Assembly: GCF_003144535.1 (NCBI RefSeq)
Contig: NZ_PHFJ01000001.1
Span: 1 to 64,000 of the forward strand
Direction of reading: 5' to 3'
Length of the DNA: 64,000 bases
Source of the DNA: Proteus penneri
GTDB taxonomy: Bacteria; Pseudomonadota; Gammaproteobacteria; Enterobacterales; Enterobacteriaceae
In this document: in pieces, positions 1 through 64,000 of the stretch
How the letters are laid out: each line of letters begins with the position of its first letter
Position numbering within the stretch: position 1 is the first letter of the stretch
Program-made: the position numbers and the translations under genes
The notes under the pieces: model-generated
Told to the model about the DNA's origin: nothing
What the model saw: the letters and a program-made list of their open reading frames with translations, nothing else
The model's database searches: none

Positions 1-76
1 GGGCGGTTAGCTCAGTTGGTAGAGCATCTCCCTTACAAGGAGGAGGTCGTTGGTTCGAGCCCAATACCGCCCACCA
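1..76 (+). tRNA. tRNA-Val (anticodon UAC)
   Basis: A complete 76-nt tRNA with encoded CCA. The seven-base acceptor stem GGGCGGT pairs with the 3' end, and the anticodon loop CTTACAA carries UAC, which reads valine GUA. It begins at the first base of the window, so the cluster may extend to the left. It is identical to the copy at 439-514. Confidence 0.97.
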
Positions 77-117
77 CTTCATTCGGTTATTTCGCGCAAT
101 ATCACATAATTAGGTAT

Positions 118-193
118 GGGTCGTTAGCTCAGTCGGTAGAGCAGTTGACTTTTAATCAATTGGTCGGGCGTTCGAATCGCCCACGACCCACCA
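118..193 (+). tRNA. tRNA-Lys (anticodon UUU), copy 1
   Basis: A 76-nt cloverleaf with encoded CCA. The anticodon loop CTTTTAA carries UUU (lysine). Two further identical copies follow, separated by short unrelated spacers, so the cluster is probably one transcript that is processed. Confidence 0.97.
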
Positions 194-231
194 TTCCTAA
201 GAATACAACATAAAGTAGTGAACATTGTGAC

Positions 232-307
232 GGGTCGTTAGCTCAGTCGGTAGAGCAGTTGACTTTTAATCAATTGGTCGGGCGTTCGAATCGCCCACGA
301 CCCACCA
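232..307 (+). tRNA. tRNA-Lys (anticodon UUU), copy 2
   Basis: Identical over its full length to the lysine tRNA at 118-193, with acceptor stem GGGTCGT, a UUU anticodon and encoded CCA. Confidence 0.97.
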
Positions 308-348
308 TTCACAAAGCTACTTACAGATTTACGCAAAAATTATTAAAC

Positions 349-424
349 GGGTCGTTAGCTCAGTCGGTAGAGCAGTTGACTTTTAATCAATTGGTCGGGC
401 GTTCGAATCGCCCACGACCCACCA
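349..424 (+). tRNA. tRNA-Lys (anticodon UUU), copy 3
   Basis: Third identical lysine tRNA of the cluster, with the CCA end encoded. Only 14 bases separate it from the following valine tRNA. Confidence 0.97.
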
Positions 425-438
425 TTTAATAATTCAGC

Positions 439-514
439 GGGCGGTTAGCTCAGTTGGTAGAGCATCTCCCTTACAAGGAGGAGGTCGTTGGTTCGAGCCC
501 AATACCGCCCACCA
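439..514 (+). tRNA. tRNA-Val (anticodon UAC), copy 2
   Basis: Identical to the valine tRNA at 1-76. It is the last tRNA of the Val-Lys-Lys-Lys-Val cluster. The sequence that follows turns abruptly AT-rich. Confidence 0.97.
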
Positions 515-2533
515 CTTCTTTATTTCTTCGTTATACTTTCTTATTTATTTTCCTCGCATTTTTATAAAATAATCAATAAGAGTCATTTAGTTTTTGATAG
601 CTGTGTGATGAAATCTAGTCATATTTTTTGGACATTAATTGTTGTCTCTGTGTCTGCTGTTCATGACTTTGCTCATCGTCTTATTTATAACTGTGTATCC
701 TTACACGTGTATGCTTTCCTAGTTCCTTGTATTGAGCTCATTTCGTTATATCAAAGCAATAATTAGCTACAGCTCTTGTGCCTTTGGGCAATGCGTTTCT
801 AAGATTTTTTTAACTTATTATTGCATTGCGCTTTCTGTGAAAAGGGGGCATAAGTCGGATTCTTTATTACACTTTTTTACATCCAGCCATGTTTTATCAT
901 TTAAATTGAAGTGCTTAAAAATAAGTCGTTCTTTTATTGTTAAGTTAATCATTTTAGAGCAGGGGCCTAACTTAATAGAAGATATGTATTTATTTTTGAA
1001 CAGAGAACAAGTTTTGTTCTGAAAATATAAAAAATTACTCTAATCAAAAAGGAAGTATCTACTCCTCCTGAGCATAAATATAGGTTTTCCTAGTTTATTC
1101 ATAAAATTAAACAACCTTAAATACACTGTTATAAATTATTTGAGCATTTTTTATGAGCAATATCTCTCATAAAATGAGCAAGTTAAAACATTTTAAGTCA
1201 CTATTGAAAAATATTTAGTACTCCCTTTTTAAGGAAAAGTTCAGAAGATTAAAAGATAAAAATTGGGTTTTATAGTTTATCTTCTTTTCTAAAGATACGA
1301 CAAAATGAGTGAATTTACTTAACGTTTAATTTAAAATAGATTGGATTTAAAATTTGATGTTTATCAATGTTTGCATAATAATGCACTGGATCATAAATGA
1401 TATAAAGCAAAAATCACTTATTTTATCAGTAATTGATTTGTCCTAGAGTGGTTAATTTCATTTTTTATGAAAAATGGAGAAATTTGTGCATCTAGCAGGA
1501 ATATAAATTATATAAAAATATTAATGTTTATTTTATCCTATGGATAACTCTTATACAGTGTAAGTGTGATTACTTAGGATATAAAATAATTGATTTTTAT
1601 TTTTATTAACAAAATTAGATCATGCTAAAGTTGATATTTAACAGTTTATTCTTTTGTGAATTTAACTTAATGTCTATCTATTACTCTATTTTTGCAATGT
1701 ACTAAATGTGCGTATTTGAGTGAAAAAGAAAGAATAATATTGTGTCGTCATAACAAGACCACTTTTTATGATAATAAGTATGCTCTTTGAATAACTTACT
1801 GATAAACAATATATTAATATTCGTTTTTTCTCTATTTTATAAAGAAGATTTTCAATATAACTGAAACTTAAAATAAGTTATTTATTAATAAAAATTCAAA
1901 AAAATGAGTAATTAGGTCTATTCTTTATTTATTCCAGTGTAATAAAGAATTGAGGAGTATGAAATATATTTAGCTGAAAGAGTAAGTGTTTATGCTTATA
2001 TAAATTAATTAACAAATGTTTAAAATGTGATTTATATCTATATTTTAGTGTAAATCTCGTAACATTATGATATTAAAATATAATATAGACTTTTTTATAA
2101 ACTCATCAGATTTCATTGATTTTAATTAAGCTAGTTAATAAAAATAAAAAATCGTTACCTTTATGAGGTTAATTTATTATTTTAAATAAATTAGTCTGAC
2201 ATAACTTGATTTATTTTTACACAATACCAATAATCATACTTTAAATTAATATAATTATAGATAATAATTCTAATTAATGAGTAAAATTTAAGGAAAAAAA
2301 AACGTGATTTTATAAGTAAAATATTTCAACTATATGAAAATAAAGGAAATATACCATTATCCTAAGTATTGTTTACTAGTATGAGTAAATCATTGCACCT
2401 GCACTATCTTTTTTTGACTGGTTGAAAGTGTTTAAATGCGTAGTATATTATTTACATATGATAAGTCATGTTTTGAATTGTAATATTTCTTATCTACTAA
2501 AAATAATATTTTATTAAAACAAAAAGGTGTCAT
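515..2533. other. AT-rich stretch without recognisable gene
   Basis: About 2 kb of very AT-rich DNA. The open frames here (for example around 488-766 and 732-1022, plus strand) are short, lack a good ribosome-binding site, read as low-complexity sequence, and one overlaps a tRNA. I see no tRNA, clear terminator or insertion sequence. It may be degraded accessory DNA or a long regulatory region. Confidence 0.5.
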
Positions 2534-2561
2534 CAATAATATATCTTTTTATATATTATTG
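2534..2561. promoter_or_regulatory. Perfect 11-bp inverted repeat upstream of the MrpJ-like gene
   Basis: The arms CAATAATATAT and ATATATTATTG pair perfectly around a CTTTTT loop, about 60 bp before the start of the MrpJ-like regulator. It could be an operator (possibly autoregulatory) or a weak terminator. The function is inferred from position only. Confidence 0.35.
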
Positions 2562-2620
2562 CGCAGGAATACGCCATTATAAATTAGATATCAATCAAAG
2601 TGAAAAGCGAGAACAATATT

Positions 2621-2923
2621 ATGAGTAGCAAGTATCCAGTCGCTTATGCTGTTGGACAAAAAATTAAGTCATTAAGAAAATCTCAAGGTTATACTGTATT
2701 TCAGTTAGCAAAAGAAATTGATATTAGTGAACAACAGTTATTTCGTTATGAGCGTGGTGTAAACCGTATTGATATTGATTGCTTAGTTAAAGTACTTGAA
2801 GTACTAGGTGTTAATATTGGTAGCTTCTTTGAAGAAGTAACTGGCGGAATGGCTCAAGAAACTGAGCTAAATGAACAACATATTCCAGCTCATTTCGATA
2901 GCAAGGCTCTTTCTATTTTCTAA
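2621..2923 (+). CDS. MrpJ-family HTH transcriptional regulator (orphan)
   Basis: A 100-residue helix-turn-helix protein of the XRE/MrpJ type. The HTH covers about residues 13-66 (IKSLRKSQGYTVFQLAKEID, then SEQQLFRYERGVNRID), followed by a short acidic tail. MrpJ proteins of Proteus usually end fimbrial operons and repress motility genes. This copy has no fimbrial genes beside it, so it is an orphan. A GTG at 2600 is in frame, but ATG 2621 has GCGAG at a better distance, so I start there. A rho-independent terminator follows at 3062. Role in swarming or adhesion switching is inferred from the family. Confidence 0.8.
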   Translation: MSSKYPVAYAVGQKIKSLRKSQGYTVFQLAKEIDISEQQLFRYERGVNRIDIDCLVKVLEVLGVNIGSFFEEVTGGMAQETELNEQHIPAHFDSKALSIF

Positions 2924-3061
2924 TAATATTTTTAAATTAGAAAATAACTCATTTTAGAATAGCTAAATTGAGTGAGATAATTCTTATATACAAATGTTTC
3001 TCTTTAGTTAGTTAATAATAAGAATTATCTTAGCGGATGAAATGAAGTCGCTATATGAAAT

Positions 3062-3088
3062 AAATGCCCTTATTAGGGCATTTTATGT
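3062..3088 (+). terminator. Rho-independent terminator
   Basis: The hairpin AAATGCCC-TTATTA-GGGCATTT is followed by a T-rich run. It lies downstream of the MrpJ-like gene, with no other gene in between. Confidence 0.7.
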
Positions 3089-3821
3089 TTATAGAGATAA
3101 ATATTTTTAATTTTTACAAAAAGAAGAATAATTTTATTGTAAATGAACTAAAATCTTCATGCTTAGAGAAATATATTATCATATTTATTAGTATGAGAAA
3201 AAATAGCTAATTGATGCTTGTTTAGAATAAGCTACTCATAAAATTACCTCTTATATTACCTACCACAATTTTACCTCCTGGTAACATTTTTGAAGCTATT
3301 AAACGTATAATTTATGTTTTTCACATCAATAAATTAAAAAATCCATTTAATATGATAAATGCAAAATATACGTATTGGTGAAAATAGGTTATCAGATCAA
3401 AAGTTAAGTATTATCATTAAATGACTGTTTTTGATAATGATAGTTAATATCATATCAGGATAGATTATTGTTGCCTTTTGATCGAGATGAAAAGGTAGTA
3501 ACAATAAGTCTTTGAGCAGTTTAAGAATATGATTTAGTTGCTGGTCGGTTGAGTAGATATTAAAAGACCTGTTAGGATTATTTAGAGAGATTAATATGCT
3601 TTGCTTGTTCTGGGTATAAAACATTTATTAATCATAAAAATAGTAAGATCTCTCTGCAGTTTGACAGCACTACTAACACAAGCCTTTACGATTTGTATAA
3701 ATTCGGTCTTTATGTATCGCAGTAATAGATTGTCATTTAGGCATATTTTTTAGCGTTGTCATTGTGCATTAGATTGCTTCCTTGTTACAAAAAAGGTTAG
3801 GAAATTCTGAATTAAGATCAA
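3089..3821. other. Intergenic region, nothing certain
   Basis: AT-rich spacer between the MrpJ-like gene and the phs operon terminator. One minus-strand frame (3397-3624, 75 codons) has no clear ribosome-binding site and no recognisable family, so I do not call it a gene. Confidence 0.4.
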
Positions 3822-3847
3822 AAAATGCCCGTTTAAACGGGCATTTT
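3822..3847. terminator. Bidirectional terminator after phsC
   Basis: A perfect 13-bp palindrome, AAAATGCCCGTTT with its mirror, flanked by A-rich and T-rich runs. It lies 35 bp beyond the stop codon of phsC on the minus strand and should end the phsABC message. Confidence 0.8.
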
Positions 3848-3882
3848 AGGAAATGAAATGTAACAGAAGAAATATTGAGAAA

Positions 3883-4662
3883 TTAATGTTCTGTTTTTTC
3901 TGCTATGGATCCATGATCTTCATGTTTCTGATGGCGATGATGACCATCGATCATGCTACGGAATGTTTGAGTAAAAGTATCACCCAGTGTACATAAATAG
4001 AAGTGTGCACAAATAAACATTAATGCCACAATACCTAAAACTAAGTGTGCTTTTAACATCCAATAGCCATAGCCAAGTACTTCTGGATATAAACATAATA
4101 ATCCAGTAACAAGTAACAGTGGCACTAAACCAAACATCACACCTAAGTAAGCGAGTTGTTGAAGTGGGTTAAACTTGTTGGTTTCAGTTGCAGCGAAAGG
4201 ATGTGGTTCGCCTTTCATTATACCGTAAAGATAAAAGCGAGCTTGTTTGATACAACGACCAATTAATCCGCTAAATTTTACTTTGTAATGTACACCGTTA
4301 TTAGTTGTTAGATTGATAAAAATAAAACCAATCCAGAACGCGATAAGAACAAAACCACAGATCTTATGTAACAGTACCATTGATGTAACATTGCCGATAG
4401 AGAAATGCCCTAAAAAGCCACTTAATAGCAATAGGATAAATAGTAAAGCATTACCCCAGTGCCAAAAACGAATTGCTTTGGAGTATAAATAAACACGTTC
4501 TTCTTCATAATGACCAGCGTGTTTTGGTGCAAGGGCATAGCGTAGTAAACCATGAATAACTAATACTGCTATCATAGCAACGATTAATAAACCAGCTGCG
4601 ATTAACCATACAGGCCAATAATCTGGCGTATAATGGAGTTCTGCTCCCCAGATACTAGTCAT
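3883..4662 (-). CDS. phsC: Thiosulfate reductase cytochrome b subunit PhsC
   Basis: A 259-residue integral membrane protein with about five hydrophobic segments and membrane-embedded histidines ([34 protein letters not shown]), as in the diheme cytochrome b subunits of Phs-type reductases. It should take electrons from menaquinol and pass them to PhsB at the periplasmic face. Its start overlaps the phsB stop by four bases (ATGA), so translation is probably coupled. The histidine-rich tail ([11 protein letters not shown]) is notable. A terminator follows. Confidence 0.9.
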
Positions 4663-5237
4663 GCTTTATCTCCCTGATGGATTTCTTTACGACGGAATAA
4701 ACTCGGTTTTCCGACATTATCTAATTGGTATTGATAAACGGATTTTTGTTTGATCCAAGCCTGAATTTCAGGTGAGTCAATGCGACCAAAAGCAAGTGCA
4801 TCTGTTGGGCATACTGATACGCATGCGGGTAATTCTCCCTCAGCTAATCGAGTATCAGAACAGAAGTTACATTTGTCTGCGATATGTGTCACTGGGTTGA
4901 TATAACGAACATGGTAAGGACAAGCACCAACACAGTAATCACAGCCAATACACAGCTCTTTTTTCACCTGAACGATACCATTTTCATCAATAAAAGAGGC
5001 ACCAGTAGGGCAAACAGAAACACAAGGCGCATCTTCACAGTGTTGGCAAGAAACACGGAAAAATTGGTAATGTGGATGACCTGCTTCATCGTTATGAGGA
5101 CCCTGTATTTGGACTTGAAGTCGGCTAAATCCTTCTGGAATGTCATTGATGACTTTACACGCAACAGTACAAGCTTGGCAGCCAATACAACGTTTCTCAT
5201 CATGTAACATGACAAATTGTTTATCATTATTGTTCAT
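4659..5237 (-). CDS. phsB: Thiosulfate reductase iron-sulfur subunit PhsB
   Basis: A 192-residue ferredoxin-like electron-transfer subunit with four cysteine clusters: [11 protein letters not shown] (Cys17, 20, 23, 27), [24 protein letters not shown] and CNFC...CVSVC. This is the four [4Fe-4S] pattern of DmsB/NrfC/PhsB proteins. It carries electrons from PhsC to the molybdenum subunit PhsA. It lacks its own signal peptide, so it is expected to be exported with PhsA through the Tat system. It follows phsA by 14 bp and overlaps phsC by four bases. Confidence 0.92.
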
Positions 5238-5251
5238 CGTTATTTTTTTCC

Positions 5252-7531
5252 TTAAGCCCGACTAATTTTGACACCTGATGTATGCACATCAGTACCTGAT
5301 ACAGGGCTAATCTCATGATGTAATAAATTGCCACAGTGAACGCCTGTCGTTGTCGCAGCTGTTTTCGCGCCTGCTTTTGCACCTGATCCCATATAAACAA
5401 ATACGGTGTCAGGGCGAATGCCTTCAGTAATCAGAGCATGTGCTTTTTCTTTACCGATACTGTTTTCTAGAATGATTTCATCACCATGTTTAATACCATG
5501 ATTTTTAGCTGTTTCAGGGTGAAGCCAAACAGGGTTTTTCCACATTAATTCAGCTAATAATGGTACATATTGTGTTGCACCATTAGTGTGAACGGCGACT
5601 TTGCCTTGAATAAAATAAAGCTCGTCTTTTTCTTTTAATGGGAAGTTGTGGAAGCGTGGAATACCGTAGTTTTCTAAACGGCTTTCTAGTTCCTCAGAGT
5701 AGATTTCAATTAAGCCACTCGGTGATTTAAATGACAGTGATTTTTCCATCATATTATTGCCATCAACATGCTTGATAGCATCAGGATATTGCTCAACAAA
5801 GGCTTTTACATAAGAAGGCTCACGTAAAAGTAATGGGATACCATAGGACAAGTAGCCTTTTTTATGGATTTCCTTATACAGTGCTTCATCACCATTGACT
5901 TGATATAGCTGACGAACACCCATATTTTCCCATGGGAAATATTGAGCTAATCCCAGTTTTTTCCCTAATTCCATCCAAATTAACCAGCTTGGTTTTGTAT
6001 CACCAATTGGCTCGACAACTTGCTGGCGTAATGCATAAGCTGGATTTAAACCTGAAACATCAGAAATCTCTTCATCACGTTCTAAATAAGTTGTTTCAGG
6101 TAATAGATAATCGGCATAAGCGGCACTTTCGCTTAAATAAACATCACAGCTAACAATTAAGTCTAATTTCTGTGCGGTTTTTTCTAGCTCAGGGCGACAA
6201 CTTACTGTTTGGAATGGGTTATGGCGAGACATAATCCATGCTCTGGTTTGATATGGCACACCGTTTAATGTTGAATCAATAATAGATTGAACGATACCAC
6301 CACCTTTATTGATATATTTAAATTGAGGTGCAGTAGCATCAATACGTTTTGCTGTAATTTCTGGCATTCCCTTAACGCTTGGTTTAGCGAGTTCAGGCGC
6401 AACATTAATACCCGCGAGTTTATTGTATTTTGATGCTGCTTTTTTCTGATACATGCCACCTTCACGTTCAAAGTTACCGAGCAATGCATTGAAGGTGAAG
6501 ATCATTCTGCGCATATTAATTTCTTCTTTATTAAAGGTTGCGCGGTGACCAGGCATAATCAGTGCATGAGGTGCTTGGGATGCAATCTCACGAGCAATGC
6601 GAACAATATCGTTAGCTGGAACATCAGAATGAGATTGAGCCCATTCAGGGGTTGTATCTTGTAGAACTTCTTTTAATTGTGGGAAACCTACCGTAAATTT
6701 CTCAATGAAATCTTTATCGTAGAGATCTTCTTTAATTAATATATGACACATTGCCATTAGAACAGGTAAATCCCCGCCTGGGCGGATCGCGTACCACTCA
6801 TCAGCTTTACTTGAAACAACAGATAAACGAGGATCAAAGCTGACTAATTTCGCACCACGTTCTTGTGCTGTCATTAACTCATGAGTTTCTGCAACTTCAA
6901 TACCTTCATAAAGGTTATGACCAAAAGAGATAATATATTTTGAATTTGCGAGATCCATTTTAAGATCGCCACCCATCATAACAGATGCTGCAATGGCTTT
7001 ACCTGCAGGGCATGTTGATGCGTGTGTAAACGTATTGGGGGAGCCAAATGCAGCCGCTAAATGGAAAAGATGAGATGAGAGCGAGCCGGATTTTGAGGAG
7101 AAAGAGATGCTTTCTGCGCCATAGTTTTGCTTTATGGCATTCATTTTTTCGGCGATTTCGCTATAAGCTTGTTCCCAACTTATCACTTCCCATTCACCCG
7201 CGCCTCTTGGACCTTTGCGTTTCATAGGTTTGACAATACGGTTTGGGTCATTAACTAGGCTAACACCACTGCCACCTCTTGCACAAACTCGGCTACTTTG
7301 GTGTTCAGCATTTCTATTTCCTTGGATAAAAACAGTCTTGTTGTTAACAACCTGAGCTTCTATTGGACAACGATAAGAACACATTTCACACAGGCTAGGT
7401 GTTAATTTTGACTGACCCTTAAGAGAATCTACAGGATTAAATGCAAGTGCACCTGGTGGTAAACTACTTACGGTACAACCCACACATCCTATTCCCATCC
7501 CCTTAATGAAAGAACGACGACTAATACTCAT
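5252..7531 (-). CDS. phsA: Thiosulfate reductase molybdopterin subunit PhsA
   Basis: A 759-residue catalytic subunit of the DMSO-reductase superfamily that reduces thiosulfate to sulfide and sulfite during anaerobic respiration. It begins with a Tat signal ([12 protein letters not shown], ending near residue 30). Cys48, Cys51, Cys55 and Cys83 form the [4Fe-4S] motif. Cys174 in HASTCPAGK is the probable molybdenum ligand. The length fits PhsA/PsrA proteins; polysulfide reductase is the alternative, and H2S production by Proteus favours Phs. GGAGG lies just before the start. It is the first gene of phsABC. Confidence 0.92.
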
Positions 7532-8405
7532 ATAACCTCCAGTTTCTTCTTATAGCTAAATATTATATACGGACGGTTAAATAAATATTTGAAGGTGTCT
7601 CCATTTTATTAATCCATAAGTGATGACTTAGTTGTAAATAATAAATAATAGAGAATAATAAGTTAATAAATATCACTAAATAAATTAACTAAAATAGACA
7701 AAATTAAATGATAATTATTTTCTTCTATTAAATGCTATAATAAAGTTTCGGAGAAGGAATAGAGGTTTTTTATAGATATGATAGTTATATATTGTTCTTT
7801 TAAATTCACTAACTTATGGTATTAATCTATTTTGTTAAAGTGTATTTTAAATATATTATTAATAATAATTAAGATTTGACAAAAAAACCTATCGATATAT
7901 AATTTATTATATATCGAGTGTTGGTTATATTGTAATTAACTTGTTATTTAAAAATAACGATAAATAATACTTTTGATACTATTTAAATTTAGTTTTTTCA
8001 TAAATTATCCTCTTATGAAAAATAGCTAACTTATTATTTTGATAATAGATATAAATAAAATAGAAAAATAAATCAGTGATGCATGGTACGAAAAAATGCT
8101 CGGTTAAATGTGATCAGGCTGATATTAAGCACGAGACAATTTATAAATTATTATTCATTATGTTTAAATATTAATTAATGATATTAATCGTTATGGAACT
8201 GTGTCGTGATTGTCAAAAAGAGATATATTTTGTTTTAAGTATCTTAATAGCATTAATGCTAAATGGAGACGTGTAGGAAAAAGATGGAGTGAAATGTTAA
8301 AGACATGGTGACTTTTTTGAACATTTAAAGCCACCATTTTATATGTAGTCATTATTGTTTTTTCGTTGTTTGTTGCCTTTGGAACTTTTATATAGAAGAA
8401 AGGAT
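7532..8405. other. Long AT-rich intergenic region upstream of phsA
   Basis: About 870 bp between the TSUP exporter (which ends here) and phsA (which starts leftward). It must hold the phs promoter, but I found no clear FNR or NarL site by eye. It contains one consensus-like plus-strand promoter over a palindrome (7876-7916) and a 10-bp inverted repeat (TTTTTCATAA / TTATGAAAAA) near 7996-8023. The minus-strand frame 8191-8466 overlaps the exporter gene in another frame and looks spurious. Confidence 0.45.
7876..7916 (+). promoter_or_regulatory. Orphan sigma70-like promoter overlapping a perfect palindrome
   Basis: TTGACA (7876-7881), a 16-bp gap and TATAAT (7898-7903) match consensus boxes on the plus strand. 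The -10 lies within a perfect 10-bp inverted repeat (CGATATATAA-TTTA-TTATATATCG, 7893-7916). No open frame follows on this strand. It could drive a small RNA under repressor control, or be chance in AT-rich DNA. Confidence 0.35.
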
Positions 8406-9209
8406 TTAAAACAGCATGACAATTAAAACAAGACTCAGTAATAGAGGATAAATTCTTGCATGCCATTTGTCGGGAATACGAGATAAAAAACGTTCAGAGA
8501 TCTTCAAACCAACCCAAGTGCTACAAATCAGAATAAGTGCAGCTTTTAGCCAAATATAACCAATGAAACCAGATTCACCATTTAAAGGTGACGTAAAAGA
8601 AAGGGCAACGTAAGTGAATGTTGCTGTGAGTGCTAAAGGTAAGGTTAATACATTTGCCATTGCTGCTGATTGTGCCATTGGTGTTCCTCTACGGCGCAAT
8701 AAAGGTACTGTCATCACGCTTCCACCAACTCCTAGAAAAGCAGCAATAATACCAATTACGGTACCATTAATACTTTCTTTTGCTTTGGTCACTTTTTTTG
8801 TATTGTGAGTAGGAGCTATAAAACCGGGACGAAAGTAGCAGTCTAAAATAGTGATAAAAAGATAACCAATAAAGATACATTTGATCCACGTACCTTCAAC
8901 CGTTAAGGCGAGAAGAGCACCTAAGATCCCACCAAAAGCGATACCAATAAACAGTATGGACATGATATTCCAATCAAGCCTTTTTGCTTTATGGTGCTTA
9001 ATGGTTGTGACTGTTGCAGAAAACAACATAATTAATGCAGAAGTAGCAACGGCGATTTGCATAGCATGCTCAGCAGGTAAACTGTCTATTCCCCAGAGTG
9101 TCAGAATAAGTGTATAGAGTAAGGGAACAGTGACAAAGCCGCCACCAAAGCCAAATAACCATGTTGTAATGCCTGAAATTAGACCAAAAGAAATCAGCCA
9201 AAGTGTCAT
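8406..9209 (-). CDS. TSUP (TauE/SafE) family anion exporter
   Basis: A 267-residue membrane protein with about eight hydrophobic segments in two halves. The first half has GLISGITTWLFGFGGGFVTVP and the second has FLGVGGSVMTVPLL, the repeated glycine-rich signature of the TSUP family. Members export sulfite, sulfoacetate or related anions. Its neighbour PhsA makes sulfite, so sulfite efflux is a reasonable guess but unproven. It is divergent from an AraC-type regulator about 100 bp away, which probably controls it. Confidence 0.8.
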   Translation of the reverse strand: MTLWLISFGLISGITTWLFGFGGGFVTVPLLYTLILTLWGIDSLPAEHAMQIAVATSALIMLFSATVTTIKHHKAKRLDWNIMSILFIGIAFGGILGALLALTVEGTWIKCIFIGYLFITILDCYFRPGFIAPTHNTKKVTKAKESINGTVIGIIAAFLGVGGSVMTVPLLRRRGTPMAQSAAMANVLTLPLALTATFTYVALSFTSPLNGESGFIGYIWLKAALILICSTWVGLKISERFLSRIPDKWHARIYPLLLSLVLIVMLF

Positions 9210-9313
9210 TTCAAATCTCCTGTTGAGTCAGGAGATTAACGATATAGAATGAAGTGATGTCTTACCCACGTGATAATGACAACTTTATACGAATTTAGGA
9301 CAATTTAAAGATT

Positions 9314-10090
9314 ATGCGTAATATCGATATCAATTGTGTGGATAATCTTCCTCGCGACATTTTGGCATTAGGCTCTGATTATCCTTATGACACATTTCTT
9401 GAATCCCATTATCATCGACGAGCACAATTTTTATATGCCCCTAATGGGGTAATGAAAGTTAAAACAGAAGATGGTCAATGGATTGTATTACCTTACAGTG
9501 GCGTGTGGATCCCAGCAGAAAAAGTACATCAAGTGCTAATGTTGGGGAGTAGCACTTATAGTCTCTATATTGAGCCTAATAAAATTCCTCGTCACTCAGA
9601 ATATTGTGAAGTTTTACAAGTTTCACCTCTGCTTCATCAGCTATTACTTTCAGCTAATGAGCTTCCTTTACTTTATGATTTAGGTGGACGAGATAGTGCA
9701 TTATTAACTTTGCTTTGTCATGAATTAGCTCAGGCAAAACCGTTACCTTATTTTACGCCATTACCACAACATGCTTTATTAGATGAATTGTGTACTGAAT
9801 TTATGTCACAACCCAATATTCGCACTAGACCAGAAATGTGGGCTGAAAAATTAAATAAAAGCCCACGTACTTTTACCCGTTTTTTTCATAAAGAAACCGG
9901 TCTTTCTTTTCGAGATTGGCGTCAAAAAGCGTGTTTAATGTATGCGTTGACTGCTTTAAAAAAAGGTGATTCGGTTACTAAAGTTGCTTTAGAGCTGGGT
10001 TATGAAAATCCTAGCGCCTTTAGTGCGATGTTTAATAAAGAGATGGGGTATTCACCTAAATTATTTTTAAAACAATTGAAAGAGTTTTAA
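9314..10090 (+). CDS. AraC-family transcriptional regulator
   Basis: A 258-residue regulator with an N-terminal cupin-like sensing domain (about residues 15-110, including a SHYHRRAQFLYAPNGVM stretch) and a C-terminal double-HTH AraC domain (about residues 155-255; SPRTFTRFFHKETGLSF and ALELGYENPSAFSAMFNKEM). The layout resembles NimR/YeaM-type regulators, which control a divergent transporter gene. It is divergent from the TSUP exporter, so it probably senses a small effector and regulates that gene and itself. Confidence 0.85.
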   Translation: MRNIDINCVDNLPRDILALGSDYPYDTFLESHYHRRAQFLYAPNGVMKVKTEDGQWIVLPYSGVWIPAEKVHQVLMLGSSTYSLYIEPNKIPRHSEYCEVLQVSPLLHQLLLSANELPLLYDLGGRDSALLTLLCHELAQAKPLPYFTPLPQHALLDELCTEFMSQPNIRTRPEMWAEKLNKSPRTFTRFFHKETGLSFRDWRQKACLMYALTALKKGDSVTKVALELGYENPSAFSAMFNKEMGYSPKLFLKQLKEF

Positions 10091-10214
10091 TAAAATAGAC
10101 ATATGTAAGCAAAAATATAATCATTGATTCTTATATATTAGGTGATTTTTAAGTTAAATTGCATTGTTCAAAAAAGAAACAAAAAAATTCCTTCCAATAT
10201 CAGTGCGTTAAAAC

Positions 10215-10244
10215 TTGATTAATAGAGAGCGAGGGAGGTAAAAT
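10215..10244 (+). promoter_or_regulatory. Original promoter of the interrupted tRNA-Arg gene
   Basis: TTGATT (10215-10220), an 18-bp spacer and TAAAAT (10239-10244) lie exactly 39 bp before the tRNA 5' sequence at 10284. Box sequences, spacer length and distance match those in front of the intact tRNA at 60059. This copy now reads into the phage. Confidence 0.6.
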
Positions 10245-10283
10245 GTAAGGCGTCCATAAGTTACATTTGATTTTTCTACGTAC

Positions 10284-10306
10284 GTTCCCTTAGTTAAATG
10301 GATATA
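10284..10306 (+). other. attL core: 5' 23 bp of tRNA-Arg
   Basis: These 23 bp are identical to the first 23 bases of the tRNA-Arg gene at 60059-60081 and diverge on both sides. They mark the left prophage junction. The segment covers the 5' acceptor strand and D-arm entry of the tRNA, not the usual 3' end. Confidence 0.88.
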
Positions 10307-10365
10307 GCTATCTTGATATGTAACCAACTGAATAAAAAGAAATAAAAGAGATTAGCAATAAATTT

Positions 10366-10385
10366 ATGTACACATAAATGTACAA
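10366..10385. promoter_or_regulatory. Candidate integrase arm-type sites, left arm
   Basis: ATGTACAC (10366-10373) and ATGTACAA (10378-10385) are repeated here, and three similar octamers occur at the other prophage end (59875-59917). Repeats on both sides of the att core are typical of integrase or Xis binding sites. Assignment is by pattern only. Confidence 0.4.
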
Positions 10386-10409
10386 ATTATTAAAAATCTC
10401 TCTAAAATT

Positions 10410-10607
10410 TCAATTTCTCACTTCTTTTTTATCTGCATTAACTCCACCATTCTCCAACCATTTGTTGATTGCTGATAATCTATATCTGGCCGGATAGTTT
10501 AATACTGGATCGGGGAAGCCGCATTTGCGTCTTAATCTCCAAATTGCAGTTCTCTTTTTACCTAACATTTTGAATACGTCTTTTTCATCAATTAAATCAG
10601 CTTCCAT
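10410..10607 (-). CDS. AlpA-like small DNA-binding protein, probable excisionase
   Basis: A 65-residue winged-helix protein of the AlpA/MerR-like type: DEKDVFKMLGKKRTAIWRLR carries the recognition region and YPARYRLSAINKWLE the usual second half. It is the gene closest to attL, and excision would bring it directly upstream of int. That position and family fit an excisionase or int regulator, though direct evidence is lacking. It ends the leftward early operon. Confidence 0.75.
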   Translation of the reverse strand: MEADLIDEKDVFKMLGKKRTAIWRLRRKCGFPDPVLNYPARYRLSAINKWLENGGVNADKKEVRN

Positions 10608-10789
10608 CTTTCTCTTCCTTTTGTAATTTCCGTAGGTAATACGATAGAACCATCTTGTCCTGATAGTTCATGTGATTTAGAGGCTTAAACTTTGATGTGT
10701 ATTTATCGAGGATCTGAGTTGTTAGTTTGTCGTTGGGTATTCCGTGGCTTCTTAGCTCGATTAAGCATTACTTTGCTATTTTCCTTCAT
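10597..10789 (-). pseudogene. Possible small gene with an early frameshift
   Basis: From ATG 10789 the frame gives only 28 codons. A neighbouring frame stays open to a stop at 10597-10599 and reads as ordinary protein (ELRSHGIPNDKLTTQ, then DKMVLSYYLRKLQKEEKDGS) but has no start codon until ATG 10671. One base change near 10765 would join both into about 60 codons ending over the excisionase start. It may be a small decayed gene, or only the 24-codon tail may be translated. Confidence 0.3.
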
Positions 10790-10807
10790 GCGTTTTCTAA
10801 TGCAATA

Positions 10808-11002
10808 CTATCCATTCTTCCGTTTATACTGTTCATGGTCATCACCACAATCTTTACTGCAATATGCGCTATTAGGTGCAACAGGTTCTTCGTGACACCA
10901 AATACACATTCCGTTATGAGATTTAATTGCTGGTTTACGATTTGATAATGATGCTTGAATATGTAATTCGTTTATTTCATTTGCTGAGTCAATAATATCC
11001 AT
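10808..11002 (-). CDS. Small zinc-finger protein (DksA/TraR-like C4 type)
   Basis: A 64-residue protein with a single four-cysteine zinc site in its second half: CIWC then CSKDC (C-x2-C-x12-C-x3-C). Many lambdoid phages carry such short TraR/DksA-like zinc fingers in the early left operon. Those related to TraR bind the RNA polymerase secondary channel, but this one is shorter and lacks an obvious coiled coil, so that role is uncertain. Confidence 0.6.
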   Translation of the reverse strand: MDIIDSANEINELHIQASLSNRKPAIKSHNGMCIWCHEEPVAPNSAYCSKDCGDDHEQYKRKNG

Positions 11003-11082
11003 AATTACGCTTGTCCTGTTTCAATTAAATAAGTACACATAATGCTATTATCCCTGCAATTTAATTAAATGTCATAATTCAT

Positions 11083-11694
11083 CTATATTAATTTAATGCT
11101 TCCTTCTACTTGGTTGCCATATACATCCCAATCACCATATTTCTCTCGTGCAAATAATTCGAGCCGAGGAACATCTCCATATAGCTCCTCTAAACGATGA
11201 TGGACTTCTTTTGGCTTTTCGCTGTGCTCACCAAGGCATGAGTAAATAATTTGGCGAACACTTGCAGACTTACGAGGTAGTCCATTACCTCTTGTGGCTA
11301 TTAAACACATTTCGATATTTTGACGAGTGTAATTACCGCAATTAATTTTCGTCTCATTGTTTAATATTTCCATGAAATCGAAAAAGTCCTCTGGTGGTTT
11401 TTTATTTATTCTATCTCCTGCATTTTTATTTAATTTAACCCACGCAAACCCGAACATGTTTTTAACTTTAAAATCCCATGCTTCGGCTAATTTAATTGCT
11501 TCGAGTGCAAAGTTGCCTGTGTACCACATAAATAGTACGGCATTTTTAGAGGAGTGTTTTTCTATTGGTAATCGAGAGAGAGAATATAAGTCGGTGGTGT
11601 TGTAATGATTATCTGCTGCGCCATTTGAAACTTTGTTATTGTAAGACCAAGGAGGATCGCACAATATTAAGTCATACTTTTTCATTCTCCGCAT
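11083..11694 (-). CDS. MT-A70 family DNA N6-adenine methyltransferase
   Basis: A protein of about 203 residues with the catalytic DPPW motif near its N-terminus (ILCDPPWSYNN) and the MT-A70 landmarks FMWYTGNFALEAIKLAEAWDF, FAWVKLNK and IATRGNGLPRK. It should methylate adenine N6 from S-adenosylmethionine. No restriction endonuclease is next to it, so it is an orphan phage methylase that may protect phage DNA or tune promoters. Two starts compete: ATG 11694 and ATG 11685. The gene overlaps ninX by 23 bases at most. Confidence 0.82.
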   Translation of the reverse strand: MRRMKKYDLILCDPPWSYNNKVSNGAADNHYNTTDLYSLSRLPIEKHSSKNAVLFMWYTGNFALEAIKLAEAWDFKVKNMFGFAWVKLNKNAGDRINKKPPEDFFDFMEILNNETKINCGNYTRQNIEMCLIATRGNGLPRKSASVRQIIYSCLGEHSEKPKEVHHRLEELYGDVPRLELFAREKYGDWDVYGNQVEGSIKLI

Positions 11695-12079
11695 CCTTGA
11701 TCATTAAGAATACCTCCATAGCTGCGCGCAGTGGGTTCGATTTATATCTCGATGTGATTCCATTTGAAATATCACTTGCACACCACCAAGTTGATCCTCC
11801 GTCATCTGACATATCTGCCATTAACGATATTAAGTTTTCAATAATAATCGGCATTGCGTCAGATGGGTTATTGCAGGGATTAAATATATTGCCATTACTC
11901 GGAATGTAAGATAACACTGCATATTCTCTAGTGTTCCATATAGGCCCTCTTTCATCAGACGGGATCTCTTTATCAAAATCACCTTCTTTTTCGCTAATCC
12001 AAAAGTTGCCTTCTATACCCAAAGCAATAGTAACCTTTTTATTAATCTCGAAGTCAGATAGTTCGGTGTATTTATTCAC
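11672..12079 (-). CDS. NinX-like (DUF2591) phage protein
   Basis: A 135-residue cytoplasmic protein opening with YTELSDFEINKKVTIAL, the typical start of DUF2591/NinX proteins of lambdoid phages, followed by conserved DPxW-type residues (NNPSDAMPIIIENLISL, STWWCASD). The molecular role of the family is unknown. It overlaps the preceding small gene by eight bases and the methyltransferase at its end, so the three are probably translated together. Confidence 0.7.
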   Translation of the reverse strand: MNKYTELSDFEINKKVTIALGIEGNFWISEKEGDFDKEIPSDERGPIWNTREYAVLSYIPSNGNIFNPCNNPSDAMPIIIENLISLMADMSDDGGSTWWCASDISNGITSRYKSNPLRAAMEVFLMIKDAENEKV

Positions 12080-12245
12080 TTTCTAATATCTCCTCTATCA
12101 TGAGCTTAATATTAACTAAGTCCTGCTTTGTTATTGATATATCCCACGATGGAGATTTTAAATTAAATTTATCCTTTATTGTCGGCTCAATTTCAAAACC
12201 TTCTTCTTCGTAGCCTTGTAATCCCAAATAATATTTATCTTTCAT
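12072..12245 (-). CDS. Small phage protein of unknown function
   Basis: A 57-residue acidic protein beginning MKDKYYLGLQGYEEEGF. An upstream in-frame TTG (12272) exists, but ATG 12245 is preceded by GGAGAGG at good spacing, so I start there. It overlaps genes on both sides by a few bases and is part of the leftward early operon. No family recognised. Confidence 0.55.
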   Translation of the reverse strand: MKDKYYLGLQGYEEEGFEIEPTIKDKFNLKSPSWDISITKQDLVNIKLMIEEILESE

Positions 12246-12396
12246 TCCATACCTCTCCACAAACAACTTCAAAACTACTAACTGACATTAAATATTCAGC
12301 ACGTTTATTACATTCCGATTGCGTATATATATCTTCCGTTAAAGGCACAGCAGAACCCTGTATTAGCATGAGTAATACATATCCGATTATTTGCAT
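12235..12396 (-). CDS. Small exported-like protein resembling DUF1482
   Basis: A 53-residue frame with a hydrophobic N-terminus (MQIIGYVLLMLIQGSAV), then a short polar domain with two cysteines (SECNKRAEYL, FEVVCGEV). This layout resembles DUF1482 proteins of lambdoid left operons. Its stop overlaps the start of the next gene by eleven bases, which suggests coupling. It is too short for standard gene lists; function unknown. Confidence 0.5.
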   Translation of the reverse strand: MQIIGYVLLMLIQGSAVPLTEDIYTQSECNKRAEYLMSVSSFEVVCGEVWNER

Positions 12397-12422
12397 TAAT
12401 TGTTACTCTGAATTTTAGGTAC

Positions 12423-12444
12423 AAAAAACCCTGCAATGCAGGGT
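12423..12444 (-). terminator. Terminator after the two-TM protein gene
   Basis: Read on the minus strand, ACCCTGCA pairs with TGCAGGGT and is followed by six Ts. It lies only a few bases beyond the stop codon of the 12449-13141 gene, so that gene may be its own transcription unit. Confidence 0.75.
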
Positions 12445-12448
12445 GATG

Positions 12449-13141
12449 CTATAAACTTTTACAGTAATCTTTGAAATCTTTTACACATAAATCAATTTTA
12501 TCTATAGATTTACTTAATCTTAAAGTACTAAAATAATTAAGTATATTTTCTTTACTATTATCATAATGAATTTTTAAAATTAAATTTTCAATATATGTAT
12601 TTATTTTAATGCTGCGCTTGTATAAAAATTGATACTTCTCTGAGATATTTATATTAACTGATGCGGAGTTTGAATATATATAAGACAAGGATGAGCTATC
12701 AAATTTAAACATTCGAGCATTGCCTAATTCTTTCCCATTTACGTCTTTTAAGATAAATGCATGTATATCATGACCACCAATATATTCTACAAATGAATTG
12801 TTGTTTTCGTCTAATAATTTATGTAGTTTAACCAGTTGACTTACTATTGTTTTTAACTCATCAGAATATTTAGTAAATATATTTAGATAGCTAATGGATA
12901 TTTCTTTTTGTCTTTTTTTTTCTGAGTTTTCTGAGTCCTTTTTTTGCCGCCAATAAACACCAATAGTAGCTAGAATACCAAGTGATGATAAGAAGCTAAA
13001 AAATGATGATATTTTACTATCTAGGCTTATTTGTGAGTAATAAATAAAAGAAAAACCTAGAAGAAAAACAGTGGTAAATAATATAATTATAAATGACCAC
13101 TTTAGCACGAAAGTTAAACAATTCTCATCTTCATCTGACAT
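12449..13141 (-). CDS. Two-transmembrane protein of unknown function
   Basis: A 230-residue protein with two adjacent membrane segments (about residues 11-32 and 42-63) and a long charged cytoplasmic domain rich in Asn, Lys and Ile, with probable helices. Base composition is clearly more AT-rich than its neighbours, and a strong terminator follows at once. The architecture is common among phage-exclusion and abortive-infection membrane proteins, but no motif proves this. I infer an accessory gene expressed in the lysogen. Confidence 0.55.
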   Translation of the reverse strand: MSDEDENCLTFVLKWSFIIILFTTVFLLGFSFIYYSQISLDSKISSFFSFLSSLGILATIGVYWRQKKDSENSEKKRQKEISISYLNIFTKYSDELKTIVSQLVKLHKLLDENNNSFVEYIGGHDIHAFILKDVNGKELGNARMFKFDSSSLSYIYSNSASVNINISEKYQFLYKRSIKINTYIENLILKIHYDNSKENILNYFSTLRLSKSIDKIDLCVKDFKDYCKSL

Positions 13142-13210
13142 AACCCCTCCTTAATTAAAGCAGGAATCATACTCACATCCATGTGACTAATCTACTGTCA
13201 AAGTACCTCC

Positions 13211-13744
13211 TTAATTCACATTTATTTGCTTTAATGCCTCACGAACAGCGTTTAATCGTGATTCCATTCTTATATATTCAGGGTTGGGAATAGAGGGCCA
13301 ATCGTTATACCAAGCATCATCACCAAACAAGCTAAGCAACTTACCGCCTAAAAAACTATTGCAACAATCATCTTTAACATTATCTGATGATTCGATTAAA
13401 CCCCAATATTCCCTTGCTTCGTATTGGTCTATTTCATCATCTTTGCGCAGTTTGATAACTTGCTTTTTAGCGTATTCAGCATTTGCATCGTTATCAGCGT
13501 CTATCTCAGAGATTAAATTAGAATCTAGCTTACCTATCCAATAGTGATTGTTAATACGCTGAATAAACTCAACTAGCGAACTACCCATCGAGCCCCAAAA
13601 GCAAGACCATGAACAACCGCTTTCGCTAATTGTGACACGGCTGTTTTGATTATCGCCGTAGTCTTCAAGATACACATGAATAGGGTCGTGACGCTCTATG
13701 CCTGTTATTACTAACTTAGTAACTTGTGATTGCTCAACTTTCAT
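13211..13744 (-). CDS. Conserved lambdoid early protein, unknown function
   Basis: A 177-residue protein. The stretch HVYLEDYGDNQNSRVTIS followed by SWSCFWGSMG resembles a protein family widespread in early left operons of enterobacterial phages, where it reads VFLEDYxPGxGRITI...WTAYWGxMG. Function is unknown. The C-terminal half is acidic and rich in Asn and Asp. It overlaps the preceding small gene by four bases. Confidence 0.6.
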   Translation of the reverse strand: MKVEQSQVTKLVITGIERHDPIHVYLEDYGDNQNSRVTISESGCSWSCFWGSMGSSLVEFIQRINNHYWIGKLDSNLISEIDADNDANAEYAKKQVIKLRKDDEIDQYEAREYWGLIESSDNVKDDCCNSFLGGKLLSLFGDDAWYNDWPSIPNPEYIRMESRLNAVREALKQINVN

Positions 13745-13926
13745 TGCTCCACCTTATTTAATTCTTCAATGCCTGATTCTGTTAATTTCCATCCATCTTT
13801 AGGGTGAAGTTTAATAAGTCCTTTATTCTCCAGTGAGAAAATTAACAGCCCATTACTTAACTGCCTATATCCATTATCTACATTTTTTAATGTGCTAATT
13901 TGACGTTCTGTTAATTTCACATTCAT
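13741..13926 (-). CDS. Small winged-helix-like phage protein
   Basis: A 61-residue protein (LTERQISTLKNVDNG, then LIKLHPKDGWKLTESGIEEL). The pattern of a helix, a turn and a beta wing with TESG is typical of small winged-helix proteins, so DNA binding is possible but unproven. It overlaps the following gene by four bases (ATGA). Confidence 0.5.
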   Translation of the reverse strand: MNVKLTERQISTLKNVDNGYRQLSNGLLIFSLENKGLIKLHPKDGWKLTESGIEELNKVEQ

Positions 13927-13955
13927 TCCTCAACATTGCATCCCTGCGAGTTAAA

Positions 13956-14282
13956 TTAAGCTGTCCGTAGCTTTTCTATTTCTGGATATAATTCACGAGT
14001 TATTTTTAACGCTTGCTCAGTGCTAACTGAACCTTCCATTTGTTTATTAAACCAAGCGTTAATATCTCCAGTGTTGTTTTTCATCTCTTCGTAAAACTCT
14101 GAGTCAATCCACTGGAATATGCTTTGCGCCCACAAGTGAGCCTCTTTGGCATTATTTTCTGAAAGGTAATGCTCAATCACTAAAAGTAATAAATTTAGTC
14201 TGTGTAATTCCCACTCGTACACATGACCTCTAGCGACTTCTTGTTGAAGTGCGTTAATTTCTTCTTTGAGCTTATCTGTCAT
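13956..14282 (-). CDS. Phage protein of unknown function, helical
   Basis: A 108-residue protein predicted to be largely alpha-helical (KLKEEINALQQEVA, LLLLVIEHYLSE, ALKITRELYPEIEKL). ATG 14282 is preceded by AGGAGATA; an in-frame ATG further upstream lies inside the repeated linker and is less likely. The same initiation region occurs in front of the next gene upstream (14319-14501). Confidence 0.55.
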   Translation of the reverse strand: MTDKLKEEINALQQEVARGHVYEWELHRLNLLLLVIEHYLSENNAKEAHLWAQSIFQWIDSEFYEEMKNNTGDINAWFNKQMEGSVSTEQALKITRELYPEIEKLRTA

Positions 14283-14527
14283 ATCTATCTCCTGTTTGCA
14301 TCCCTGCAAGTTAAATTATCATACGAACGTTGGTAGCTTCCTGCCAACCAGTTCCTCTGCATCCTTCATAAAGTCAGTGGCTTGCTCTTCCATTCCAACG
14401 CCGAAATCATATTTATGAACCGCTTTAGCCATTAAGAAAGCGCCAGCAAAAAGCACTTCTTTCAACTTCTTATTTTCTTCTTGTAACTGTTCAATAGTCA
14501 TATCTATCTCCTGTTTGCATCCTTGCA
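14280..14527 (-). repeat. Duplicated translation-initiation and linker sequence
   Basis: The segments 14280-14310 and 14499-14527 are nearly identical. Each holds a start codon, AGGAGATAG and GCATCC(C/T)TGCA. The linker core ATCCCTGCAAGTTAAATTA (plus strand) recurs at about 13940-13959 and, more diverged, at about 11050-11068, each time just before a gene junction of the left operon. Confidence 0.6.
14319..14501 (-). CDS. Small phage protein of unknown function
   Basis: A 60-residue protein starting MTIEQLQEENKKLKE, a short coiled-coil-like helix, followed by LFAGAFLMAKAVHKYDFG. The start at ATG 14501 is chosen from the AGGAGATA site, which is shared almost base for base with the neighbouring gene. 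No family recognised. Confidence 0.5.
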   Translation of the reverse strand: MTIEQLQEENKKLKEVLFAGAFLMAKAVHKYDFGVGMEEQATDFMKDAEELVGRKLPTFV

Positions 14528-14582
14528 CTGAGTTCGTGGGTTATACGGGTAGGGGTATTTCATCCTTGAAATTAAAAATCCA

Positions 14583-15458
14583 TTAAATAACACCCATTAA
14601 TTCATCTTTGCGAATTTGATAAACATCAGTCGCCCTTGAGAGCAGATCAGGCTCATTGGCTAGCCCTTTACCTGCATATCTGTAAAGCTTGTCGAGCTCA
14701 TCAGTTGTTTTTGCACTGCTTGCCGCGTTAGTGAAATCAGATAACAACTCATCGGGCGTGCGTTTATCGGCTGGCTTTTCGGCTTCATCATTATTTTGTG
14801 GCTTGTTGTTAATCAGATTATTAAGGGACTGCTTTGTTGTTTTTGGCGTTATATCTCTTGCCGTTCTAGGCTCTGAATCAAATTCGTCAGGCGTGTAAAC
14901 TCCGAGGATAACTTCGGGGCAATAAAGTCGAGCCCAATACTTAACTGCTAGATAGGCAATCTGTTGCTTTGGCGCTGTTTTCCATAACGGTGAATTTCTG
15001 GTGGTGATATCAATCATATAGAGTGGTTCACCCCACGTGATCTCATCCTCACCATGAAGAATCGCCCCAACCTGAACAAATAAACCGGCTTCGTCAGACT
15101 TATCTTTTGTTCCCGTTATTCGCTCCCAATCACCACCATATCGGTAATGAAAACGACCATTAACAGCTTTTGAACTTGTAACAACAGCGTTGACTAACTG
15201 AGCCTCGTAGCCGAGCACGCCATTAACTAAGTGGGTCTTTTGAGCTACCGCATATGGATTCATTCGCCATTGAGCCGCCTGCAACGCCACAGCTAAACAA
15301 TCTGCAGGCTTGCCTGCTAAATGTCTCGGAACAGTAGCAACACCTTGAGACATAATCTCTGCAAATGCCTGAAGCTTTTGTAATCCTGATGGGCTGAATA
15401 TTGCGGTTGATGTGTCAGCCTCATGTTCTGTGTTGATAGTTGTTATTTCTTGAGACAT
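14583..15458 (-). CDS. recT: RecT-family single-strand annealing recombinase
   Basis: A 291-residue RecT protein: it anneals single-stranded DNA onto complementary strands during phage recombination. Family landmarks are CLAVALQAAQWRMNPYAVAQ, VNGVLGYEAQLVNAVV and KQQIAYLAVKYWARLYCPEV. The C-terminal third is a linker with a poorly conserved tail, normal for the family. It follows the RecE-like nuclease at once; the recE stop lies within the recT ribosome-binding site, so both should be made together. Confidence 0.9.
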   Translation of the reverse strand: MSQEITTINTEHEADTSTAIFSPSGLQKLQAFAEIMSQGVATVPRHLAGKPADCLAVALQAAQWRMNPYAVAQKTHLVNGVLGYEAQLVNAVVTSSKAVNGRFHYRYGGDWERITGTKDKSDEAGLFVQVGAILHGEDEITWGEPLYMIDITTRNSPLWKTAPKQQIAYLAVKYWARLYCPEVILGVYTPDEFDSEPRTARDITPKTTKQSLNNLINNKPQNNDEAEKPADKRTPDELLSDFTNAASSAKTTDELDKLYRYAGKGLANEPDLLSRATDVYQIRKDELMGVI

Positions 15459-15459
15459 A

Positions 15460-16272
15460 TTAATCCCTCCGTTTAGCCCACGCAGGGCGTGATATAGGTT
15501 CTATGCCGCCCCAGTCATCATTGATACGGCACTCATGAAAAGTATGTAAATTTTGTTTGAATAAACTAAACCCAACACCAACGTCCTCTGAATCTAACTC
15601 AAAGACGTGAACTGGGTATCTTCCGCAATCAATTGTTTCGCTTACAGCAAGAAAGAGAAAAATTGGTGATTCCCCAAAATGTTGTAAATAACCTTCCTGA
15701 TACATTGCATGCTGAACGTGATAGCGAAACTCTTCGATGTGACGATCAAATCGACTCATATCGGCTACTTTTTTTACATCGATAATTACTGGCTGATTTG
15801 ATAAAAACTTGTCTGGTCTAATTCTGCATAACTCTTCCGTGTCTGCATCTTCCCAGTAAATTGACGCTTCGCTATAACCGTCAGCCTCAAGAAAATACCT
15901 TGCCGCGTGGTGGGCGAGGACACTATCACGCATTATTTTCAGCTTCCGATGCTGTTCGTAATCCATTACGGTCTTCCCTGAATCATCACATTCTTTTAGA
16001 AAGTCCTTTTCTTCCTGCTTACCATCCTTCGTCCTTCTGTTAAATTCAGGAGCCTCGATGAACCTATTTAAAAATTCATCTGGCTCTAAAAGTAAGCAGT
16101 GAAGGGCGGTACCCATATCTAAAGCCTTCAACTTTTCCGTGTCTAATGGTGCATTTTTCTTCCATTTATAAAATGCAGGGCTTCTTGCTATATCGTCCAA
16201 CTGAGATTTACTGATCCCTAATCCATGGTGATAGTCCTCATTTGAAATGTCGTAATAGATGCCGGGTTTCAT
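15460..16272 (-). CDS. recE: RecE-like 5'-3' exonuclease
   Basis: A 270-residue nuclease matching the C-terminal catalytic region of RecE (exonuclease VIII). PD-(D/E)XK residues appear in RIRPDKFL and VIIDVKK, and the entry motif YHHGLGISKSQLDDIARSP is typical. It lacks the long N-terminal part of E. coli RecE, as do most phage versions. It makes 3' single-strand tails that RecT coats. It overlaps the upstream small gene by four bases. Confidence 0.87.
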   Translation of the reverse strand: MKPGIYYDISNEDYHHGLGISKSQLDDIARSPAFYKWKKNAPLDTEKLKALDMGTALHCLLLEPDEFLNRFIEAPEFNRRTKDGKQEEKDFLKECDDSGKTVMDYEQHRKLKIMRDSVLAHHAARYFLEADGYSEASIYWEDADTEELCRIRPDKFLSNQPVIIDVKKVADMSRFDRHIEEFRYHVQHAMYQEGYLQHFGESPIFLFLAVSETIDCGRYPVHVFELDSEDVGVGFSLFKQNLHTFHECRINDDWGGIEPISRPAWAKRRD

Positions 16273-16523
16273 CCTAAAACCTCTTTATCTATTCCGATCT
16301 GAATAGCTGTTCTAATTCCGTCTAAAACTGCATACAGCGCTTGAGGGCTAATTTCAAATACCGGATTTAACTTCCTTGCTAAATCCATACACAGTAGTTC
16401 TTCTGGTAGGCTATCCATAACCTCATCGACTGATGTTTTCTCTTCCTGAGAATTAACAAACGCTTCTCGTTCCATTTGGCGTTCGTACCAGTCGTTTCTG
16501 AGTCCGTAGGTGTTGGTAATCAC
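16269..16523 (-). CDS. Phage protein of unknown function (left operon)
   Basis: An 84-residue protein between the RecE gene and another unknown gene, overlapping each by four bases. The N-terminus is polar (NDWYERQMEREAFVNSQEEK) and the rest is helical. Position next to recET suggests a recombination accessory or host-nuclease inhibitor, but no family is recognised. Confidence 0.5.
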   Translation of the reverse strand: MITNTYGLRNDWYERQMEREAFVNSQEEKTSVDEVMDSLPEELLCMDLARKLNPVFEISPQALYAVLDGIRTAIQIGIDKEVLG

Positions 16524-16789
16524 GCAACTCTCCTTAGCTTAGAAACACGTAATATCCTGTTAATAAAGGCCTCCTTGCCTATTGCATTGATAGTCCGTTC
16601 AAGCGATTCATCGTCACAATCGAGTACATATTCCATTGCCTTAACTGAGTCAATCTCCGTTAATTTAGCCAACTCAGCGAAACTTCCTGTCTCAATACTA
16701 AGCTTGCTACTTTCGTCAAATTCCATGACTGTTTTTCCATCTATTACTCGAGTTCCGTTCGAGTAGCTGTAAGAAATTTGCATAATCAC
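16520..16789 (-). CDS. Phage protein of unknown function (left operon)
   Basis: An 89-residue acidic protein (ISYSYSNGTRVIDGKTVMEF, then ETGSFAELAKLTEIDSVKAM). A second ATG two codons later (MQISYS) is an equal start candidate. It overlaps the following gene by four bases. No family recognised. Confidence 0.5.
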   Translation of the reverse strand: MIMQISYSYSNGTRVIDGKTVMEFDESSKLSIETGSFAELAKLTEIDSVKAMEYVLDCDDESLERTINAIGKEAFINRILRVSKLRRVA

Positions 16790-16790
16790 C

Positions 16791-16946
16791 TCAACTTACA
16801 AATGTTGGTATTACGCCAACGGTTGTCACAATGACCACAGCTAAACTGAATAACCATGGGCTTGTACGTTTATTTTTACGTGCTTGAGGCGTAGTGATAC
16901 GCACCGCCATGCAATCACGCATAGCGCTGTAATAGTTAGTTTTCAT
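16791..16946 (-). CDS. Small single-pass membrane protein
   Basis: A 51-residue protein: a basic N-terminal half (TTPQARKNKRTSP) and one membrane segment (WLFSLAVVIVTTVGVIPTFV). GAGGTAAC precedes the start. Its place between recET and N is where lambda has kil and cIII, but I see no similarity to either. A short membrane-active peptide is possible. Confidence 0.5.
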   Translation of the reverse strand: MKTNYYSAMRDCMAVRITTPQARKNKRTSPWLFSLAVVIVTTVGVIPTFVS

Positions 16947-17018
16947 TGTTACCTCGCTAGGTGAGCGATAGGGTGGTTATCTGGTGTTGGTGCGGTGGGT
17001 TACTGCTGACCTAGGGCT

Positions 17019-17252
17019 TTAGAGTTTTGCTACAACTTCGTCATAACTAACTTCAAAGTCTTTGCAGGTTTCTTTCAAGTCGTTAAAGTTAATTGCGTGA
17101 TTTAAGGCGCTAACTTCATCCTGAGTTAGTTGTTCATCTCGGTAGTCATTAAATCCAACTGATAACAATTTACCGCCTAATATCTCCGTTCCTGCGTTTA
17201 CAGACGGCTCCCTGCCATCTTCATACTCAACTACGAATGTCATTTTTCCCAT
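17019..17252 (-). CDS. Phage protein of unknown function (left operon)
   Basis: A 77-residue acidic protein (VEYEDGREPSVNAGTEILGG). GGAGGGAG lies eight bases before ATG 17252; the second ATG at MTFVVEYEDG is less well placed. No family recognised. Confidence 0.5.
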   Translation of the reverse strand: MGKMTFVVEYEDGREPSVNAGTEILGGKLLSVGFNDYRDEQLTQDEVSALNHAINFNDLKETCKDFEVSYDEVVAKL

Positions 17253-17269
17253 GTCATACTCCCTCCTAA

Positions 17270-17542
17270 CTATTTAATTAGTCCGTACACATGATTAATG
17301 TCGTTAAGTCCTTCCCTATCTAACTCTAGGTATGGATCCCATCTATCCAAACCTTTATGATGCGTCCTGACCAATTGCCAGCGCCAACCATCAGCATGTC
17401 TAACTCGTCTTACATACCTGATTGTTGTGACCCAATATTCATCATTAGGACCATTTGGAACCAGTGAATCAAACTCGACTCGAACAGCTCTAAATAACTT
17501 CGGCATGGGTAGCTTTCCGTTATGGAAATCATCTATTGCCAT
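17270..17542 (-). CDS. Phage protein of unknown function (left operon)
   Basis: A 90-residue protein rich in Trp, Arg and Tyr (YWVTTIRYVRRVRHADGWRW), likely a small beta-rich domain. It has a strong GGAGGGAG site. No family recognised. Confidence 0.5.
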   Translation of the reverse strand: MAIDDFHNGKLPMPKLFRAVRVEFDSLVPNGPNDEYWVTTIRYVRRVRHADGWRWQLVRTHHKGLDRWDPYLELDREGLNDINHVYGLIK

Positions 17543-17571
17543 ACTCCCTCCGTTATTAACTAAACACGATG

Positions 17572-17844
17572 CTAGTTTCTTTCACATTTCACGCCACAGA
17601 AAGGGCAGAATGAGAACGTAACGGGGAAATCCTGCTTTGTTAGGCGGGCTTTCGGTGTACCGTCCTTTTTGACTTCCTGATAACTGGCGTTGTATTCAAT
17701 GAAATAATTAACTGACATGACGCCGCCAGACATAAACAATCCAGACTGTTTCCAACCAGAAGACCGTAGGCTTGCTCCTTCAGGTAGTTTTGCTTTAATG
17801 CGACTTTCCATGTCATCACCTAATTTAGTAAAGCAATCACACAT
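17572..17844 (-). CDS. Small protein with C-terminal zinc-ribbon half-sites
   Basis: A 90-residue protein that begins MCDCF and ends FCPFCGVKCERN. The CPFCG knuckle together with the N-terminal CxC pair could hold one zinc ion. It sits among the small left-operon genes downstream of N. No established function. Confidence 0.5.
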   Translation of the reverse strand: MCDCFTKLGDDMESRIKAKLPEGASLRSSGWKQSGLFMSGGVMSVNYFIEYNASYQEVKKDGTPKARLTKQDFPVTFSFCPFCGVKCERN

Positions 17845-18012
17845 ATCTCTATCTCCTATCTATTAATCAACTCACCACAGCCCACAGAATGGACTGTAAT
17901 TAGTTAACTGTGCCTGCTTTTAGCCACGTCAGGCGAGGTGGTTCTCGTGTACCCCTACAGCGAGAAATCGGCTATAATCCACTTACCCCTACAGAATAAG
18001 AGATTATCAACC

Positions 18013-18546
18013 ATGCCGAATTGGATTGAGGCAGTGATTGCCTATTTAAAACAAAACACATCATTGAGGTTCAATATGGTTTGGTTGTTTACTTGGTTAC
18101 TTTTACTTTTGTTTGTTCCTGATTCGGTATCTCATTTTGTTAATGGGAAAATACACTTTTTTAATATCCCTTATGTCGGCGTTACCCTAATCCTGATCCC
18201 TGTTTCATTTTTCATTAGCTATTTTTTAAAGTGGTTGTGGTCTTCATTAATAGGTATGCACAGAAATATAAAAGAGTCTCTAAAATTCAGGCGAACCAAA
18301 ATAGAAATTCAATCACTTTCAGAGAGAGAAAAAGAAATTATCTTGTGTTTAATTGATGGCGATGATATAGACGACTTTGAAAATGATGAAGATGGTATTT
18401 ATGTGTACAGCCTTATGTGTAAAGGTATCATTCATGAGTATCATGATACCTACATAACTAAATACAAATTAGATTCTTACTACCGAAAAGCAATTATCAG
18501 ACTTTTAGTTGAAGCTCATGAGGCGGAACAGAAAATCAACAGATAA
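18013..18546 (+). CDS. sieB: SieB-like superinfection exclusion membrane protein
   Basis: A 177-residue protein with two or three membrane segments (about residues 20-37 and 52-75) and a charged cytoplasmic tail (SLSEREKEIILCLIDGD). Length, topology and place, inside the left operon but on the opposite strand and close to N, match SieB of lambda and P22, which aborts infection by other lambdoid phages. ATG 18013 is chosen over an upstream frame. A TATAAT box at 17973-17978 gives a short leader, but I see no good -35. It should be expressed in the lysogen. Confidence 0.78.
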   Translation: MPNWIEAVIAYLKQNTSLRFNMVWLFTWLLLLLFVPDSVSHFVNGKIHFFNIPYVGVTLILIPVSFFISYFLKWLWSSLIGMHRNIKESLKFRRTKIEIQSLSEREKEIILCLIDGDDIDDFENDEDGIYVYSLMCKGIIHEYHDTYITKYKLDSYYRKAIIRLLVEAHEAEQKINR

Positions 18547-18567
18547 ATTTCATCTTACTTCTCCTAT

Positions 18568-18840
18568 TTATCTCGCCGTCACCCCGAACTCACTGTTCGG
18601 CTGTTTTGTTTTAACTCCTGAATATACTGCTACATTAGGTAAGCAACAGTTATCTCCACTTGGATAATGCTTTGTTGGTTTGAGAGAGAGAACAGGGCGT
18701 TCTTTCTTCTCAACGCCAAATATCGAATCCCAAATTTCTTCCACTGAGCGACTTCTCATAGCTATCTTTCGAGCCAAAAACTCACCTTGCTTTCTGCGCC
18801 TGCGAATTTTTGAGTTCTCTTTAAAAGTTATTGTTGCCAT
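18568..18840 (-). CDS. N: N-type transcription antitermination protein (P22 gp24-like)
   Basis: A 90-residue protein that would load on RNA polymerase at nut sites and allow read-through. The arginine-rich RNA-binding motif is at residues 10-30 (KIRRRRKQGEFLARK). SVEEIWDSIFGV and the ending LPNVAVYSG...TAR resemble P22 gp24, while RPVLSLKP resembles lambda N. It is the first gene downstream of PL and its own nutL, with AGGAG before ATG 18840. This makes it the probable positive regulator of both early operons. Confidence 0.8.
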   Translation of the reverse strand: MATITFKENSKIRRRRKQGEFLARKIAMRSRSVEEIWDSIFGVEKKERPVLSLKPTKHYPSGDNCCLPNVAVYSGVKTKQPNSEFGVTAR

Positions 18841-18955
18841 ATTTGTCTCCTAAGTGATTTTTGGTGGTGATGCCGAATGCCTCCGGTAGCTGTCTTTCGC
18901 CAACAAGGCGACTGCTTGTCTTTTCGACCATCACCCCAAAAACCACTCAGTGGTT

Positions 18956-18998
18956 GCTCTGAAAATTTATTCTGAGCGTTCCTAATTGTAAAAGAGCG
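18956..18998 (-). promoter_or_regulatory. nutL (boxA plus stem-loop)
   Basis: On the minus strand, boxA CGCTCTTTTACA (18987-18998) is followed after 9 bases by a 22-nt imperfect stem-loop (18956-18977) that starts GCTCAGAAT and ends CAGAGC. It lies between PL and the N gene. The same arrangement occurs downstream of cro, with a compensatory base-pair change. Confidence 0.75.
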
Positions 18999-19039
18999 AA
19001 CATCCTGTTTATCTATGGCTCCTTGCCTTCGATGTGATA

Positions 19040-19103
19040 AATATAACCAGCGGTGATTTATAAGTCAACACCGCAGGTGATAATAATATAACTGGCGGTG
19101 TTA
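19040..19103 (-). promoter_or_regulatory. PL promoter with operators OL1, OL2 and OL3
   Basis: Minus-strand promoter TTGACT (19063-19068), 17 bp, TATATT (19040-19045). Three 17-bp lambda-like operators overlap it: OL1 at 19042-19058, OL2 at 19066-19082 and OL3 at 19087-19103, with gaps of 7 and 4 bp (lambda: 7 and 3). Each shows the half-site ATCACCGC or AACACCGC. It drives N and the leftward early genes and should be repressed by CI. Confidence 0.88.
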
Positions 19104-19184
19104 ATTTGTTGTATTTTCAGATAATTTATTTTCAAAAAAATCTCAGATTGGAATGCAGATCACTTCTTTGGAGGGGAGGGGGGC

Positions 19185-19210
19185 ACAAAAAAGCCCTCGC
19201 GGGGAGGGCT
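19185..19210 (-). terminator. Terminator ending the cI-kinase operon
   Basis: On the minus strand, AGCCCTC pairs with GAGGGCT and six Ts follow. It is ten bases beyond the 53-residue gene and separates the lysogenic operon from PL. Confidence 0.85.
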
Positions 19211-19220
19211 GAATTTGAAA

Positions 19221-19382
19221 TTATAGTTTAAAATATTTATTTCTTAGAAGTGAAGATCTAAATTTATCAGAGCGTTCTTTTTTTTCATCTTTATTCAGAA
19301 GATCTGATTTTGTATAAGGGGAAGCCACCGCAACATCCCTTCTGCTGGGTGGCGTATTATTCAACACCGCCCGATTTTTCAT
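19221..19382 (-). CDS. Small basic protein coupled to the kinase gene
   Basis: A 53-residue, strongly basic protein (MKNRAVLNNTPPSRRDV, then RSSLLRNKYFKL). Its ATG lies two bases after the kinase stop, so translation is probably coupled. A terminator follows. It has several Ser and Thr residues and could be a kinase substrate, partner or regulator; that is inference. No family recognised. Confidence 0.55.
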   Translation of the reverse strand: MKNRAVLNNTPPSRRDVAVASPYTKSDLLNKDEKKERSDKFRSSLLRNKYFKL

Positions 19383-19384
19383 AG

Positions 19385-20434
19385 CTATAACCCTTTGAGT
19401 ATTTGATATATTTTTGAATGAGAACAACGGGTAAGCGTACCTTTGCCTTCCTTTCGTTTTCTCCCATCTGGATATACTCTATGACAAATAGAGGATTTTG
19501 TATTGCTATCATAACTTAAATGGAGTATAGCACCTGCGATTTTCTTGCGCCATTCATTTAGTGTGGTATCGGAATTATCGCACTTTCTCCAATCTAACGC
19601 GCCATCATCGTCTTTTATTGATGATAGTGCATTAAGAATATCTAGTGATGACTGAAATCGGTTGTTTGGATTGCTTTCTAAACACTTATTAATTATAGAT
19701 ATTAATTTTTTTGGTATATGCGATGGGTATTGTTTGGAAGGGAATGTTCCAGCTTTTATTGCGGACTCTAACTGCTCAGCATACTGGAATTGAGATATTT
19801 CATTTTCAAACTCAATGGCACCAATGCACATCCTATACAAAGTCATTCCAACTTGGTAGATATCGAAGGTATAGGTAAATCCACCACTTTTGCTTATTGT
19901 GAAATATTCAGGAGGGGTATGAAAATAGTAATTGTGATCAGGTATTGCTGTTGAATTTATATTTATTAATTTAGATAACCCGAAGTCAGCCAGCATTGCT
20001 TCATTTCGGTTTGAAATCATAATATTATTAGGCTTGATATCGAAATGAATTAATTTTTTTGTATGGATATGATATAGGCCACCAATAAACTGTATTGCGT
20101 ACCTTATTATTTCACGTGGAGTGAAATTTCCTCTGCTCATCTTTTGGCTTATCGTGCCATTAATATAATATGGCATTGCTATATAGATTTTTTCATTATC
20201 TTCAGCTGCGTATTGAACCTGCACGATGTTTGGGTGAGCATTTTTGTAAAGCAGTCTTGCCTCAGAAAAATAAGTATCTTTATCTTGATTGGGTTTTTTT
20301 GTGATTTCTTTGATAACCAACTCATGATCTAAATTTTCATCATGAGCAAGATAAACCTCTGAGAAACAACCTTGTTCATCAAGTTTTTTTATTTTTCTAA
20401 ATGACACGTCTGCTTTTTGATATGGGGTGATCAA
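19385..20434 (-). CDS. Eukaryotic-like Ser/Thr protein kinase in the rex position
   Basis: A 349-residue soluble kinase with all catalytic landmarks: Lys42 (VIKE), Glu58 (SEAR), the catalytic loop HFDIKPNNIM (Asp132, Lys134, Asn137), the DFG motif at 150-152 and a TPPEY P+1 segment. The C-terminal 80 residues are outside the kinase fold. Start is TTG 20434 overlapping the previous stop (TTGA); no ATG exists before residue 87. It lies between cI and N, as does Stk of phage 933W, which excludes HK97. A role in superinfection exclusion or abortive infection is therefore likely but inferred. Confidence 0.85.
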   Translation of the reverse strand: MITPYQKADVSFRKIKKLDEQGCFSEVYLAHDENLDHELVIKEITKKPNQDKDTYFSEARLLYKNAHPNIVQVQYAAEDNEKIYIAMPYYINGTISQKMSRGNFTPREIIRYAIQFIGGLYHIHTKKLIHFDIKPNNIMISNRNEAMLADFGLSKLININSTAIPDHNYYFHTPPEYFTISKSGGFTYTFDIYQVGMTLYRMCIGAIEFENEISQFQYAEQLESAIKAGTFPSKQYPSHIPKKLISIINKCLESNPNNRFQSSLDILNALSSIKDDDGALDWRKCDNSDTTLNEWRKKIAGAILHLSYDSNTKSSICHRVYPDGRKRKEGKGTLTRCSHSKIYQILKGL

Positions 20435-20889
20435 AATTTACCCTCCACTGCTAATGCTGCCATCATGGCTTCATTTGTTTCCTGAGTGAATGATGAATTG
20501 TCTATATCATGTATTGATATTTCTGACTTAAGTAATTGTTTATATTCAGTATCGCTTACATTGAGACCTGCCCGTATTCCTGATTTTCGAATGGTAAAGT
20601 ATTTTTTAACTTCACTACTTGAAAATGCTTCTTGTATTACTGCTTCTATATAGAGACGGTCTATGCTCATATTTTGAGAGTTTGCTTCTGTTACCCTTAT
20701 TGATGCGATATCAACATTATAAAACATTAATATATCTAGGATATTGTTACGAACATATTTTAATTTCTCTGGTGTATCTAAAATGCATGGAATATTTATC
20801 ACATCAGAACAAACAAGCTTTTTAGATTCAGTGCAATAAACAATAAATGATGCCACTGAAGGTGAAACTCGAACCCCTAATATTCTCAT
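20431..20889 (-). CDS. DUF3010-like RuvC-fold protein
   Basis: A 152-residue protein with an RNase H/RuvC-like outline: beta-strand start MRILGVRVSPSVASFIVYC, central DIASIRVTEANSQNMSIDRL, and a C-terminal helix with TQETNEAMMAALA. This resembles DUF3010. The usual first acidic residue of active RuvC nucleases (GxD) is replaced (ILGVRVS), so it may not be a nuclease. AGGATGAG precedes ATG 20889. Its stop overlaps the kinase start, so both should be translated together. Confidence 0.65.
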   Translation of the reverse strand: MRILGVRVSPSVASFIVYCTESKKLVCSDVINIPCILDTPEKLKYVRNNILDILMFYNVDIASIRVTEANSQNMSIDRLYIEAVIQEAFSSSEVKKYFTIRKSGIRAGLNVSDTEYKQLLKSEISIHDIDNSSFTQETNEAMMAALAVEGKF

Positions 20890-20920
20890 TTACTCATCCT
20901 TTAAAGGCAATTGAAGACAA

Positions 20921-20976
20921 TTGGTTGACAAAATTACGTCAACCAAATTTCAATTTTACTGCTATTCTGTCAACCA
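20921..20976 (-). promoter_or_regulatory. Promoter-like region with inverted repeat before the kinase module
   Basis: TTGGTTGAC and GTCAACCAA form a perfect 9-bp inverted repeat (20921-20946), and a third half-site GTCAACCA lies at 20969-20976. On the minus strand TTGACA and TTGACG boxes occur here, 50-85 bp before the DUF3010-like start, although no convincing -10 partner is seen. It could give the kinase pair its own regulated promoter within the cI operon. Confidence 0.4.
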
Positions 20977-20993
20977 CTCCATAAAACGTGTCG

Positions 20994-21335
20994 TCACCCA
21001 AAAAAGCAACCTCGCACATCATCTTCAACGAGCCTAATGGCGTCAGAGAAACTACCTAGCATTATTTCATCGTAGTTGTGCCAGTTACTATTTTTATCCA
21101 TCCAAAGCAGAGACCATGAATTCGAATACCTATTATGTGTGATTTTTGCTATAGGTTCTTCTACTCTGCCATCACTCCATATTAGTTGCCTAATTTCAAA
21201 GATAATTACTGAGTCGTCCTCGATACGATACTGTAAATCTAATTCATCCCTTAGGTGCTCTGCTGGGCGGCGTTTTTCCATGAAAAATTCCATACACCGT
21301 CTAATATTTGCTATCTCAATATTGTTAAACGCCAT
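20994..21335 (-). CDS. DUF3024-like protein downstream of cI
   Basis: A 113-residue protein that resembles DUF3024: RRPAEHLRDELDLQYRIED, FEIRQLIWSDGR, IAKITHN and NSWSLLWMDKNSNWHNYD. The family has no known function. AGGAGG lies between the cI stop and ATG 21335, eight bases apart, so it is cotranscribed with cI from PRM and should be made in the lysogen. It is the first gene of the segment that replaces rexAB. Confidence 0.65.
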   Translation of the reverse strand: MAFNNIEIANIRRCMEFFMEKRRPAEHLRDELDLQYRIEDDSVIIFEIRQLIWSDGRVEEPIAKITHNRYSNSWSLLWMDKNSNWHNYDEIMLGSFSDAIRLVEDDVRGCFFG

Positions 21336-21343
21336 ATTTCCTC

Positions 21344-22054
21344 CTAAAACGTATCGTCAGGCCATTGTGACTTGATTACCTTTCCTATGATTGTGCAGTT
21401 ACCGTTAATAGGGATCAGGTCATAGCGTGGGTTTAACGGCTCTAAATATGATATTCCACCTTCTCTAATCAATCGTTTGAATGTGAATTCATCATTTAGC
21501 AAACGAGCAACACAGAAATCTCCGAACTCTACCTCTTCCTCAGGATCAACCAAGATAAGCATTCCTTCAGGAAAACTTGGCTTTCCTCCTGGTGGCGCTG
21601 TCATTGATTGGCCTTCAACCTCTAACCAAAAAGCGCGCTCACTGGCTTTCTTAGCTGTAGGTATCCACGACACAGCATCTTTCTGAGTATATGAGTTAAA
21701 TTCTGTTGAGAAAGCGCCAGCCTGTACCTTAGTGAATAGAGGGTATTGATATTTCTCATCCATGCTTGGTGTTTTTAATGGGCTGACAGCCTTAAACATG
21801 CCTCTAATTTCTTTAGCTAGGGATGGGCTAAATTCATCAACGGTAACTTGTAACGCCTCAGCTAACTTTGCCGCGTTTTCTATGTTTAGAGCGTTTACTC
21901 CATTCAATAACTGAGCAACAGCGCTCTGCCCCATGCCGATTGAATCGCCTAGGGTTTCTTGTGATAAGCCAAGCTCTTTCTTTTTTGCCTCAAAGATATT
22001 TTTCAGGCGAAGAGCGTCAGCTTTCTGTTCTTCTGTGATCGGTTTCTTTTTCAT
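21344..22054 (-). CDS. cI: CI repressor, lambda type
   Basis: A 236-residue repressor unusually close to lambda CI: the N-terminal arm KKKPIT, HTH with recognition helix [10 protein letters not shown] (lambda QSGVGALFNG), and the LexA-like C-terminal protease domain. Self-cleavage should occur at Ala112-Gly113 in VQAGAFS, with Ser150 (EGQSMTAP) and Lys193 (TFKRLIRE) as the catalytic pair. It should bind the six operators at OL and OR and be inactivated by RecA after DNA damage. PRM places the message start at the ATG, so the cI mRNA is probably leaderless, as in lambda. Confidence 0.95.
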
Positions 22055-22060
22055 ACTGCA

Positions 22061-22130
22061 ATTTTATTACCAAATGGAATATTTACCAATCACCGCAGGT
22101 GTTGACTATTTTATCACTTGCGGTGATAAT
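22061..22130. promoter_or_regulatory. OR region: PR, PRM and operators OR1-OR3
   Basis: PR on the plus strand is TTGACT (22102-22107), 17 bp, GATAAT (22125-22130), the same boxes as lambda PR. PRM on the minus strand is TTGGTA (22084-22089), 17 bp, TAAAAT (22061-22066). Operators: OR3 22065-22081 (TATTACCAAATGGAATA), OR2 22088-22104 (AATCACCGCAGGTGTTG), OR1 22112-22128 (TATCACTTGCGGTGATA). The gaps of 6 and 7 bp equal those of lambda. The inverse of OR1 differs from lambda OR3 at one base. Confidence 0.92.
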
Positions 22131-22149
22131 AATTAAAAAAGGAGAAACT

Positions 22150-22335
22150 ATGGAAAGAGTCCCATTAACTAAATTTGCTACTGAGCTAGGACAACACAAA
22201 ACGGCTGAATTGTTAGGTGTTAGGCAAAGCGCGATAAGTAAAGCAATTTTAAAGAAAAGAAATATTTTCATTATCAGAAAACAAGATGGAACAGTTGAAG
22301 CAGAAGAAGTTAAACCGTTTCCATCTGGTAAATAA
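22150..22335 (+). CDS. cro: Cro repressor, lambda type
   Basis: A 61-residue Cro with the lambda pattern: LTKFATELGQHKTAELLGVRQSAISKAI (lambda [28 protein letters not shown]) and the tail DGTVEAEEVKPFPS, which is nearly identical to lambda. It should bind OR3 first and shut down PRM during lytic growth. GGAG precedes ATG 22150, and PR lies just upstream. Confidence 0.93.
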   Translation: MERVPLTKFATELGQHKTAELLGVRQSAISKAILKKRNIFIIRKQDGTVEAEEVKPFPSGK

Positions 22336-22344
22336 GTACCATCA

Positions 22345-22388
22345 CGCTCTTTAACATCGCTAACCCGCTCAGAGTAAATTCTCAGAGC
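22345..22388 (+). promoter_or_regulatory. nutR (boxA plus stem-loop)
   Basis: BoxA CGCTCTTTAACA (22345-22356), a 10-base gap, then a 22-nt imperfect stem-loop (22367-22388) that starts GCTCAGAGT and ends CAGAGC. It lies between cro and cII, the normal nutR place, and mirrors nutL (18956-18998). Confidence 0.78.
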
Positions 22389-22471
22389 AAACAATCCGCT
22401 CATATGGAATGAGCCACGGATCATTACTGCTGTTCCCAATATGGGAAGTAATCTAAGAAGGAATTTAACAA

Positions 22472-22813
22472 ATGGAACTATCAAACGAACGCAAATTTCG
22501 AGAAATCGAATCAAAAATCATGAAAGGGATACTTGTTACTGGCGCTAGAGAAGTAGCGAAAAGAACGGGTATTCACGAATCACAAATATCTCGCTGGCAA
22601 TCTCAACAATCTAAAACGCAATTAAGCTTCATACAACGTTGTGCAAGGCTTTTAGTTGCTATTGGGTATGAGACACCGGATGACACAGTGATATTGCAAG
22701 GTGATGAGGCTAGAGCGTTAATTCAGATGCTTGAGCATATCAAAGCACCAAAAAGAAAAACCTCAACCACTGCGAATGGTGAGGCTTCTCAACAAATGGA
22801 CTTAACCATTTAA
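22472..22813 (+). CDS. cII: CII transcriptional activator
   Basis: A 113-residue CII protein: IESKIMKGILVTGAREVAKR, then THESQ-type HTH IHESQISRWQ (lambda VDKSQISRWK). CII activates the establishment promoter for cI and, in lambda, the int promoter. It is slightly longer than lambda CII (97 residues), with a polar C-terminal tail. I did not find a clear direct-repeat CII site by eye, so its targets are not shown. Confidence 0.87.
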   Translation: MELSNERKFREIESKIMKGILVTGAREVAKRTGIHESQISRWQSQQSKTQLSFIQRCARLLVAIGYETPDDTVILQGDEARALIQMLEHIKAPKRKTSTTANGEASQQMDLTI

Positions 22814-22846
22814 CTTAACAAATACACTGTATCAATAACCAGTATT

Positions 22847-22876
22847 AAAGGGAAGCTGATTTTGAGTTTCCCTTTT
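22847..22876 (+). terminator. Terminator after cII
   Basis: AAAGGGAA and TTCCCTTT form a hairpin with a 13-base loop followed by TTG. It is weak, as expected for an early terminator that N can overcome. Confidence 0.5.
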
Positions 22877-22909
22877 GCTGATACAGCTTAGGAATAAGGG
22901 AATTATACC

Positions 22910-23077
22910 ATGAAACAACGATTTAATCATAGCGCTGTGCATAAAAACAACGCTAGAAATCACTTTAACAGATTGGTGACTCAGGACGGTGTTAAGTGTC
23001 TAAGAGCAATGCTTGAGGATGCAAAAATACGCACTGAACATCGTCAACAGGTACTAGGAGGTAAGAGCGATGAATAG
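22910..23077 (+). CDS. Small basic phage protein upstream of O
   Basis: A 55-residue protein beginning MKQRFNHSAVHKNNARNHF, with a helical second half (CLRAMLEDAKIRTEHRQQV). Its end overlaps the start of the O gene by eight bases and supplies the AGGAGG site for it. No family recognised. Confidence 0.5.
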   Translation: MKQRFNHSAVHKNNARNHFNRLVTQDGVKCLRAMLEDAKIRTEHRQQVLGGKSDE

Positions 23078-23906
23078 CAATGTTGCATACGCTGACTTTG
23101 GTAATCAACGACGGCAAGAGAGGTCAACAGTGGCAAATCTTGAAGATGGTTACACAAGAATAGCCAACGACCTATTTGAAGCTGTTATGTGTGCAGATTT
23201 AACAGCAAGACAACTAAAAGTCGTTATGGCCATCATCAGAAAGACATACGGCTTCGGCAAAAAGTTAGACCGTATTACAAACACTCAAATAGCTGAAATG
23301 ACAGGCATTCATCATACTCATGTTTGCAAAGCGAAGAATGAAATGATTGCTATGAATATTGTTATTTCATCAGGTAATAAAATTGGAATTAACAAAGATT
23401 TTACTGAGTGGAATTTCAATATTAGCCAAGTTAGCGAAACATTAGCTAAGTCGGCTAATAAAACATTAGCTAAAACGGCTAATTCACATAAGCCAAGTCA
23501 GCTAAACACAAAAGAAACTATTACAAAAGAAAAGAAAGAAAGTAATACACCCCTTACCCCTCACGAGGTGAAAGGGGGAGAATCGGTAAAACCTACCAAG
23601 AGAAAATCAACTCCAATTAACTACGATGAATATCTCAATGCCTACAACGAGGAAGTTGGTGACAGACTACCTCATGCTGTGGAAGCTAACGAGAAACGCA
23701 AAACACGGATCAGGAAGATAATCAAAAACCTTGCAACGGCAAACGTTGATGGTTGGAGAGCCTACGTTAGAGCCTTTGTGCGGATGGCTAAGCCATTTTA
23801 TTTTGGTGAAAACGATACAGGCTGGACGGCTGATATTGATTATCTGCTAAGAGAAACAACGTTGACAGGTGTTCGAGAAGGTAAATTTGCTGACAGGGGG
23901 TTTTAA
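23070..23906 (+). CDS. Replication initiator O (lambda O-like)
   Basis: A 278-residue origin-binding protein. The N-terminal part, about residues 20-115, is a winged-helix region (YTRIANDLFEAVMCADLTAR, VVMAIIRKTYGFGKK, MTGIHHTHVCKAKNEMI). A hydrophilic linker is encoded by the ori iterons, and the C-terminal domain (YDEYLNAYNEEVGDRLP, WRAYVRAFVRMAKPFYFG) should contact the helicase. It binds the iterons inside its own gene and recruits the DnaB helicase encoded next, rather than using a P-type loader. AGGAGG is present. Confidence 0.85.
   Translation: MNSNVAYADFGNQRRQERSTVANLEDGYTRIANDLFEAVMCADLTARQLKVVMAIIRKTYGFGKKLDRITNTQIAEMTGIHHTHVCKAKNEMIAMNIVISSGNKIGINKDFTEWNFNISQVSETLAKSANKTLAKTANSHKPSQLNTKETITKEKKESNTPLTPHEVKGGESVKPTKRKSTPINYDEYLNAYNEEVGDRLPHAVEANEKRKTRIRKIIKNLATANVDGWRAYVRAFVRMAKPFYFGENDTGWTADIDYLLRETTLTGVREGKFADRGF
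23421..23505 (+). repeat. Phage origin of replication: four 18-bp iterons inside O
   Basis: Four related 18-bp units: 23421-23438 (ATTAGCCAAGTTAGCGAA), 23441-23458 (ATTAGCTAAGTCGGCTAA), 23465-23482 (ATTAGCTAAAACGGCTAA) and 23488-23505 (ATAAGCCAAGTCAGCTAA). Each is an imperfect dyad, TTAGC...GCTAA. A purine-rich, easily melted stretch follows (23506-23550). Number, length and place match lambda ori. Confidence 0.82.
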
Positions 23907-25277
23907 GTGATCAATACGGAATTTGAAGCGAGTGTTATCGGAGGTTTGTTAATTTCAGGATTAACTCCTGATGCCTCGGATGTTTTAGCCACTTTAGAGC
24001 CTGAATCATTTTCAGTTAGGTTCTATCGAGAAGCCTATCAAGTTATTCAAAAACAAGCTAAGTCTCGCGGTGTCATCGATATGATGATGGTTGCTGAAGG
24101 GATGGGCAGTGAGCATCTAGCTAGTATTATCCAAACAGCCAAGGATTGCCCTAGCGCAGCCAACCTAAAAGGCTATGCCAAGATGGTGACCGATAATCAT
24201 AACCGTAGAGCTATGATCCAGTTAATGGATTCTGTGCGTGGTGTGATTGAGAACGGAACTATTGAGCAAGCCAGTGAGGCAATGGAAAGTTTTCTTGCTC
24301 AGGCATCTGATATGCATTCTTCGAAAGGTGATATCGCACCAGTCCATGTGTCATCGTTAATCGAAGATTACACCGAAGTTTTACAAGAGCGTGTTAACAA
24401 AGGTGAGGAATCGGACACACTAAAAACGGGGATCCGCGAATTAGATGAAATTATGGGGGGTATCAATCCTGTTGATTTGGTCATTATCGCCGCTCGACCA
24501 GGAATGGGTAAAACAGAAATCGCACTGAAAATTACAGAAGGCGTTGCCTCTCAAAATGTTATCGGATCTGACACCAAAAAAGGTGTTTTAATTTTCTCGA
24601 TGGAAATGGACTCTCAGCAAATCGTAGAACGTCAGATTGCAGGATCAGCAAACCTATCTGTTAGCGCATTGAGAAACCCATCTCGTATGAGTGACGAAGA
24701 TTGGGGAAGGGTATCTATGGGAGCAGGTAATTTACTTGGCCTGAATGTCTGGGTTGTCGATGCTAGCAAATTAACCGTTGAACAAATCACTGCAATTTCA
24801 ACACGACACAAGAAACGTCACCCTGAATTATCGTTGATCATGGTTGACTATTTAGGGTTAATTGAGAAACCTCGTGCAGAGCGTAACGACTTGGCTATTG
24901 CTCATATTTCAGCAACGTTGAAAGGGCTAGCTAAAAACATCAGAACGCCTGTTATTTCACTAAGTCAGCTATCTCGCGATGTTGAAAAGAGACCTAACAA
25001 ACGACCTACCAATGCGGATTTAAGAGACTCAGGAAGCGTAGAGCAAGATGCGGATAGCATCATCATGCTTTATCGCGATGCAGTCTATAATGAGAACTCC
25101 CCCGCAGCAGCTTACGCAGAAATAATTGTGACAAAAAACCGATTTGGGAAATTGGGAACTGTTTATCAATTATTCAAAAATGGTCACTTTCTTGACACCG
25201 ATCAGGCTCAAGCATCAAGCATCTGTCAACAAAGTAGCAGACCACAACAGAGAAGATTTCAAGGAGCAAATGTATGA
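23907..25277 (+). CDS. DnaB-type replicative helicase (P22 gp12-like)
   Basis: A 456-residue hexameric helicase. The N-terminal domain ([14 protein letters not shown]) is followed by a RecA-like core with Walker [15 protein letters not shown] at about residue 195, [13 protein letters not shown] as Walker B, and [20 protein letters not shown]...[11 protein letters not shown]. The start is GTG directly after the O stop. Unlike lambda, the phage brings its own helicase and needs no P protein. Confidence 0.93.
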
Positions 25278-25540
25278 ATTTAGAGCAGTTAGATACGGAT
25301 GATTTTATTGAAAGACTTGAAGTGTTGCGTTCTATTTTAAAAGTTGAAGGTAATCATTTTGTTTTCCAGCTAAGTGACAATGAAGTTGATCAATATGAGA
25401 TCTCCATCTCCTCATGTAACACCCCAGAAAAGTTGCTTTCATGGGTATTTCATTTGACTGAAAAGCAGTGGATGAACACTGAGTTACTACGTTATTTCAT
25501 TCGTGTAGCAAGCGTTAAATCGAATATCAAAATTAACTAA
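25274..25540 (+). CDS. Phage protein of unknown function (nin region)
   Basis: An 88-residue acidic protein starting four bases before the helicase stop. [20 protein letters not shown] and [19 protein letters not shown] suggest a small helical domain. No family recognised; coupling suggests a replication accessory. Confidence 0.5.
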
Positions 25541-25578
25541 TCAAGTTCCTGTGGGGGAACACGCAAGAGGATTTTTAG

Positions 25579-25713
25579 ATGAATAATATCGACTTTAAGC
25601 TCGTATTTGAATTACTGGACAAAATGGAAGGGTGTGTTAATCGGATTAAAGATCTAAACGGCGTACTTAGGCAGGCTTTGGCTGATTATCAATTGAATCA
25701 TAAGGACTTCTAG
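25579..25713 (+). CDS. Very small phage protein
   Basis: A 44-residue frame, MNNIDFKLVFELLDKMEGC..., probably one helical hairpin. AGAGG precedes it and its stop TAG directly abuts the ATG of the next gene, which supports translation. No family recognised. Confidence 0.45.
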   Translation: MNNIDFKLVFELLDKMEGCVNRIKDLNGVLRQALADYQLNHKDF

Positions 25714-25917
25714 ATGAGCATAATTTTTCACAAAAATAGAAACTGGCTACAAACTCCACAGATTACAGCTCATGGACTGCTAATGGATAGCAAGCGCAGA
25801 TCCATTTCAATGCCTGAGGAAAAACACCTTGCTCGTAAAATTCGCAGTTGTTATCCAAGAGGTAAAACATACAACAACTTAGAGCGAATTGAATATTTCA
25901 GTAAGCGAGGTTATTAG
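25714..25917 (+). CDS. Small basic phage protein
   Basis: A 67-residue basic protein (MSIIFHKNRNWLQTPQITAH, SMPEEKHLARKIRSCYPRGK). Tightly packed between two small genes. No family recognised. Confidence 0.5.
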   Translation: MSIIFHKNRNWLQTPQITAHGLLMDSKRRSISMPEEKHLARKIRSCYPRGKTYNNLERIEYFSKRGY

Positions 25918-26163
25918 ATGAAATGGCATCAAAAAATACTTGTCAGGGTATTTAGTAGCAACATTCTTACATTTCTATTTCAATTCATTGCTTGGGGTTC
26001 GTTATCGGTTTTAATCATGGTTAATAGGTTAGGCGAGTTTAATCTTCATGCTTATCTAGGTTCATTACCAATAGTGGTTATTCAGGCGTTAGTGATGACC
26101 TATCTATTCAGGTGGTTGTTTAAATTTTGTATGAAAAATATTGATATCAAAGGAGGCATCTAA
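25918..26163 (+). CDS. Small two-pass membrane protein
   Basis: An 81-residue protein with two membrane segments (about residues 16-36 and 48-70) and a short basic end. It directly follows the previous stop and overlaps the next start by one base. No family recognised. Confidence 0.5.
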   Translation: MKWHQKILVRVFSSNILTFLFQFIAWGSLSVLIMVNRLGEFNLHAYLGSLPIVVIQALVMTYLFRWLFKFCMKNIDIKGGI

Positions 26164-26375
26164 TGCAGGGAACTGATTGGGTTAAGGTGAGTGAGAGATT
26201 GCCTAACGATTACGAAGTAGTTTTGACTAAAAACAATGGTGCAAATGCTAGAGCAGTATTTATCTACGACGAGCAGAAAACGCCAACATTTATTCACTTT
26301 AGTCGAAACGGGAAAAGTAGAATATTGAGCAATGTAACTGAGTGGTGCTCACCACCAATGCCAGAGGATGAATGA
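26163..26375 (+). CDS. DUF551-like phage protein
   Basis: A 70-residue protein starting with GTDWVKVSERLPNDYEVVL and ending TEWCSPPMPEDE, the two ends that define DUF551 proteins of lambdoid phages (W-x-x-V-x-E-R-L-P and W-x-P-x-P). Function unknown. Confidence 0.7.
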   Translation: MQGTDWVKVSERLPNDYEVVLTKNNGANARAVFIYDEQKTPTFIHFSRNGKSRILSNVTEWCSPPMPEDE

Positions 26376-26602
26376 TGGAATCACCACTTGCAAGAATGAT
26401 TAAGCAACAGGTGTTCGACACTAACGTTGCTCGTTTAGTTAAGCTCAATGATGAGCAATGGGATTTCATACTTAATGACCAAGACAGTGATGGAGCTTGG
26501 GCAGGAGGTCATTTTTTCGGTCACGATTATGACGAGTGGGAGATTTTAGTTGCCCACAATATCAAATATGTGAAAACAGGATTACGGGAGCCGTTAATAT
26601 AG
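26372..26602 (+). CDS. Phage protein of unknown function
   Basis: A 76-residue acidic protein (DEQWDFILNDQDSDGAWAGG, HDYDEWEILVAHNIKYV). Two ATG codons in tandem at 26372 and 26375 are both possible starts, the first overlapping the previous stop. No family recognised. Confidence 0.5.
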   Translation: MMESPLARMIKQQVFDTNVARLVKLNDEQWDFILNDQDSDGAWAGGHFFGHDYDEWEILVAHNIKYVKTGLREPLI

Positions 26603-26611
26603 GAGGTTAAC

Positions 26612-27055
26612 TTGGAAGCAGATTTTCTCTTCCACGAATCAACCAAAAATACCGCATGGCAACACCTCAAAGAGGTTCTAGCAACAAACCAACCACACCG
26701 AATCATCATCAAGCCTTGGAAAAATAAGCGCTCATTATCTCAGAATGCAACTTTTCATTTGTGGTGTTCAGAGATAAGCAAATACCTATGTAAGAACAAC
26801 GCCAATTACACACCAGAAACCGTTAAGGAAATACTTAAGCATACATTCCTAGGTTACGAGGTGGTCGATATGGTTGACGTTACTACACAACTTACAGAGC
26901 GCGTAAGGACACTTCGGAAAACATCAAAACTTGATACAGGTGAAATGTTCCGCTTCATGGAGCAGGTTGAACGCTGGGCGGTAGGTATAAATTGTTTCGT
27001 GACGATACCTGATAACAGTGAATATATGAAATTGAAAAGGAAACAAGACGAATGA
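26612..27055 (+). CDS. ninB: NinB recombination protein
   Basis: A 147-residue NinB/Orf-family protein, a single-strand DNA binding mediator of phage recombination. Landmarks: RIIIKPWKNKRSLSQNATFH at the N-terminus and SKLDTGEMFRFMEQVERWA in the second half. The start is TTG 26612 with AGGAGG at ideal spacing. It overlaps the following small gene by four bases. Confidence 0.85.
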   Translation: MEADFLFHESTKNTAWQHLKEVLATNQPHRIIIKPWKNKRSLSQNATFHLWCSEISKYLCKNNANYTPETVKEILKHTFLGYEVVDMVDVTTQLTERVRTLRKTSKLDTGEMFRFMEQVERWAVGINCFVTIPDNSEYMKLKRKQDE

Positions 27056-27174
27056 CGCCAGAAGAAAAGTTAAAGCAGTATGACGAGAAATTAGAAGAGG
27101 CTCAGAAGTTGGTTCGATTTATCGAAGAAAGTCGCCGTGAGCACATTAACCGCAACAACTTAAACAGGAAGTGA
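27052..27174 (+). CDS. Very small helical phage protein
   Basis: A 40-residue charged peptide (MTPEEKLKQYDEKLEEAQKL...) forming a probable single helix. It overlaps ninB by four bases and carries AGGAAG for the next gene. It may be mainly a translational linker. No family recognised. Confidence 0.45.
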   Translation: MTPEEKLKQYDEKLEEAQKLVRFIEESRREHINRNNLNRK

Positions 27175-27176
27175 TC

Positions 27177-27608
27177 ATGACTGAAGAACAATACAGGACT
27201 TATGCGCGAGTGATAGTGGTTGGTCGTGAGTTTATCTCATTTAATCACAACACTATTTCAGCGGTAACAGGTTTAACACCCGCAAGAACAGGAACCATTT
27301 TAAGAAAGTTACTTGCATTTAAGTGTGTAGAGCATGTTGAAACAAAGAGCCGTAAACGCACTCGCCCAATCAATAACTATGCAGTAACAGACGATGCAAT
27401 TACTCGATTGAGAAGTCAGTTTGAAAAAGAACGGCTGGCTAATCTCCCTCTCTTCCCAAAAGCAAAAAAAGTTGAAGCAAAGAAGCCTAGAAAAGTGCTG
27501 GATGATTTCATGTGTGGATTGTCATTTGTCGATAAGGCAAACACGGCAGGCATGGGTAATCCGATGTTGATGAAGTTTGATTCATTATTGAGCGGGGTGA
27601 GAGCGTGA
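27177..27608 (+). CDS. Winged-helix phage protein of unknown function
   Basis: A 143-residue protein with an N-terminal helix-turn-helix-like region (NTISAVTGLTPARTGTILRK) and a wing (VEHVETKSRKRTRPINNYAV), followed by a basic tail (KKVEAKKPRKV). DNA binding is likely; the target is unknown. ATG 27177 is chosen over GTG 27171. Confidence 0.5.
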   Translation: MTEEQYRTYARVIVVGREFISFNHNTISAVTGLTPARTGTILRKLLAFKCVEHVETKSRKRTRPINNYAVTDDAITRLRSQFEKERLANLPLFPKAKKVEAKKPRKVLDDFMCGLSFVDKANTAGMGNPMLMKFDSLLSGVRA

Positions 27609-27892
27609 AAACAAAGTCAACAAAAATGGAGTTGGTCAAGTTTGAAAGAAACGAAAGCCTATTTCTCAAGGAGTATAACGTTACTCACAATAACGAGACT
27701 ACAAAGCTAGAGCAGAAAATATCTATTGCCAGAGATAACTTTGGAAAGTTTGAGGTAGATATTGAAATGGATGGATTCCCTCGTATTAGTGATGAAACCG
27801 AAGCATTGCTCAAATACGGAGAGTGGCTAGAGCGACTAGGTATTGCCATTAAACGTGAAGCTAAACGTGCGGTAAAGCGAGGCGTTCAATGA
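27605..27892 (+). CDS. Phage protein of unknown function
   Basis: A 95-residue charged protein (VDIEMDGFPRISDETEALLK, then LGIAIKREAKRAVKRG). The start is GTG overlapping the preceding stop by four bases. No family recognised. Confidence 0.5.
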   Translation: MKTKSTKMELVKFERNESLFLKEYNVTHNNETTKLEQKISIARDNFGKFEVDIEMDGFPRISDETEALLKYGEWLERLGIAIKREAKRAVKRGVQ

Positions 27893-28038
27893 ACTGCTAA
27901 TCATGTAATAGACAGCTAACAGATGAAGAAATTTACGTGTGTAGCAAGTGTGCTGATGAATACGCTCATTTGGAAGTGATGGATAAAATCAAAGGAGAGG
28001 GAGATGTCGAACTTACGCAAAGAAGCTCGAGGTCGTGA
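27889..28038 (+). pseudogene. Small zinc-ribbon gene with an in-frame stop at codon 4
   Basis: From ATG 27889 (overlapping the previous stop as ATGA) the frame reads M-N-C, TAA (27898-27900), S-C-N-R-Q-L and then stays open for 45 codons with CSKC. Without the stop it would be a 48-residue protein with two CxxC knuckles, a zinc ribbon like several Nin proteins. The stop falls between the cysteines of the first knuckle, so the gene appears inactivated by one substitution. Confidence 0.5.
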
Positions 28039-28294
28039 ATGCCAAATTAGAATGCCGGGAGTATGTAATGGTAATTCTGAAACTGTCGTCTTAGCTCATT
28101 ATCGAATGTCTGGTATTTGCGGTACCGGAATAAAGCCTAATGATATTTTTGGTGCTTGGGCGTGTAGTGCTTGTCATGATGAATCAGATAGACGCACTAA
28201 CTACGTCGATGCTGAATACGCAAAGCAATGTCACTTAGAAGGCGTTATTCGTACTCAGGATATTCTCATCAAGGAGGGTAAGATTAAGGTATGA
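28004..28294 (+). CDS. DUF1364 (YbcO-like) putative HNH-type nuclease
   Basis: A 96-residue protein matching DUF1364: NLRKEARGRECQIRMPGVCN, VLAHYRMSGICGTGIKP and WACSACHDESDRRT. Two CxxC-like pairs and conserved histidines suggest a metal-bound HNH-like fold, as proposed for YbcO of the DLP12 prophage. It comes just before rusA, a common order in lambdoid nin regions, so it is probably involved in DNA recombination. It overlaps rusA by four bases. Confidence 0.8.
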   Translation: MSNLRKEARGRECQIRMPGVCNGNSETVVLAHYRMSGICGTGIKPNDIFGAWACSACHDESDRRTNYVDAEYAKQCHLEGVIRTQDILIKEGKIKV

Positions 28295-28656
28295 ACGAGT
28301 ATCACTTAAAACTGCCGTGGCCACCAAGCAATAATACCTATTGGAGGCATTGTAGAGGACGGCATTATATCTCATCCAAAGGCACCGGCTACCGAAAGCA
28401 AGTAACAGATTACATCAAGCAACATAACCTAGACGTCAAAACCACTTCCCGCATCAAAATAGTCATCACAGCAAATCCCCCAGATAAACGACAAAGAGAC
28501 CTCGATAACTTGCCTAAAGCGGTTTTCGATTCGTTAACTCACGCCGAATTTTGGGTAGATGATAGCCAGATTGATGATATGCGGATCCGTCGAGGTGAAA
28601 AGGTTGCTCATGGCTCATTAGATATCACGATATGGGAGATAGATGATGTTCACTGA
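28291..28656 (+). CDS. rusA: RusA Holliday junction resolvase
   Basis: A 121-residue RusA endonuclease. LPWPPSNNTYWRH is the family start. The three catalytic aspartates are at Asp70, Asp72 (RQRDLDNLPKAVFD) and Asp91 (FWVDDSQI), the same numbers as in E. coli RusA. It resolves recombination intermediates before packaging. It overlaps its neighbours at both ends. Confidence 0.92.
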   Translation: MNEYHLKLPWPPSNNTYWRHCRGRHYISSKGTGYRKQVTDYIKQHNLDVKTTSRIKIVITANPPDKRQRDLDNLPKAVFDSLTHAEFWVDDSQIDDMRIRRGEKVAHGSLDITIWEIDDVH

Positions 28657-28837
28657 CTTAATCGCAGCTATTGAAGAAGCCAGATATTTAAAATCCAAAT
28701 CAGGCGGTCGGGTTAACTTCTGTGTAATCCAGATTGCTGAATGCATGGAAGTATTATGCGGGCTGATGGATGGTGTCAGAGTCCTATATACAACTGCGAA
28801 TGATGATTATCACACAGTATTACCGGAGGCGAGATGA
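28643..28837 (+). CDS. Small phage protein between rusA and Q
   Basis: A 64-residue protein (FTDLIAAIEEARYLKSKSGG). Two tandem ATGs at 28643 and 28646 can start it. It overlaps rusA by 14 bases and the Q-like gene by four. No family recognised. Confidence 0.5.
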   Translation: MMFTDLIAAIEEARYLKSKSGGRVNFCVIQIAECMEVLCGLMDGVRVLYTTANDDYHTVLPEAR

Positions 28838-29448
28838 GGGAATGTGATCCGTTCAATCTACTGTCTCTTTACTCAAGCAAAAATGAGCTAAGACGAGTTT
28901 GGGGTTCTAATCGAAAAAACGCATTAGACAGTAAGCGAGTCTGGGTTCGCTACATGTTAATGACGTGGGGAAAGGAATATGGTGGCAATGATTATCCAGA
29001 ATCAGGATCAGGTAGCGTCATTGGACGATTAATGATTAGGACGGAATGGAGCGAAACTGAGGGTGAAAGAATAATCAAGGTGGTTAATGATTTACATAAA
29101 ATGGGTTATCAAGGAGAGGAATTATTCAAAAAGTCACATGAGATATTAAATCCTAAAAATAAAATAAGCGACCTCATTGCTCTCGCCAAAGAATCAGATG
29201 ATGCCGCTTTTGTGGAAAATGTAATAACGAAAACATTTGCTAAAAACAATCCGATTCGTCATGTAGCTATTAAACGATATTGTGATCGCAAATACCCGCA
29301 AAAGATGGCTCGTGAATTGAGTTATCAAACAAAAATCAGCATACAGCAAGCAGTTAGAAGAATTGGTTGGGCTGAAAGTATTCTTGAAGAGGAGATGTTT
29401 TACGCAATGAAGCATGAATTAGAAAGGGAATTATGTCTAATTTCATAA
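28834..29448 (+). CDS. Q: Probable late antiterminator Q (DUF1133-like)
   Basis: A 204-residue protein resembling DUF1133: RVWVRYMLMTWGKEYGGNDY, then GRLMIRTEWSE and VVNDLHKMGYQGEEL, with a C-terminal HTH-like stretch (QKMARELSYQTKISIQQAVR). Its place as the last early gene, directly before a promoter with a leader terminator and the lysis genes, is that of Q. It should let polymerase pass terminators of the late operon. Family assignment is from memory, so moderate. Confidence 0.7.
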   Translation: MRECDPFNLLSLYSSKNELRRVWGSNRKNALDSKRVWVRYMLMTWGKEYGGNDYPESGSGSVIGRLMIRTEWSETEGERIIKVVNDLHKMGYQGEELFKKSHEILNPKNKISDLIALAKESDDAAFVENVITKTFAKNNPIRHVAIKRYCDRKYPQKMARELSYQTKISIQQAVRRIGWAESILEEEMFYAMKHELERELCLIS

Positions 29449-29464
29449 ATATTTAAAATATATA

Positions 29465-29492
29465 TTGCAAATGCGAATTTTATATGTATAGT
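29465..29492 (+). promoter_or_regulatory. Late promoter pR'
   Basis: TTGCAA (29465-29470), a 16-bp spacer and TATAGT (29487-29492), immediately downstream of the Q-like gene. A strong terminator follows about 95 bp later, as in lambda pR'-tR'. It should be constitutive, with productive late transcription only when Q is present. Confidence 0.65.
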
Positions 29493-29586
29493 TTGTGATA
29501 TGCTCGGGCAGTAAAACAAAGAGCAGATATATTAAAGAGGGTAAGAAATTACCTGCTGATTACGGGCTGAAAAGTTCCGATCCAAG

Positions 29587-29609
29587 ACCTCGCTTCGGCG
29601 GGGTTTTTT
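29587..29609 (+). terminator. Leader terminator tR'
   Basis: CCTCGC-TTCG-GCGGGG followed by six Ts, a textbook intrinsic terminator with a stable tetraloop, between pR' and the lysis genes. Antitermination by Q would be required to pass it. Confidence 0.88.
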
Positions 29610-29768
29610 GTTATCTAATCTGGTGTAATTCCACCATTTTAATTCCCCCGAATTCGAGGGAATAAGTTTCTGATATTTATCCAGAGTGCTTATTTGCATT
29701 GTGGTAATCCAACTCTCCGGAATTTCCGGATAGTTCACATGTTCGGTTATTCCGAACAACTCATTCAG

Positions 29769-29792
29769 AAGATCGCTTAGGCGGTCTTTTTT
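29769..29792 (+). terminator. Second leader terminator
   Basis: AGATCGC-TTAG-GCGGTCT followed by six Ts. It lies 180 bp after tR' and still upstream of the holin. Between the two terminators are the small palindromes CCGGAAATTCCGG-like (about 29717) and GTTCGG...CCGAAC (about 29742). Confidence 0.75.
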
Positions 29793-29892
29793 CGTATATG
29801 CCGACCACAGAACAATTACCCTCGTTATCACGTTCACACAAGAGCTGTGAGTCGGCGTTCTATTAACTAATTCCTCCAAATAGGGGGTGAGT

Positions 29893-30210
29893 ATGAATCA
29901 TATGAAAGAAACCCCTGAGTTTTGGGATCAAGTATTCCAAGTTATCGCCTCTCATAAGGAGCAAGGAATTAGCGCGTCACTAGCAACTGGCATGGCAATT
30001 CTGCGTGGTAAGTACAACGGCGGTGGCTGGAAGAAAACGTTATTTGATGGTGCTATGTGTGCGTTGTTTGCATGGTTTGTAAAAGACCTCTTGACGCTAC
30101 TTGGCCTTAATCATGAATTGGCATATCTGGCTAGTGTATTCATTGGGTATGTCGGTGTAGATGGATTAAGTAAACTCATTAAGGGTAAGGCAGGGCTGAA
30201 AAGTGAGTAA
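29893..30210 (+). CDS. Holin (lambda-type family)
   Basis: A 105-residue protein. SHKEQGISASLATGMAILRG and KYNGGGWKKTLFDGAMCALF followed by ELAYLASVFIGYVGVDGLSKL are family landmarks, with about three membrane segments. It should form holes in the inner membrane at a set time. In-frame GTG 29887, ATG 29893 and ATG 29902 could give long and short forms, as in lambda S. It overlaps the endolysin start by eight bases. Confidence 0.88.
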   Translation: MNHMKETPEFWDQVFQVIASHKEQGISASLATGMAILRGKYNGGGWKKTLFDGAMCALFAWFVKDLLTLLGLNHELAYLASVFIGYVGVDGLSKLIKGKAGLKSE

Positions 30211-30595
30211 GTTTAGATTAAGCAGACGTAGTGAAGAAAACCTCCGTGGCGTTCATCCTGATTTAGTTAAGGTGGTACATCGAGCATTAGAAATTACCGA
30301 TATTGATTTTATGGTGATTGAAGGTAAGCGCAACGAAGCCAGACAGCGACAATTAGTTGCAAGTGGCAAAGGCCAAACGATGAATAGTCGTCACTTAACT
30401 GGCCACGCTGTTGATTGTGCTCCACTAGTAAATAATCAGATCCCTTGGAATGATTGGTCATACTTTAAAAAAGTAGCTGATGCCATGATGCAAGCGGCGA
30501 AAGAGTTCGGCGTCGATGTCGAATGGGGCGGTAACTGGAAAACATTTAAAGATGGCCCTCACTTCCAATTAACCCATAAGACATATCCAGCATGA
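30203..30595 (+). CDS. Endolysin, M15-type L,D-endopeptidase
   Basis: A 130-residue peptidoglycan hydrolase. Zinc ligands are expected at His64/His68 and Asp71 in SRHLTGHAVDCAP and at the histidine of GPHFQL. It should cut the L-Ala-D-Glu bond of peptidoglycan stems. No signal peptide, so it depends on the holin. The start is GTG 30203 inside the holin gene. Confidence 0.9.
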   Translation: MSKFRLSRRSEENLRGVHPDLVKVVHRALEITDIDFMVIEGKRNEARQRQLVASGKGQTMNSRHLTGHAVDCAPLVNNQIPWNDWSYFKKVADAMMQAAKEFGVDVEWGGNWKTFKDGPHFQLTHKTYPA

Positions 30596-30972
30596 GTAAA
30601 TTAAAACCTTGGTTTCCAGTAATTTTGTGGGGAGCGATGTTGTTATTCTCAATGCTATCTATGAAAGAAGTTATTGAGCTGAGTAAAGAAAATAAATCAC
30701 TCACTAAGCAAATCTCACGCCAAAACTCAATCACAGAAAACGCCAACCGAACATTCAGGATTATCAACAATGTCTCATCACTTAATAGCGAAGAGCGGAA
30801 TAGGTCAGCCGTGGATTCTGAAAAAGTTAAAACGGTTATCAAAACTGTTCTTGTCAATAATGATTGCGCCAATACTACTATTCCTAGTGACGCTCTTATC
30901 AGGATGCACGACTATTCAGAAAGAATACGTGCCAGTGGAACATATAGCGATACCGGCACACCTAACCGCTGA
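30592..30972 (+). CDS. Rz-like i-spanin
   Basis: A 126-residue protein with one N-terminal membrane anchor (WFPVILWGAMLLFSMLSM) and a long helical periplasmic part (EVIELSKENKSLTKQISRQN), as in Rz/DUF2570 proteins. It should pair with the lipoprotein encoded in the +1 frame within it to fuse inner and outer membranes at lysis. It overlaps the endolysin stop by four bases. Confidence 0.8.
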   Translation: MSKLKPWFPVILWGAMLLFSMLSMKEVIELSKENKSLTKQISRQNSITENANRTFRIINNVSSLNSEERNRSAVDSEKVKTVIKTVLVNNDCANTTIPSDALIRMHDYSERIRASGTYSDTGTPNR

Positions 30973-31123
30973 TTGTCTACTGCCATACATACCCGAAAAA
31001 ATGACATGGGGAGAATCGTTAATGTTAAACATCTCCCTGTTATCGGTTATTGAGCAATGTAATTCAGACAAGAAGGCGATTCGAGATATTGAATCGGCTA
31101 GAAGCAATTTAAATTTACATTAA
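30860..31123 (+). CDS. Rz1-like o-spanin lipoprotein (overlapping Rz)
   Basis: An 87-residue frame overlapping the Rz-like gene out of frame. It has a short signal peptide with lipobox (MIAPILLFLVTLLSGC), so the Cys at residue 16 should be lipidated and sent to the outer membrane. ATG 30860 is one option; the frame is open further upstream, where more basic residues would improve the signal peptide. The nested arrangement is typical of Rz/Rz1 pairs. Confidence 0.75.
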   Translation: MIAPILLFLVTLLSGCTTIQKEYVPVEHIAIPAHLTADCLLPYIPEKMTWGESLMLNISLLSVIEQCNSDKKAIRDIESARSNLNLH

Positions 31124-31135
31124 TGGAGTGTTTAA

Positions 31136-31429
31136 ATGAGTAAGGCAACACAGTCAAAAAATAGCAGTGAATTGTGGAATTGGTTTGGATTGTCTTATGC
31201 ATCATTTCTAGTCATGCCAAGAGTTCTCATGCATGAAATGCCTACTGAATGGCAAGATAAAATGGCGGCTTTATTGTATGAATATGATGAAACATTCGAC
31301 ACGTCATCTGTTTGCCATTCAGTAGTAGTGAGTGCAAAAGACAAAAATAATAGGTTTATGAAGATGCCAGGTTACATCCTGAATTATCGTCGGCCAGATC
31401 ATGAAGAGATTGATAAACTCAAAATTTAG
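31136..31429 (+). CDS. Phage protein of unknown function after the lysis genes
   Basis: A 97-residue protein rich in aromatic residues (WNWFGLSYASFLVMPRVLMH) that ends with NYRRPDHEEIDKLKI. GGAG precedes ATG 31136. It ends before a terminator. No family recognised. Confidence 0.55.
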   Translation: MSKATQSKNSSELWNWFGLSYASFLVMPRVLMHEMPTEWQDKMAALLYEYDETFDTSSVCHSVVVSAKDKNNRFMKMPGYILNYRRPDHEEIDKLKI

Positions 31430-31466
31430 CCAACAAGAAAGCAATACGGGAAATTGAACAACAACG

Positions 31467-31494
31467 AGCCTCTAAGTAATTAGGGGCTTTTTTT
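31467..31494 (+). terminator. Terminator
   Basis: AGCCTCTAA pairs with TTAGGGGCT (one G-T pair), followed by seven Ts. It is one of several late-region hairpins that Q-modified polymerase would pass. Confidence 0.75.
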
Positions 31495-31519
31495 ATACCA
31501 ACAGAAACAGGAAGAAAAT

Positions 31520-31912
31520 ATGTTTACTTTAAAAACTATTGTTAACGGTGATGTAAGCCTCAGAAGCGAAAGTAGTCTATCAATAATTAAACTAGGTAGC
31601 CCTCGATTCATTGAGTTACTTGATAAGTTTAAAAATTGGTCAAACCCTGATTACGCTATTGAGACTCCAGCGGTTTACGAAGATGCTGAGTGTACAAAAG
31701 CGATACAGGAAGAAGAGCTAATTGTTAGCGAAAAGAGCATTGATCACGTTGATGTGCAGAAAGACTGCATTGCAATCATCGTTACAGAATGTGAGTCAAT
31801 CACTCACCCGAATATGAAAGAATTTAACGGACAGATGTTTGAATTCATTTACAAGGGTGAATCAGCTTATATAACTGACGCAAACGGACATACCGTAGAA
31901 GTAGTTCGATAG
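31520..31912 (+). CDS. Phage protein of unknown function
   Basis: A 130-residue acidic protein (GSPRFIELLDKFKNWSNPDY, FIYKGESAYITDANGHTVEV). GGAAGAAA precedes the start. It is bracketed by terminators at 31467 and 31922, so it may be a separate cassette. No family recognised. Confidence 0.55.
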   Translation: MFTLKTIVNGDVSLRSESSLSIIKLGSPRFIELLDKFKNWSNPDYAIETPAVYEDAECTKAIQEEELIVSEKSIDHVDVQKDCIAIIVTECESITHPNMKEFNGQMFEFIYKGESAYITDANGHTVEVVR

Positions 31913-31921
31913 AAAACAATC

Positions 31922-31944
31922 GCCTCGTAATAGCGGGGCTTTTT
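31922..31944 (+). terminator. Terminator
   Basis: GCCTCG-TAATAG-CGGGGC followed by five Ts, ten bases beyond the stop of the 31520-31912 gene. Confidence 0.8.
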
Positions 31945-31958
31945 AATGGAGAAATATC

Positions 31959-32030
31959 ATGGCAGCAGAAGGTTCAGATAATCCAGTTAAATTCCGTGAA
32001 GAACTGGATAAAAGCATTCCAAAAGAATAA
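31959..32030 (+). CDS. Possible 23-residue peptide
   Basis: ATG 31959 with TGGAGA upstream opens 23 codons, MAAEGSDNPVKFREELDKS.... It then stops before an inverted repeat (GCCCAGT/ACTGGGC, 32036-32056). It could be a remnant of a longer gene or a leader peptide. Weakly supported. Confidence 0.25.
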   Translation: MAAEGSDNPVKFREELDKSIPKE

Positions 32031-32282
32031 AAAAAGCCCAGTATGGGAAACTGGGCAATACTAGCAAGATATCAATTAAAGTATAGCGATAGCTACTTAG
32101 TATAGCTTAAGTAAGTATATATACCAGCTTGGTTAGATAAATCGTTTATCCATTAAGGAGAGTGATCCCTATCTTGACTGCTAGGAACAGACTAGAAGCG
32201 ACCTGATTAACGTAGTGATACGTGATGATGGTTGCAACTCTACGCATTTCACCTGTGCATAGCACGCACATAAAAACACCAA

Positions 32283-32363
32283 GAGCCTACAGAAAGTGAG
32301 CCTGAGAACTGCCGTTATAGCTGGCAAGCTCTCTTGGGGCGGCTTTTCTGTGCTAATAGGCTC
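32283..32363 (+). ncRNA. Structured leader upstream of the KilA-N gene (C4-like?)
   Basis: A closing stem pairs GAGCCTA (32283-32289) with TAGGCTC (32357-32363) and CAGAAA with TTTCTG (32345-32350). An inner hairpin uses GAGA/TCTC and GCC/GGC (32304-32333). It ends about 20 bases before ATG 32385. Phages P1, P7 and P22 control antirepressor genes by the C4 antisense RNA just upstream, so a similar element is plausible. No gene fits 32031-32384. Confidence 0.4.
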
Positions 32364-32384
32364 CCTTTCTATAGGAAATATGCA

Positions 32385-33167
32385 ATGATTAAAATCGTAC
32401 CCATGAAGTATGACGAAACTCTGATCCCGTTTAATGGCGATTGTTGGGTTAATGCTACAGCAGCAGCTAGGCACTTTGGAAAACTAACCAAAGACTGGTT
32501 AAGGGTCTCATCAACTAAAGAGTATATCTACGAGGTTGGCAAAGAGCTTGATATTGAAGCGTATAATTCTAAAGAGGAGATTTCTCCCCTTTTAGTTCGA
32601 GTAGAAAAAGGACGACATGGCGGTACTTGGATCCATCCTGAATTAGTAATTGAGTTCGCAAGATGGTTATCACCAAAATTTGCTCGCGCTTGTGACCGGC
32701 ACATTAAAAACATGTTGATGTCACAGAGTATGACATTAACTGAAGATCAAGTAATTGGGCTACTGACATACAAAGAAGCTACTGAGTGGGAAAAGCGATT
32801 TCAAGAACCCTATTATAGAGCGCTATCAAAGATGTCAGGCACTCCTTATTTCGGTCATGTTGGCGGCTGTCCATTATTGTTCGCTGGCATCACGGCTAAA
32901 TGGGTTTATGGCGTTGCATTGCCTGATTATGTCTATGAATCAGTCAAAGAAAATAAAGGCGACAGAGAAAAAATCCACCAATACCTAAAAGGTGATGCTC
33001 TACTTGCTGTAGAAAAGCAAATGGTTGCAGTGACAAACATTGCTAATAGCTCCGTCGATTATAAAGACTTTGATGCTCGATGCATGGCTGCTTTTGATGT
33101 TAAGGGGCAAATGCAAATGCTTTACCTATCAGCACAAGGGGAGCACAATGCAACAAGATTACAATGA
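32385..33167 (+). CDS. KilA-N domain protein, antirepressor-like
   Basis: A 260-residue protein with an N-terminal KilA-N DNA-binding domain (about residues 10-110: FNGDCWVNATAAARHFGKLT, then GTWIHPELVIEFARWLSPKF) and a longer C-terminal domain of unknown role. KilA-N proteins include phage antirepressors and P1 KilA. AGGAAATATGCAATG sets the start at 32385. It sits between lysis and terminase genes. The structured leader suggests post-transcriptional control. Confidence 0.78.
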   Translation: MIKIVPMKYDETLIPFNGDCWVNATAAARHFGKLTKDWLRVSSTKEYIYEVGKELDIEAYNSKEEISPLLVRVEKGRHGGTWIHPELVIEFARWLSPKFARACDRHIKNMLMSQSMTLTEDQVIGLLTYKEATEWEKRFQEPYYRALSKMSGTPYFGHVGGCPLLFAGITAKWVYGVALPDYVYESVKENKGDREKIHQYLKGDALLAVEKQMVAVTNIANSSVDYKDFDARCMAAFDVKGQMQMLYLSAQGEHNATRLQ

Positions 33168-33507
33168 TCAAGTAGAAACATTCTCCACCATAGTTAGTGA
33201 GCTATTTTTGATTAGACAGGTCGCCATACATAAGCGGCCTGTTTTTCGTTCATCGCTAGGAGATATCAGGTTTAGCGTAGAAACATTAGCTAACTTCTTA
33301 AAGGGGTACTATCGGGAAGACGGCAAAAGCGACATTGAACTAAGCATGTTGTTTTTTAATATGCTGAAAAGAGAATATCTACCAGATCCAAAAGTATTTA
33401 TCTCTTGGTGCATAAACGATGATCTTACTGATGAAGCGGTAAATAAAATATCAGAACTGTTGGAAAATTTAGCTCAAATGGAATTTTCGGAACAGAAAAC
33501 CAAATAG
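33148..33507 (+). CDS. Phage protein of unknown function
   Basis: A 119-residue helical protein (DQVETFSTIVSELFLIRQVA, then DLTDEAVNKISELLENLAQM). ATG 33148 overlaps the end of the KilA-N gene by 20 bases in another frame, so both are probably expressed together. No family recognised. Confidence 0.55.
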   Translation: MQQDYNDQVETFSTIVSELFLIRQVAIHKRPVFRSSLGDIRFSVETLANFLKGYYREDGKSDIELSMLFFNMLKREYLPDPKVFISWCINDDLTDEAVNKISELLENLAQMEFSEQKTK

Positions 33508-33526
33508 GCCCTAGTGGCCTTTTTTA
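33506..33526 (+). terminator. Terminator
   Basis: AGGCC-CTAGT-GGCCT followed by six Ts, overlapping the stop codon of the preceding gene. Weak stem but clear T-run. Confidence 0.65.
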
Positions 33527-33537
33527 TTGTGTGGGAT

Positions 33538-33696
33538 ATGAAAACAGGAACACTGCATTACAAAATGACGCTGCGCCGTTATATGTACCCATTGTTTATT
33601 ATCGGCGCTTTAATTAACAGTATTTGGTTAATGAAGCTCTGTTTTAAGAAAGAAATTGTGTTTGAAGGTCAAGAGGTGGAGTTGAGTAGTGAATAA
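33538..33696 (+). CDS. Small single-pass membrane protein
   Basis: A 52-residue protein with one membrane segment (YPLFIIGALINSIWLMKLCF). The start at ATG 33538 avoids the preceding terminator. Similar short membrane proteins often lie just before terminase in lambdoid phages. Its end overlaps the next gene by eight bases. Function unknown. Confidence 0.5.
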   Translation: MKTGTLHYKMTLRRYMYPLFIIGALINSIWLMKLCFKKEIVFEGQEVELSSE

Positions 33697-33871
33697 ATAT
33701 CACGTAATAGCAACCAAGAAAGACGGCACAACCTACGAAGGCATGATGACCACTAAAGAGCCTCGTGTGACTAACGGATTAATCGGTATCGCATCACTTG
33801 ATGGTTCATGGGTATACATATCACCTGATGAGATTAGTGATATTAAATATGTGCCAGTAGTTGAACAGTAA
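33689..33871 (+). CDS. Small phage protein of unknown function
   Basis: A 60-residue beta-rich protein (YHVIATKKDGTTYEGMMTTK, GSWVYISPDEISDIKYV). The start is GTG 33689 with GAGG upstream. No family recognised. Confidence 0.5.
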   Translation: MNKYHVIATKKDGTTYEGMMTTKEPRVTNGLIGIASLDGSWVYISPDEISDIKYVPVVEQ

Positions 33872-33887
33872 ATATTAAGGAAAGGGT

Positions 33888-34490
33888 ATGGCCAAAAGAC
33901 CAGATTGGGAGGCCATCGAGTCGGCTTACCGAGCTGGCGTGATGTCCATAAGGGAAATAGCTTCTCAATACGAGATAACCCATCAGGCGATAAGTAAACG
34001 AGCAAAGAAGGAAGGATGGGAGCGAGATTTAAAGGCAAAGGTTAAAGCTAGGGCTGAAAACTTGGTTGCCAAAAGGGAGGTTGCCAGTCTGGTTGCCACC
34101 GAAAAGGCTATTTCAGAACGGCAACTTATTGAGGCTAATGCCGAGGTTATCGCTAATGTCCGCATGGAGCATAGAGGCGACATCAGAAGAGCTAGAGAGT
34201 TAACCAACAACTTATTTGATGAACTATCTGCTGAATGTGCTGATGTGCCAGCCTTAAGAAGACTTGGCGAGTTAATGTTTAGTCCTGATGATAACGGACG
34301 CGATAAACTCAATGAAATTTATCATTCAATCATCTCCCTGCCTGAGCGCGTTAAGTCAGCCAAAGCATTAAGCGAAACACTTAAAAATTTAGTTGGCCTT
34401 GAGCGTCAAGCATACGGCCTTGATGATGTTCAGCCGAATAAGACAGCTAGCCAACTATCAGATTTAATGGACGACTTATCTAAGGAATAA
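33888..34490 (+). CDS. Terminase small subunit
   Basis: A 200-residue DNA-recognition subunit. An N-terminal HTH (IESAYRAGVMSIREIASQYE, ITHQAISKRAKKEGWERD) is followed by a long helical oligomerisation part (KARAENLVAKREVASLVATE) and a C-terminal tail that should bind the large subunit. It is two bases from the large-subunit gene. It should recognise the packaging site; whether cos or pac cannot be told from the sequence. Confidence 0.88.
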   Translation: MAKRPDWEAIESAYRAGVMSIREIASQYEITHQAISKRAKKEGWERDLKAKVKARAENLVAKREVASLVATEKAISERQLIEANAEVIANVRMEHRGDIRRARELTNNLFDELSAECADVPALRRLGELMFSPDDNGRDKLNEIYHSIISLPERVKSAKALSETLKNLVGLERQAYGLDDVQPNKTASQLSDLMDDLSKE

Positions 34491-34492
34491 TC

Positions 34493-35977
34493 ATGAAGCC
34501 AGAACATCTTGCATTATTGAGAGATAAGCTCTGGCGATTGAATCATCTCTACTGGATAACCAATAAAGAAGGTAAGCCGGTTCGATTTAAAATGACGCCT
34601 GAGCAACTTGAATACTTTGAAGGGATGCACACGCGAAACATTATCCTTAAAGCTCGTCAGCTTGGCTTCACTACTGAGGTCTGCATTATCCAATTAGACG
34701 CAGCGCTATTTGAAGCAGCTAAATGTGCGTTGATAGCCCACACACTTAACGATGCTAAGCGACTATTTAGGGAAAAGATAAAGTATGCCTATGACAAGCT
34801 ACCCGATGAAATCAAAGCGGCTAACCCAGCGAGTAATGATGCGGCTGGTGAGTTGGTGTTTAGCAAAGGCGGCTCGCTTTATATCAGCACGTCATTTCGT
34901 GGCGGTACGCTCCGTTATTTGCACGTTTCTGAGTTCGGTAAGATATGTGCTAAGTATCCAGAGAAAGCCCGTGAGATTGTCACTGGCGCATTTGAGGCGG
35001 TATCAAGTGATTGCTTCACGACAATTGAAAGTACAGCGGAAGGTAGAGCAGGTTATTTCTTTGATTATTGCCAGTCGGCTGAGAAAGCACAAATTCAGAA
35101 CAAGGCTCTCTCTAACCTAGACTGGAAATTCTTTTTCTTCTCATGGTGGAAGAATCCAGAGTATGCCATTAACCCTGTGGAGCAATTACCACAGCGGTTA
35201 GTTGACTACTTTGATGAGATAGCCAGCAAACATGGTGTTCAATTAAACGAACGCCAGAAAGCATGGTACTACGCCAAAGAGAAAACACTCGGCGATGATA
35301 TGAAACGGGAATACCCGTCAATACCGTCTGAGGCATTCCAACAATCGGTTGAAGGCGCTTACTACGCTAAACAATTCCGCTTCCTGTACGAAAATAAACG
35401 CATTGGCACACTTCCTGATAATTCACACTTACCGGTTCACACGTACTGGGATATTGGTGTGGGCGATTCAACATCAATTTGGTTTATCCGTGAAGTGGGC
35501 GAAGAGTTCCACGTCATTGATCACTACTCAAACAGTGGTGAAGGTCTACGGCACTACATGAAAGTGTTAAAAGACAAAGGCTACACATACGCAAGTCACA
35601 ATGGGCCACATGATATCGATAACCGCGAGTTTGGCTCTGACGCGAAATCACGTAGAGAGTTAGCGCGTGAAGGGTACGAAATAGACGGTGAAAACTATTC
35701 AATGCGATTCGAAGTAGTGCCGAAACTTTCCATTGATGAGGGGATTGAGGCGGTACGCGAAATCCTTCCTCTTTGTGTGTTCGACGAACACAAATGCAGT
35801 GAAGGTATTGCTCACCTTGAAGCGTACCGCAAAGAGTGGGATGACAAACGCGGGTGCTGGAAAGATAAACCACTTCATGATTACACGTCACATGATGCTG
35901 ATGGATTTAGGTATTTTGCGGTGAGTCGCAGAAATACTAAACGATTGACTAAGAAAATAGAATTTAACTGGAATTAA
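34493..35977 (+). CDS. Terminase large subunit
   Basis: A 494-residue packaging motor and nuclease. The ATPase part has a Walker-A-like KARQLGFTT (about residues 54-62), LHVSEFGK as Walker B, and TIESTAEG coupling motif. The C-terminal RNase H-like nuclease begins at YWDIGVGDSTSIWF and continues to a conserved DALR-like end (HDADGFRYFAV). Full length for the family. Confidence 0.93.
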   Translation: MKPEHLALLRDKLWRLNHLYWITNKEGKPVRFKMTPEQLEYFEGMHTRNIILKARQLGFTTEVCIIQLDAALFEAAKCALIAHTLNDAKRLFREKIKYAYDKLPDEIKAANPASNDAAGELVFSKGGSLYISTSFRGGTLRYLHVSEFGKICAKYPEKAREIVTGAFEAVSSDCFTTIESTAEGRAGYFFDYCQSAEKAQIQNKALSNLDWKFFFFSWWKNPEYAINPVEQLPQRLVDYFDEIASKHGVQLNERQKAWYYAKEKTLGDDMKREYPSIPSEAFQQSVEGAYYAKQFRFLYENKRIGTLPDNSHLPVHTYWDIGVGDSTSIWFIREVGEEFHVIDHYSNSGEGLRHYMKVLKDKGYTYASHNGPHDIDNREFGSDAKSRRELAREGYEIDGENYSMRFEVVPKLSIDEGIEAVREILPLCVFDEHKCSEGIAHLEAYRKEWDDKRGCWKDKPLHDYTSHDADGFRYFAVSRRNTKRLTKKIEFNWN

Positions 35978-35978
35978 C

Positions 35979-37361
35979 ATGAATACAAACGTTGATTATA
36001 AGCATCCAGCTTACAATGAGTTTTTGCCTGAATGGGACATGATCGGCGATTGTGTTGATGGCGAACGAGTTGTTAAAAGCAAAAAAGAGAAATACCTCCC
36101 TCATCCAGCAGATAAAAAAGACATGGATGATAAAGATAACGAACGTTATAAGCGTTATTTATCTAGAGCATCTTTCTTTAATGCTACCGGAAGGACACTT
36201 AGCGGCTTACTTGGTATTGCGTTTAGTAAGCCAGTTAAAATTAACATCGTCGCGGGAGTTGAGTATTTAGAGAATGATATAGACGGTCAGGGTCAACCAT
36301 TAACCCAAATGATAAGGGATGCTTTATCGCAAAACTTACAACGTGGCCGAGCTGGTCTATTAAGTGATTTTAGCGGTTCAGGTATTCAGTCAGAGGCTAA
36401 TAAGGGACGCCCTTATGTTCGATTGTTCACAGCAAAAGAAATCATCAACTGGCGTGTAACGAATGGGAAAACATCCCTCGTTGTCCTCAAGTATCAAGAG
36501 CCAGTAGATACGGATGATTTTGAACTGCAAATGCAGAATAACTGGATTGAATTAAGGCTTATTGGTGATGTAGCTCATTCTCGTCGCTGGCATGAAGATG
36601 GAGACATAAAAGTTACAGAGTGGGTTGTATTAAAGGATGCACACGGCATTCCATTAAAGGAGTTGCCTTGGTCATGGATTGGATCAATGAATAACGATCA
36701 CACCCCAGATGCTCCACCTCTTGCTGATATTGCATACGTGAATATCAAGCATTATCAGGCTGAGGCTGATATCGCAGAGTCTGCACACACTGTCGGTCAG
36801 CCGATGGTTGCATTAACGGGGCTTACAGACGATTGGGTTAAAAACTATATGTCTGATGGATTTACTGTTGGCTCCCGTAAAGGGGTGTTGCTACCACAAG
36901 GTGGTGACATGAAGTTTGCACAGCCCGAAGATAGAAATATTCAAATCACCTTGGTTGAACGTAGAGAGAAGCAAATGGCAATGCTAGGCGCTAAGTTAGT
37001 TGAGCGCGGCACATCGGCTAGAACAGCCACCCAAGCTCAGGATGAGGCACAAACAGATAATTCAGTTCTTTCATTATGTTCCGGGAATGTCGAGCAGGCA
37101 TTTAACCGAGCACTTAATTTTTGTATTCAGTTTGCGGGTGGTGGCGAAGCGTCAATACAACTGAATAAAGTTTATGATATCGCTAAGTTAGATTCACCAA
37201 CTATTACAGCATTATTGGCAGCACTGCAATCAGGTTCTATGAGATTGATTGATTTTGTTAAGTATCTGCAAAGTATCAATATCATTCCTCAAGATGAAAA
37301 AGCAGAGGATGTTGTTGATGAGCTGGAGGTAACTAGAGGGGCAAATATGTTGGGAGTGTAA
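35979..37361 (+). CDS. Portal protein (DUF4055-like)
   Basis: A 460-residue protein with the DUF4055 portal outline: HPAYNEFLPEWDMIGDCVDG, YLSRASFFNATGRTLSGLLG and EQAFNRALNFCIQFAG near the C-terminus. It should form the dodecameric ring through which DNA enters. Position right after terminase supports this. It starts one base after the terminase stop. Confidence 0.88.
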   Translation: MNTNVDYKHPAYNEFLPEWDMIGDCVDGERVVKSKKEKYLPHPADKKDMDDKDNERYKRYLSRASFFNATGRTLSGLLGIAFSKPVKINIVAGVEYLENDIDGQGQPLTQMIRDALSQNLQRGRAGLLSDFSGSGIQSEANKGRPYVRLFTAKEIINWRVTNGKTSLVVLKYQEPVDTDDFELQMQNNWIELRLIGDVAHSRRWHEDGDIKVTEWVVLKDAHGIPLKELPWSWIGSMNNDHTPDAPPLADIAYVNIKHYQAEADIAESAHTVGQPMVALTGLTDDWVKNYMSDGFTVGSRKGVLLPQGGDMKFAQPEDRNIQITLVERREKQMAMLGAKLVERGTSARTATQAQDEAQTDNSVLSLCSGNVEQAFNRALNFCIQFAGGGEASIQLNKVYDIAKLDSPTITALLAALQSGSMRLIDFVKYLQSINIIPQDEKAEDVVDELEVTRGANMLGV

Positions 37362-37363
37362 CT

Positions 37364-38425
37364 ATGCAGCCGAGCATCATCCTTGATAACGCACTAATGA
37401 TACAGGTCATGCTGGAAAGGTTGAAGTCATCAACAGCAGATACTCGTGATTTAGTGTTAGATATTCGCACCTCTGTAGCATCTGCGCTGTCTACCTTCTC
37501 TGGTGATATTTCATCAATAAGCAAAGCAAAATCAATCTCTCTAGCATTAAAAAAAACACTCAAGCCAGTTCTCTTTGGTTATTCTCAAAAATTGCTTGAT
37601 GAAGCCATCAGTATTGCCATTGTTATGGCTGATGCCGAATATCGAGGTTTTAACTCATTTCTCGAAGGTATTAAGCCTGCCGACTATGAAAAAGTGCGTA
37701 GAGATATACAAAACTTACCTATGTGTTTGGCGGGGTGGAGTGGCTCACTATTCCTAGCTAAGTTTATTGAATCTTGGGCTGATACATCCGTTCAGCAGGT
37801 GGAAAATCAGGCATTGATATCTCTGTCATCTGGTGGTGATGTGTCTGATTTGCAATCAACGATTAACGGAACATCAGTTGAGCCTCTAATCATCGCATCG
37901 TCGGTAGTCGGTAGGATTGCTAGGGGCTTTCAGATGATATCCAGAACCTCTTTACAGTATGCGCACAGTATAGGGGCAATGGATTTCTACAAAGAGAATC
38001 CTGATCTGATTAAGTATGAAGAATTCAGTGCAATACTGGACAATAAAACTTCATCAGTATGCAGATCATTATCCGGTAATCGTTATCCACTAGGAGAAGG
38101 CCCTAAACCTCCTCTTCATCCCAATTGCCGTAGTCGATTACTTCCAGTTTTAGATGAGAAATACATAAACTTAATTACAACAGATTATGTCGGTAATTCT
38201 GAATGGGAGGAAGAGTCTTATTACGAGTGGCTTTATCGCCAGCCAGCGAACAGGCAGGACATTGTACTTGGTAAGACAAGGGCACAGTTGTTTCGTGATG
38301 GTGGATTACCACCTGATAAATTCGCAAAATTACAGCTCGATAAATACTTTAAGCCAATAACGCTTAAGGAACTTCAGCGGATCATACCTGAGGCTTTTAA
38401 TAAAGCAGGTATCGAACTCAAATAA
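37364..38425 (+). CDS. Minor head protein (SPP1 gp7 / Mu F-like)
   Basis: A 353-residue head morphogenesis protein. The C-terminal domain has the family signature EFSAILDNKTSSVCRSLSGN followed by PPLHPNCRSRLLPV. The N-terminal helical part probably contacts the portal. It directly follows the portal gene, as in SPP1, and is closed by a terminator at 38425. Confidence 0.87.
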   Translation: MQPSIILDNALMIQVMLERLKSSTADTRDLVLDIRTSVASALSTFSGDISSISKAKSISLALKKTLKPVLFGYSQKLLDEAISIAIVMADAEYRGFNSFLEGIKPADYEKVRRDIQNLPMCLAGWSGSLFLAKFIESWADTSVQQVENQALISLSSGGDVSDLQSTINGTSVEPLIIASSVVGRIARGFQMISRTSLQYAHSIGAMDFYKENPDLIKYEEFSAILDNKTSSVCRSLSGNRYPLGEGPKPPLHPNCRSRLLPVLDEKYINLITTDYVGNSEWEEESYYEWLYRQPANRQDIVLGKTRAQLFRDGGLPPDKFAKLQLDKYFKPITLKELQRIIPEAFNKAGIELK

Positions 38426-38446
38426 CCCACTCCGGTGGGTTTTTTA
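38425..38446 (+). terminator. Terminator
   Basis: ACCCAC-TCCG-GTGGGT followed by six Ts, at the stop codon of the minor head gene and before the scaffold gene. It would lower read-through unless Q is active. Confidence 0.8.
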
Positions 38447-38491
38447 TTATCAGCAGTTAGAGACTGCACCATCTAAACCAGAGGTTTTACG

Positions 38492-39181
38492 ATGTTTAAA
38501 TATTTATTAACGAAAGAAGAATTTGACGCATTAACCGATGAGCAAAAGGCTCTTTACAAAGAGTCTGGTGGTAATTACCAACTTCAAATCGAAGGTATGC
38601 CAGAAATTCCAGATGTGTCAGGGCTTCAAAAAAAGGTTGATGAATTACTTTCTGAGAAAAAATCAGAGCAAGAGAAACGCCGACAGGCCGAAGAGGCTGC
38701 AAAAAAAGCAGCAGAAGATCAGGCGCGTAAAAATGGCGATATCGAATCATTAGAAAAAAGTTGGACTGAAAAGTTAAAAGCACGTGAAAGCGAGCTATTA
38801 GCACAGTTGCAGGAGAAAGACACAAGCCTACATACACTATTGGTTGATAACGTCGCACAAACGCTGGCTACAAAACTTGCGGGTGACGCTGCGCCGTTAA
38901 TTATGCCACACATTAAATCTCGATTATCAGTGGAGGACGGTAAAACGCGAGTAATTGACTCCGCTGGTCATCCTTCTGCATTTACCATTGATGATTTAGA
39001 AAAAGAATTTCGTAGTAATCAGTTATTTGCTCCAGTAATTATCGGTAGCAAAGCCACCGGAACCAGAGGGGAAGGAGGCGGTAAAGGGAAGTCACCAGCC
39101 GGAGGCAGTGATAAACCCAAAAGCACGAACCCATTAGTGGATAGTGCACGTGAAATCATTGCTAATATCCAAGAGGATTAA
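38492..39181 (+). CDS. Scaffolding protein
   Basis: A 229-residue acidic, coiled-coil-rich protein (KKSEQEKRRQAEEAAKKAAE, KARESELLAQLQEKDTSLHT) with a disordered glycine/lysine-rich region and a helical C-terminus (NPLVDSAREIIANIQED) expected to bind the coat. Position directly before the capsid gene fits a scaffold that guides shell assembly. No protease motif seen. Confidence 0.85.
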   Translation: MFKYLLTKEEFDALTDEQKALYKESGGNYQLQIEGMPEIPDVSGLQKKVDELLSEKKSEQEKRRQAEEAAKKAAEDQARKNGDIESLEKSWTEKLKARESELLAQLQEKDTSLHTLLVDNVAQTLATKLAGDAAPLIMPHIKSRLSVEDGKTRVIDSAGHPSAFTIDDLEKEFRSNQLFAPVIIGSKATGTRGEGGGKGKSPAGGSDKPKSTNPLVDSAREIIANIQED

Positions 39182-39186
39182 TTTAT

Positions 39187-40137
39187 ATGTCTTTATATAT
39201 TTTTCAAAAACAAGTATCTCTAGCAGCAACAGAACTGGTTGCTCAGGCTGTCCGTCAATTTAACGAAGCATCTGGCGGCGCTTTAGTTATTGGTGATGGT
39301 GATCATATCGGTGACTACATTGAGCAAACATCATGGCAGTTACTCGGTGGGTTGGCTCAGCGACGTAATGCATATGGCTCAGGCAATCTAACGCCACAAG
39401 AATTGGGGCAAATCCTTGACCGTATGATTAAGGTTGATGGTCGTATTGGACCTGTATCTGTTACCCCAACGATGATGAAGCGACTAGGTAAAGATGTCTC
39501 AGAAGCGGCCGCGGTAGTTGCTGCTCAATCAGCAGAAGCCATGTTGCAAGATTACCTTAATACTGCTGGCGCGGCATTGAAAGCAGCTATTTCTGGAAAT
39601 TCAACCGCCGTTACTGTTGGTGGAGAAACACCATCATTAAGAGGTTTGAATAAAGCCACACGTCCATTCGGCGATGCTTATTCACGTATTGTTGCTTGGT
39701 TAATGGATGGTGCAACTTTCAACGACTTTATGGATGAGACGCTAACCAATGCGAATAACCTGTTCCAAATTGGTAACGTTGCTATTAAACAAGATAACCT
39801 TGGTCGTCGTTTTGTTATCTCTGATATTCCCGCTTTATCAGATGCAGACAAACAGCATTCGTTAGGTTTGGTTACTGGCGCTGCAGCAATTCAAACATCG
39901 CCACTAATCATGAAGGCTCAGGATGTGTTAGGCCAAGAAAATATTAAGGCACTAATGCAAGGTGAGTATGACTTTACTGTTGGTTTACGTGGTTATCAGT
40001 GGAGTAAAGATAGTATCAAATCACCCACTAACGCACAGATTGAAACAGTAGCTAACTGGAAGCAAATTGCTACTGATATTAAAGATACTGCTGGCGTTAT
40101 GGTTTCATTTGGCAAAGATACTAGCGTTGATGGGTAA
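39187..40137 (+). CDS. Major capsid protein
   Basis: A 316-residue coat protein, placed directly after scaffold and before head-tail connectors. Landmarks: NEASGGALVIGDGDHIGDYI, SWQLLGGLAQRRNAYGSG and GLRGYQWSKDSIKSPTNAQI near the C-terminus. An HK97-like fold is expected. There is no sign of an N-terminal delta domain, consistent with a separate scaffold. Confidence 0.88.
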   Translation: MSLYIFQKQVSLAATELVAQAVRQFNEASGGALVIGDGDHIGDYIEQTSWQLLGGLAQRRNAYGSGNLTPQELGQILDRMIKVDGRIGPVSVTPTMMKRLGKDVSEAAAVVAAQSAEAMLQDYLNTAGAALKAAISGNSTAVTVGGETPSLRGLNKATRPFGDAYSRIVAWLMDGATFNDFMDETLTNANNLFQIGNVAIKQDNLGRRFVISDIPALSDADKQHSLGLVTGAAAIQTSPLIMKAQDVLGQENIKALMQGEYDFTVGLRGYQWSKDSIKSPTNAQIETVANWKQIATDIKDTAGVMVSFGKDTSVDG

Positions 40138-40179
40138 TACGAGGGGCGGTAGCCCCTTATTTATCCATAAGGAGTGATC

Positions 40180-40557
40180 ATGTCTATTGCGATTACGGGT
40201 GAGCAAGTTAATGAGCAATTAGAGGTGATGGGGTTTGAGGCAACAAACCTTGTTATAAGCTCTGCCATATCTATTGTGGACACTATTGATAATTGCCTTG
40301 ATAACGCAGGATATTCAGATGCGGTAGTTACCTTAATCAAGCTGTATTCGGTTATCCTCATATTATCATCTGCTGATGTTAGAAAAATATCCTCAGAATA
40401 TGCACCTTCTGGCGCTTCTGTTTCATATCAGTATTTTGCTGATGGTAGAAAAACATTATTAAAAACGCTGTCTTCTCTGGATCCCTCTGGATGTACCGAT
40501 AGCTTACCTATTGAACGACCTGTTGGCATTGTTCAGTTTGATGTGGTTCGGGGGTGA
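40180..40557 (+). CDS. Head-tail connector (gp6-like adaptor)
   Basis: A 125-residue helical protein (MGFEATNLVISSAISIVDTI, YSDAVVTLIKLYSVILILSS) directly after the capsid gene, the usual place of the adaptor ring below the portal. AAGGAG precedes ATG 40180. Assignment is from position and helical character. Confidence 0.65.
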   Translation: MSIAITGEQVNEQLEVMGFEATNLVISSAISIVDTIDNCLDNAGYSDAVVTLIKLYSVILILSSADVRKISSEYAPSGASVSYQYFADGRKTLLKTLSSLDPSGCTDSLPIERPVGIVQFDVVRG

Positions 40558-40558
40558 T

Positions 40559-40900
40559 ATGGGGAAAATCCTGCGACGATTTTGCAAGGGGTGGGCAACC
40601 ATTTGGAAAATTACAGGTAAAGATGGTTACGGTAAACCCATATTTTCAGAGCCAATTCATATCCGATGTGATTACGGAAGTAGTTTTAAAGATGGTAGAA
40701 AAACCATTGGCACTGAAATAATCATTAAGAATGTTATTTGGACTGAGTATAGCGAAGCAACTCAAGAAGACTATATAGCCATTGGCAAACATGAAGATAG
40801 AGATCCATTTTTGCATGGTGCTAGTAGGATTAAGTCTATCGATAGAGACCGAGATATTAATGGTGGTCTAGATGATTACACATTAACGACGGCGGTATAA
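40559..40900 (+). CDS. Head-completion / stopper-like protein
   Basis: A 113-residue protein (RFCKGWATIWKITGKDGYGK, then ATQEDYIAIGKHEDRDPFLH). Its position, second after the capsid, and small beta-rich make-up fit a head-tail stopper. ATG 40559 has GGGGTGAT upstream; the frame is open earlier but inside the previous gene. Confidence 0.6.
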   Translation: MGKILRRFCKGWATIWKITGKDGYGKPIFSEPIHIRCDYGSSFKDGRKTIGTEIIIKNVIWTEYSEATQEDYIAIGKHEDRDPFLHGASRIKSIDRDRDINGGLDDYTLTTAV

Positions 40901-40902
40901 CT

Positions 40903-41271
40903 ATGGGGGCAAAAGTAAAAGGAATAGGTAATGCGATATCTAACTTAAACTCTCTGGTTGGAAGTATAGCATCAAAAAAGATAGCTCGAGCCATGCATAG
41001 AGCGCTAGATATTGGCGGTAGGCAAGCTGCTGTATACACGCCAATTGACACTAAAACGCTCATTAACTCACAATTTAGAGATGTAAAAGCAAAAGGCACA
41101 CTATTTACTGGTCGCGTTGGTTATTCTGCTTCGTATGCTGTTTTCGTTCATGATCCTAGTGTTAAACAAACTTTCCGCAGACCTACTGCTAAGAAAGAAT
41201 TCCTCCTGAAAGGATTTGAGGAAACGAAGCAAATGATTGATCAGGCTGTTGCTGAGGAATTTAAAATATGA
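40903..41271 (+). CDS. HK97 gp10-like tail-completion protein
   Basis: A 122-residue protein of the HK97-gp10 type: IARAMHRALDIGGRQAAVYT, PIDTKTLINSQFRD and VGYSASYAVFVHDPS. These proteins join heads to long tails. It overlaps the next gene by four bases. Confidence 0.82.
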   Translation: MGAKVKGIGNAISNLNSLVGSIASKKIARAMHRALDIGGRQAAVYTPIDTKTLINSQFRDVKAKGTLFTGRVGYSASYAVFVHDPSVKQTFRRPTAKKEFLLKGFEETKQMIDQAVAEEFKI

Positions 41272-41639
41272 CGACCTTTGAGAGACTGAAAAGCTATTTT
41301 TCTGAATCCGGGTTATCTGATGGCTTCATTCAGCAGGATTATATTTGGAATGAAAAAGAAGGTAATGATTCAGATTCATATATCGTATTTCAGCAACCAA
41401 ACGGAACTGGTCGTATTGATGATCTAAGTGGTGATGATTTCTTTACCGTTTCACTCATATCTGGCAAGGCGTGGATTGAGTTTATTGTTCAGAAAGCTAA
41501 CGAAATACTAGAGTATGTAAGGTGTCACTCTAGAAGCCATAACATTGGCTTTATTATCAATACATCTGGTTTTGTTAATCCAATTCAAACGACAGAAGGT
41601 AGGTTTATCATTCCACTTTCTTTCCGTTGTACATCTTAA
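41268..41639 (+). CDS. Tail terminator-like protein
   Basis: A 123-residue protein (IVFQQPNGTGRIDDLSGDDF, then FTVSLISGKAWIEFIVQKAN, ending RFIIPLSFRCTS). The outline matches minor tail or tail-terminator proteins that cap the tail tube, and the place between gp10-like and tail tube supports it. Confidence 0.7.
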   Translation: MTTFERLKSYFSESGLSDGFIQQDYIWNEKEGNDSDSYIVFQQPNGTGRIDDLSGDDFFTVSLISGKAWIEFIVQKANEILEYVRCHSRSHNIGFIINTSGFVNPIQTTEGRFIIPLSFRCTS

Positions 41640-41656
41640 ATTAAACACATCTTAAC

Positions 41657-41679
41657 AGGTCACTTCGGTGGCCTTTTTT
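41657..41679 (+). terminator. Terminator before the 41714 cassette
   Basis: AGGTCAC-TTCG-GTGGCCT followed by further Ts. It is very similar to the terminator at 41964, so the two bracket one small gene. Confidence 0.8.
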
Positions 41680-41713
41680 ATTTGCTGTTTAAAAAAAACT
41701 AAGGAATATAACT

Positions 41714-41959
41714 ATGTACGCACTTAAATTAATTACTGAACGAGAAGGCCGTAAAGTAGAAGAAGTACACTGCTTGGGAGAAATGTACCGCTTGGAATTT
41801 TATCCTGAACCTGAAAATAAGGATATCGTGGCGCGGGTTGAACACACAAAGAAAGACGCTATCCCATCATTTGATATTAAACGAACAGATCATGCTTACA
41901 TTACAACGATAGTCGGCGACACGGTTCGGGTTATCAGTCGCGGATTAAAATCAAACTAA
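41714..41959 (+). CDS. Small protein in a terminator-flanked cassette
   Basis: An 81-residue beta-rich protein (YALKLITEREGRKVEEVHCL, HAYITTIVGDTVRVISRG). AAGGAA precedes the start. Similar terminators on both sides suggest a late-acquired cassette between tail terminator and tail tube. No family recognised. Confidence 0.55.
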   Translation: MYALKLITEREGRKVEEVHCLGEMYRLEFYPEPENKDIVARVEHTKKDAIPSFDIKRTDHAYITTIVGDTVRVISRGLKSN

Positions 41960-41963
41960 CACG

Positions 41964-41986
41964 GGTCGCTTATGCGGCCTTTTTTA
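41964..41986 (+). terminator. Terminator after the 41714 cassette
   Basis: GGTCGC-TTAT-GCGGCC followed by six Ts, and the same TTTTATTTGC downstream motif as the terminator at 41657. Confidence 0.8.
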
Positions 41987-42009
41987 TTTGCAAATAAAGA
42001 GGTTATAAC

Positions 42010-42765
42010 ATGGCACAATGCCCTGATGATAAAGGCCTAGTGATGGGTAACGCAGGTATTCTGCGCATTGCAAAAGGCTGTCCTGACCAAGTACCAGCAC
42101 AAGATCAATTCTTGCGCTTAGGTGCGCTAACAAGCAAGTCATTCGATTTCGGTATGGAGACAGTGACATCTAATGCTGATGACACCAAAGGCTTAACTGA
42201 GTCAATTGTTACTGGCGCTGACTTTACCATTAGTTTTGATGGTGAATTAAAGAAAGCTGGTGTAACCGGTTCTACTTCCGCGTTTGATATTGCCAAAGAA
42301 ATCCTTGATGAAATCAAAGCAAGTCGCCAACCAACATATTGGGTTCAACTTGATATGAAAGGCGATGGCTCTGATGTTGTTCAGGGTTATATGGCTTTCA
42401 CATCTTGGTCAATGGAGTTTCCAACAAAAGAAATTTCCACTTATTCAGGTGAATTGAAAGTCTATGACTCAGACACCGTTGAGTGGTTGCAAGAAGAAGT
42501 TGTTGTTGAAAGTGTCGCGGTAGAGCCAGCAACTCTGTCTGTAAAAGTAGGCGAAACCAAGACATTTACTGTCAAATTTACACCAACCGATGCGACTAAC
42601 AAAAACTACACTGCCGTAAGCGATAAGCCGAACTTTGCAACAGTTACTCAGCTTGTGAATGTGGTAACTGTGCGTGGTGTTGCCGAAGGTACTGCAAACG
42701 TTACTGTCACATCCGAAGATGGTAGTAAAACAGCCAAATGCGTGGTCACTGTTACCACTGCTTAA
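42010..42765 (+). CDS. Major tail tube protein with C-terminal Ig-like (Big_2) domain
   Basis: A 251-residue tail tube subunit (residues 1-165; SFDFGMETVTSNADDTKGLT, DFTISFDGELKKAG) fused to a bacterial Ig-like domain of group 2 (residues 168-251; VAVEPATLSVKVGETKTFTV, GVAEGTANVTVTSEDGSKTA). Lambda gpV has the same layout, with the Ig domain displayed on the tail surface, where it may bind cell-surface sugars. Good ribosome-binding site. Confidence 0.9.
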   Translation: MAQCPDDKGLVMGNAGILRIAKGCPDQVPAQDQFLRLGALTSKSFDFGMETVTSNADDTKGLTESIVTGADFTISFDGELKKAGVTGSTSAFDIAKEILDEIKASRQPTYWVQLDMKGDGSDVVQGYMAFTSWSMEFPTKEISTYSGELKVYDSDTVEWLQEEVVVESVAVEPATLSVKVGETKTFTVKFTPTDATNKNYTAVSDKPNFATVTQLVNVVTVRGVAEGTANVTVTSEDGSKTAKCVVTVTTA

Positions 42766-42814
42766 TATTACAAAGGGTGCTTTTGAGTGCCCTTGATAAT
42801 ATTCAGGAGGGATT

Positions 42815-43507
42815 ATGACGCCTATTTTAGAAATCGGTGAGATGGTTATCTCTACTGATAAAAAGGATTACTTATTTAGACCATCGTTCATCAATATGAC
42901 AAGAATCGGTGAGCCTAAACAGATTGTGAGTGCGTATGGTCAATTAAATGGCACAGAGGTTCAGGATTTAATTGCACGCGCCGTAATGAGGTACAGGGTT
43001 ATCCCTGAGTGGTTAATAAAGGCCATTAGCAAACCAACATACGGACGCAATATCCTACAAATTGCAATGATGGTTATGCAGGCGTGCTGTGATGATGATT
43101 GTTCTGAAATCATTGGCGAATGGAGATCGGGTAAGCGAGGTATTGTCTATAAAAACGGCAAGATGCCAATCGCTGACATTATCGTCATTGCTCGAGAATT
43201 ATTCACTCACGGAATTATCGGTAAAGCGAAGATCCGTAAACTTCAACGTAACGAAGGCAAAAATGAATTCTCAGATGAGTTTATGGCAATTGATTACATC
43301 AGCTCAGCTCGTGCGCACTTTGGTATGAATCGAGAGGAAGCCGAACAGCTAACCATGACTGAATTTCAGATGATGCTCAAAGCTAAATACCCTGATGAGA
43401 AAGGCTTCACTAAAGAAGAATACGACAACATCATGAAACAAGATGATAAACGCAATGATGAACTGATCAGTGGTAAGCGTAGATTGGTGAGTAGAAAGAG
43501 AAAGTAG
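42815..43507 (+). CDS. Tail assembly chaperone (DUF6246-like)
   Basis: A 230-residue protein between tail tube and tape measure, where G-type chaperones lie. Landmarks: FRPSFINMTRIGEPKQIVSA and EFQMMLKAKYPDEKGFTKEE. The basic tail (ISGKRRLVSRKRK) is notable. I see no slippery site or overlapping T-type frame at its end, so the G/GT frameshift of lambda seems absent. Confidence 0.7.
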   Translation: MTPILEIGEMVISTDKKDYLFRPSFINMTRIGEPKQIVSAYGQLNGTEVQDLIARAVMRYRVIPEWLIKAISKPTYGRNILQIAMMVMQACCDDDCSEIIGEWRSGKRGIVYKNGKMPIADIIVIARELFTHGIIGKAKIRKLQRNEGKNEFSDEFMAIDYISSARAHFGMNREEAEQLTMTEFQMMLKAKYPDEKGFTKEEYDNIMKQDDKRNDELISGKRRLVSRKRK

Positions 43508-43549
43508 CCAATTATTAGGTTTGAGATGTTTTATAGTAAAGGTAGGAAT

Positions 43550-43921
43550 ATGCATAAAATCCTAAGGCAGTATCGATATATGAAGGTACCTTTATTTGAA
43601 TCTGGATATATTATCTATTGTGGCTCTTGGGATGATTGGCGCTCTCTACATGAAAAACTAGGCATTGATGGTGGGGATAGTTTTGTTAACGGGGCAAGTC
43701 GTACAGTTACTAACGCTCAGTGTGTGCTCCATATTATTGGTGTGTTTAACGGTAAATCATCTACTCTAGCTCACGAATGTGCACATATGGCTTTCGACAT
43801 TTGTCATCGCGTCGGTGTGAGCGTTGAAACAGGATCAGCAAATGAAACATTTTGTCATTTAATTAGCAGAATGATTGATTTCTGTTCTGGAGAACAAAAA
43901 AGCCGACCTATGTCGGCTTAA
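43550..43921 (+). CDS. HExxH zincin-like protein in the tail module
   Basis: A 123-residue protein with the zinc-protease motif HECAH (His75-Glu76, His79) in SSTLAHECAHMAFDI and a possible third ligand in NETFCHLISRMID. Small M48/M78-like phage metallopeptidases of this size occur in tail regions, with unknown targets. ATG 43550 is chosen for its AGGAAT site. Its last codons lie inside a minus-strand terminator hairpin. Confidence 0.7.
   Translation: MHKILRQYRYMKVPLFESGYIIYCGSWDDWRSLHEKLGIDGGDSFVNGASRTVTNAQCVLHIIGVFNGKSSTLAHECAHMAFDICHRVGVSVETGSANETFCHLISRMIDFCSGEQKSRPMSA
43895..43919 (-). terminator. Terminator for the minus-strand YjzC-like gene
   Basis: AAGCCGAC-CTAT-GTCGGCTT with a run of As on its left, which is a T-run when read on the minus strand. 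It therefore stops leftward transcription coming from 43927-44669, within the end of the HExxH gene. Confidence 0.78.
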
Positions 43922-43926
43922 TTCAA

Positions 43927-44106
43927 CTAACGCTTACTATCAGGTGTTCTTTTATCAAGAACCCAGGAATTACCTTTTTCAGTTGTTGGTGGCAACCTTT
44001 CGTTATCTCTCACGGTGGCGTAATTATCACGCTGCCCACCTCGAGGACCTACTTCACGATAAATACCACCATCCTTTCCTGTATTTTCACCTGGCTTTTT
44101 ACTCAT
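43927..44106 (-). CDS. YjzC-like small protein
   Basis: A 59-residue protein: KPGENTGKDGGIYREVGPRG, then RLPPTTEKGNSWVLDKRTPD. This matches the short YjzC-type proteins (KPGxxAPxxGIYxExG...LPPT...WxxxxR). Function unknown. AAGGAG precedes ATG 44106. It lies downstream of the RHH repressor on the same strand and ends in a terminator. Confidence 0.65.
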   Translation of the reverse strand: MSKKPGENTGKDGGIYREVGPRGGQRDNYATVRDNERLPPTTEKGNSWVLDKRTPDSKR

Positions 44107-44212
44107 AATAAAAACTCCTTGTAATGCTCGTTATTGAGCAGAACAAATATTAGACAGGAATTTAATTAAGTCAAATATCCGTACAAAGGAAGGAGGTTGC
44201 CACTACTAAAAC

Positions 44213-44230
44213 AAGGGCATCCGTGCCCTT
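44213..44230 (-). terminator. Hairpin after the RHH repressor gene
   Basis: On the minus strand AAGGGCA-CGGA-TGCCCTT is followed by GTTTTAG. It lies directly after the stop codon of the repressor gene and should reduce read-through into the YjzC-like gene. Confidence 0.65.
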
Positions 44231-44234
44231 TGTT

Positions 44235-44669
44235 CTATTTTGATGATGGTATTTCCACAAGAAACCCATCTACATCCATAACGCTTTCGGGTATTTGATA
44301 TCCCAACTCCGTTAATTTGCTTATAGTTGGCTCCAAAACAGAGATGAAATCATCACCAAGACCTTCCAGATCTAAATCTTCAAGCTCTATATTAAAAATG
44401 GAATGGCCCAACCTAATTTTATTATTAATTACTTTAAATGTTCTTTTGAAGATTATGCTGGATAATTCATCCTTTGCCTTGTTAGCAATGATAATAGCGT
44501 CTTTTGCTGCAATTACATCATCAGTATTGATATCGCCAAGAAAGCTTGATTCTAACCGTTGAACTATTTCGGCATTCATTGAGCGACCATTTTCTTTCGC
44601 TGTTACTTCTACTTTCTCTTTTAATTCAATAGGAAGTCTGATTCTTAATTGAGGATCTTCTCTACTCAT
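44235..44669 (-). CDS. Arc/Mnt-like ribbon-helix-helix repressor
   Basis: A 144-residue protein. The N-terminal 45 residues form an RHH fold (SREDPQLRIRLPIELKEKVE, then ENGRSMNAEIVQRLESSF), very close to the Arc family of P22. A longer C-terminal part is helical and acidic and probably oligomerises. ATG 44669 is chosen. It is divergent from a second RHH gene across a promoter with two matched operators, so it should regulate the antirepressor operon and itself. Confidence 0.85.
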   Translation of the reverse strand: MSREDPQLRIRLPIELKEKVEVTAKENGRSMNAEIVQRLESSFLGDINTDDVIAAKDAIIIANKAKDELSSIIFKRTFKVINNKIRLGHSIFNIELEDLDLEGLGDDFISVLEPTISKLTELGYQIPESVMDVDGFLVEIPSSK

Positions 44670-44710
44670 AGAAACACCAACCACTCGTAATGGAAATAAT
44701 TATAAAATTA

Positions 44711-44776
44711 TGCCCCACTGTGGGGTTGACTTCAATGACGCACGGTGTGACAATGATTTTGCCCCACATTGAGGCA
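44711..44776 (+). promoter_or_regulatory. Operator-promoter of the antirepressor cassette
   Basis: Promoter TTGACT (44726-44731), 17 bp, GACAAT (44749-44754). Two 17-bp dyads of the form TGCCyCA-N3-TGrGGya flank it: 44711-44727 (TGCCCCACTGTGGGGTT) and 44760-44776 (TGCCCCACATTGAGGCA). They overlap the -35 and lie over the start region respectively, as expected for RHH repressor operators. Confidence 0.7.
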
Positions 44777-44797
44777 TTGAAAATTAAGGATGAAATA

Positions 44798-44974
44798 ATG
44801 CAAAAAGCAAAAGATATGTATCAGAAGAAAATTAGATTTCCAGAGGATGTATGCAAGGCGATCCAAACTAATGGTGATTTGGAGTGTAGAAAGTTTAATA
44901 CAGAGATTATTTATCAACTAAGAAAGGTTTATGGATTGATTGAAAGTAAAAGCCCCAGCTGCACGAACAGCTGA
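44798..44974 (+). CDS. Second small RHH protein (Arc/Mnt-like)
   Basis: A 58-residue protein: YQKKIRFPEDVCKAIQTNGD, then CRKFNTEIIYQLRKVYGLIE. The strand (KIRFP) and the N-x-E-I-I-x-x-L helix match RHH proteins. AAGGATG precedes ATG 44798. It is the first gene of the antirepressor operon and, like P22 Arc, may limit its own operon. It lacks the C-terminal domain of the divergent repressor. Confidence 0.7.
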   Translation: MQKAKDMYQKKIRFPEDVCKAIQTNGDLECRKFNTEIIYQLRKVYGLIESKSPSCTNS

Positions 44975-45013
44975 GGCCAGTTGCCAAGTAAACCCTTACG
45001 AGGAATAAATGAC

Positions 45014-45586
45014 ATGAACAGTATAACCAAGAATGAACTTACTTTCCAGAATTTCACATTCAACCCTATCGTTGAAAATGGTCAGGTATGGTTAACATCA
45101 ACTGAGTTAACAAAAGTGCTTGAATATAAAAAGACTGACGCTGTCAGCCAAATTTATTCACGCAATTCAGATGAGTTTACGGACTCCATGACAATGACCC
45201 TCAATTTGAGTGTCAATGGAATAAACAATAGCTTACGTAATAAAGTGGTCAGAGTTTACTCACTTCGTGGCGCACACCTGATCGCAATGTTCGCATCTAC
45301 TCCAGTGGCTAAAGAATTCCGTAAATGGGTGCTGGATATTCTGGATAGAGAAGTAGCTGACAAGAAAGATTTACCAATAGAAAAAGATAGTTCGGTAAGT
45401 GCAAACGGATTATTAGCAAGATTAAGTCTGATTTGTACAACATGGGATGAGGCTAGAAAGGATATGGAAAACTTCGATCCGAAAATGGCTAAACGTCTTA
45501 ATTCAACAATGAGTATGTTTTTAATGTACTCACAACACATGAAAGGAATAGCTAAGACAAAACAAGTTAAGAGGTTAACACATTGA
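45014..45586 (+). CDS. Antirepressor 1 (BRO-N type)
   Basis: A 190-residue protein with an N-terminal BRO-N/antirepressor domain (FNPIVENGQVWLTSTELTKV, SLRGAHLIAMFASTPVAKEF, RKWVLDILDREV) and a helical C-terminus. Such proteins bind and inactivate phage repressors. GAGGAATAAATGAC sets ATG 45014; an in-frame ATG at 44981 is weaker. It is followed by a hairpin (CCGATAG/CTATCGG, about 45609). Confidence 0.8.
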   Translation: MNSITKNELTFQNFTFNPIVENGQVWLTSTELTKVLEYKKTDAVSQIYSRNSDEFTDSMTMTLNLSVNGINNSLRNKVVRVYSLRGAHLIAMFASTPVAKEFRKWVLDILDREVADKKDLPIEKDSSVSANGLLARLSLICTTWDEARKDMENFDPKMAKRLNSTMSMFLMYSQHMKGIAKTKQVKRLTH

Positions 45587-45660
45587 TAGGCACTAAAAAC
45601 AGAAAAACCGATAGTTACAGCTATCGGCTCATCTTAAATTAAAATATAGGACGTATATTT

Positions 45661-46416
45661 ATGAGTAATAGTATTAGAGTTTTTAACTACAAGTCAAGCA
45701 AAGACCAGTTAATCACTGTTTCAGGATTGAAATATAAAGGTAAACCGGTATTTCTTGCTGTTGAATTGGCAGCTTCGCTAGGGTACACAAACCCGTCAAA
45801 AGCGTTAAAAGACCATTGTAAGTCACTGATTAAACTTAATTATAACGAATCGTTAGAATTAGGATTTGATAATCCTAAAGGCGTTATTTTGGCAGGTCAG
45901 TCTGACATGTTCCGATTAATTATGCGTAGCAATCTACCTTCTGCTGAATCTTTCCAAGATTGGGTGTGTGAGCAAGTTTTACCTGAAATTATGGAAACTG
46001 GTAGTTACTCAATCAAGAAAAGTCAATCAGGTTTACCTGAGTATCGCCAAGCAAGAACGCTGAAAATGTCGGTTGATGCCATTACTAACTTATTCGACTT
46101 AATGCCAAACTTGAGTGATGAAGCGAAACAGTGTGCAGCAGCTAATATCGTCAATCCGATAGTTGGGTTTGAAGCAGTTCCTTTACCGACACTTGAGCAA
46201 AAGTATTATACCGCTGGTGAGGTTGGCGAAATGCTTGAAGTGTCTGCTAATAAAATCGGACGCATGGCTAATAAGCACGGATTAAAAACAGAGGAATATG
46301 GGAAATATTTCTTAGATAAATCTGCTTATTCATCAAAACAGGTTGAAGCATTCAGATATAACGACAACGGGGTAAAAGCATTGCGACACGCCATTCATGG
46401 TGTTGAAGTAGCTTAA
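45661..46416 (+). CDS. Antirepressor 2 (BRO-N plus C-terminal DNA-binding-like domain)
   Basis: A 251-residue protein: BRO-N domain at residues 1-115 (PVFLAVELAASLGYTNPSKA, DMFRLIMRSNLPSAESFQDW, EQVLPEIMETGSY) and a C-terminal KilAC-like domain from about residue 180 (YYTAGEVGEMLEVSANKIGR, MANKHGLKT). It is different in sequence from antirepressor 1, so the cassette carries two rather than a duplicate. Confidence 0.82.
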   Translation: MSNSIRVFNYKSSKDQLITVSGLKYKGKPVFLAVELAASLGYTNPSKALKDHCKSLIKLNYNESLELGFDNPKGVILAGQSDMFRLIMRSNLPSAESFQDWVCEQVLPEIMETGSYSIKKSQSGLPEYRQARTLKMSVDAITNLFDLMPNLSDEAKQCAAANIVNPIVGFEAVPLPTLEQKYYTAGEVGEMLEVSANKIGRMANKHGLKTEEYGKYFLDKSAYSSKQVEAFRYNDNGVKALRHAIHGVEVA

Positions 46417-46456
46417 TCACCCGAGCCAAGGACGGCTTGCTTGAGATCACATATTG

Positions 46457-46478
46457 CGCCTCTTAATTGAGGCTTTTT
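46457..46478 (+). terminator. Terminator after the antirepressor cassette
   Basis: GCCTC-TTAATT-GAGGC followed by five Ts, about 40 bp after antirepressor 2. It would isolate the cassette from the following genes. Confidence 0.7.
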
Positions 46479-46629
46479 GCTTTTATATTTTTTAGGATGC
46501 TATTGACGCTACTAGTGACAACTAGGGATACGGATCACGGAACTAGATATAAAAAGTAAATTTACCTTTAGTAACGTAAAGATAATACATAACATAAGAT
46601 TAATTTATTACTCGCAAGGAATATTTATA

Positions 46630-47109
46630 ATGAAAAAAATCTTACTTATTTCTGTATTATCACTTTCTAGTTCTGTTTTTGCTGCTGACCATCAAAAGGT
46701 TGGCGATTGGTTGGTCAGTAAGGAAGAAAATAAATTAACAGACAAAATAGATTATTACGCAATTCTTTCTGCAAAAGATAAAGATGTATCACTTGTGTTA
46801 CGTTGCCAAAATGATAAGACTGAGGCTTATTTATCAATGAGGGACTATATTGGTAGCGGTTATAATTCCAAGGTGACTCTGCGAATAGATAAAGAAAAAC
46901 CCTTAACTCAGTCATGGGGAATTGGAGAAGGTGGCACATCATTATTTGTACCTAAACCTGTATCATTAATTAAAAGTTTAGTAGGTAAAAAGAGTTTAAT
47001 TTCTGGATATAGCCCGTATGGCAAAACTCAAGTGGTAGCTGAATTTGATCTGGAAAATATAGATACGATAGCAAAAGAAATATCATCCGCTTGTAACTGG
47101 AAGTTATAA
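46630..47109 (+). CDS. Exported protein of unknown function (VasI-like?)
   Basis: A 159-residue protein with a clear Sec signal peptide (MKKILLISVLSLSSSVFAAD, cleaved after about residue 19). The mature part is beta-rich with two cysteines (VLRCQNDKT, SSACNWKL) that could form a disulfide. The outline recalls VasI-type accessory proteins, but not firmly. An exported protein within a tail operon is atypical for virion assembly and suggests lysogenic conversion. Confidence 0.5.
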   Translation: MKKILLISVLSLSSSVFAADHQKVGDWLVSKEENKLTDKIDYYAILSAKDKDVSLVLRCQNDKTEAYLSMRDYIGSGYNSKVTLRIDKEKPLTQSWGIGEGGTSLFVPKPVSLIKSLVGKKSLISGYSPYGKTQVVAEFDLENIDTIAKEISSACNWKL

Positions 47110-47130
47110 TAAAAAGGAAGAAAGTTTGTA

Positions 47131-47448
47131 ATGAAAAAGTTACTAGCAATACTTGCCATTCTAGCTATTACCTTATCTATTTTTGCTTATAATAAATTAA
47201 CCATATTTACAGTACAGCCAATAGGTGCGATACCAGATGGTGTAACCGTTGTTATCTGGAAAAAGGGTGATATGAAGTTTTTTGAGAGTCCAGATAGCTT
47301 ATGCATACAGAAAACTGGGGGTGTAAGCCTGTTGTGTAGAATGAGAATGTTAGGAAACGCAATTGATAAAGACGATATCATTATTAGATTACCGTACAGC
47401 GAATATGCATACTTAAAATCAACCAACGGAAGGGTTTTTGATAGGTAA
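47131..47448 (+). CDS. Membrane-anchored or exported protein of unknown function
   Basis: A 105-residue protein with a hydrophobic N-terminus (MKKLLAILAILAITLSIFAY) acting as signal anchor or signal peptide, then a soluble domain with two cysteines (SLCIQKTGGVSLLCR). It follows the previous exported protein by 21 bp and is closed by a terminator, so they may form one unit. Confidence 0.55.
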   Translation: MKKLLAILAILAITLSIFAYNKLTIFTVQPIGAIPDGVTVVIWKKGDMKFFESPDSLCIQKTGGVSLLCRMRMLGNAIDKDDIIIRLPYSEYAYLKSTNGRVFDR

Positions 47449-47500
47449 TGGAATAGCGTTCGTTCTTTTGAGTTTTATTTCCAGTAAGTTAAATAGAGTG

Positions 47501-47521
47501 AAGCCTCTCAATGAGGCTTTT
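47501..47521 (+). terminator. Terminator
   Basis: AAGCCTC-TCAAT-GAGGCTT and two more Ts, about 50 bp after the preceding gene. Confidence 0.65.
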
Positions 47522-47588
47522 ATGATTTGCTCCCATTTGCACCACAAACAGCTAAACTAATAACAAATTAACTAACGAGGATGGTGTT

Positions 47589-47969
47589 GTGAAAAGATTA
47601 TTAGCAGTGGCTACGGTGGTTGCTTGTGTGTTTGCGTTTAATGCTCAGGCAAGTAGCAAATCTCGTGATTTAACTCCAGAGGAAAAGGCGTATGTAGAAA
47701 AAGCTGTAAAAGCGACGCTAAAAGATCCTGATAGCGCTCAATTTAAGCATACAAAACTTGTTTTGAGCAGTGATGGAGTTGTTGACCCATACTGCGGAAT
47801 GGTTAATGCAAAAAACTCATTTGGTGGATACTCTGGATATTCTGTTTTCTTTGTTGGTATAACAAATAATAAAGATGGCAAAAGAGTGGCTATTTACTTA
47901 GGCCCGCAAGAAGAATCAGATGTTGCACAGCAATCTATAATTGAGGTATGCGCCAAGCAAGGTTATTAA
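47589..47969 (+). CDS. Exported protein of unknown function
   Basis: A 126-residue protein with a signal peptide (MKRLLAVATVVACVFAFNAQ, cleaved near ASS). The mature part, LTPEEKAYVEKAVKATLKDP, DSAQFKHTKLVL and YCGMVNAKNSFGGYSGYSVF, resembles a widespread family of short exported proteins without known function. Two cysteines (YCG, EVCAKQ) may pair. The start is GTG 47589 with GAGGATGG. A terminator follows. Confidence 0.65.
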   Translation: MKRLLAVATVVACVFAFNAQASSKSRDLTPEEKAYVEKAVKATLKDPDSAQFKHTKLVLSSDGVVDPYCGMVNAKNSFGGYSGYSVFFVGITNNKDGKRVAIYLGPQEESDVAQQSIIEVCAKQGY

Positions 47970-47997
47970 GCATATATAAGTGAATTCTAAGAAACGT

Positions 47998-48023
47998 CAC
48001 CCTGCCAATCGGCGGGGTTTTTT
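47998..48023 (+). terminator. Terminator before the tape measure gene
   Basis: CCTGCC-AATC-GGCGGG followed by six Ts. It closes the accessory segment that interrupts the tail operon. Confidence 0.82.
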
Positions 48024-48041
48024 ATTTTAAGGAGCCGATAA

Positions 48042-51000
48042 ATGGCAAATGTAGGCGAAATCGTTTATCAAGTTCAAATGGATGTTCGGCAATTACTTAC
48101 ATCACAACAGCAGTTAGAGCAACGCCTTAATCGTATGGATGGTAGCTTTAATAGAACGTCTCAGTCAGTAAATAACGCAGAACGTTCAATGCAGTCTCTA
48201 TCCAAAGTTGCAGCAGCTCTTACTGGTTATTTATCGGTTTCAATGGTTGCGAGTTACGCCGAAGCATGGGCTGTGTTAAATAATAAACTGTCCAACTCTG
48301 TTCGTGCGAGCGAGTCACTTATTGATGTTACTCAACGAGTGTTTGATATCTCTCAAGCAACACGTTCTAGTCTTGACGCTACTGCCACACTCTACGCACG
48401 ACTTGAACGAGGAACGAGAGAATACAACACATCAGCAGCGGACTTGGCAAAATTAACATCCATTATAAACCAAGGTTTTATCGTCTCTGGTGCTACTGCA
48501 CAGGAAGCAGAAAACGCCATTATTCAGCTATCACAAGGTATCGCTTCAGGTGTTCTTCGTGGTGAGGAATTCAACTCAGTAGCAGAGCAAGGTAGCCGTT
48601 TGATGGTTGCACTTGCTGACTCGATGGGTGTTGGCATTGGTCAACTACGTAAAATGGCAGCAGAAGGTAAACTAACTACTGATGTTGTTGTAAAAGGGTT
48701 ATTGTCTCAAGGGGATGCTATTGGTAAAGAGTTCGCTAAAACCACTCGAACAATGTCGCAGGCATTTCAAGAAGCAGGGAATAACTTAACTAAGTTCCTT
48801 GGTGAGAATACAACAATAAAGGCATCTATTAACGTATTCAGCGATGCTGTAATTACTGCAAGTAAGAGTCTCGATGAAATGGTTTTAGCGGTTAGTCTAG
48901 TTGCCTCCGTTGTTGGCGGTAGATACATTGCCGCAATGGGGTTGGCTATCAAAGCTAAAATGCAATCAGCAGTTGCAGCAAGGCAAGAAGCGATAGCAAA
49001 CCTTCAAGCTGCTAGAGTAGCTGAACACAATGCAATAATGACGGCAAGAAAGACCGCTTTAGATTTAGCAGCAGCCAGAGCGTTAGTTGAGAAAGCGAAA
49101 ACCGAATTTGCGGCCGCAAGAGGAACAAACGCAGAAGCAACCTCGCTGGCAAATTTAATTGCCGTTAGATCTGCCGCAACAACCGCGGCGATAAATCATA
49201 AGCAAGCAACGCAAGCGCAGACAGCAGCAATGGCTAACTCAGCCGCAGCAGCAAGAGCCGCTTCTGTATCTATCGGTTTAGCTAATAAAGCTCTAGGTTT
49301 TGTTGGTGGCCCAGCAGGTATAGCAATGGCTGCGGGTGCTGCGATCATGTATTTCTACCAGCAGGCAAAAGAAGCAAGAGAAGAAGCAGTAAAACTTGCA
49401 GAGGGAGTAAATCAATTAACTGCTGAAATGAAAAACATGACGAGAGAGCAAAAGAGGGCTGAATCTGCCAAGTTAAAAGAAGCACTCCCTGAGTTAAAAA
49501 ATGAAGTTCTAAACACCACTGTCGCCATGAAGCAAGCTGCGGAAAAAGTAAGAGAATTAGAGGCTGATTTAGCTTTAGCCAAGGTTGGAACAAGTCAATA
49601 TGAATCAATAACAAGACAACTGACAGGCGCTCAAGATAAATTAGCAATTGCAACAGATAGCGCAACAAAGGCGTCAAACAATTACAGCCGTACAAAAAAT
49701 ACTATATCTTTTATTCAAGCTGATCTTAATGGTGAGTTAAAGCAAGGTGCTGAGCTGTTACAGCGAGAGGCATCCATATTACCAAATGTTAAAGATGCTT
49801 GGAATGCCTATGGATTTTCCTTAAAGAGGGCAACACAAGAGAAGAAAAACTTCAACTCTCAAAGCCTTGTCATGGAATGGTCTGAAAAAGGACTGGACAT
49901 GAGAAAATCCCTTGAGCGTGAAGCTAAATTAGCTAACGCAAAAAGTGAGATTGACAAAAGAAAGCTACAAGTTGAGTTTTACGCAGAAGATAATGGATTG
50001 TCAGAGCAAGAGGTAGCATCATTAAATCAGTATGCCATTGCTGCGCAAGAGGCAAGAGACGCTGAATCAGAGCGCAACAGCAAAACAAAGGAATCAACCA
50101 AAGCCACAGACGCAGCATACGAGGCACTTAAGCGCCAGAGAGAAGAAATTGAGCTTTTAAACAAAGGTTATAAAGACGGATCTCTTGAAATGGCTAAGTA
50201 TGATGCAGTTAAGTCTCTTGGTGATACTGCAACATCAAGTCAAATTGAAACCGCAAAGCAGTTAGCAGAAGAAAAGTACAATATACAGAGAGCAGCTAAA
50301 AACAAGGAGCTTGCTCTTGAGATTGACACGATAAGAAAGCTAGATGAAGAGAGAAAGTCAAGATTAAACACGCTGGATGAGCTACTAGCTAGTGAAGATA
50401 TATCTTTTGAACTTCATCAAATTAAACGCCTTGAAATAGCAAGCGAGTATTCCCGAAAAATAGCAGAAGAAAACGCCAAACTTTCAGCTAATCCAATTGA
50501 AGATAATAGGGCGCAGTTCGATCCAATTCATCAGTTGAAAAATGAGAACGCTAAAAAACTAGCGCTCATGGATAAGTATTATGCTGATGAAATGGCAATC
50601 ATTAATCAAGCGTATGCAAATCAACAGATCTCACACGAGCAATTTACGACAGCTAAGCAAATTACTGACGCACAATACCTTCAAATAAGAACAGCGCAGG
50701 AACGGCAGTTCAATGAACAGCAAACTGCCGCACAGTGGCAGATGTTAAGCCAGCAGAGCTTAGGTTTTGACATGCTTACATCTGCTGTTGACGCAATGGC
50801 AGGAAGCGCATCTAATGCCATAACTGGATTATTGACTGGTACCATGACTGCTGCTGATGCAATGAGATCACTAGGTAACACAATACTAAACAGTGTTGTT
50901 AATTCCATTGTTCAGACTGGTGTTGAAATGCTGAAGAATTTCATTATTGGTAAAACAATGGGCGCTGCCGCCGCTGCCGCATCTATGGGTGAAGCAGCAA

Positions 51001-51464
51001 TTGTTGCTTCCGCGTGGGCTCCTGCTGCTGCGTTTGTTTCTCTAGCTACAATGGGTGCTAATGCTGCGCCAGCTAACGCAAGCTTAGTTGGTACCACTGG
51101 ACTTGCCTCAACACTGGCAATTGCAGGCGCTCGTAAAAATGGTGGCCCTGTTGACGCTGGTTCAATGTATCGAGTTGGTGAGGGCGGTAAACCTGAGATA
51201 TTCAAGGCTAACAACGGTCGCCAATACATGATCCCCGGTGACAATGGAAAGGTTATTTCCAATAAAGATATGCAGGGTGGAGGTATGAATGTGAATGTTG
51301 TTTTTAGTGACTATTCATCTGGTGGCCACAAGTTTGATGCGCAGACCTCACAAGATGGAAATACGCTAACTATTCAGGCGTTCATTATGGATATGGATAA
51401 CAAAGGACCTATGCTTCAATCCATCACAAGAAACACATCGGCAACAGCGAGAGCGAGAGGTTGA
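48042..51464 (+). CDS. Tail tape measure protein
   Basis: A 1140-residue protein that sets tail length and is ejected with DNA. The N-terminal tape-measure domain (residues 1-240; GYLSVSMVASYAEAWAVLNN, LDATATLYARLERGT, EEFNSVAEQGSRLM) is followed by alanine-rich coiled coils (residues 300-420), a hydrophobic segment near 425-445 (FVGGPAGIAMAAGAAIMYFY), more coiled coils, and a second hydrophobic region near 970-1010. The length suggests a tail around 170 nm at 0.15 nm per residue; that is inference. Confidence 0.95.
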   Translation: MANVGEIVYQVQMDVRQLLTSQQQLEQRLNRMDGSFNRTSQSVNNAERSMQSLSKVAAALTGYLSVSMVASYAEAWAVLNNKLSNSVRASESLIDVTQRVFDISQATRSSLDATATLYARLERGTREYNTSAADLAKLTSIINQGFIVSGATAQEAENAIIQLSQGIASGVLRGEEFNSVAEQGSRLMVALADSMGVGIGQLRKMAAEGKLTTDVVVKGLLSQGDAIGKEFAKTTRTMSQAFQEAGNNLTKFLGENTTIKASINVFSDAVITASKSLDEMVLAVSLVASVVGGRYIAAMGLAIKAKMQSAVAARQEAIANLQAARVAEHNAIMTARKTALDLAAARALVEKAKTEFAAARGTNAEATSLANLIAVRSAATTAAINHKQATQAQTAAMANSAAAARAASVSIGLANKALGFVGGPAGIAMAAGAAIMYFYQQAKEAREEAVKLAEGVNQLTAEMKNMTREQKRAESAKLKEALPELKNEVLNTTVAMKQAAEKVRELEADLALAKVGTSQYESITRQLTGAQDKLAIATDSATKASNNYSRTKNTISFIQADLNGELKQGAELLQREASILPNVKDAWNAYGFSLKRATQEKKNFNSQSLVMEWSEKGLDMRKSLEREAKLANAKSEIDKRKLQVEFYAEDNGLSEQEVASLNQYAIAAQEARDAESERNSKTKESTKATDAAYEALKRQREEIELLNKGYKDGSLEMAKYDAVKSLGDTATSSQIETAKQLAEEKYNIQRAAKNKELALEIDTIRKLDEERKSRLNTLDELLASEDISFELHQIKRLEIASEYSRKIAEENAKLSANPIEDNRAQFDPIHQLKNENAKKLALMDKYYADEMAIINQAYANQQISHEQFTTAKQITDAQYLQIRTAQERQFNEQQTAAQWQMLSQQSLGFDMLTSAVDAMAGSASNAITGLLTGTMTAADAMRSLGNTILNSVVNSIVQTGVEMLKNFIIGKTMGAAAAAASMGEAAIVASAWAPAAAFVSLATMGANAAPANASLVGTTGLASTLAIAGARKNGGPVDAGSMYRVGEGGKPEIFKANNGRQYMIPGDNGKVISNKDMQGGGMNVNVVFSDYSSGGHKFDAQTSQDGNTLTIQAFIMDMDNKGPMLQSITRNTSATARARG

Positions 51465-51467
51465 TAT

Positions 51468-51944
51468 ATGGTTATTAATTACCCTGACTGGCTTCCTCTG
51501 GCACAGAAAGCAGATAAAAGCATGACGCTAGATACTGGCTTCTTGACAGATCAGCCACAGGTAGGCGCACCTATATTTCAGAAGTTAACTGATGACTTAA
51601 AAACTGTATGGAGTGTGAATTGGATATTTACACTTCAACAGGAGCGTGCGTTTGCGCAATGGTTGCGAAGTCCTAACTATCTTGATAATTGTAATCGCTG
51701 GTTCAGGATGAAAATTAATCTTGGTGGTAGCGGGTTACAGGAGCAGGAATTGCATTTTGTTTCCTATCCAGTGCAAACCAGTATTAATGGATCTTCTGTA
51801 ACATGGACTGGTCAAGTCATTAGTAAGAAACTTTATAATTCAGATGATGAATTCGACGATATTATCGTTGAGTTTCCGCCATCATTTGGAAGCTGGCTTG
51901 ATATTATCGTCACTGAGACTCTACCAAAGTATAAGGAGATGTAA
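51468..51944 (+). CDS. Minor tail protein after the tape measure
   Basis: A 158-residue protein (INYPDWLPLAQKADKSMTLD, FTLQQERAFAQWLRSPNYLD, CNRWFRMKINLGG) placed where distal-tail (M-like) proteins lie. The start overlaps nothing; the next gene starts one base before its stop codon ends. A distal tail ring component is likely. Confidence 0.7.
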   Translation: MVINYPDWLPLAQKADKSMTLDTGFLTDQPQVGAPIFQKLTDDLKTVWSVNWIFTLQQERAFAQWLRSPNYLDNCNRWFRMKINLGGSGLQEQELHFVSYPVQTSINGSSVTWTGQVISKKLYNSDDEFDDIIVEFPPSFGSWLDIIVTETLPKYKEM

Positions 51945-52414
51945 TGCCTACACTAAGAGAGTATCGCGCACAAAGACCAAACAGAATACTTTATGAGACA
52001 CTGCAATTTAGTCACCCATCATTTGGCGATATCTATCTCGTGTCTTATCAGGTATTCCCAAAGGTTCTAGGTGGGGTTGAATATCAACCTTGTAATTTCG
52101 AACTATCTGACAGCCAGCAAAGCAGAACGCCCATCATCGACGCTAGTGTTAAATTCAGCCGTGTCGCACAAGACTTTAAACAGAAACTTAAACTATGGAA
52201 ATCATTCAATAGAATGAAACCCATAGAGGCTACTTATCGCTTATTTGATGAGAAAGACAAAGGCACAGCAATTACTCGATGGAAATTATTTGTGAAAGAT
52301 GTGTCGTTGGATCATGAAAGCGTCACTGTCACGCTATCTATGAGTAACCCATTGAATAAAAACATCGGACGTATTTATGAACCGCAAGAATGGCCGGGCT
52401 TGGAGGCTGTATGA
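51944..52414 (+). CDS. DUF1833-like minor tail protein
   Basis: A 156-residue protein: REYRAQRPNRILYETLQFSH, VFPKVLGGVEYQPCNFELSD and TRWKLFVKDVSLDHESVTVT. The pattern matches DUF1833, an L-like tail-tip component found before NlpC/P60 proteins in lambda-type tails. It overlaps its neighbours at both ends by a few bases. Confidence 0.78.
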   Translation: MPTLREYRAQRPNRILYETLQFSHPSFGDIYLVSYQVFPKVLGGVEYQPCNFELSDSQQSRTPIIDASVKFSRVAQDFKQKLKLWKSFNRMKPIEATYRLFDEKDKGTAITRWKLFVKDVSLDHESVTVTLSMSNPLNKNIGRIYEPQEWPGLEAV

Positions 52415-52803
52415 CAACTCAGGATTTCATCGATAAAACTATCGGTAAACCATGGAAAAACCGGTCTTGCACATTTGACGCTATGGATTGTTGGGGGCTC
52501 GTCGTTCTCTATTATCGACACGTTCTAGGTATTGAGATCCACCATGACGCAGGCTATGAGTCTGAAACGGATTTTGTTACTTGCTATAAAAATGAAGTTG
52601 AGTTTTGGGAGAAAGTAAATCAACCAGAAAATAACGGAATATTTATAGGCTATATAGGCTCAAAACCCGCTCACATTGGCTTGATTATCGATGGTAATGC
52701 ATTACATAGTCGAGGTGAAAATGGTTCTGTGAGAATGGATAGGTTGATTGTTCTTGAGAGAAAGTTCACTAAGTTGGAGTTTATGAAATATGCCAATAAT
52801 TGA
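52411..52803 (+). CDS. NlpC/P60-type tail peptidoglycan hydrolase (K-like)
   Basis: A 130-residue cysteine peptidase. The catalytic Cys27 is in DAMDCWGLVVLYYRHVLG, and the histidine in KPAHIGLIIDGNALHS. It corresponds to the C-terminal hydrolase domain of lambda K without its N-terminal JAB domain. It probably opens peptidoglycan for the tail tip during infection. It overlaps the tail-tip gene by 14 bases. Confidence 0.87.
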   Translation: MTTQDFIDKTIGKPWKNRSCTFDAMDCWGLVVLYYRHVLGIEIHHDAGYESETDFVTCYKNEVEFWEKVNQPENNGIFIGYIGSKPAHIGLIIDGNALHSRGENGSVRMDRLIVLERKFTKLEFMKYANN

Positions 52804-55258
52804 AATTCAGCGTGTTGCTGGAGTGCCGAAAGAGAGAGTCGAGATAAAAGCCGGCTCTCTTTTTTTTGATTGGTTAAAAGAGCAAAACTTTCATCATGAC
52901 GTTGATATCTATGTTAACGGCGTAAAACTTAACAATGATGATCGCCTTGATTTTATTGTTAGTGAATTTCATCACATTCAAATATTCGACCAACCGAAGG
53001 GGATTATTGGCGACATTCTTAATCCAGTATTTAAGTTTGTTTCCAAGATATTTTCATTCTTAGCGCCAAAAGCACCATCATTTAGCGCTGCTGATGTAAA
53101 TGCAAAGGAAAGCCCTAACAACCGATTAACAGGCCAAACTAATATAGCGAGAACATATCAGGCTAGACCTGAAATTCACGGACAAGTTAGAGCCTTTCCC
53201 GATCTAATTCAGCAATCAATGTTTGAATACATCGACAATAAAAAGATGGTTACTGAATGGATGAACTTTGGCATCGGTTACTACACGATTGAGAATGTGA
53301 AATATTCAGAGTCTGAGCTGATCGCCCTTGATTGTGCCAGTTATCAGATATTCCAACCAGGTGAAGTGATCCCACAGATATTCGAGGGGTTTGAGTTCCC
53401 TGATGTTGACGGACAAGAAATACCAGGTCCGAATGAAAGTGACGAAATTCCACAATATGTGGCTACTGCTAACAATGTTATTTCTGGTGAAATTAAAGGT
53501 GGTGAAGCGGCCATAAAGATAGAGAAACAAGATGATTTTCGATACTTTATGGACATCGTAAAGCCTAGATCAGTAAGTCTTATTGTTAATGTAACTTATG
53601 ATACCCCGCAGGGTTCGGTTACAAAGGATATTAAGGTTGATGCGTATCTATCTGATGCGAAAGAAAGTGATGATGGTGCTATTATCTCACCAAAATACTA
53701 CTACGAATTCTTTTTCACCAATTTAACCGGTGGTGATTTGGCAACTCTACCGCCTAATGCAATTGTTAACACATCAAAGTTTGTTCTTTATGACAACCAA
53801 TTCCTGACAGTAGGGCCTTTCTTTTCTCCGCTTGATGGTGGTGAGTTATGGGTACATTTAAATGCCCAACTTGGTGATGGTGATCGTGCTAATGCAAGAA
53901 TTGAATTTTGGAAGGTTGATGAGAATAACAATGAAGTAGCTGGAACAAGAGAGTCATTCAATAGAGGGTTCCCATCTGCACCAAAAACAAAAACATACTA
54001 TCTGACGGAAAAGTTCAAGCCGTTGGCTGGATATGGAAGATATGCACTTCAATTAACTCGATTAGAAAACAGTAATGATCACAGCATTCTTAAGCTAGAG
54101 GAAGTCTTTATTGTTAGAGAGAGAATTAACGAAGTACATGAAGAAGATACACTTGTTAAGGTAACAGTGAGGGCAACAGAAGCGCCAACAGGAGCAAGAG
54201 AGCGTAAATACAACGCACTGGCTACACGTCATGTTATTAGTTACGACATGAATAGCCGTAGTATTGATTATACATTACGACCATCACGATCATTTGCTGA
54301 TGCTGTCGCTCACACTTGGTTAGTCACCGCAGGACAGCCAGAAAGCACCATAGATTTATATGGTTTGTATTCAATCTATGAATCACTTCCAGATAATCGT
54401 TTAGGATATTTTGATTACACGTTTGATGATGAAGATGTATCGCTAGGTCAGCGTATAGAAACAATATGCAATGTTGCTCGTGTTATTTCATTTTGGGATA
54501 ACGGAGTTCTAACCTTTACTCGTGAGGAGGAAAAGAAATATCCATCTGGCACTTTTAATAGAGCAAACACGACAGGAAATGGATTTTCACTTTCTTATGA
54601 TATGACGATGCCGAGCGGTAATGATGGTGTTGAAATCGAATACGTAAACCCTAAAACAAACAAAAAAACCTACCTTAAATATCGTATTGAAGATAACAAA
54701 ATAGTTAAAAAGCCAGCTAAGAACCCTAACAAAATAACCATTCACGGTTGTCGTAATGAGTATCAAGCGACAGATAGGGCACTATTAGAAATGGATAGAC
54801 TAATACATCAGCGTATGAGTATAAGTGTGCAAACTCTCGCAGATGGTGATTATGTTTATCCAGGTGACTTAATTATTGTTGCTGACACATACGATAAGAA
54901 TCAACAGGCTGGTTATATAGTTGAGAGGATAGGCAACCAGTTTTCAACAAATGAAAAAGTTGTCTTTGATGGTGAGATGTTTGTTTGTATCACTGATCAC
55001 CTAGGTAATACGACAGAAAGATTTAAAGCTATACCGAGAAGCGATACAGCTTACGGATTTATCGCTGATATACCTGACATCCAGCTAAACATCTATGACG
55101 GCATGAATGTTCAGTCGCCGTCACGTTATGTTATATCCAATATCGTTGAAATGGACTCAATGAGATGGACTGTAAGCGACAAAAAGCCTAATGCAGACGG
55201 AACTTATAGCATTACAGCAAGTGAGTATTTTTCTGCAAAGAAAGATTACAACGTTTAA
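52790..55258 (+). CDS. Central tail tip protein J-like (host specificity)
   Basis: An 822-residue tail-tip protein. The N-terminus (residues 1-75, IEIQRVAGVPKERVEIKAGS) is a ubiquitin/MoaD-like I-domain fused to J, so the separate lambda I gene is absent. Next are a membrane-contact stretch (GIIGDILNPVFKFVSKIFSF) and phage tail hub domains (LRPSRSFADAVAHTWLVTAG, YGLYSIYESLPDNRLGYFDY). It is shorter than lambda J (1132) and ends without long fibre repeats, so receptor binding is probably shared with the tailspike. Confidence 0.9.
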   Translation: MPIIEIQRVAGVPKERVEIKAGSLFFDWLKEQNFHHDVDIYVNGVKLNNDDRLDFIVSEFHHIQIFDQPKGIIGDILNPVFKFVSKIFSFLAPKAPSFSAADVNAKESPNNRLTGQTNIARTYQARPEIHGQVRAFPDLIQQSMFEYIDNKKMVTEWMNFGIGYYTIENVKYSESELIALDCASYQIFQPGEVIPQIFEGFEFPDVDGQEIPGPNESDEIPQYVATANNVISGEIKGGEAAIKIEKQDDFRYFMDIVKPRSVSLIVNVTYDTPQGSVTKDIKVDAYLSDAKESDDGAIISPKYYYEFFFTNLTGGDLATLPPNAIVNTSKFVLYDNQFLTVGPFFSPLDGGELWVHLNAQLGDGDRANARIEFWKVDENNNEVAGTRESFNRGFPSAPKTKTYYLTEKFKPLAGYGRYALQLTRLENSNDHSILKLEEVFIVRERINEVHEEDTLVKVTVRATEAPTGARERKYNALATRHVISYDMNSRSIDYTLRPSRSFADAVAHTWLVTAGQPESTIDLYGLYSIYESLPDNRLGYFDYTFDDEDVSLGQRIETICNVARVISFWDNGVLTFTREEEKKYPSGTFNRANTTGNGFSLSYDMTMPSGNDGVEIEYVNPKTNKKTYLKYRIEDNKIVKKPAKNPNKITIHGCRNEYQATDRALLEMDRLIHQRMSISVQTLADGDYVYPGDLIIVADTYDKNQQAGYIVERIGNQFSTNEKVVFDGEMFVCITDHLGNTTERFKAIPRSDTAYGFIADIPDIQLNIYDGMNVQSPSRYVISNIVEMDSMRWTVSDKKPNADGTYSITASEYFSAKKDYNV

Positions 55259-55278
55259 TTAAATTCATTTCAATCATG

Positions 55279-55302
55279 GCCAGCCTAAGTGCTGGCTTTT
55301 TT
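55279..55302 (+). terminator. Terminator before the tailspike gene
   Basis: GCCAGC-CTAAGT-GCTGGC followed by six Ts, between the J-like and tailspike genes. Confidence 0.85.
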
Positions 55303-55315
55303 ATTGGGAAAAATT

Positions 55316-57262
55316 ATGTCTACAATTCCAACACAAAATCCAGTTCCAAGTGAAGCAGCGAGTGATCTGAAGTACAACGCAGGTAAAATTGACGAGCTCG
55401 TTACGTCAATGAAAAATAAGTATATCGATAGATTCGGGCAAGAGCATTTTACAATCGAAGGGTTGCGCTGGATTGCTCAACAAGCAATATCTCAATTCGG
55501 CTATATCACGTTAGACTCGTTCCAAAAAGGGGCTGAAATAACACTGCCAAATCAAGTTTTACGTGATGAAACCACAGGAGAATATTACCGCTGGGATGGC
55601 GAATTGCCTAAATCTGTACCCGCCGGATCTACACCAGAAAGCACCGGTGGGATAGGACTTGTCGCTTGGGTTAGTGTTGGGGATGCATCACTGCGTGAGC
55701 AATTATTATCTCACGAAGGCGCTGATAAAATAGGCTACGGAGGCGTAACAGTTAGTGATATCATTGGGTTACACTACGTTTATCTTGAGCAATTCGGATT
55801 TAAAAGCGGAGATGATATTACTGATTTGCTACCGCAAATACACTCAAGTTACCCAAAGTCAAGCATAACATGCAGGCGGGGAAGCGAAATAGTTATATCT
55901 AAGAAAACGCAATTATTGAGGGGAAGGACGTATTATTTTCCTGACTGCAAAATAAAGTGGGTGGGTGATAAGGTAGATTTAACCAATAAAGATAATAAAA
56001 GAAATAATTATGTACTGGCAATTATAGATCAAGGGATGACAAAGATAACTGGGTTTCCAGAAATCGATGCGAATGATTGGGGGGTTGGGCTGCACATTAG
56101 TGGAAGTACGTTTTATGCAGAAGTTAAAGTAAGGAATTCTCAGTGTACCGGAATAGATGTATCAAATTCTAGCGGAGTTATAGAATCACCGACACTGAAT
56201 GATTGCGCAGCACTGTCTGATGTTGGATACTCAATAACAGATCTTGAAGGGTGGTCAGACGGTATACATGTTTGGTACGGATCTTGCCAAGTCATGATCA
56301 ATAACCCAATTGTGATACTAAATGGTGGCAGGAGTGGGCGGTGCGGCATTGTCGTTGAGGGTTACTACCCAGAAGGAGGAACAGCAACCAGTAATGTCAT
56401 AATCAACAATCCTAATATTAAAGGATACGACCGTCCGTTACACACCGAATTAACAGGCCATGGTGTTATTATTAATGGTGGAACTATTGAGTACAGAAAA
56501 ATATGGTCAAATCATAGCTGGATTAAATCTGCTGTCGCAAACTGGAATGTATTATCTCCAACTGTATACAACCAAACCCATTTTATATCTGATGATACTA
56601 TGATTTATGGCACAGGCGGTGAAGGGGTATTTAATGATTGTAAGTTTTCACATAGTGGTGATGGATTGTTTTTTCGCATTACGTTGGACGGGTTGGGTGA
56701 ATTTTTATTCAACGGTGGGAGTGTAAAAGGGGGTGCTACAACATTCAACTTCTATAACGGAAGATTTACGTTTGATGGAACAAGAGTAGAGTGTGTCAAT
56801 AGTATTGCTGACGTCTACAACAGCAGTGAATTAATTATTAGAAATGAATCTTCCTTTACTGGGGTGAGTTTCACAACGCGTAACGGTACAAATGAATCAA
56901 TTAAAGTCACTGACTCTTTTATAGATAGCGATAGCAAACCTCTTACTGTCAATAAATCTGCTAAATTATATCTGGGCAATGCAAAAATACCTAAAGGAGT
57001 TAATAACTCTAGTAAAACCCAATCCTCTTATATTGAACTTATGTATGGTGACAACCCAGAGTTAATAAATATAGATTATTATGCTTTAGGTAATAAAACC
57101 TACGTTGGATTGGCTAAGCCGACGGTCGGTAATGGATTTAAAGATTACTGGAAGTATGGTGAAAAGGTATATAAACGCGATCCATTTCCCGGGACTCCTC
57201 TAGGATGGGTTTGTGTTGAGGAAGGGGAACCAGGGACTTGGGCACCGCTTCCAAGCCTTTAA
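55316..57262 (+). CDS. Tailspike with predicted parallel beta-helix (putative depolymerase)
   Basis: A 648-residue protein. The N-terminal attachment part (residues 1-130; GEYYRWDGELPKSVPAGSTP, then SLREQLLSHEGADKIGYGGV) is typical of enterobacterial tailspikes. The middle (about 165-560) has the spaced Asn/Gly/Val-rich repeats of a right-handed beta-helix (VMINNPIVILNGGRSGRCGI, NVIINNPNIKGYD, GVIINGGTIEYRK). It probably binds and cuts O-antigen or capsule and thus decides host range. ATG 55316 is chosen. Confidence 0.85.
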   Translation: MSTIPTQNPVPSEAASDLKYNAGKIDELVTSMKNKYIDRFGQEHFTIEGLRWIAQQAISQFGYITLDSFQKGAEITLPNQVLRDETTGEYYRWDGELPKSVPAGSTPESTGGIGLVAWVSVGDASLREQLLSHEGADKIGYGGVTVSDIIGLHYVYLEQFGFKSGDDITDLLPQIHSSYPKSSITCRRGSEIVISKKTQLLRGRTYYFPDCKIKWVGDKVDLTNKDNKRNNYVLAIIDQGMTKITGFPEIDANDWGVGLHISGSTFYAEVKVRNSQCTGIDVSNSSGVIESPTLNDCAALSDVGYSITDLEGWSDGIHVWYGSCQVMINNPIVILNGGRSGRCGIVVEGYYPEGGTATSNVIINNPNIKGYDRPLHTELTGHGVIINGGTIEYRKIWSNHSWIKSAVANWNVLSPTVYNQTHFISDDTMIYGTGGEGVFNDCKFSHSGDGLFFRITLDGLGEFLFNGGSVKGGATTFNFYNGRFTFDGTRVECVNSIADVYNSSELIIRNESSFTGVSFTTRNGTNESIKVTDSFIDSDSKPLTVNKSAKLYLGNAKIPKGVNNSSKTQSSYIELMYGDNPELINIDYYALGNKTYVGLAKPTVGNGFKDYWKYGEKVYKRDPFPGTPLGWVCVEEGEPGTWAPLPSL

Positions 57263-57335
57263 CATTAGCTATATAACTGTGGCAGGATGGCTTATCATTT
57301 AGCATTCATCCTGCCAATTGTATATATTTACTCTG

Positions 57336-58437
57336 TCAACTTTTATATTGATGATAATGTGTATTTATTTTTCTACAAATCCTCACTGCTGGCATTTCAA
57401 TTAAATAATATGTTATGGATGATATTATTATTACAATAAGTACGGATGACACAATCAAAGGAAATCCTTTAAGCCCAAGGTGACTGTTTATAATATTGAT
57501 CAATGCAATAAGAGGTATGTGTGACATATATATTGAGTATGATATATTCCCAAGAAAATAAAGGCTAGGAATGTGTTTTATTTTTACGTTCTCTTCATAC
57601 ATTGTGATTAATACAACTAATAAAAATGAAATCACTCCCCACTTTAATACCCCGTGCCCAGAAAAAACACTGTGCGTTATTAGTATCGTAGAGAGTAGGA
57701 AAATTGCGCACGCTAATATATGCTTTGTGATATCTAATTTTAATATATTGTTATTTATAGTTATTTTATATATTTGGTAAGCAATAATTCCAAGACAAAA
57801 CTCAAGAATCATTGGTGATGATATCAATGAAAGCGGAGCGCTAAAATAGACAGGTAGAGCTATGTTTTGTGACTTATATGCGTTTAGTGTTATTTCACCA
57901 GAAAAATAATATTGAACTAGCAAAAACATTGATAAAATCAATACACAGCAAATAACGCCTCTATATTTGTGATTAATTGCCATTGATATGAGGAATATAA
58001 AATAGAAAAATATCTCATAAGTTAGCGTCCAAGCAACAATCAATACATTATAACCAAAAAAAGGAGCTCTAGAGGTATAATCTAAGTGAATTGGGATGAT
58101 TGATTTTATAGATAAAATTAACCCAGGCGTTTTGATTGCAATTGAAATTAAAACAAAGAAAATCAAAATAGGGTATATTCTAAACACTCGCTTTAACACA
58201 AAAAAACAGTGAGTTTTTATACAGGCCAAAGTTTTTTTCTGTAGAAAGAATAATAACAAAGCCGCTGATTACGAAAAACAAATCAACACCAAATGCAAAT
58301 CCATTAAAAAGAATATTGCCGAGGTTTGGTATATTAACCTGATTGTATGAGTTTAAGTACCACCTGTAGTGATACAACACAACTGACACAGCGGCAACAC
58401 CCCTTAAGTATTGCAATGATTTTATTTCTTTACCCAT
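57336..58437 (-). pseudogene. Acyltransferase-3 (OafA-like) gene split by a homopolymer frameshift
   Basis: The first frame (from ATG 58437) reads KEIKSLQYLRGVAAVSVVLY, FGVDLFFVISGFVII and stops at 58180. The second frame (to 57336) carries VLKRVFRIYPILIFFVLISI and about eight more membrane segments. They join in the seven-base A tract at 58200-58206 (T7 on the coding strand): with six bases the product would be one 366-residue membrane O-acetyltransferase. Next to a tailspike, such genes modify O-antigen. It may be off by phase variation, mutated, or a sequencing error. Confidence 0.82.
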
Positions 58438-58441
58438 TACT

Positions 58442-58657
58442 TTATCTATATCCGAAATCGTTAAAGATACCACGTTTGTTGTTGTTGTAAAACGCTAGTC
58501 GTTCATTAAAGTACGCTCTCAAATGTGCTGGTTGTTGTCGTTCAACTTCGGACGCAACAACTGGCATATTGAGTCGTTCTTTATATGCGACACCAGAAGC
58601 TGCCAAATCGACATTGATTTTGTCTTTTTCTTCTTGAGTTAGGTTTGCGAGGTTCAT
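58442..58657 (-). CDS. Small prophage protein between integrase and acyltransferase
   Basis: A 71-residue protein ([20 protein letters not shown], then [20 protein letters not shown]). Its stop lies four bases before the acyltransferase start, so the two may be translated together. It is more soluble and polar than its neighbour. No family recognised. Confidence 0.5.
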
Positions 58658-58695
58658 ATCGGATCCGGTTAGTTTTTGTAGAGTATAGCAGGGTG

Positions 58696-59865
58696 TTATT
58701 TTAATTTATTAACATGCCAAAATATTTTATCAGCATATAATTCATAGGCATCCTTTTGGTCACTGAGCCAGTCGTGTTTATTATAAACAGCCATTACACC
58801 GCCAAGTTCGTGGCCAAGCATTTTTTCTGTGACGTGAGGCATAACCCCTTCACTAGATAGATTGGTAACTAGAGATCGTCTAAAGTCGTGAGTTCTCCAT
58901 TCAGGTATATCTATTTTCTTTCTTAAATTTCTCATGTATAAGCCAGCACTTGATAAATCGAGAGGTTTATCTAGCATCTGACCAGGGAATAGAATGTCAT
59001 TACCTTGATTTAGTAACCTTTCAATGTATGGCTTTATTTGTTCAAATATTGGCCTTCTTATTGTATTACCCATTTTTGAGTGTTCTTTAGGTGTCGTCCA
59101 TATCTCATCGGTCATATTGAACTCATTAATTGTTGCCTGTCTTAGCTCAGACAAACGAGAACCCCAAAGAAGCAGAAGTTGGTGTAATAATTTATTTGAT
59201 GAAACAACTTTATTATTATCTAACGCAATCCAAACCTGAGCTAATTCGTTGTATGTAAGAACCCTGCTGCCAACCTCTGCTCTCTTTCCTATATTTTTGG
59301 GGCTGATCTTCAGCACTTCACAGTTTTGTATAAATTGGCGACTAATACACCAATTGATGACCGATCTTAGTTGTATAAGAAGCGTCCTTGCTTTTTTAGG
59401 GTTGAGATTTTCTTGCCCGTCAAAGAATTTAACCCAAGCTGAGGCGGTTATTGTTTCAACAGGTATCGTTTTAAATTGTGTGTACATGGTCGTGTACACG
59501 ACAGACTTATAAAGTATTTGAGTATTATCTTTTAATGTTGAAGCGTATTTATCCCACCAATAGTCCAAGCAATCCTGTAGTGTTGCGTGAGACTGCTCTG
59601 ATGAGAAATACATTTTAGGATCGATGCCTTTTGTGTACAATTCTTTCATCTCTGAAATTATGATACGCGCATCTTTTAGTGATGTGGTTGGGTATTTCCC
59701 AATAGTTAGACGTGTTGGCTTTGAATTCCATCGATAGCGGTATTGAAATGCAATGGTGCCATTTTTAGATATACGCACACTCAAGCCATCACCATCAGTT
59801 AACTCTGACGATCCTGAGTATGGTTTATTATGAAGATTTCTGAGTTTTGTATCACTAAGAGCCAT
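58696..59865 (-). CDS. int: Tyrosine integrase (P4/DUF4102 type)
   Basis: A 389-residue site-specific recombinase. The N-terminal arm-binding domain has the DUF4102 pattern ([34 protein letters not shown]). The catalytic set is Arg237 (GSRLSELR), His326 and Arg329 (HDFR), His352 (LGHEL) and Tyr361 (VYNKH). It should recombine the 23-bp tRNA core. It starts 193 bp from the tRNA 5' end and is transcribed away from it. In the excised circle the excisionase-like gene would be directly upstream. Confidence 0.95.
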
Positions 59866-59874
59866 AATTATATA

Positions 59875-59917
59875 ATGTACACAGAGTTGTTTTAGATTAT
59901 GTACTCAATATGTACAC
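59875..59917. promoter_or_regulatory. Candidate integrase arm-type sites, right arm
   Basis: ATGTACAC at 59875-59882, ATGTACTC at 59899-59906 and ATGTACAC at 59910-59917, just upstream of int. The same octamer is found twice near attL. They may bind integrase arms and also regulate the int promoter. Confidence 0.42.
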
Positions 59918-59989
59918 CATATCAAATGAACGAACAAGATATAAACGGAAACAATTAAAAACAAATTAAAACAAGAAAGAGATAAAGGC

Positions 59990-60019
59990 TTGATTAGAAC
60001 AGCGAATGAGAGGTAACAT
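59990..60019 (+). promoter_or_regulatory. Phage-supplied promoter for tRNA-Arg
   Basis: TTGATT (59990-59995), an 18-bp spacer and TAACAT (60014-60019), with 39 bp to the tRNA 5' end at 60059. Boxes, spacer (including GAGAGG-like bases) and distance copy the promoter at 10215-10244, whereas the sequence between the -10 and the tRNA differs. It is phage DNA in the prophage state. Confidence 0.65.
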
Positions 60020-60058
60020 AGAAACACTTAAGAAATTAGGTAAACAACTCAAATCAAG

Positions 60059-60133
60059 GTTCCCTTAGTTAAATGGATATAACAAGCCCCTCCTAAGGGC
60101 TAGTTACAGGTTCGATCCCTGTAGGGAACGCCA
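60059..60133 (+). tRNA. argW: tRNA-Arg (anticodon CCU), prophage target; attR core at 60059-60081
   Basis: A complete 75-nt tRNA. GTTCCCT pairs with AGGGAAC, the anticodon loop CTCCTAA carries CCU, and CCA is encoded. Its first 23 bases (60059-60081) repeat attL and form the attR core, so its 5' part comes from phage and the rest from the host. The order tRNA-Arg(CCU) - mlaA - fadL is that of argW in E. coli. Confidence 0.95.
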
Positions 60134-60384
60134 TCTATTACCCATGCTATAAATCTAGACATTCTTCCTAGAGCTGTTTTTATCAGTTCACGCTATCTAT
60201 TATCGTCATTATTTCACTCACTTGTTCAATAATCGATAATAAATACAGGTTTTTATATGAATATAAAGTTAATTAATAACATTTGATATTTAAAGTTTTT
60301 ATTTATTACTTATTTTCTGTTGATGATGTGTAATGCTAGACCAATTGATATCTTTATCCCTCCTGAAAATTTTGATCAAGTTTA

Positions 60385-60684
60385 AAATCACTCAGGGCGG
60401 TATTAATCAATAAAGATGAATGGCTCTCGTGGTTTTACCTAAATCAAATAAAGACAGTGGCTGACTATATTGAAAAAAGTGATTTAGTGAAGAGTGTATT
60501 AAGTGAACATATTGCAGTTCTTCTTAACGCTGGAAATACCATTATTATAGATTTTCCTGCTAATACACCGAAGTAGCGACAATGGTTAAAATCATTAGCA
60601 GATATTGATGTATTGAAAGTAGAATCTAATTACATAACATCGAATATTTTTATATTTGTCCATAATATAGGGTTAATATTTTAA
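60385..60684 (+). pseudogene. Remnant of an AAA-type ATPase gene
   Basis: One frame stays open over about 95 codons except for a TAG at 60574-60576. It reads VLINKDEWLSWFYLNQIK, then NTIIIDFPANTPK, stop, RQWLKSLADID. The motif IxDFPxNTxxxRxW is typical of small P-loop ATP-binding proteins of the zeta-toxin-like type. The N-terminal P-loop is missing and there is no start, so this is a decayed fragment of a host gene. Confidence 0.6.
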
Positions 60685-60840
60685 ATTAGCTCGATAAGAT
60701 AATCACAAAAACCGAATAATCTTATAAGATCAAAACCTAATAAAAGTACCACTTATTATGCATTGACAGTATTATGTCTAGAATTTATGAATATGCGAAT
60801 TATGATGCTGCTCATCATAAGATAATTAGCGGAGAACATT

Positions 60841-61578
60841 ATGAAGTATCGCCTGTGCGGTGTTGCTCTTTCAGTTGCCTTACTTTCAGGATGTGCAAGC
60901 ACCTCTAATAATGGGGAGGGGCGTTCTGACCCATTAGAAGGGTTTAACCGCCAGATGTTTGATTTTAACTACTATGTATTAGATCCCTATATTTTACGTC
61001 CAGTTGCCGTTGTTTGGCGTGATTATGTGCCACCACCAGCAAGAAATGGCTTATCTAACTTTTTAGGTAATTTAGAAGAGCCTGCAAGTATGGTGAACAG
61101 CGTATTACGTGGTGATTTTGAAAAGGGTGCAAAACATTTTGGTCGATTTTGGATCAACACCGTCTTTGGTATGGGTGGTTTAATTGATGTTGCTGGTATG
61201 TCCAAAGAAACGATGGAAAAGGAAGTACCAATGCGATTTGGTAGTACGTTAGGTTATTATGGTATGGATTATGGCCCTTATGTTGTTGTACCAGGCTATG
61301 GTAGCTTTACTGTCCGTGAAGAGGGTGGTGATTGGGCTGATTTAACCTACCCTATGTTGAGCTATTTAACGTTTTGGATGTCAGCGGGTAAGTGGGCATT
61401 AGAAGGCATTGAAACACGAGCGCAATTGCTCGACTCTGATGCTATTTTACAAAATTCATCTGATCCTTATTTAATGATGCGTGAAGCCTATTTCCAAAGT
61501 AATGACTTCCAAGCGGGCACAGTAAAAGAAAATCCTAATGCGAAAGCCATTGAAGATGATTTGGATTCCATTGATTAG
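60841..61578 (+). CDS. mlaA: MlaA outer-membrane lipoprotein (VacJ)
   Basis: A 245-residue lipoprotein. The signal peptide ends in lipobox LLSGC (Cys18). DPLEGFNRQMFDFNYYVLDP, GLSNFLGNLEEPASMVNSVL and FGSTLGYYGMDYGPYVVVPG are family motifs. It removes misplaced phospholipids from the outer leaflet of the outer membrane and hands them to the Mla transport chain. GGAG precedes the start; a terminator follows. Confidence 0.95.
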   Translation: MKYRLCGVALSVALLSGCASTSNNGEGRSDPLEGFNRQMFDFNYYVLDPYILRPVAVVWRDYVPPPARNGLSNFLGNLEEPASMVNSVLRGDFEKGAKHFGRFWINTVFGMGGLIDVAGMSKETMEKEVPMRFGSTLGYYGMDYGPYVVVPGYGSFTVREEGGDWADLTYPMLSYLTFWMSAGKWALEGIETRAQLLDSDAILQNSSDPYLMMREAYFQSNDFQAGTVKENPNAKAIEDDLDSID

Positions 61579-61609
61579 TGAATTATCTTTTTAGCTTGGT
61601 GAATAAATA

Positions 61610-61638
61610 AAAAATGGTCTTAAAAAAGACCATTTTTT
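61610..61638. terminator. Bidirectional terminator between mlaA and fadL
   Basis: AAAAATGGTCTT-AAAA-AAGACCATTTTT lies between the convergent mlaA and fadL genes and has T-runs in both directions. Confidence 0.88.
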
Positions 61639-61663
61639 GTATAAAAGCGATATAGCGTAACAG

Positions 61664-63019
61664 TTAGAAACGGTAGTTAAAGTTCATACCGTATAACCAT
61701 GCTTTACCTGATGATTCAAATTCGTAAGCAGGTAATGGTAATTCTTCAGATAATTTCTCTTTGATTGTGACTTTTTTACCGTGCATATACGCTAAGCCCA
61801 CATCAACAGACATATCTTTGTTAAATGCATAAGTTGCCCCTGCACTTAACCAGAAACGATCTTGATCAGGAATGGAAATAGAGCGTTTATCCGCTGGAAC
61901 TGGACTATCATCGAAAGCGATACCAGTACGGAATGTCCAGTTATCATCGTGATAATAGGTTGTTCCTAAAGCCACTCGCCATGCATCTCGGAAGCCTTCT
62001 TCTTTCTTGAAGAGTTGTTGACCATCACTCTTACGTGTGGCTCTCAATTCTTTAAATTCACTCCAGCTTGTGTAAGCAAAATTATAATGAACAGCCCATT
62101 TTGGCGCTACACGATGATAAGCAGCAAATTCCCAAATTTCAGGCAAGTTAAGATCAAGTTTGCCTTTAATGGTTTCGCCGTTAGTACCTACAACTCCCAT
62201 TCCTTCGAGTTGTGGAATTGAACGTAAGTCACTTTGGAACTCACCGTCTTTAAATTTCACTTTTACTTTAGAGCGATAAGTAAAACTTACACGATTGTCT
62301 TCATCAAACTCATACAGTAAGCCAGCATTCCAGCCAAAGCCCCATGCATCCCCTTTTAATTGAGCAAAGCGGTCACTTGGCGATAGGCTTGATAAATAAC
62401 CGCCTAATTGTCCCATGCCCGGTTTTGGTGATAAAGCGCCACCTAAAACTTTACCCGCCTCACCAACATGGCGTGTAATTTCTGCATCAGCATAAAGGGC
62501 ATTTAAGCCTAAACCGACACTAAATTGGTTATTTACTCGATAACCTGCACTTAAGTTTAAGTTCATGGTTTTTAAATCGGTTTTACCACCAATAAGGCCA
62601 GCAGTATAATCCTTTTTAAAATCAGTGGCTAAACCAAAGTTTGTTGTGCCTGATGCACCAATCGCCCATTTATCATTAATTGGTGCTACAAAGTGGATAT
62701 TAGGGACTAATGCGCTTGGTGCAATATCGCCAGCGTTAGTGCTAGCGCCTGTAAGAGGTGAATTACCTTTAATATCAACACTTGGGTTAATATGGATAGC
62801 ACCAACAGAGAATTCAGGGCGATCGAACATGGTAAGTGCAGCTGGGTTACGGCTACCTACGCTTGCGTCATCGGCGATAACGCCTTCTCCTGAAAATGCA
62901 CGCCCTAGTGCTGAAGTAGAATATTCATTTAACTGAAAACCGGCAGCGCCTGCTTGAGAGGAGATAACACCTACCAAGGCAGCTAGTGCTGTGCGAGTAA
63001 ACAGGTTTTTACGGTTCAT
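61664..63019 (-). CDS. fadL: Long-chain fatty acid outer-membrane transporter FadL
   Basis: A 451-residue beta-barrel. A signal peptide (cleaved near AGA) is followed by the N-terminal plug [20 protein letters not shown] and the conserved SRNPAAL motif. Alternating beta-strands run to the end, YGMNFNYRF, a normal C-terminal phenylalanine for BAM assembly. It takes up long-chain fatty acids. A FadR-like site lies upstream (63099-63115). Confidence 0.95.
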
Positions 63020-63098
63020 GACCTAAACCCTCATAATTTTTTTAAGTTAGTAACTTCTGATTAGAAGCGCTGGATTTTAGGTGCGGTTGTCGTTATGA

Positions 63099-63115
63099 CA
63101 AATCAGACCAGTTGA
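63099..63115. promoter_or_regulatory. FadR-like operator upstream of fadL
   Basis: Read on the minus strand, CAACTGGTCTGATTTGT resembles the FadR consensus AACTGGTCNGACCTGTT, in particular the ACTGGTCNGA core. It lies 80 bp before the fadL start, a fitting place for repression. Confidence 0.65.
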
Positions 63116-63364
63116 TTAAGTATAAAGTTGATTACCGTAAATGTTGCAAGTATGTTTTACAAATATTGCCAATTAGATTCAATAATTGGGATTTGGTTAA
63201 CATATTTTTCACAAGTTATTCCAATAAAGATGTTTTTGATTGTTAAACAAACAGAATAATCAATTATTTTTGTAAAATTGTAATAAAATTTGAGCTAAAG
63301 CAGTTTATTTTATTTTTTTACGATTATGATAGATAATTAACATTTCTTTCGTTGGGAGACTAAA

Positions 63365-63661
63365 ATGGCAGACGCAATTAATCGTTGTAGTGCAGAAGAA
63401 ACCGCTGCTTGCTGTTGTGTAGATGTGGGTACTATTATTGACAATAAGAATTGCACAGCGTCATATCAGCATGTCTTCGCTGATAAAGTACAAGCGCAAG
63501 CAATGTTAGATCAACTCAGTGCAAAAGCACAATCTATCGCTTCAGAGCCTTGCAAAATCAATCAACAATTTGCTGATGTTGATGGTGGTGTTCAACTTAC
63601 CGCTGATTTTACATTCTCTTGTGAAGCAGAAAACTTAATCTTTCAGTTGGGATTACGCTAA
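63365..63661 (+). CDS. yfcZ: YfcZ/YiiS family protein
   Basis: A 98-residue cytoplasmic protein: CSAEETAACCCVDVGTIIDN and FADVDGGVQLTADFTFSCEA match YfcZ. The cluster of cysteines near residue 17 is typical. Its function is not established. As in E. coli it lies between fadL and fadI. A strong terminator follows at 63683. Confidence 0.88.
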   Translation: MADAINRCSAEETAACCCVDVGTIIDNKNCTASYQHVFADKVQAQAMLDQLSAKAQSIASEPCKINQQFADVDGGVQLTADFTFSCEAENLIFQLGLR

Positions 63662-63682
63662 TCCACTGAAATAACTAGATTT

Positions 63683-63712
63683 AAGGCTGTTGAAATTCAA
63701 CAGCCTTTTTTA
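63683..63712 (+). terminator. Terminator after yfcZ
   Basis: AAGGCTGTTGAA pairs with TTCAACAGCCTT around a single A (in practice a 3-base loop), followed by five Ts. Confidence 0.9.
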
Positions 63713-63847
63713 TATCCCTTCATCACGTTATTATCTTTTTCTATCATTATTGTTAAGTTTCAGACATTTCATCGAAATATTGAGCGCTAACTCCCACTTC
63801 TTGTAAAATAACGTTTCTGAAAAGTGAATTTTTTGTTAACACTATTA

Positions 63848-63864
63848 TCAGGTCAGACCTCTTT
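63848..63864 (+). promoter_or_regulatory. FadR-like operator upstream of fadI
   Basis: TCAGGTCAGACCTCTTT contains GGTCAGACC, a perfect match to the GGTCNGACC core of FadR sites. It is 33 bp before the fadI start, so FadR would block transcription without fatty acids. Confidence 0.75.
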
Positions 63865-63896
63865 GGTGCTAGGAAATCATTTTGTCAGGAGCCGTT

Positions 63897-64000
63897 ATGA
63901 AGTCATCAACGAACAGTGCTATGAAAGATCGCATCGCTATTGTCAGCGGGCTACGCTTACCTTTTGCTAAACAAGCGACTGCGTATCGAGGAATACCTGC
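63897..64000 (+). CDS. fadI: 3-ketoacyl-CoA thiolase FadI (partial)
   Basis: The first 34 codons of a gene that runs out of the window: [20 protein letters not shown] followed by [15 protein letters not shown], the N-terminus of FadI, which catalyses the last step of the anaerobic beta-oxidation cycle with FadJ. CAGGAG precedes ATG 63897, and a FadR-like site lies upstream. Confidence 0.88.

Follow-up and report, generated by a model that had tools for sequence, protein, structure and literature searches.

The operon behind the cI-type repressor

The window, that is the whole analysed stretch of 64,000 nucleotides from Proteus penneri, contains an operon headed by a cI-type repressor gene. 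The gene order behind cI as given in the original prediction, including a kinase starting at TTG, a 53-residue protein and a terminator, was found again at the predicted positions:

22061..22089, minus strand: promoter-like hexamers preceding cI, candidate for pRM (consensus match alone)
22054-21344, minus strand: cI-type repressor (HTH and S24), head of the operon (PF00717, 2e-26; PF01381, 9e-13)
21335-20994, minus strand: DUF3024 protein of 113 aa (Pfam PF11225, E 3e-27; PADLOC PDC-S43, 5e-37)
20889-20431, minus strand: RuvC-like (RuvC-fold) protein of 152 aa (phrog_3875, 4e-76)
20434-19385, minus strand: Hanks-type kinase of the Stk family, 349 codons, TTG start (Pkinase, E 1.4e-42; phrog_2361, 1e-113)
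19382-19221, minus strand: basic small protein, ORF of 53 codons, third gene of the module (phrog_4063, 1.2e-6)
19210-19192, minus strand: hairpin resembling an intrinsic terminator, 3' of the small gene
18840-18571: N-like protein, after the terminator-like hairpin (phrog_271, 2.5e-13)

The TTG start of the kinase gene overlaps the stop codon of the RuvC-like gene by 4 nt, and the ORF of the small protein begins 2 nt past the kinase stop. Besides the pair of hexamers preceding cI, one weak promoter-like match is located inside the operon on the same strand; promoter-like matches in the operon region were no more frequent than in shuffled sequence.

A 10-bp inverted repeat at 20921-20946, between the DUF3024 and the RuvC-like gene, might serve as attenuator or operator, and a hairpin is visible by eye at the matching site of phage vB_EcoS_P27 (P27). 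A short direct repeat (~ACGTTT) follows both cI and the DUF3024 gene (window ~21340-21365 and 20970-21000, by eye), and the corresponding repeat was seen by eye in the P27 locus (L003) at ~3110-3130 and 3480-3500. The arrangement gives DUF3024 the look of a cassette that was inserted separately. Next to N but on the other strand, positions 17938-18546 (+) encode a SieB-like protein (PF14163, E 8.5e-8), possibly the product of a second, putative superinfection-exclusion gene of the region.

The combination of four genes had been thought possibly undescribed. This expectation did not hold, since behind cI of P27 all four genes recur in identical order, coding for a DUF3024 protein of 113 aa, a RuvC-like protein of 153 aa, Stk and a protein of 54 aa, followed by N. 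Identities between the window and P27 amount to 40% for DUF3024, 68% for the RuvC-like protein, 57% for the kinase and 40% for the small protein. In phi24B the order is DUF3024, RuvC-like gene and stk, and the record reads 'similar to bacteriophage 933W'. Judged by gene order and identities, the module is no unseen combination but the Stk operon, here in a different host.

Among 5426 complete E. coli genomes, 221 hold at least 80% of the P27 stretch from the RuvC-like gene to the terminator, and 575 more show a shorter match to it. Thirty evenly spaced E. coli records were listed, nine of them with the module and 21 matching just 34-37 nt at the end of the stretch. Behind the module, 37 nt of the P27 stretch match two E. 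coli sites annotated rexB at 97.3%. Because two of the end-matching places carry this annotation, the module is assigned to the rex slot, which, together with cI lying upstream, bears out the predicted rex position.

Conservation and distribution of the module

An alignment of RuvC-like proteins was used to scan sequence collections without reference to the kinase. The scan yielded 30 loci in genome_contigs and 45 in viral_contigs, which together with three phage and four genome loci gave 82 loci; as the scan patterns were strict, the true number is higher. In all 82 loci, the kinase was the next ORF after the RuvC-like gene. A candidate kinase start overlapped the RuvC-like stop by 1-8 nt in 81 of them and followed it by 2 nt in L084, with several candidate starts in a few loci. 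Since some loci represent the same genome or record reached twice, the RuvC-like proteins of the 82 loci come down to 52 distinct ones, which form 42 clusters at 90%. Such repeats are L010/L017, L011/L018 and L013/L041, the last ending at a contig end, and probably L016/L085 and L039/L087 (identical proteins). The count excludes the window itself (L001, L009), phage loci that came from DNA similarity and had no RuvC-like match (L005-L008) and weak matches with stops (L014, L015). Loci added later were likewise left uncounted, namely a weak match within a long ORF (L093), two ruvC genes (L101, L102) and two trios (L099, L100).

The hosts named include Xenorhabdus, Psychromonas, Photobacterium, Acinetobacter, Pseudomonas entomophila, Pseudoxanthomonas, Lampropedia, Methylobacterium, Bradyrhizobium, a Scytolyngbya MAG and Fodinibius, in addition to Bacillus phage SPbetaL7. 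The two later trios belong to the phylum of Fodinibius and their kinases were confirmed by Pfam; the small ORF of L100 was taken by eye from an inner start. Distances between RuvC-like proteins and between kinases were correlated over 41 loci (r = 0.916), a value reached by none of 2000 permutations. As the RuvC-like gene and the kinase gene stay together in unrelated hosts, their order in the window is more than chance.

For the small gene, 44 loci were chosen from the 82 for diversity. In 44 of 44, an ORF of 40-80 codons began in the interval from 30 nt upstream to 40 nt downstream of the kinase stop; this criterion is permissive, and in L039 it picked an overlapping ORF rather than the one otherwise taken as the small gene. 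The conserved neighbourhood proposed as a check was thus recovered for the RuvC-like and kinase genes (82/82) and for a small ORF (44/44 examined), which suggests that the conserved unit consists of three genes coding for the RuvC-like protein, the kinase and the small protein.

DUF3024 had been counted among the parts of the module as well. It occurred in 22 phage records, 12 with and 10 without a RuvC-like gene, and a profile built from two DUF3024 proteins matched 26 of the 82 module loci, some of which have short flanks. Even among the 22 Stx-type records, three had no match. DUF3024 was therefore rejected as a part of the module and, by its distribution, is a neighbour behind cI.

In a separate record, the 489-kb Providencia alcalifaciens plasmid NZ_OU659131.1, positions 195357-195812 encode a RuvC-like protein 96.7% identical to that of the window, and a kinase is annotated under the RuvC-like match.

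Comparison of 11 locus pairs by blastn revealed six that share solely a stretch of 1.1-1.6 kb which starts at the RuvC-like gene and stops within the kinase or small gene. Two pairs share the module and one more piece, and three (two Methylobacterium pairs and Aureimonas) are alike over longer stretches. The RuvC-like family is rare. phrog_3875 was found in seven of 394 genomes of the window's order, the window's own included, and two of the seven were weak matches with stops. Profile A8 matched three of 398 genomes of the phylum (one the window's own, one weak), five of 296 genomes in the phylum of Fodinibius (Fodinibius itself and two ruvC genes among them) and one of 289 genomes in the class of Methylobacterium oxalidis, which was that genome itself. 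One of 14 named control genomes, Bacteroides ihuae, matched phrog_3875 and may carry either the module or a plain ruvC.

In Acinetobacter (L022) and Pseudomonas entomophila (L042) the module directly follows a gene for an S24-type repressor, and in Lampropedia (L039) a single gene lies between the two, so that the module probably came to occupy a rex-like place on more than one occasion. Upstream of the module are a tail-fibre gene in Xenorhabdus (L016) and an OLD-like gene in Sessilibacter (L019). The single named neighbour is an ordinary gene in the alphaproteobacterial loci L029 and L037. The flanks of 24 chromosomal loci contained 133 ORFs. Among the 25 of 87 Pfam families listed, none had more than four of these ORFs, and those with three or four members were HTH or S24 families. 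PADLOC families in the flanks had one member each among the 25 of 63 listed, and no defence island is claimed.

The RuvC-like protein, the kinase and the small protein

The RuvC-like protein has the RuvC fold over its whole length. The window protein matches phrog_3875, annotated as 'RuvC-like Holliday junction resolvase', and RuvC PF02075 matched nine of 35 aligned members with a best value of 3.5e-4. The label 'DUF3010-like' used before had to be replaced, as the Pfam DUF3010 profile matched none of the 35 members at E<=1. PADLOC gave six weak families for the 35 members (best HEC-01B, 9.5e-4, in one member), and a PADLOC rescan of seven RuvC-like proteins gave none at E<=0.05. Searching the PDB by sequence with the RuvC-like profile returned no match at E<=1. 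An active RuvC resolvase has a tetrad of acidic metal-binding residues. In the RuvC-like proteins, the first catalytic site is Arg in 42 of 42 aligned members and the second is Arg or Lys, as placed by sequence alignment and not by superposition. Glu occupies the last acidic site in all 42, and Glu68 is present in 41 with Asp in the remaining one. The RuvC-like protein is probably a catalytically dead pseudo-nuclease and the partner of the kinase.

The kinase had been described as intact and related to Stk, and both statements stood. It matches Pkinase (E 1.4e-42), contains K42, D132, N137 and D150, and shares 57% identity with the Stk proteins of phi24B and P27 over 99% of its length. These four residues (the catalytic Lys, Asp and Asn and the Asp of DFG) are invariant in all 41 aligned kinases, as are two tryptophans past the kinase domain. 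The window kinase carries HFD, not HRD, and Phe replaces Arg before the catalytic Asp in 40 of the 41. In PADLOC the window kinase matched mad6 (3e-49) and PD-T4-6 (up to 1.4e-37); because mad6 scores higher, the PD-T4-6 match is regarded as unspecific. The Fodinibius kinase matched Stk2 at 5.5e-12.

In three of the 82 loci (L057, L063 and L086), which are two of the 22 Stx-type records and one further locus, the kinase gene falls into two frames next to a whole RuvC-like ORF. In L057 and L063 the frame is broken where a homopolymer run differs in length by one base. The three splits may reflect phase variation, decay or sequencing error.

Small proteins of different clades were compared with profile HMMs. 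An HMM of 14 alphaproteobacterial small proteins placed kinase-adjacent ORFs of 30 other loci at ranks 1-11 among 1490 ORFs (E 1e-8 to 0.3, several between 0.01 and 0.3); ten of these were flagged by the script and the eleventh is the ORF of L039. Thus 11 of the 30 true small proteins stood above the first other ORF and 19 ranked lower or were unlisted. With an HMM of a mixed set, nine of the 14 alphaproteobacterial small proteins were top-ranked among 834 ORFs. An HMM of lambdoid small proteins recovered no others convincingly, the best true match having an E of 1.7 at rank 5. By eye, the small proteins of SPbetaL7 and Fodinibius have IDLGNG[FY] in common, and that of L100 has it as IRDLGNGY. 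The profile matches lend weak support to homology of the small proteins across clades.

Proposed function and comparison with known systems

Stk has been studied in Stx-type phages. 933W transcribes the gene of its tyrosine kinase together with cI, and the kinase aborts HK97 (PMC3564112), stk is expressed from pRM during stable lysogeny (PMC3430580), and induction of phi24B leaves stk expression unaltered (PMC4651098). Stk is little active in uninfected cells, and in an etk wzc double mutant derived from EDL933 the absence of stk did not alter lesion formation (PMC3681748).

We consider it somewhat better than even (probability about 0.55) that the window module is a prophage abortive-infection trio of the Stk kind known from 933W, composed of a probably dead RuvC-like protein, the kinase and the small protein. 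The trio would be made together with the repressor in the lysogen, with transcription ending at the immunity-region terminator. The kinase would remain silent until a foreign phage infects and would then phosphorylate itself and cell proteins, whereupon the infection would stop. A kinase that, as published for Stk, stays silent up to infection would need something to silence it and something to sense the phage. The obvious candidate is the RuvC-like protein, most likely as a sensing or restraining subunit of the kinase; the small protein might serve the kinase as adaptor, substrate or brake. The strict pairing and the overlap of the two genes point to a single complex or to synthesis in a strict order. 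The gene order, its conservation, the co-inheritance, the fold, the missing first catalytic acid of RuvC and the intact kinase motifs were computed here, and expression in the lysogen and HK97-dependent activation are taken from papers on the homologous Stk. We infer that the window copy behaves like Stk, and likewise complex formation and the roles of both partners.

To our knowledge, no experiment shows that the RuvC-like or the small protein is needed for exclusion, and the primary Stk papers may already show that the kinase acts alone. Exclusion by the kinase itself is the essence of an explanation that we regard as rather unlikely, in which the RuvC-like protein would be an antitoxin or chaperone keeping the kinase harmless in uninfected cells and the small protein a second neutralizer. 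Overlapping genes with the putative antitoxin first, the strict pairing and the low activity of Stk in uninfected cells (PMC3681748) fit this arrangement, as do the split kinases beside whole RuvC-like ORFs, as if the kinase were the costly part, unless these are sequencing errors. However, the passages considered here on 933W exclusion cite the kinase alone, without named partners or antitoxin (PMC3681748, PMC3430580, PMC3564112). This arrangement differs from the abortive-infection trio in the action of the partner only, and our data separate both poorly. The RuvC fold at whole length and the retained acidic residues (last-site Glu in 42/42, Glu68 in 41/42 and Asp in one) would suit a RuvC-like protein with an enzymatic or DNA-remodelling role that is regulated by the kinase, in a module managing phage recombination instead of defence, but Arg at the first site in 42/42 members, Arg or Lys at the second in the sequence alignment and flanks without a recurrent family other than HTH and S24 among those listed make this very improbable. 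Equally hard to credit is that the module alters the physiology of the lysogen, such as signalling or stress, with HK97 exclusion as a side effect. Host proteins could be substrates of a kinase that the lysogen produces, and L029 and L037 have ordinary neighbours, but Stk is little active in uninfected cells and its absence from the EDL933-derived etk wzc mutant left lesion formation unchanged (PMC3681748). Moreover, the patchy distribution fits mobile defence better.

Reportedly, the HK97 trigger of Stk is Orf41, and the position of erf in the HK97 record, with gene 40 on one side and gene 42 on the other, makes it gene 41. Erf is a single-strand annealing protein. In AF069529 (HK97), at 23786-24780, gene 40 and erf are both labelled Gp40, erf being gene 41 by position. 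As a tentative extension, the pseudo-RuvC might be a sensor that binds a foreign recombination product or protein and releases the kinase, and a different annealing protein would spare the prophages that carry the module. ERF was found in none of 47 module-bearing records (HK97 as positive control), RecT-type proteins in 27 and neither of the two in 20; the 47 records form 17 clusters at 90% and many are fragments. The window prophage carries a RecT-type protein (PF03837, E 3e-31). As background, HK97 Erf has matches in 484 phage records (Escherichia 35, Salmonella 27, Enterobacteria 8) and P27 Bet in 203 (Escherichia 74, Klebsiella 17, Stx 6, Enterobacteria 6, Salmonella 4). These counts are at most suggestive of Erf avoidance by module-bearing phages. 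Other defences have recombinases as targets or triggers (PMC11846896; PMC12407980, on Gabija and Exo-Erf).

The core of the finding is the known Stk exclusion; the observation is real and wider than first recognised. What appears to be new is defining the unit by three genes, with a RuvC partner that is probably dead. A unit of RuvC-like, kinase and small protein was not met in the titles and abstract openings listed from a set of open-licence papers, which lacks the primary Stk papers, and absence from print is not implied. By the comparison, the Stk unit comprises three genes and spans Proteobacteria, a Bacillus phage and Fodinibius, across several bacterial phyla. The trio suggests an overlooked three-part phage alarm. 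If this is true, the fold of a repair enzyme has been turned into a kinase regulator, and two questions, how Stk is kept silent and how it recognises a foreign phage, can be addressed in E. coli K-12 with three small genes.

Compared with the Stx-type phages phi24B and P27, the RuvC-like protein of the window is 68-69% and the kinase 57% identical. In contrast, the DNA-binding part of cI seems unrelated by eye, the window kinase starts with TTG and the host differs. With lambda rexAB the module shares the location between cI and the immunity-region terminator; RexA and RexB are, as far as we know, neither kinases nor RuvC-fold proteins. The RuvC-like members match an active RuvC resolvase in fold but have no four-acid tetrad, and unlike the Holliday-junction resolvase RuvC they have a kinase as partner in each of the 82 loci. 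A Hanks-type kinase domain is common to the window kinase, PD-T4-6, MAD6 and Stk2. MAD6 is a member of a larger system and PD-T4-6 and Stk2 are one-gene systems, whereas the module kinase was accompanied by a RuvC-like partner in all 82 loci, which were found by the RuvC-like profile, and by a small gene.
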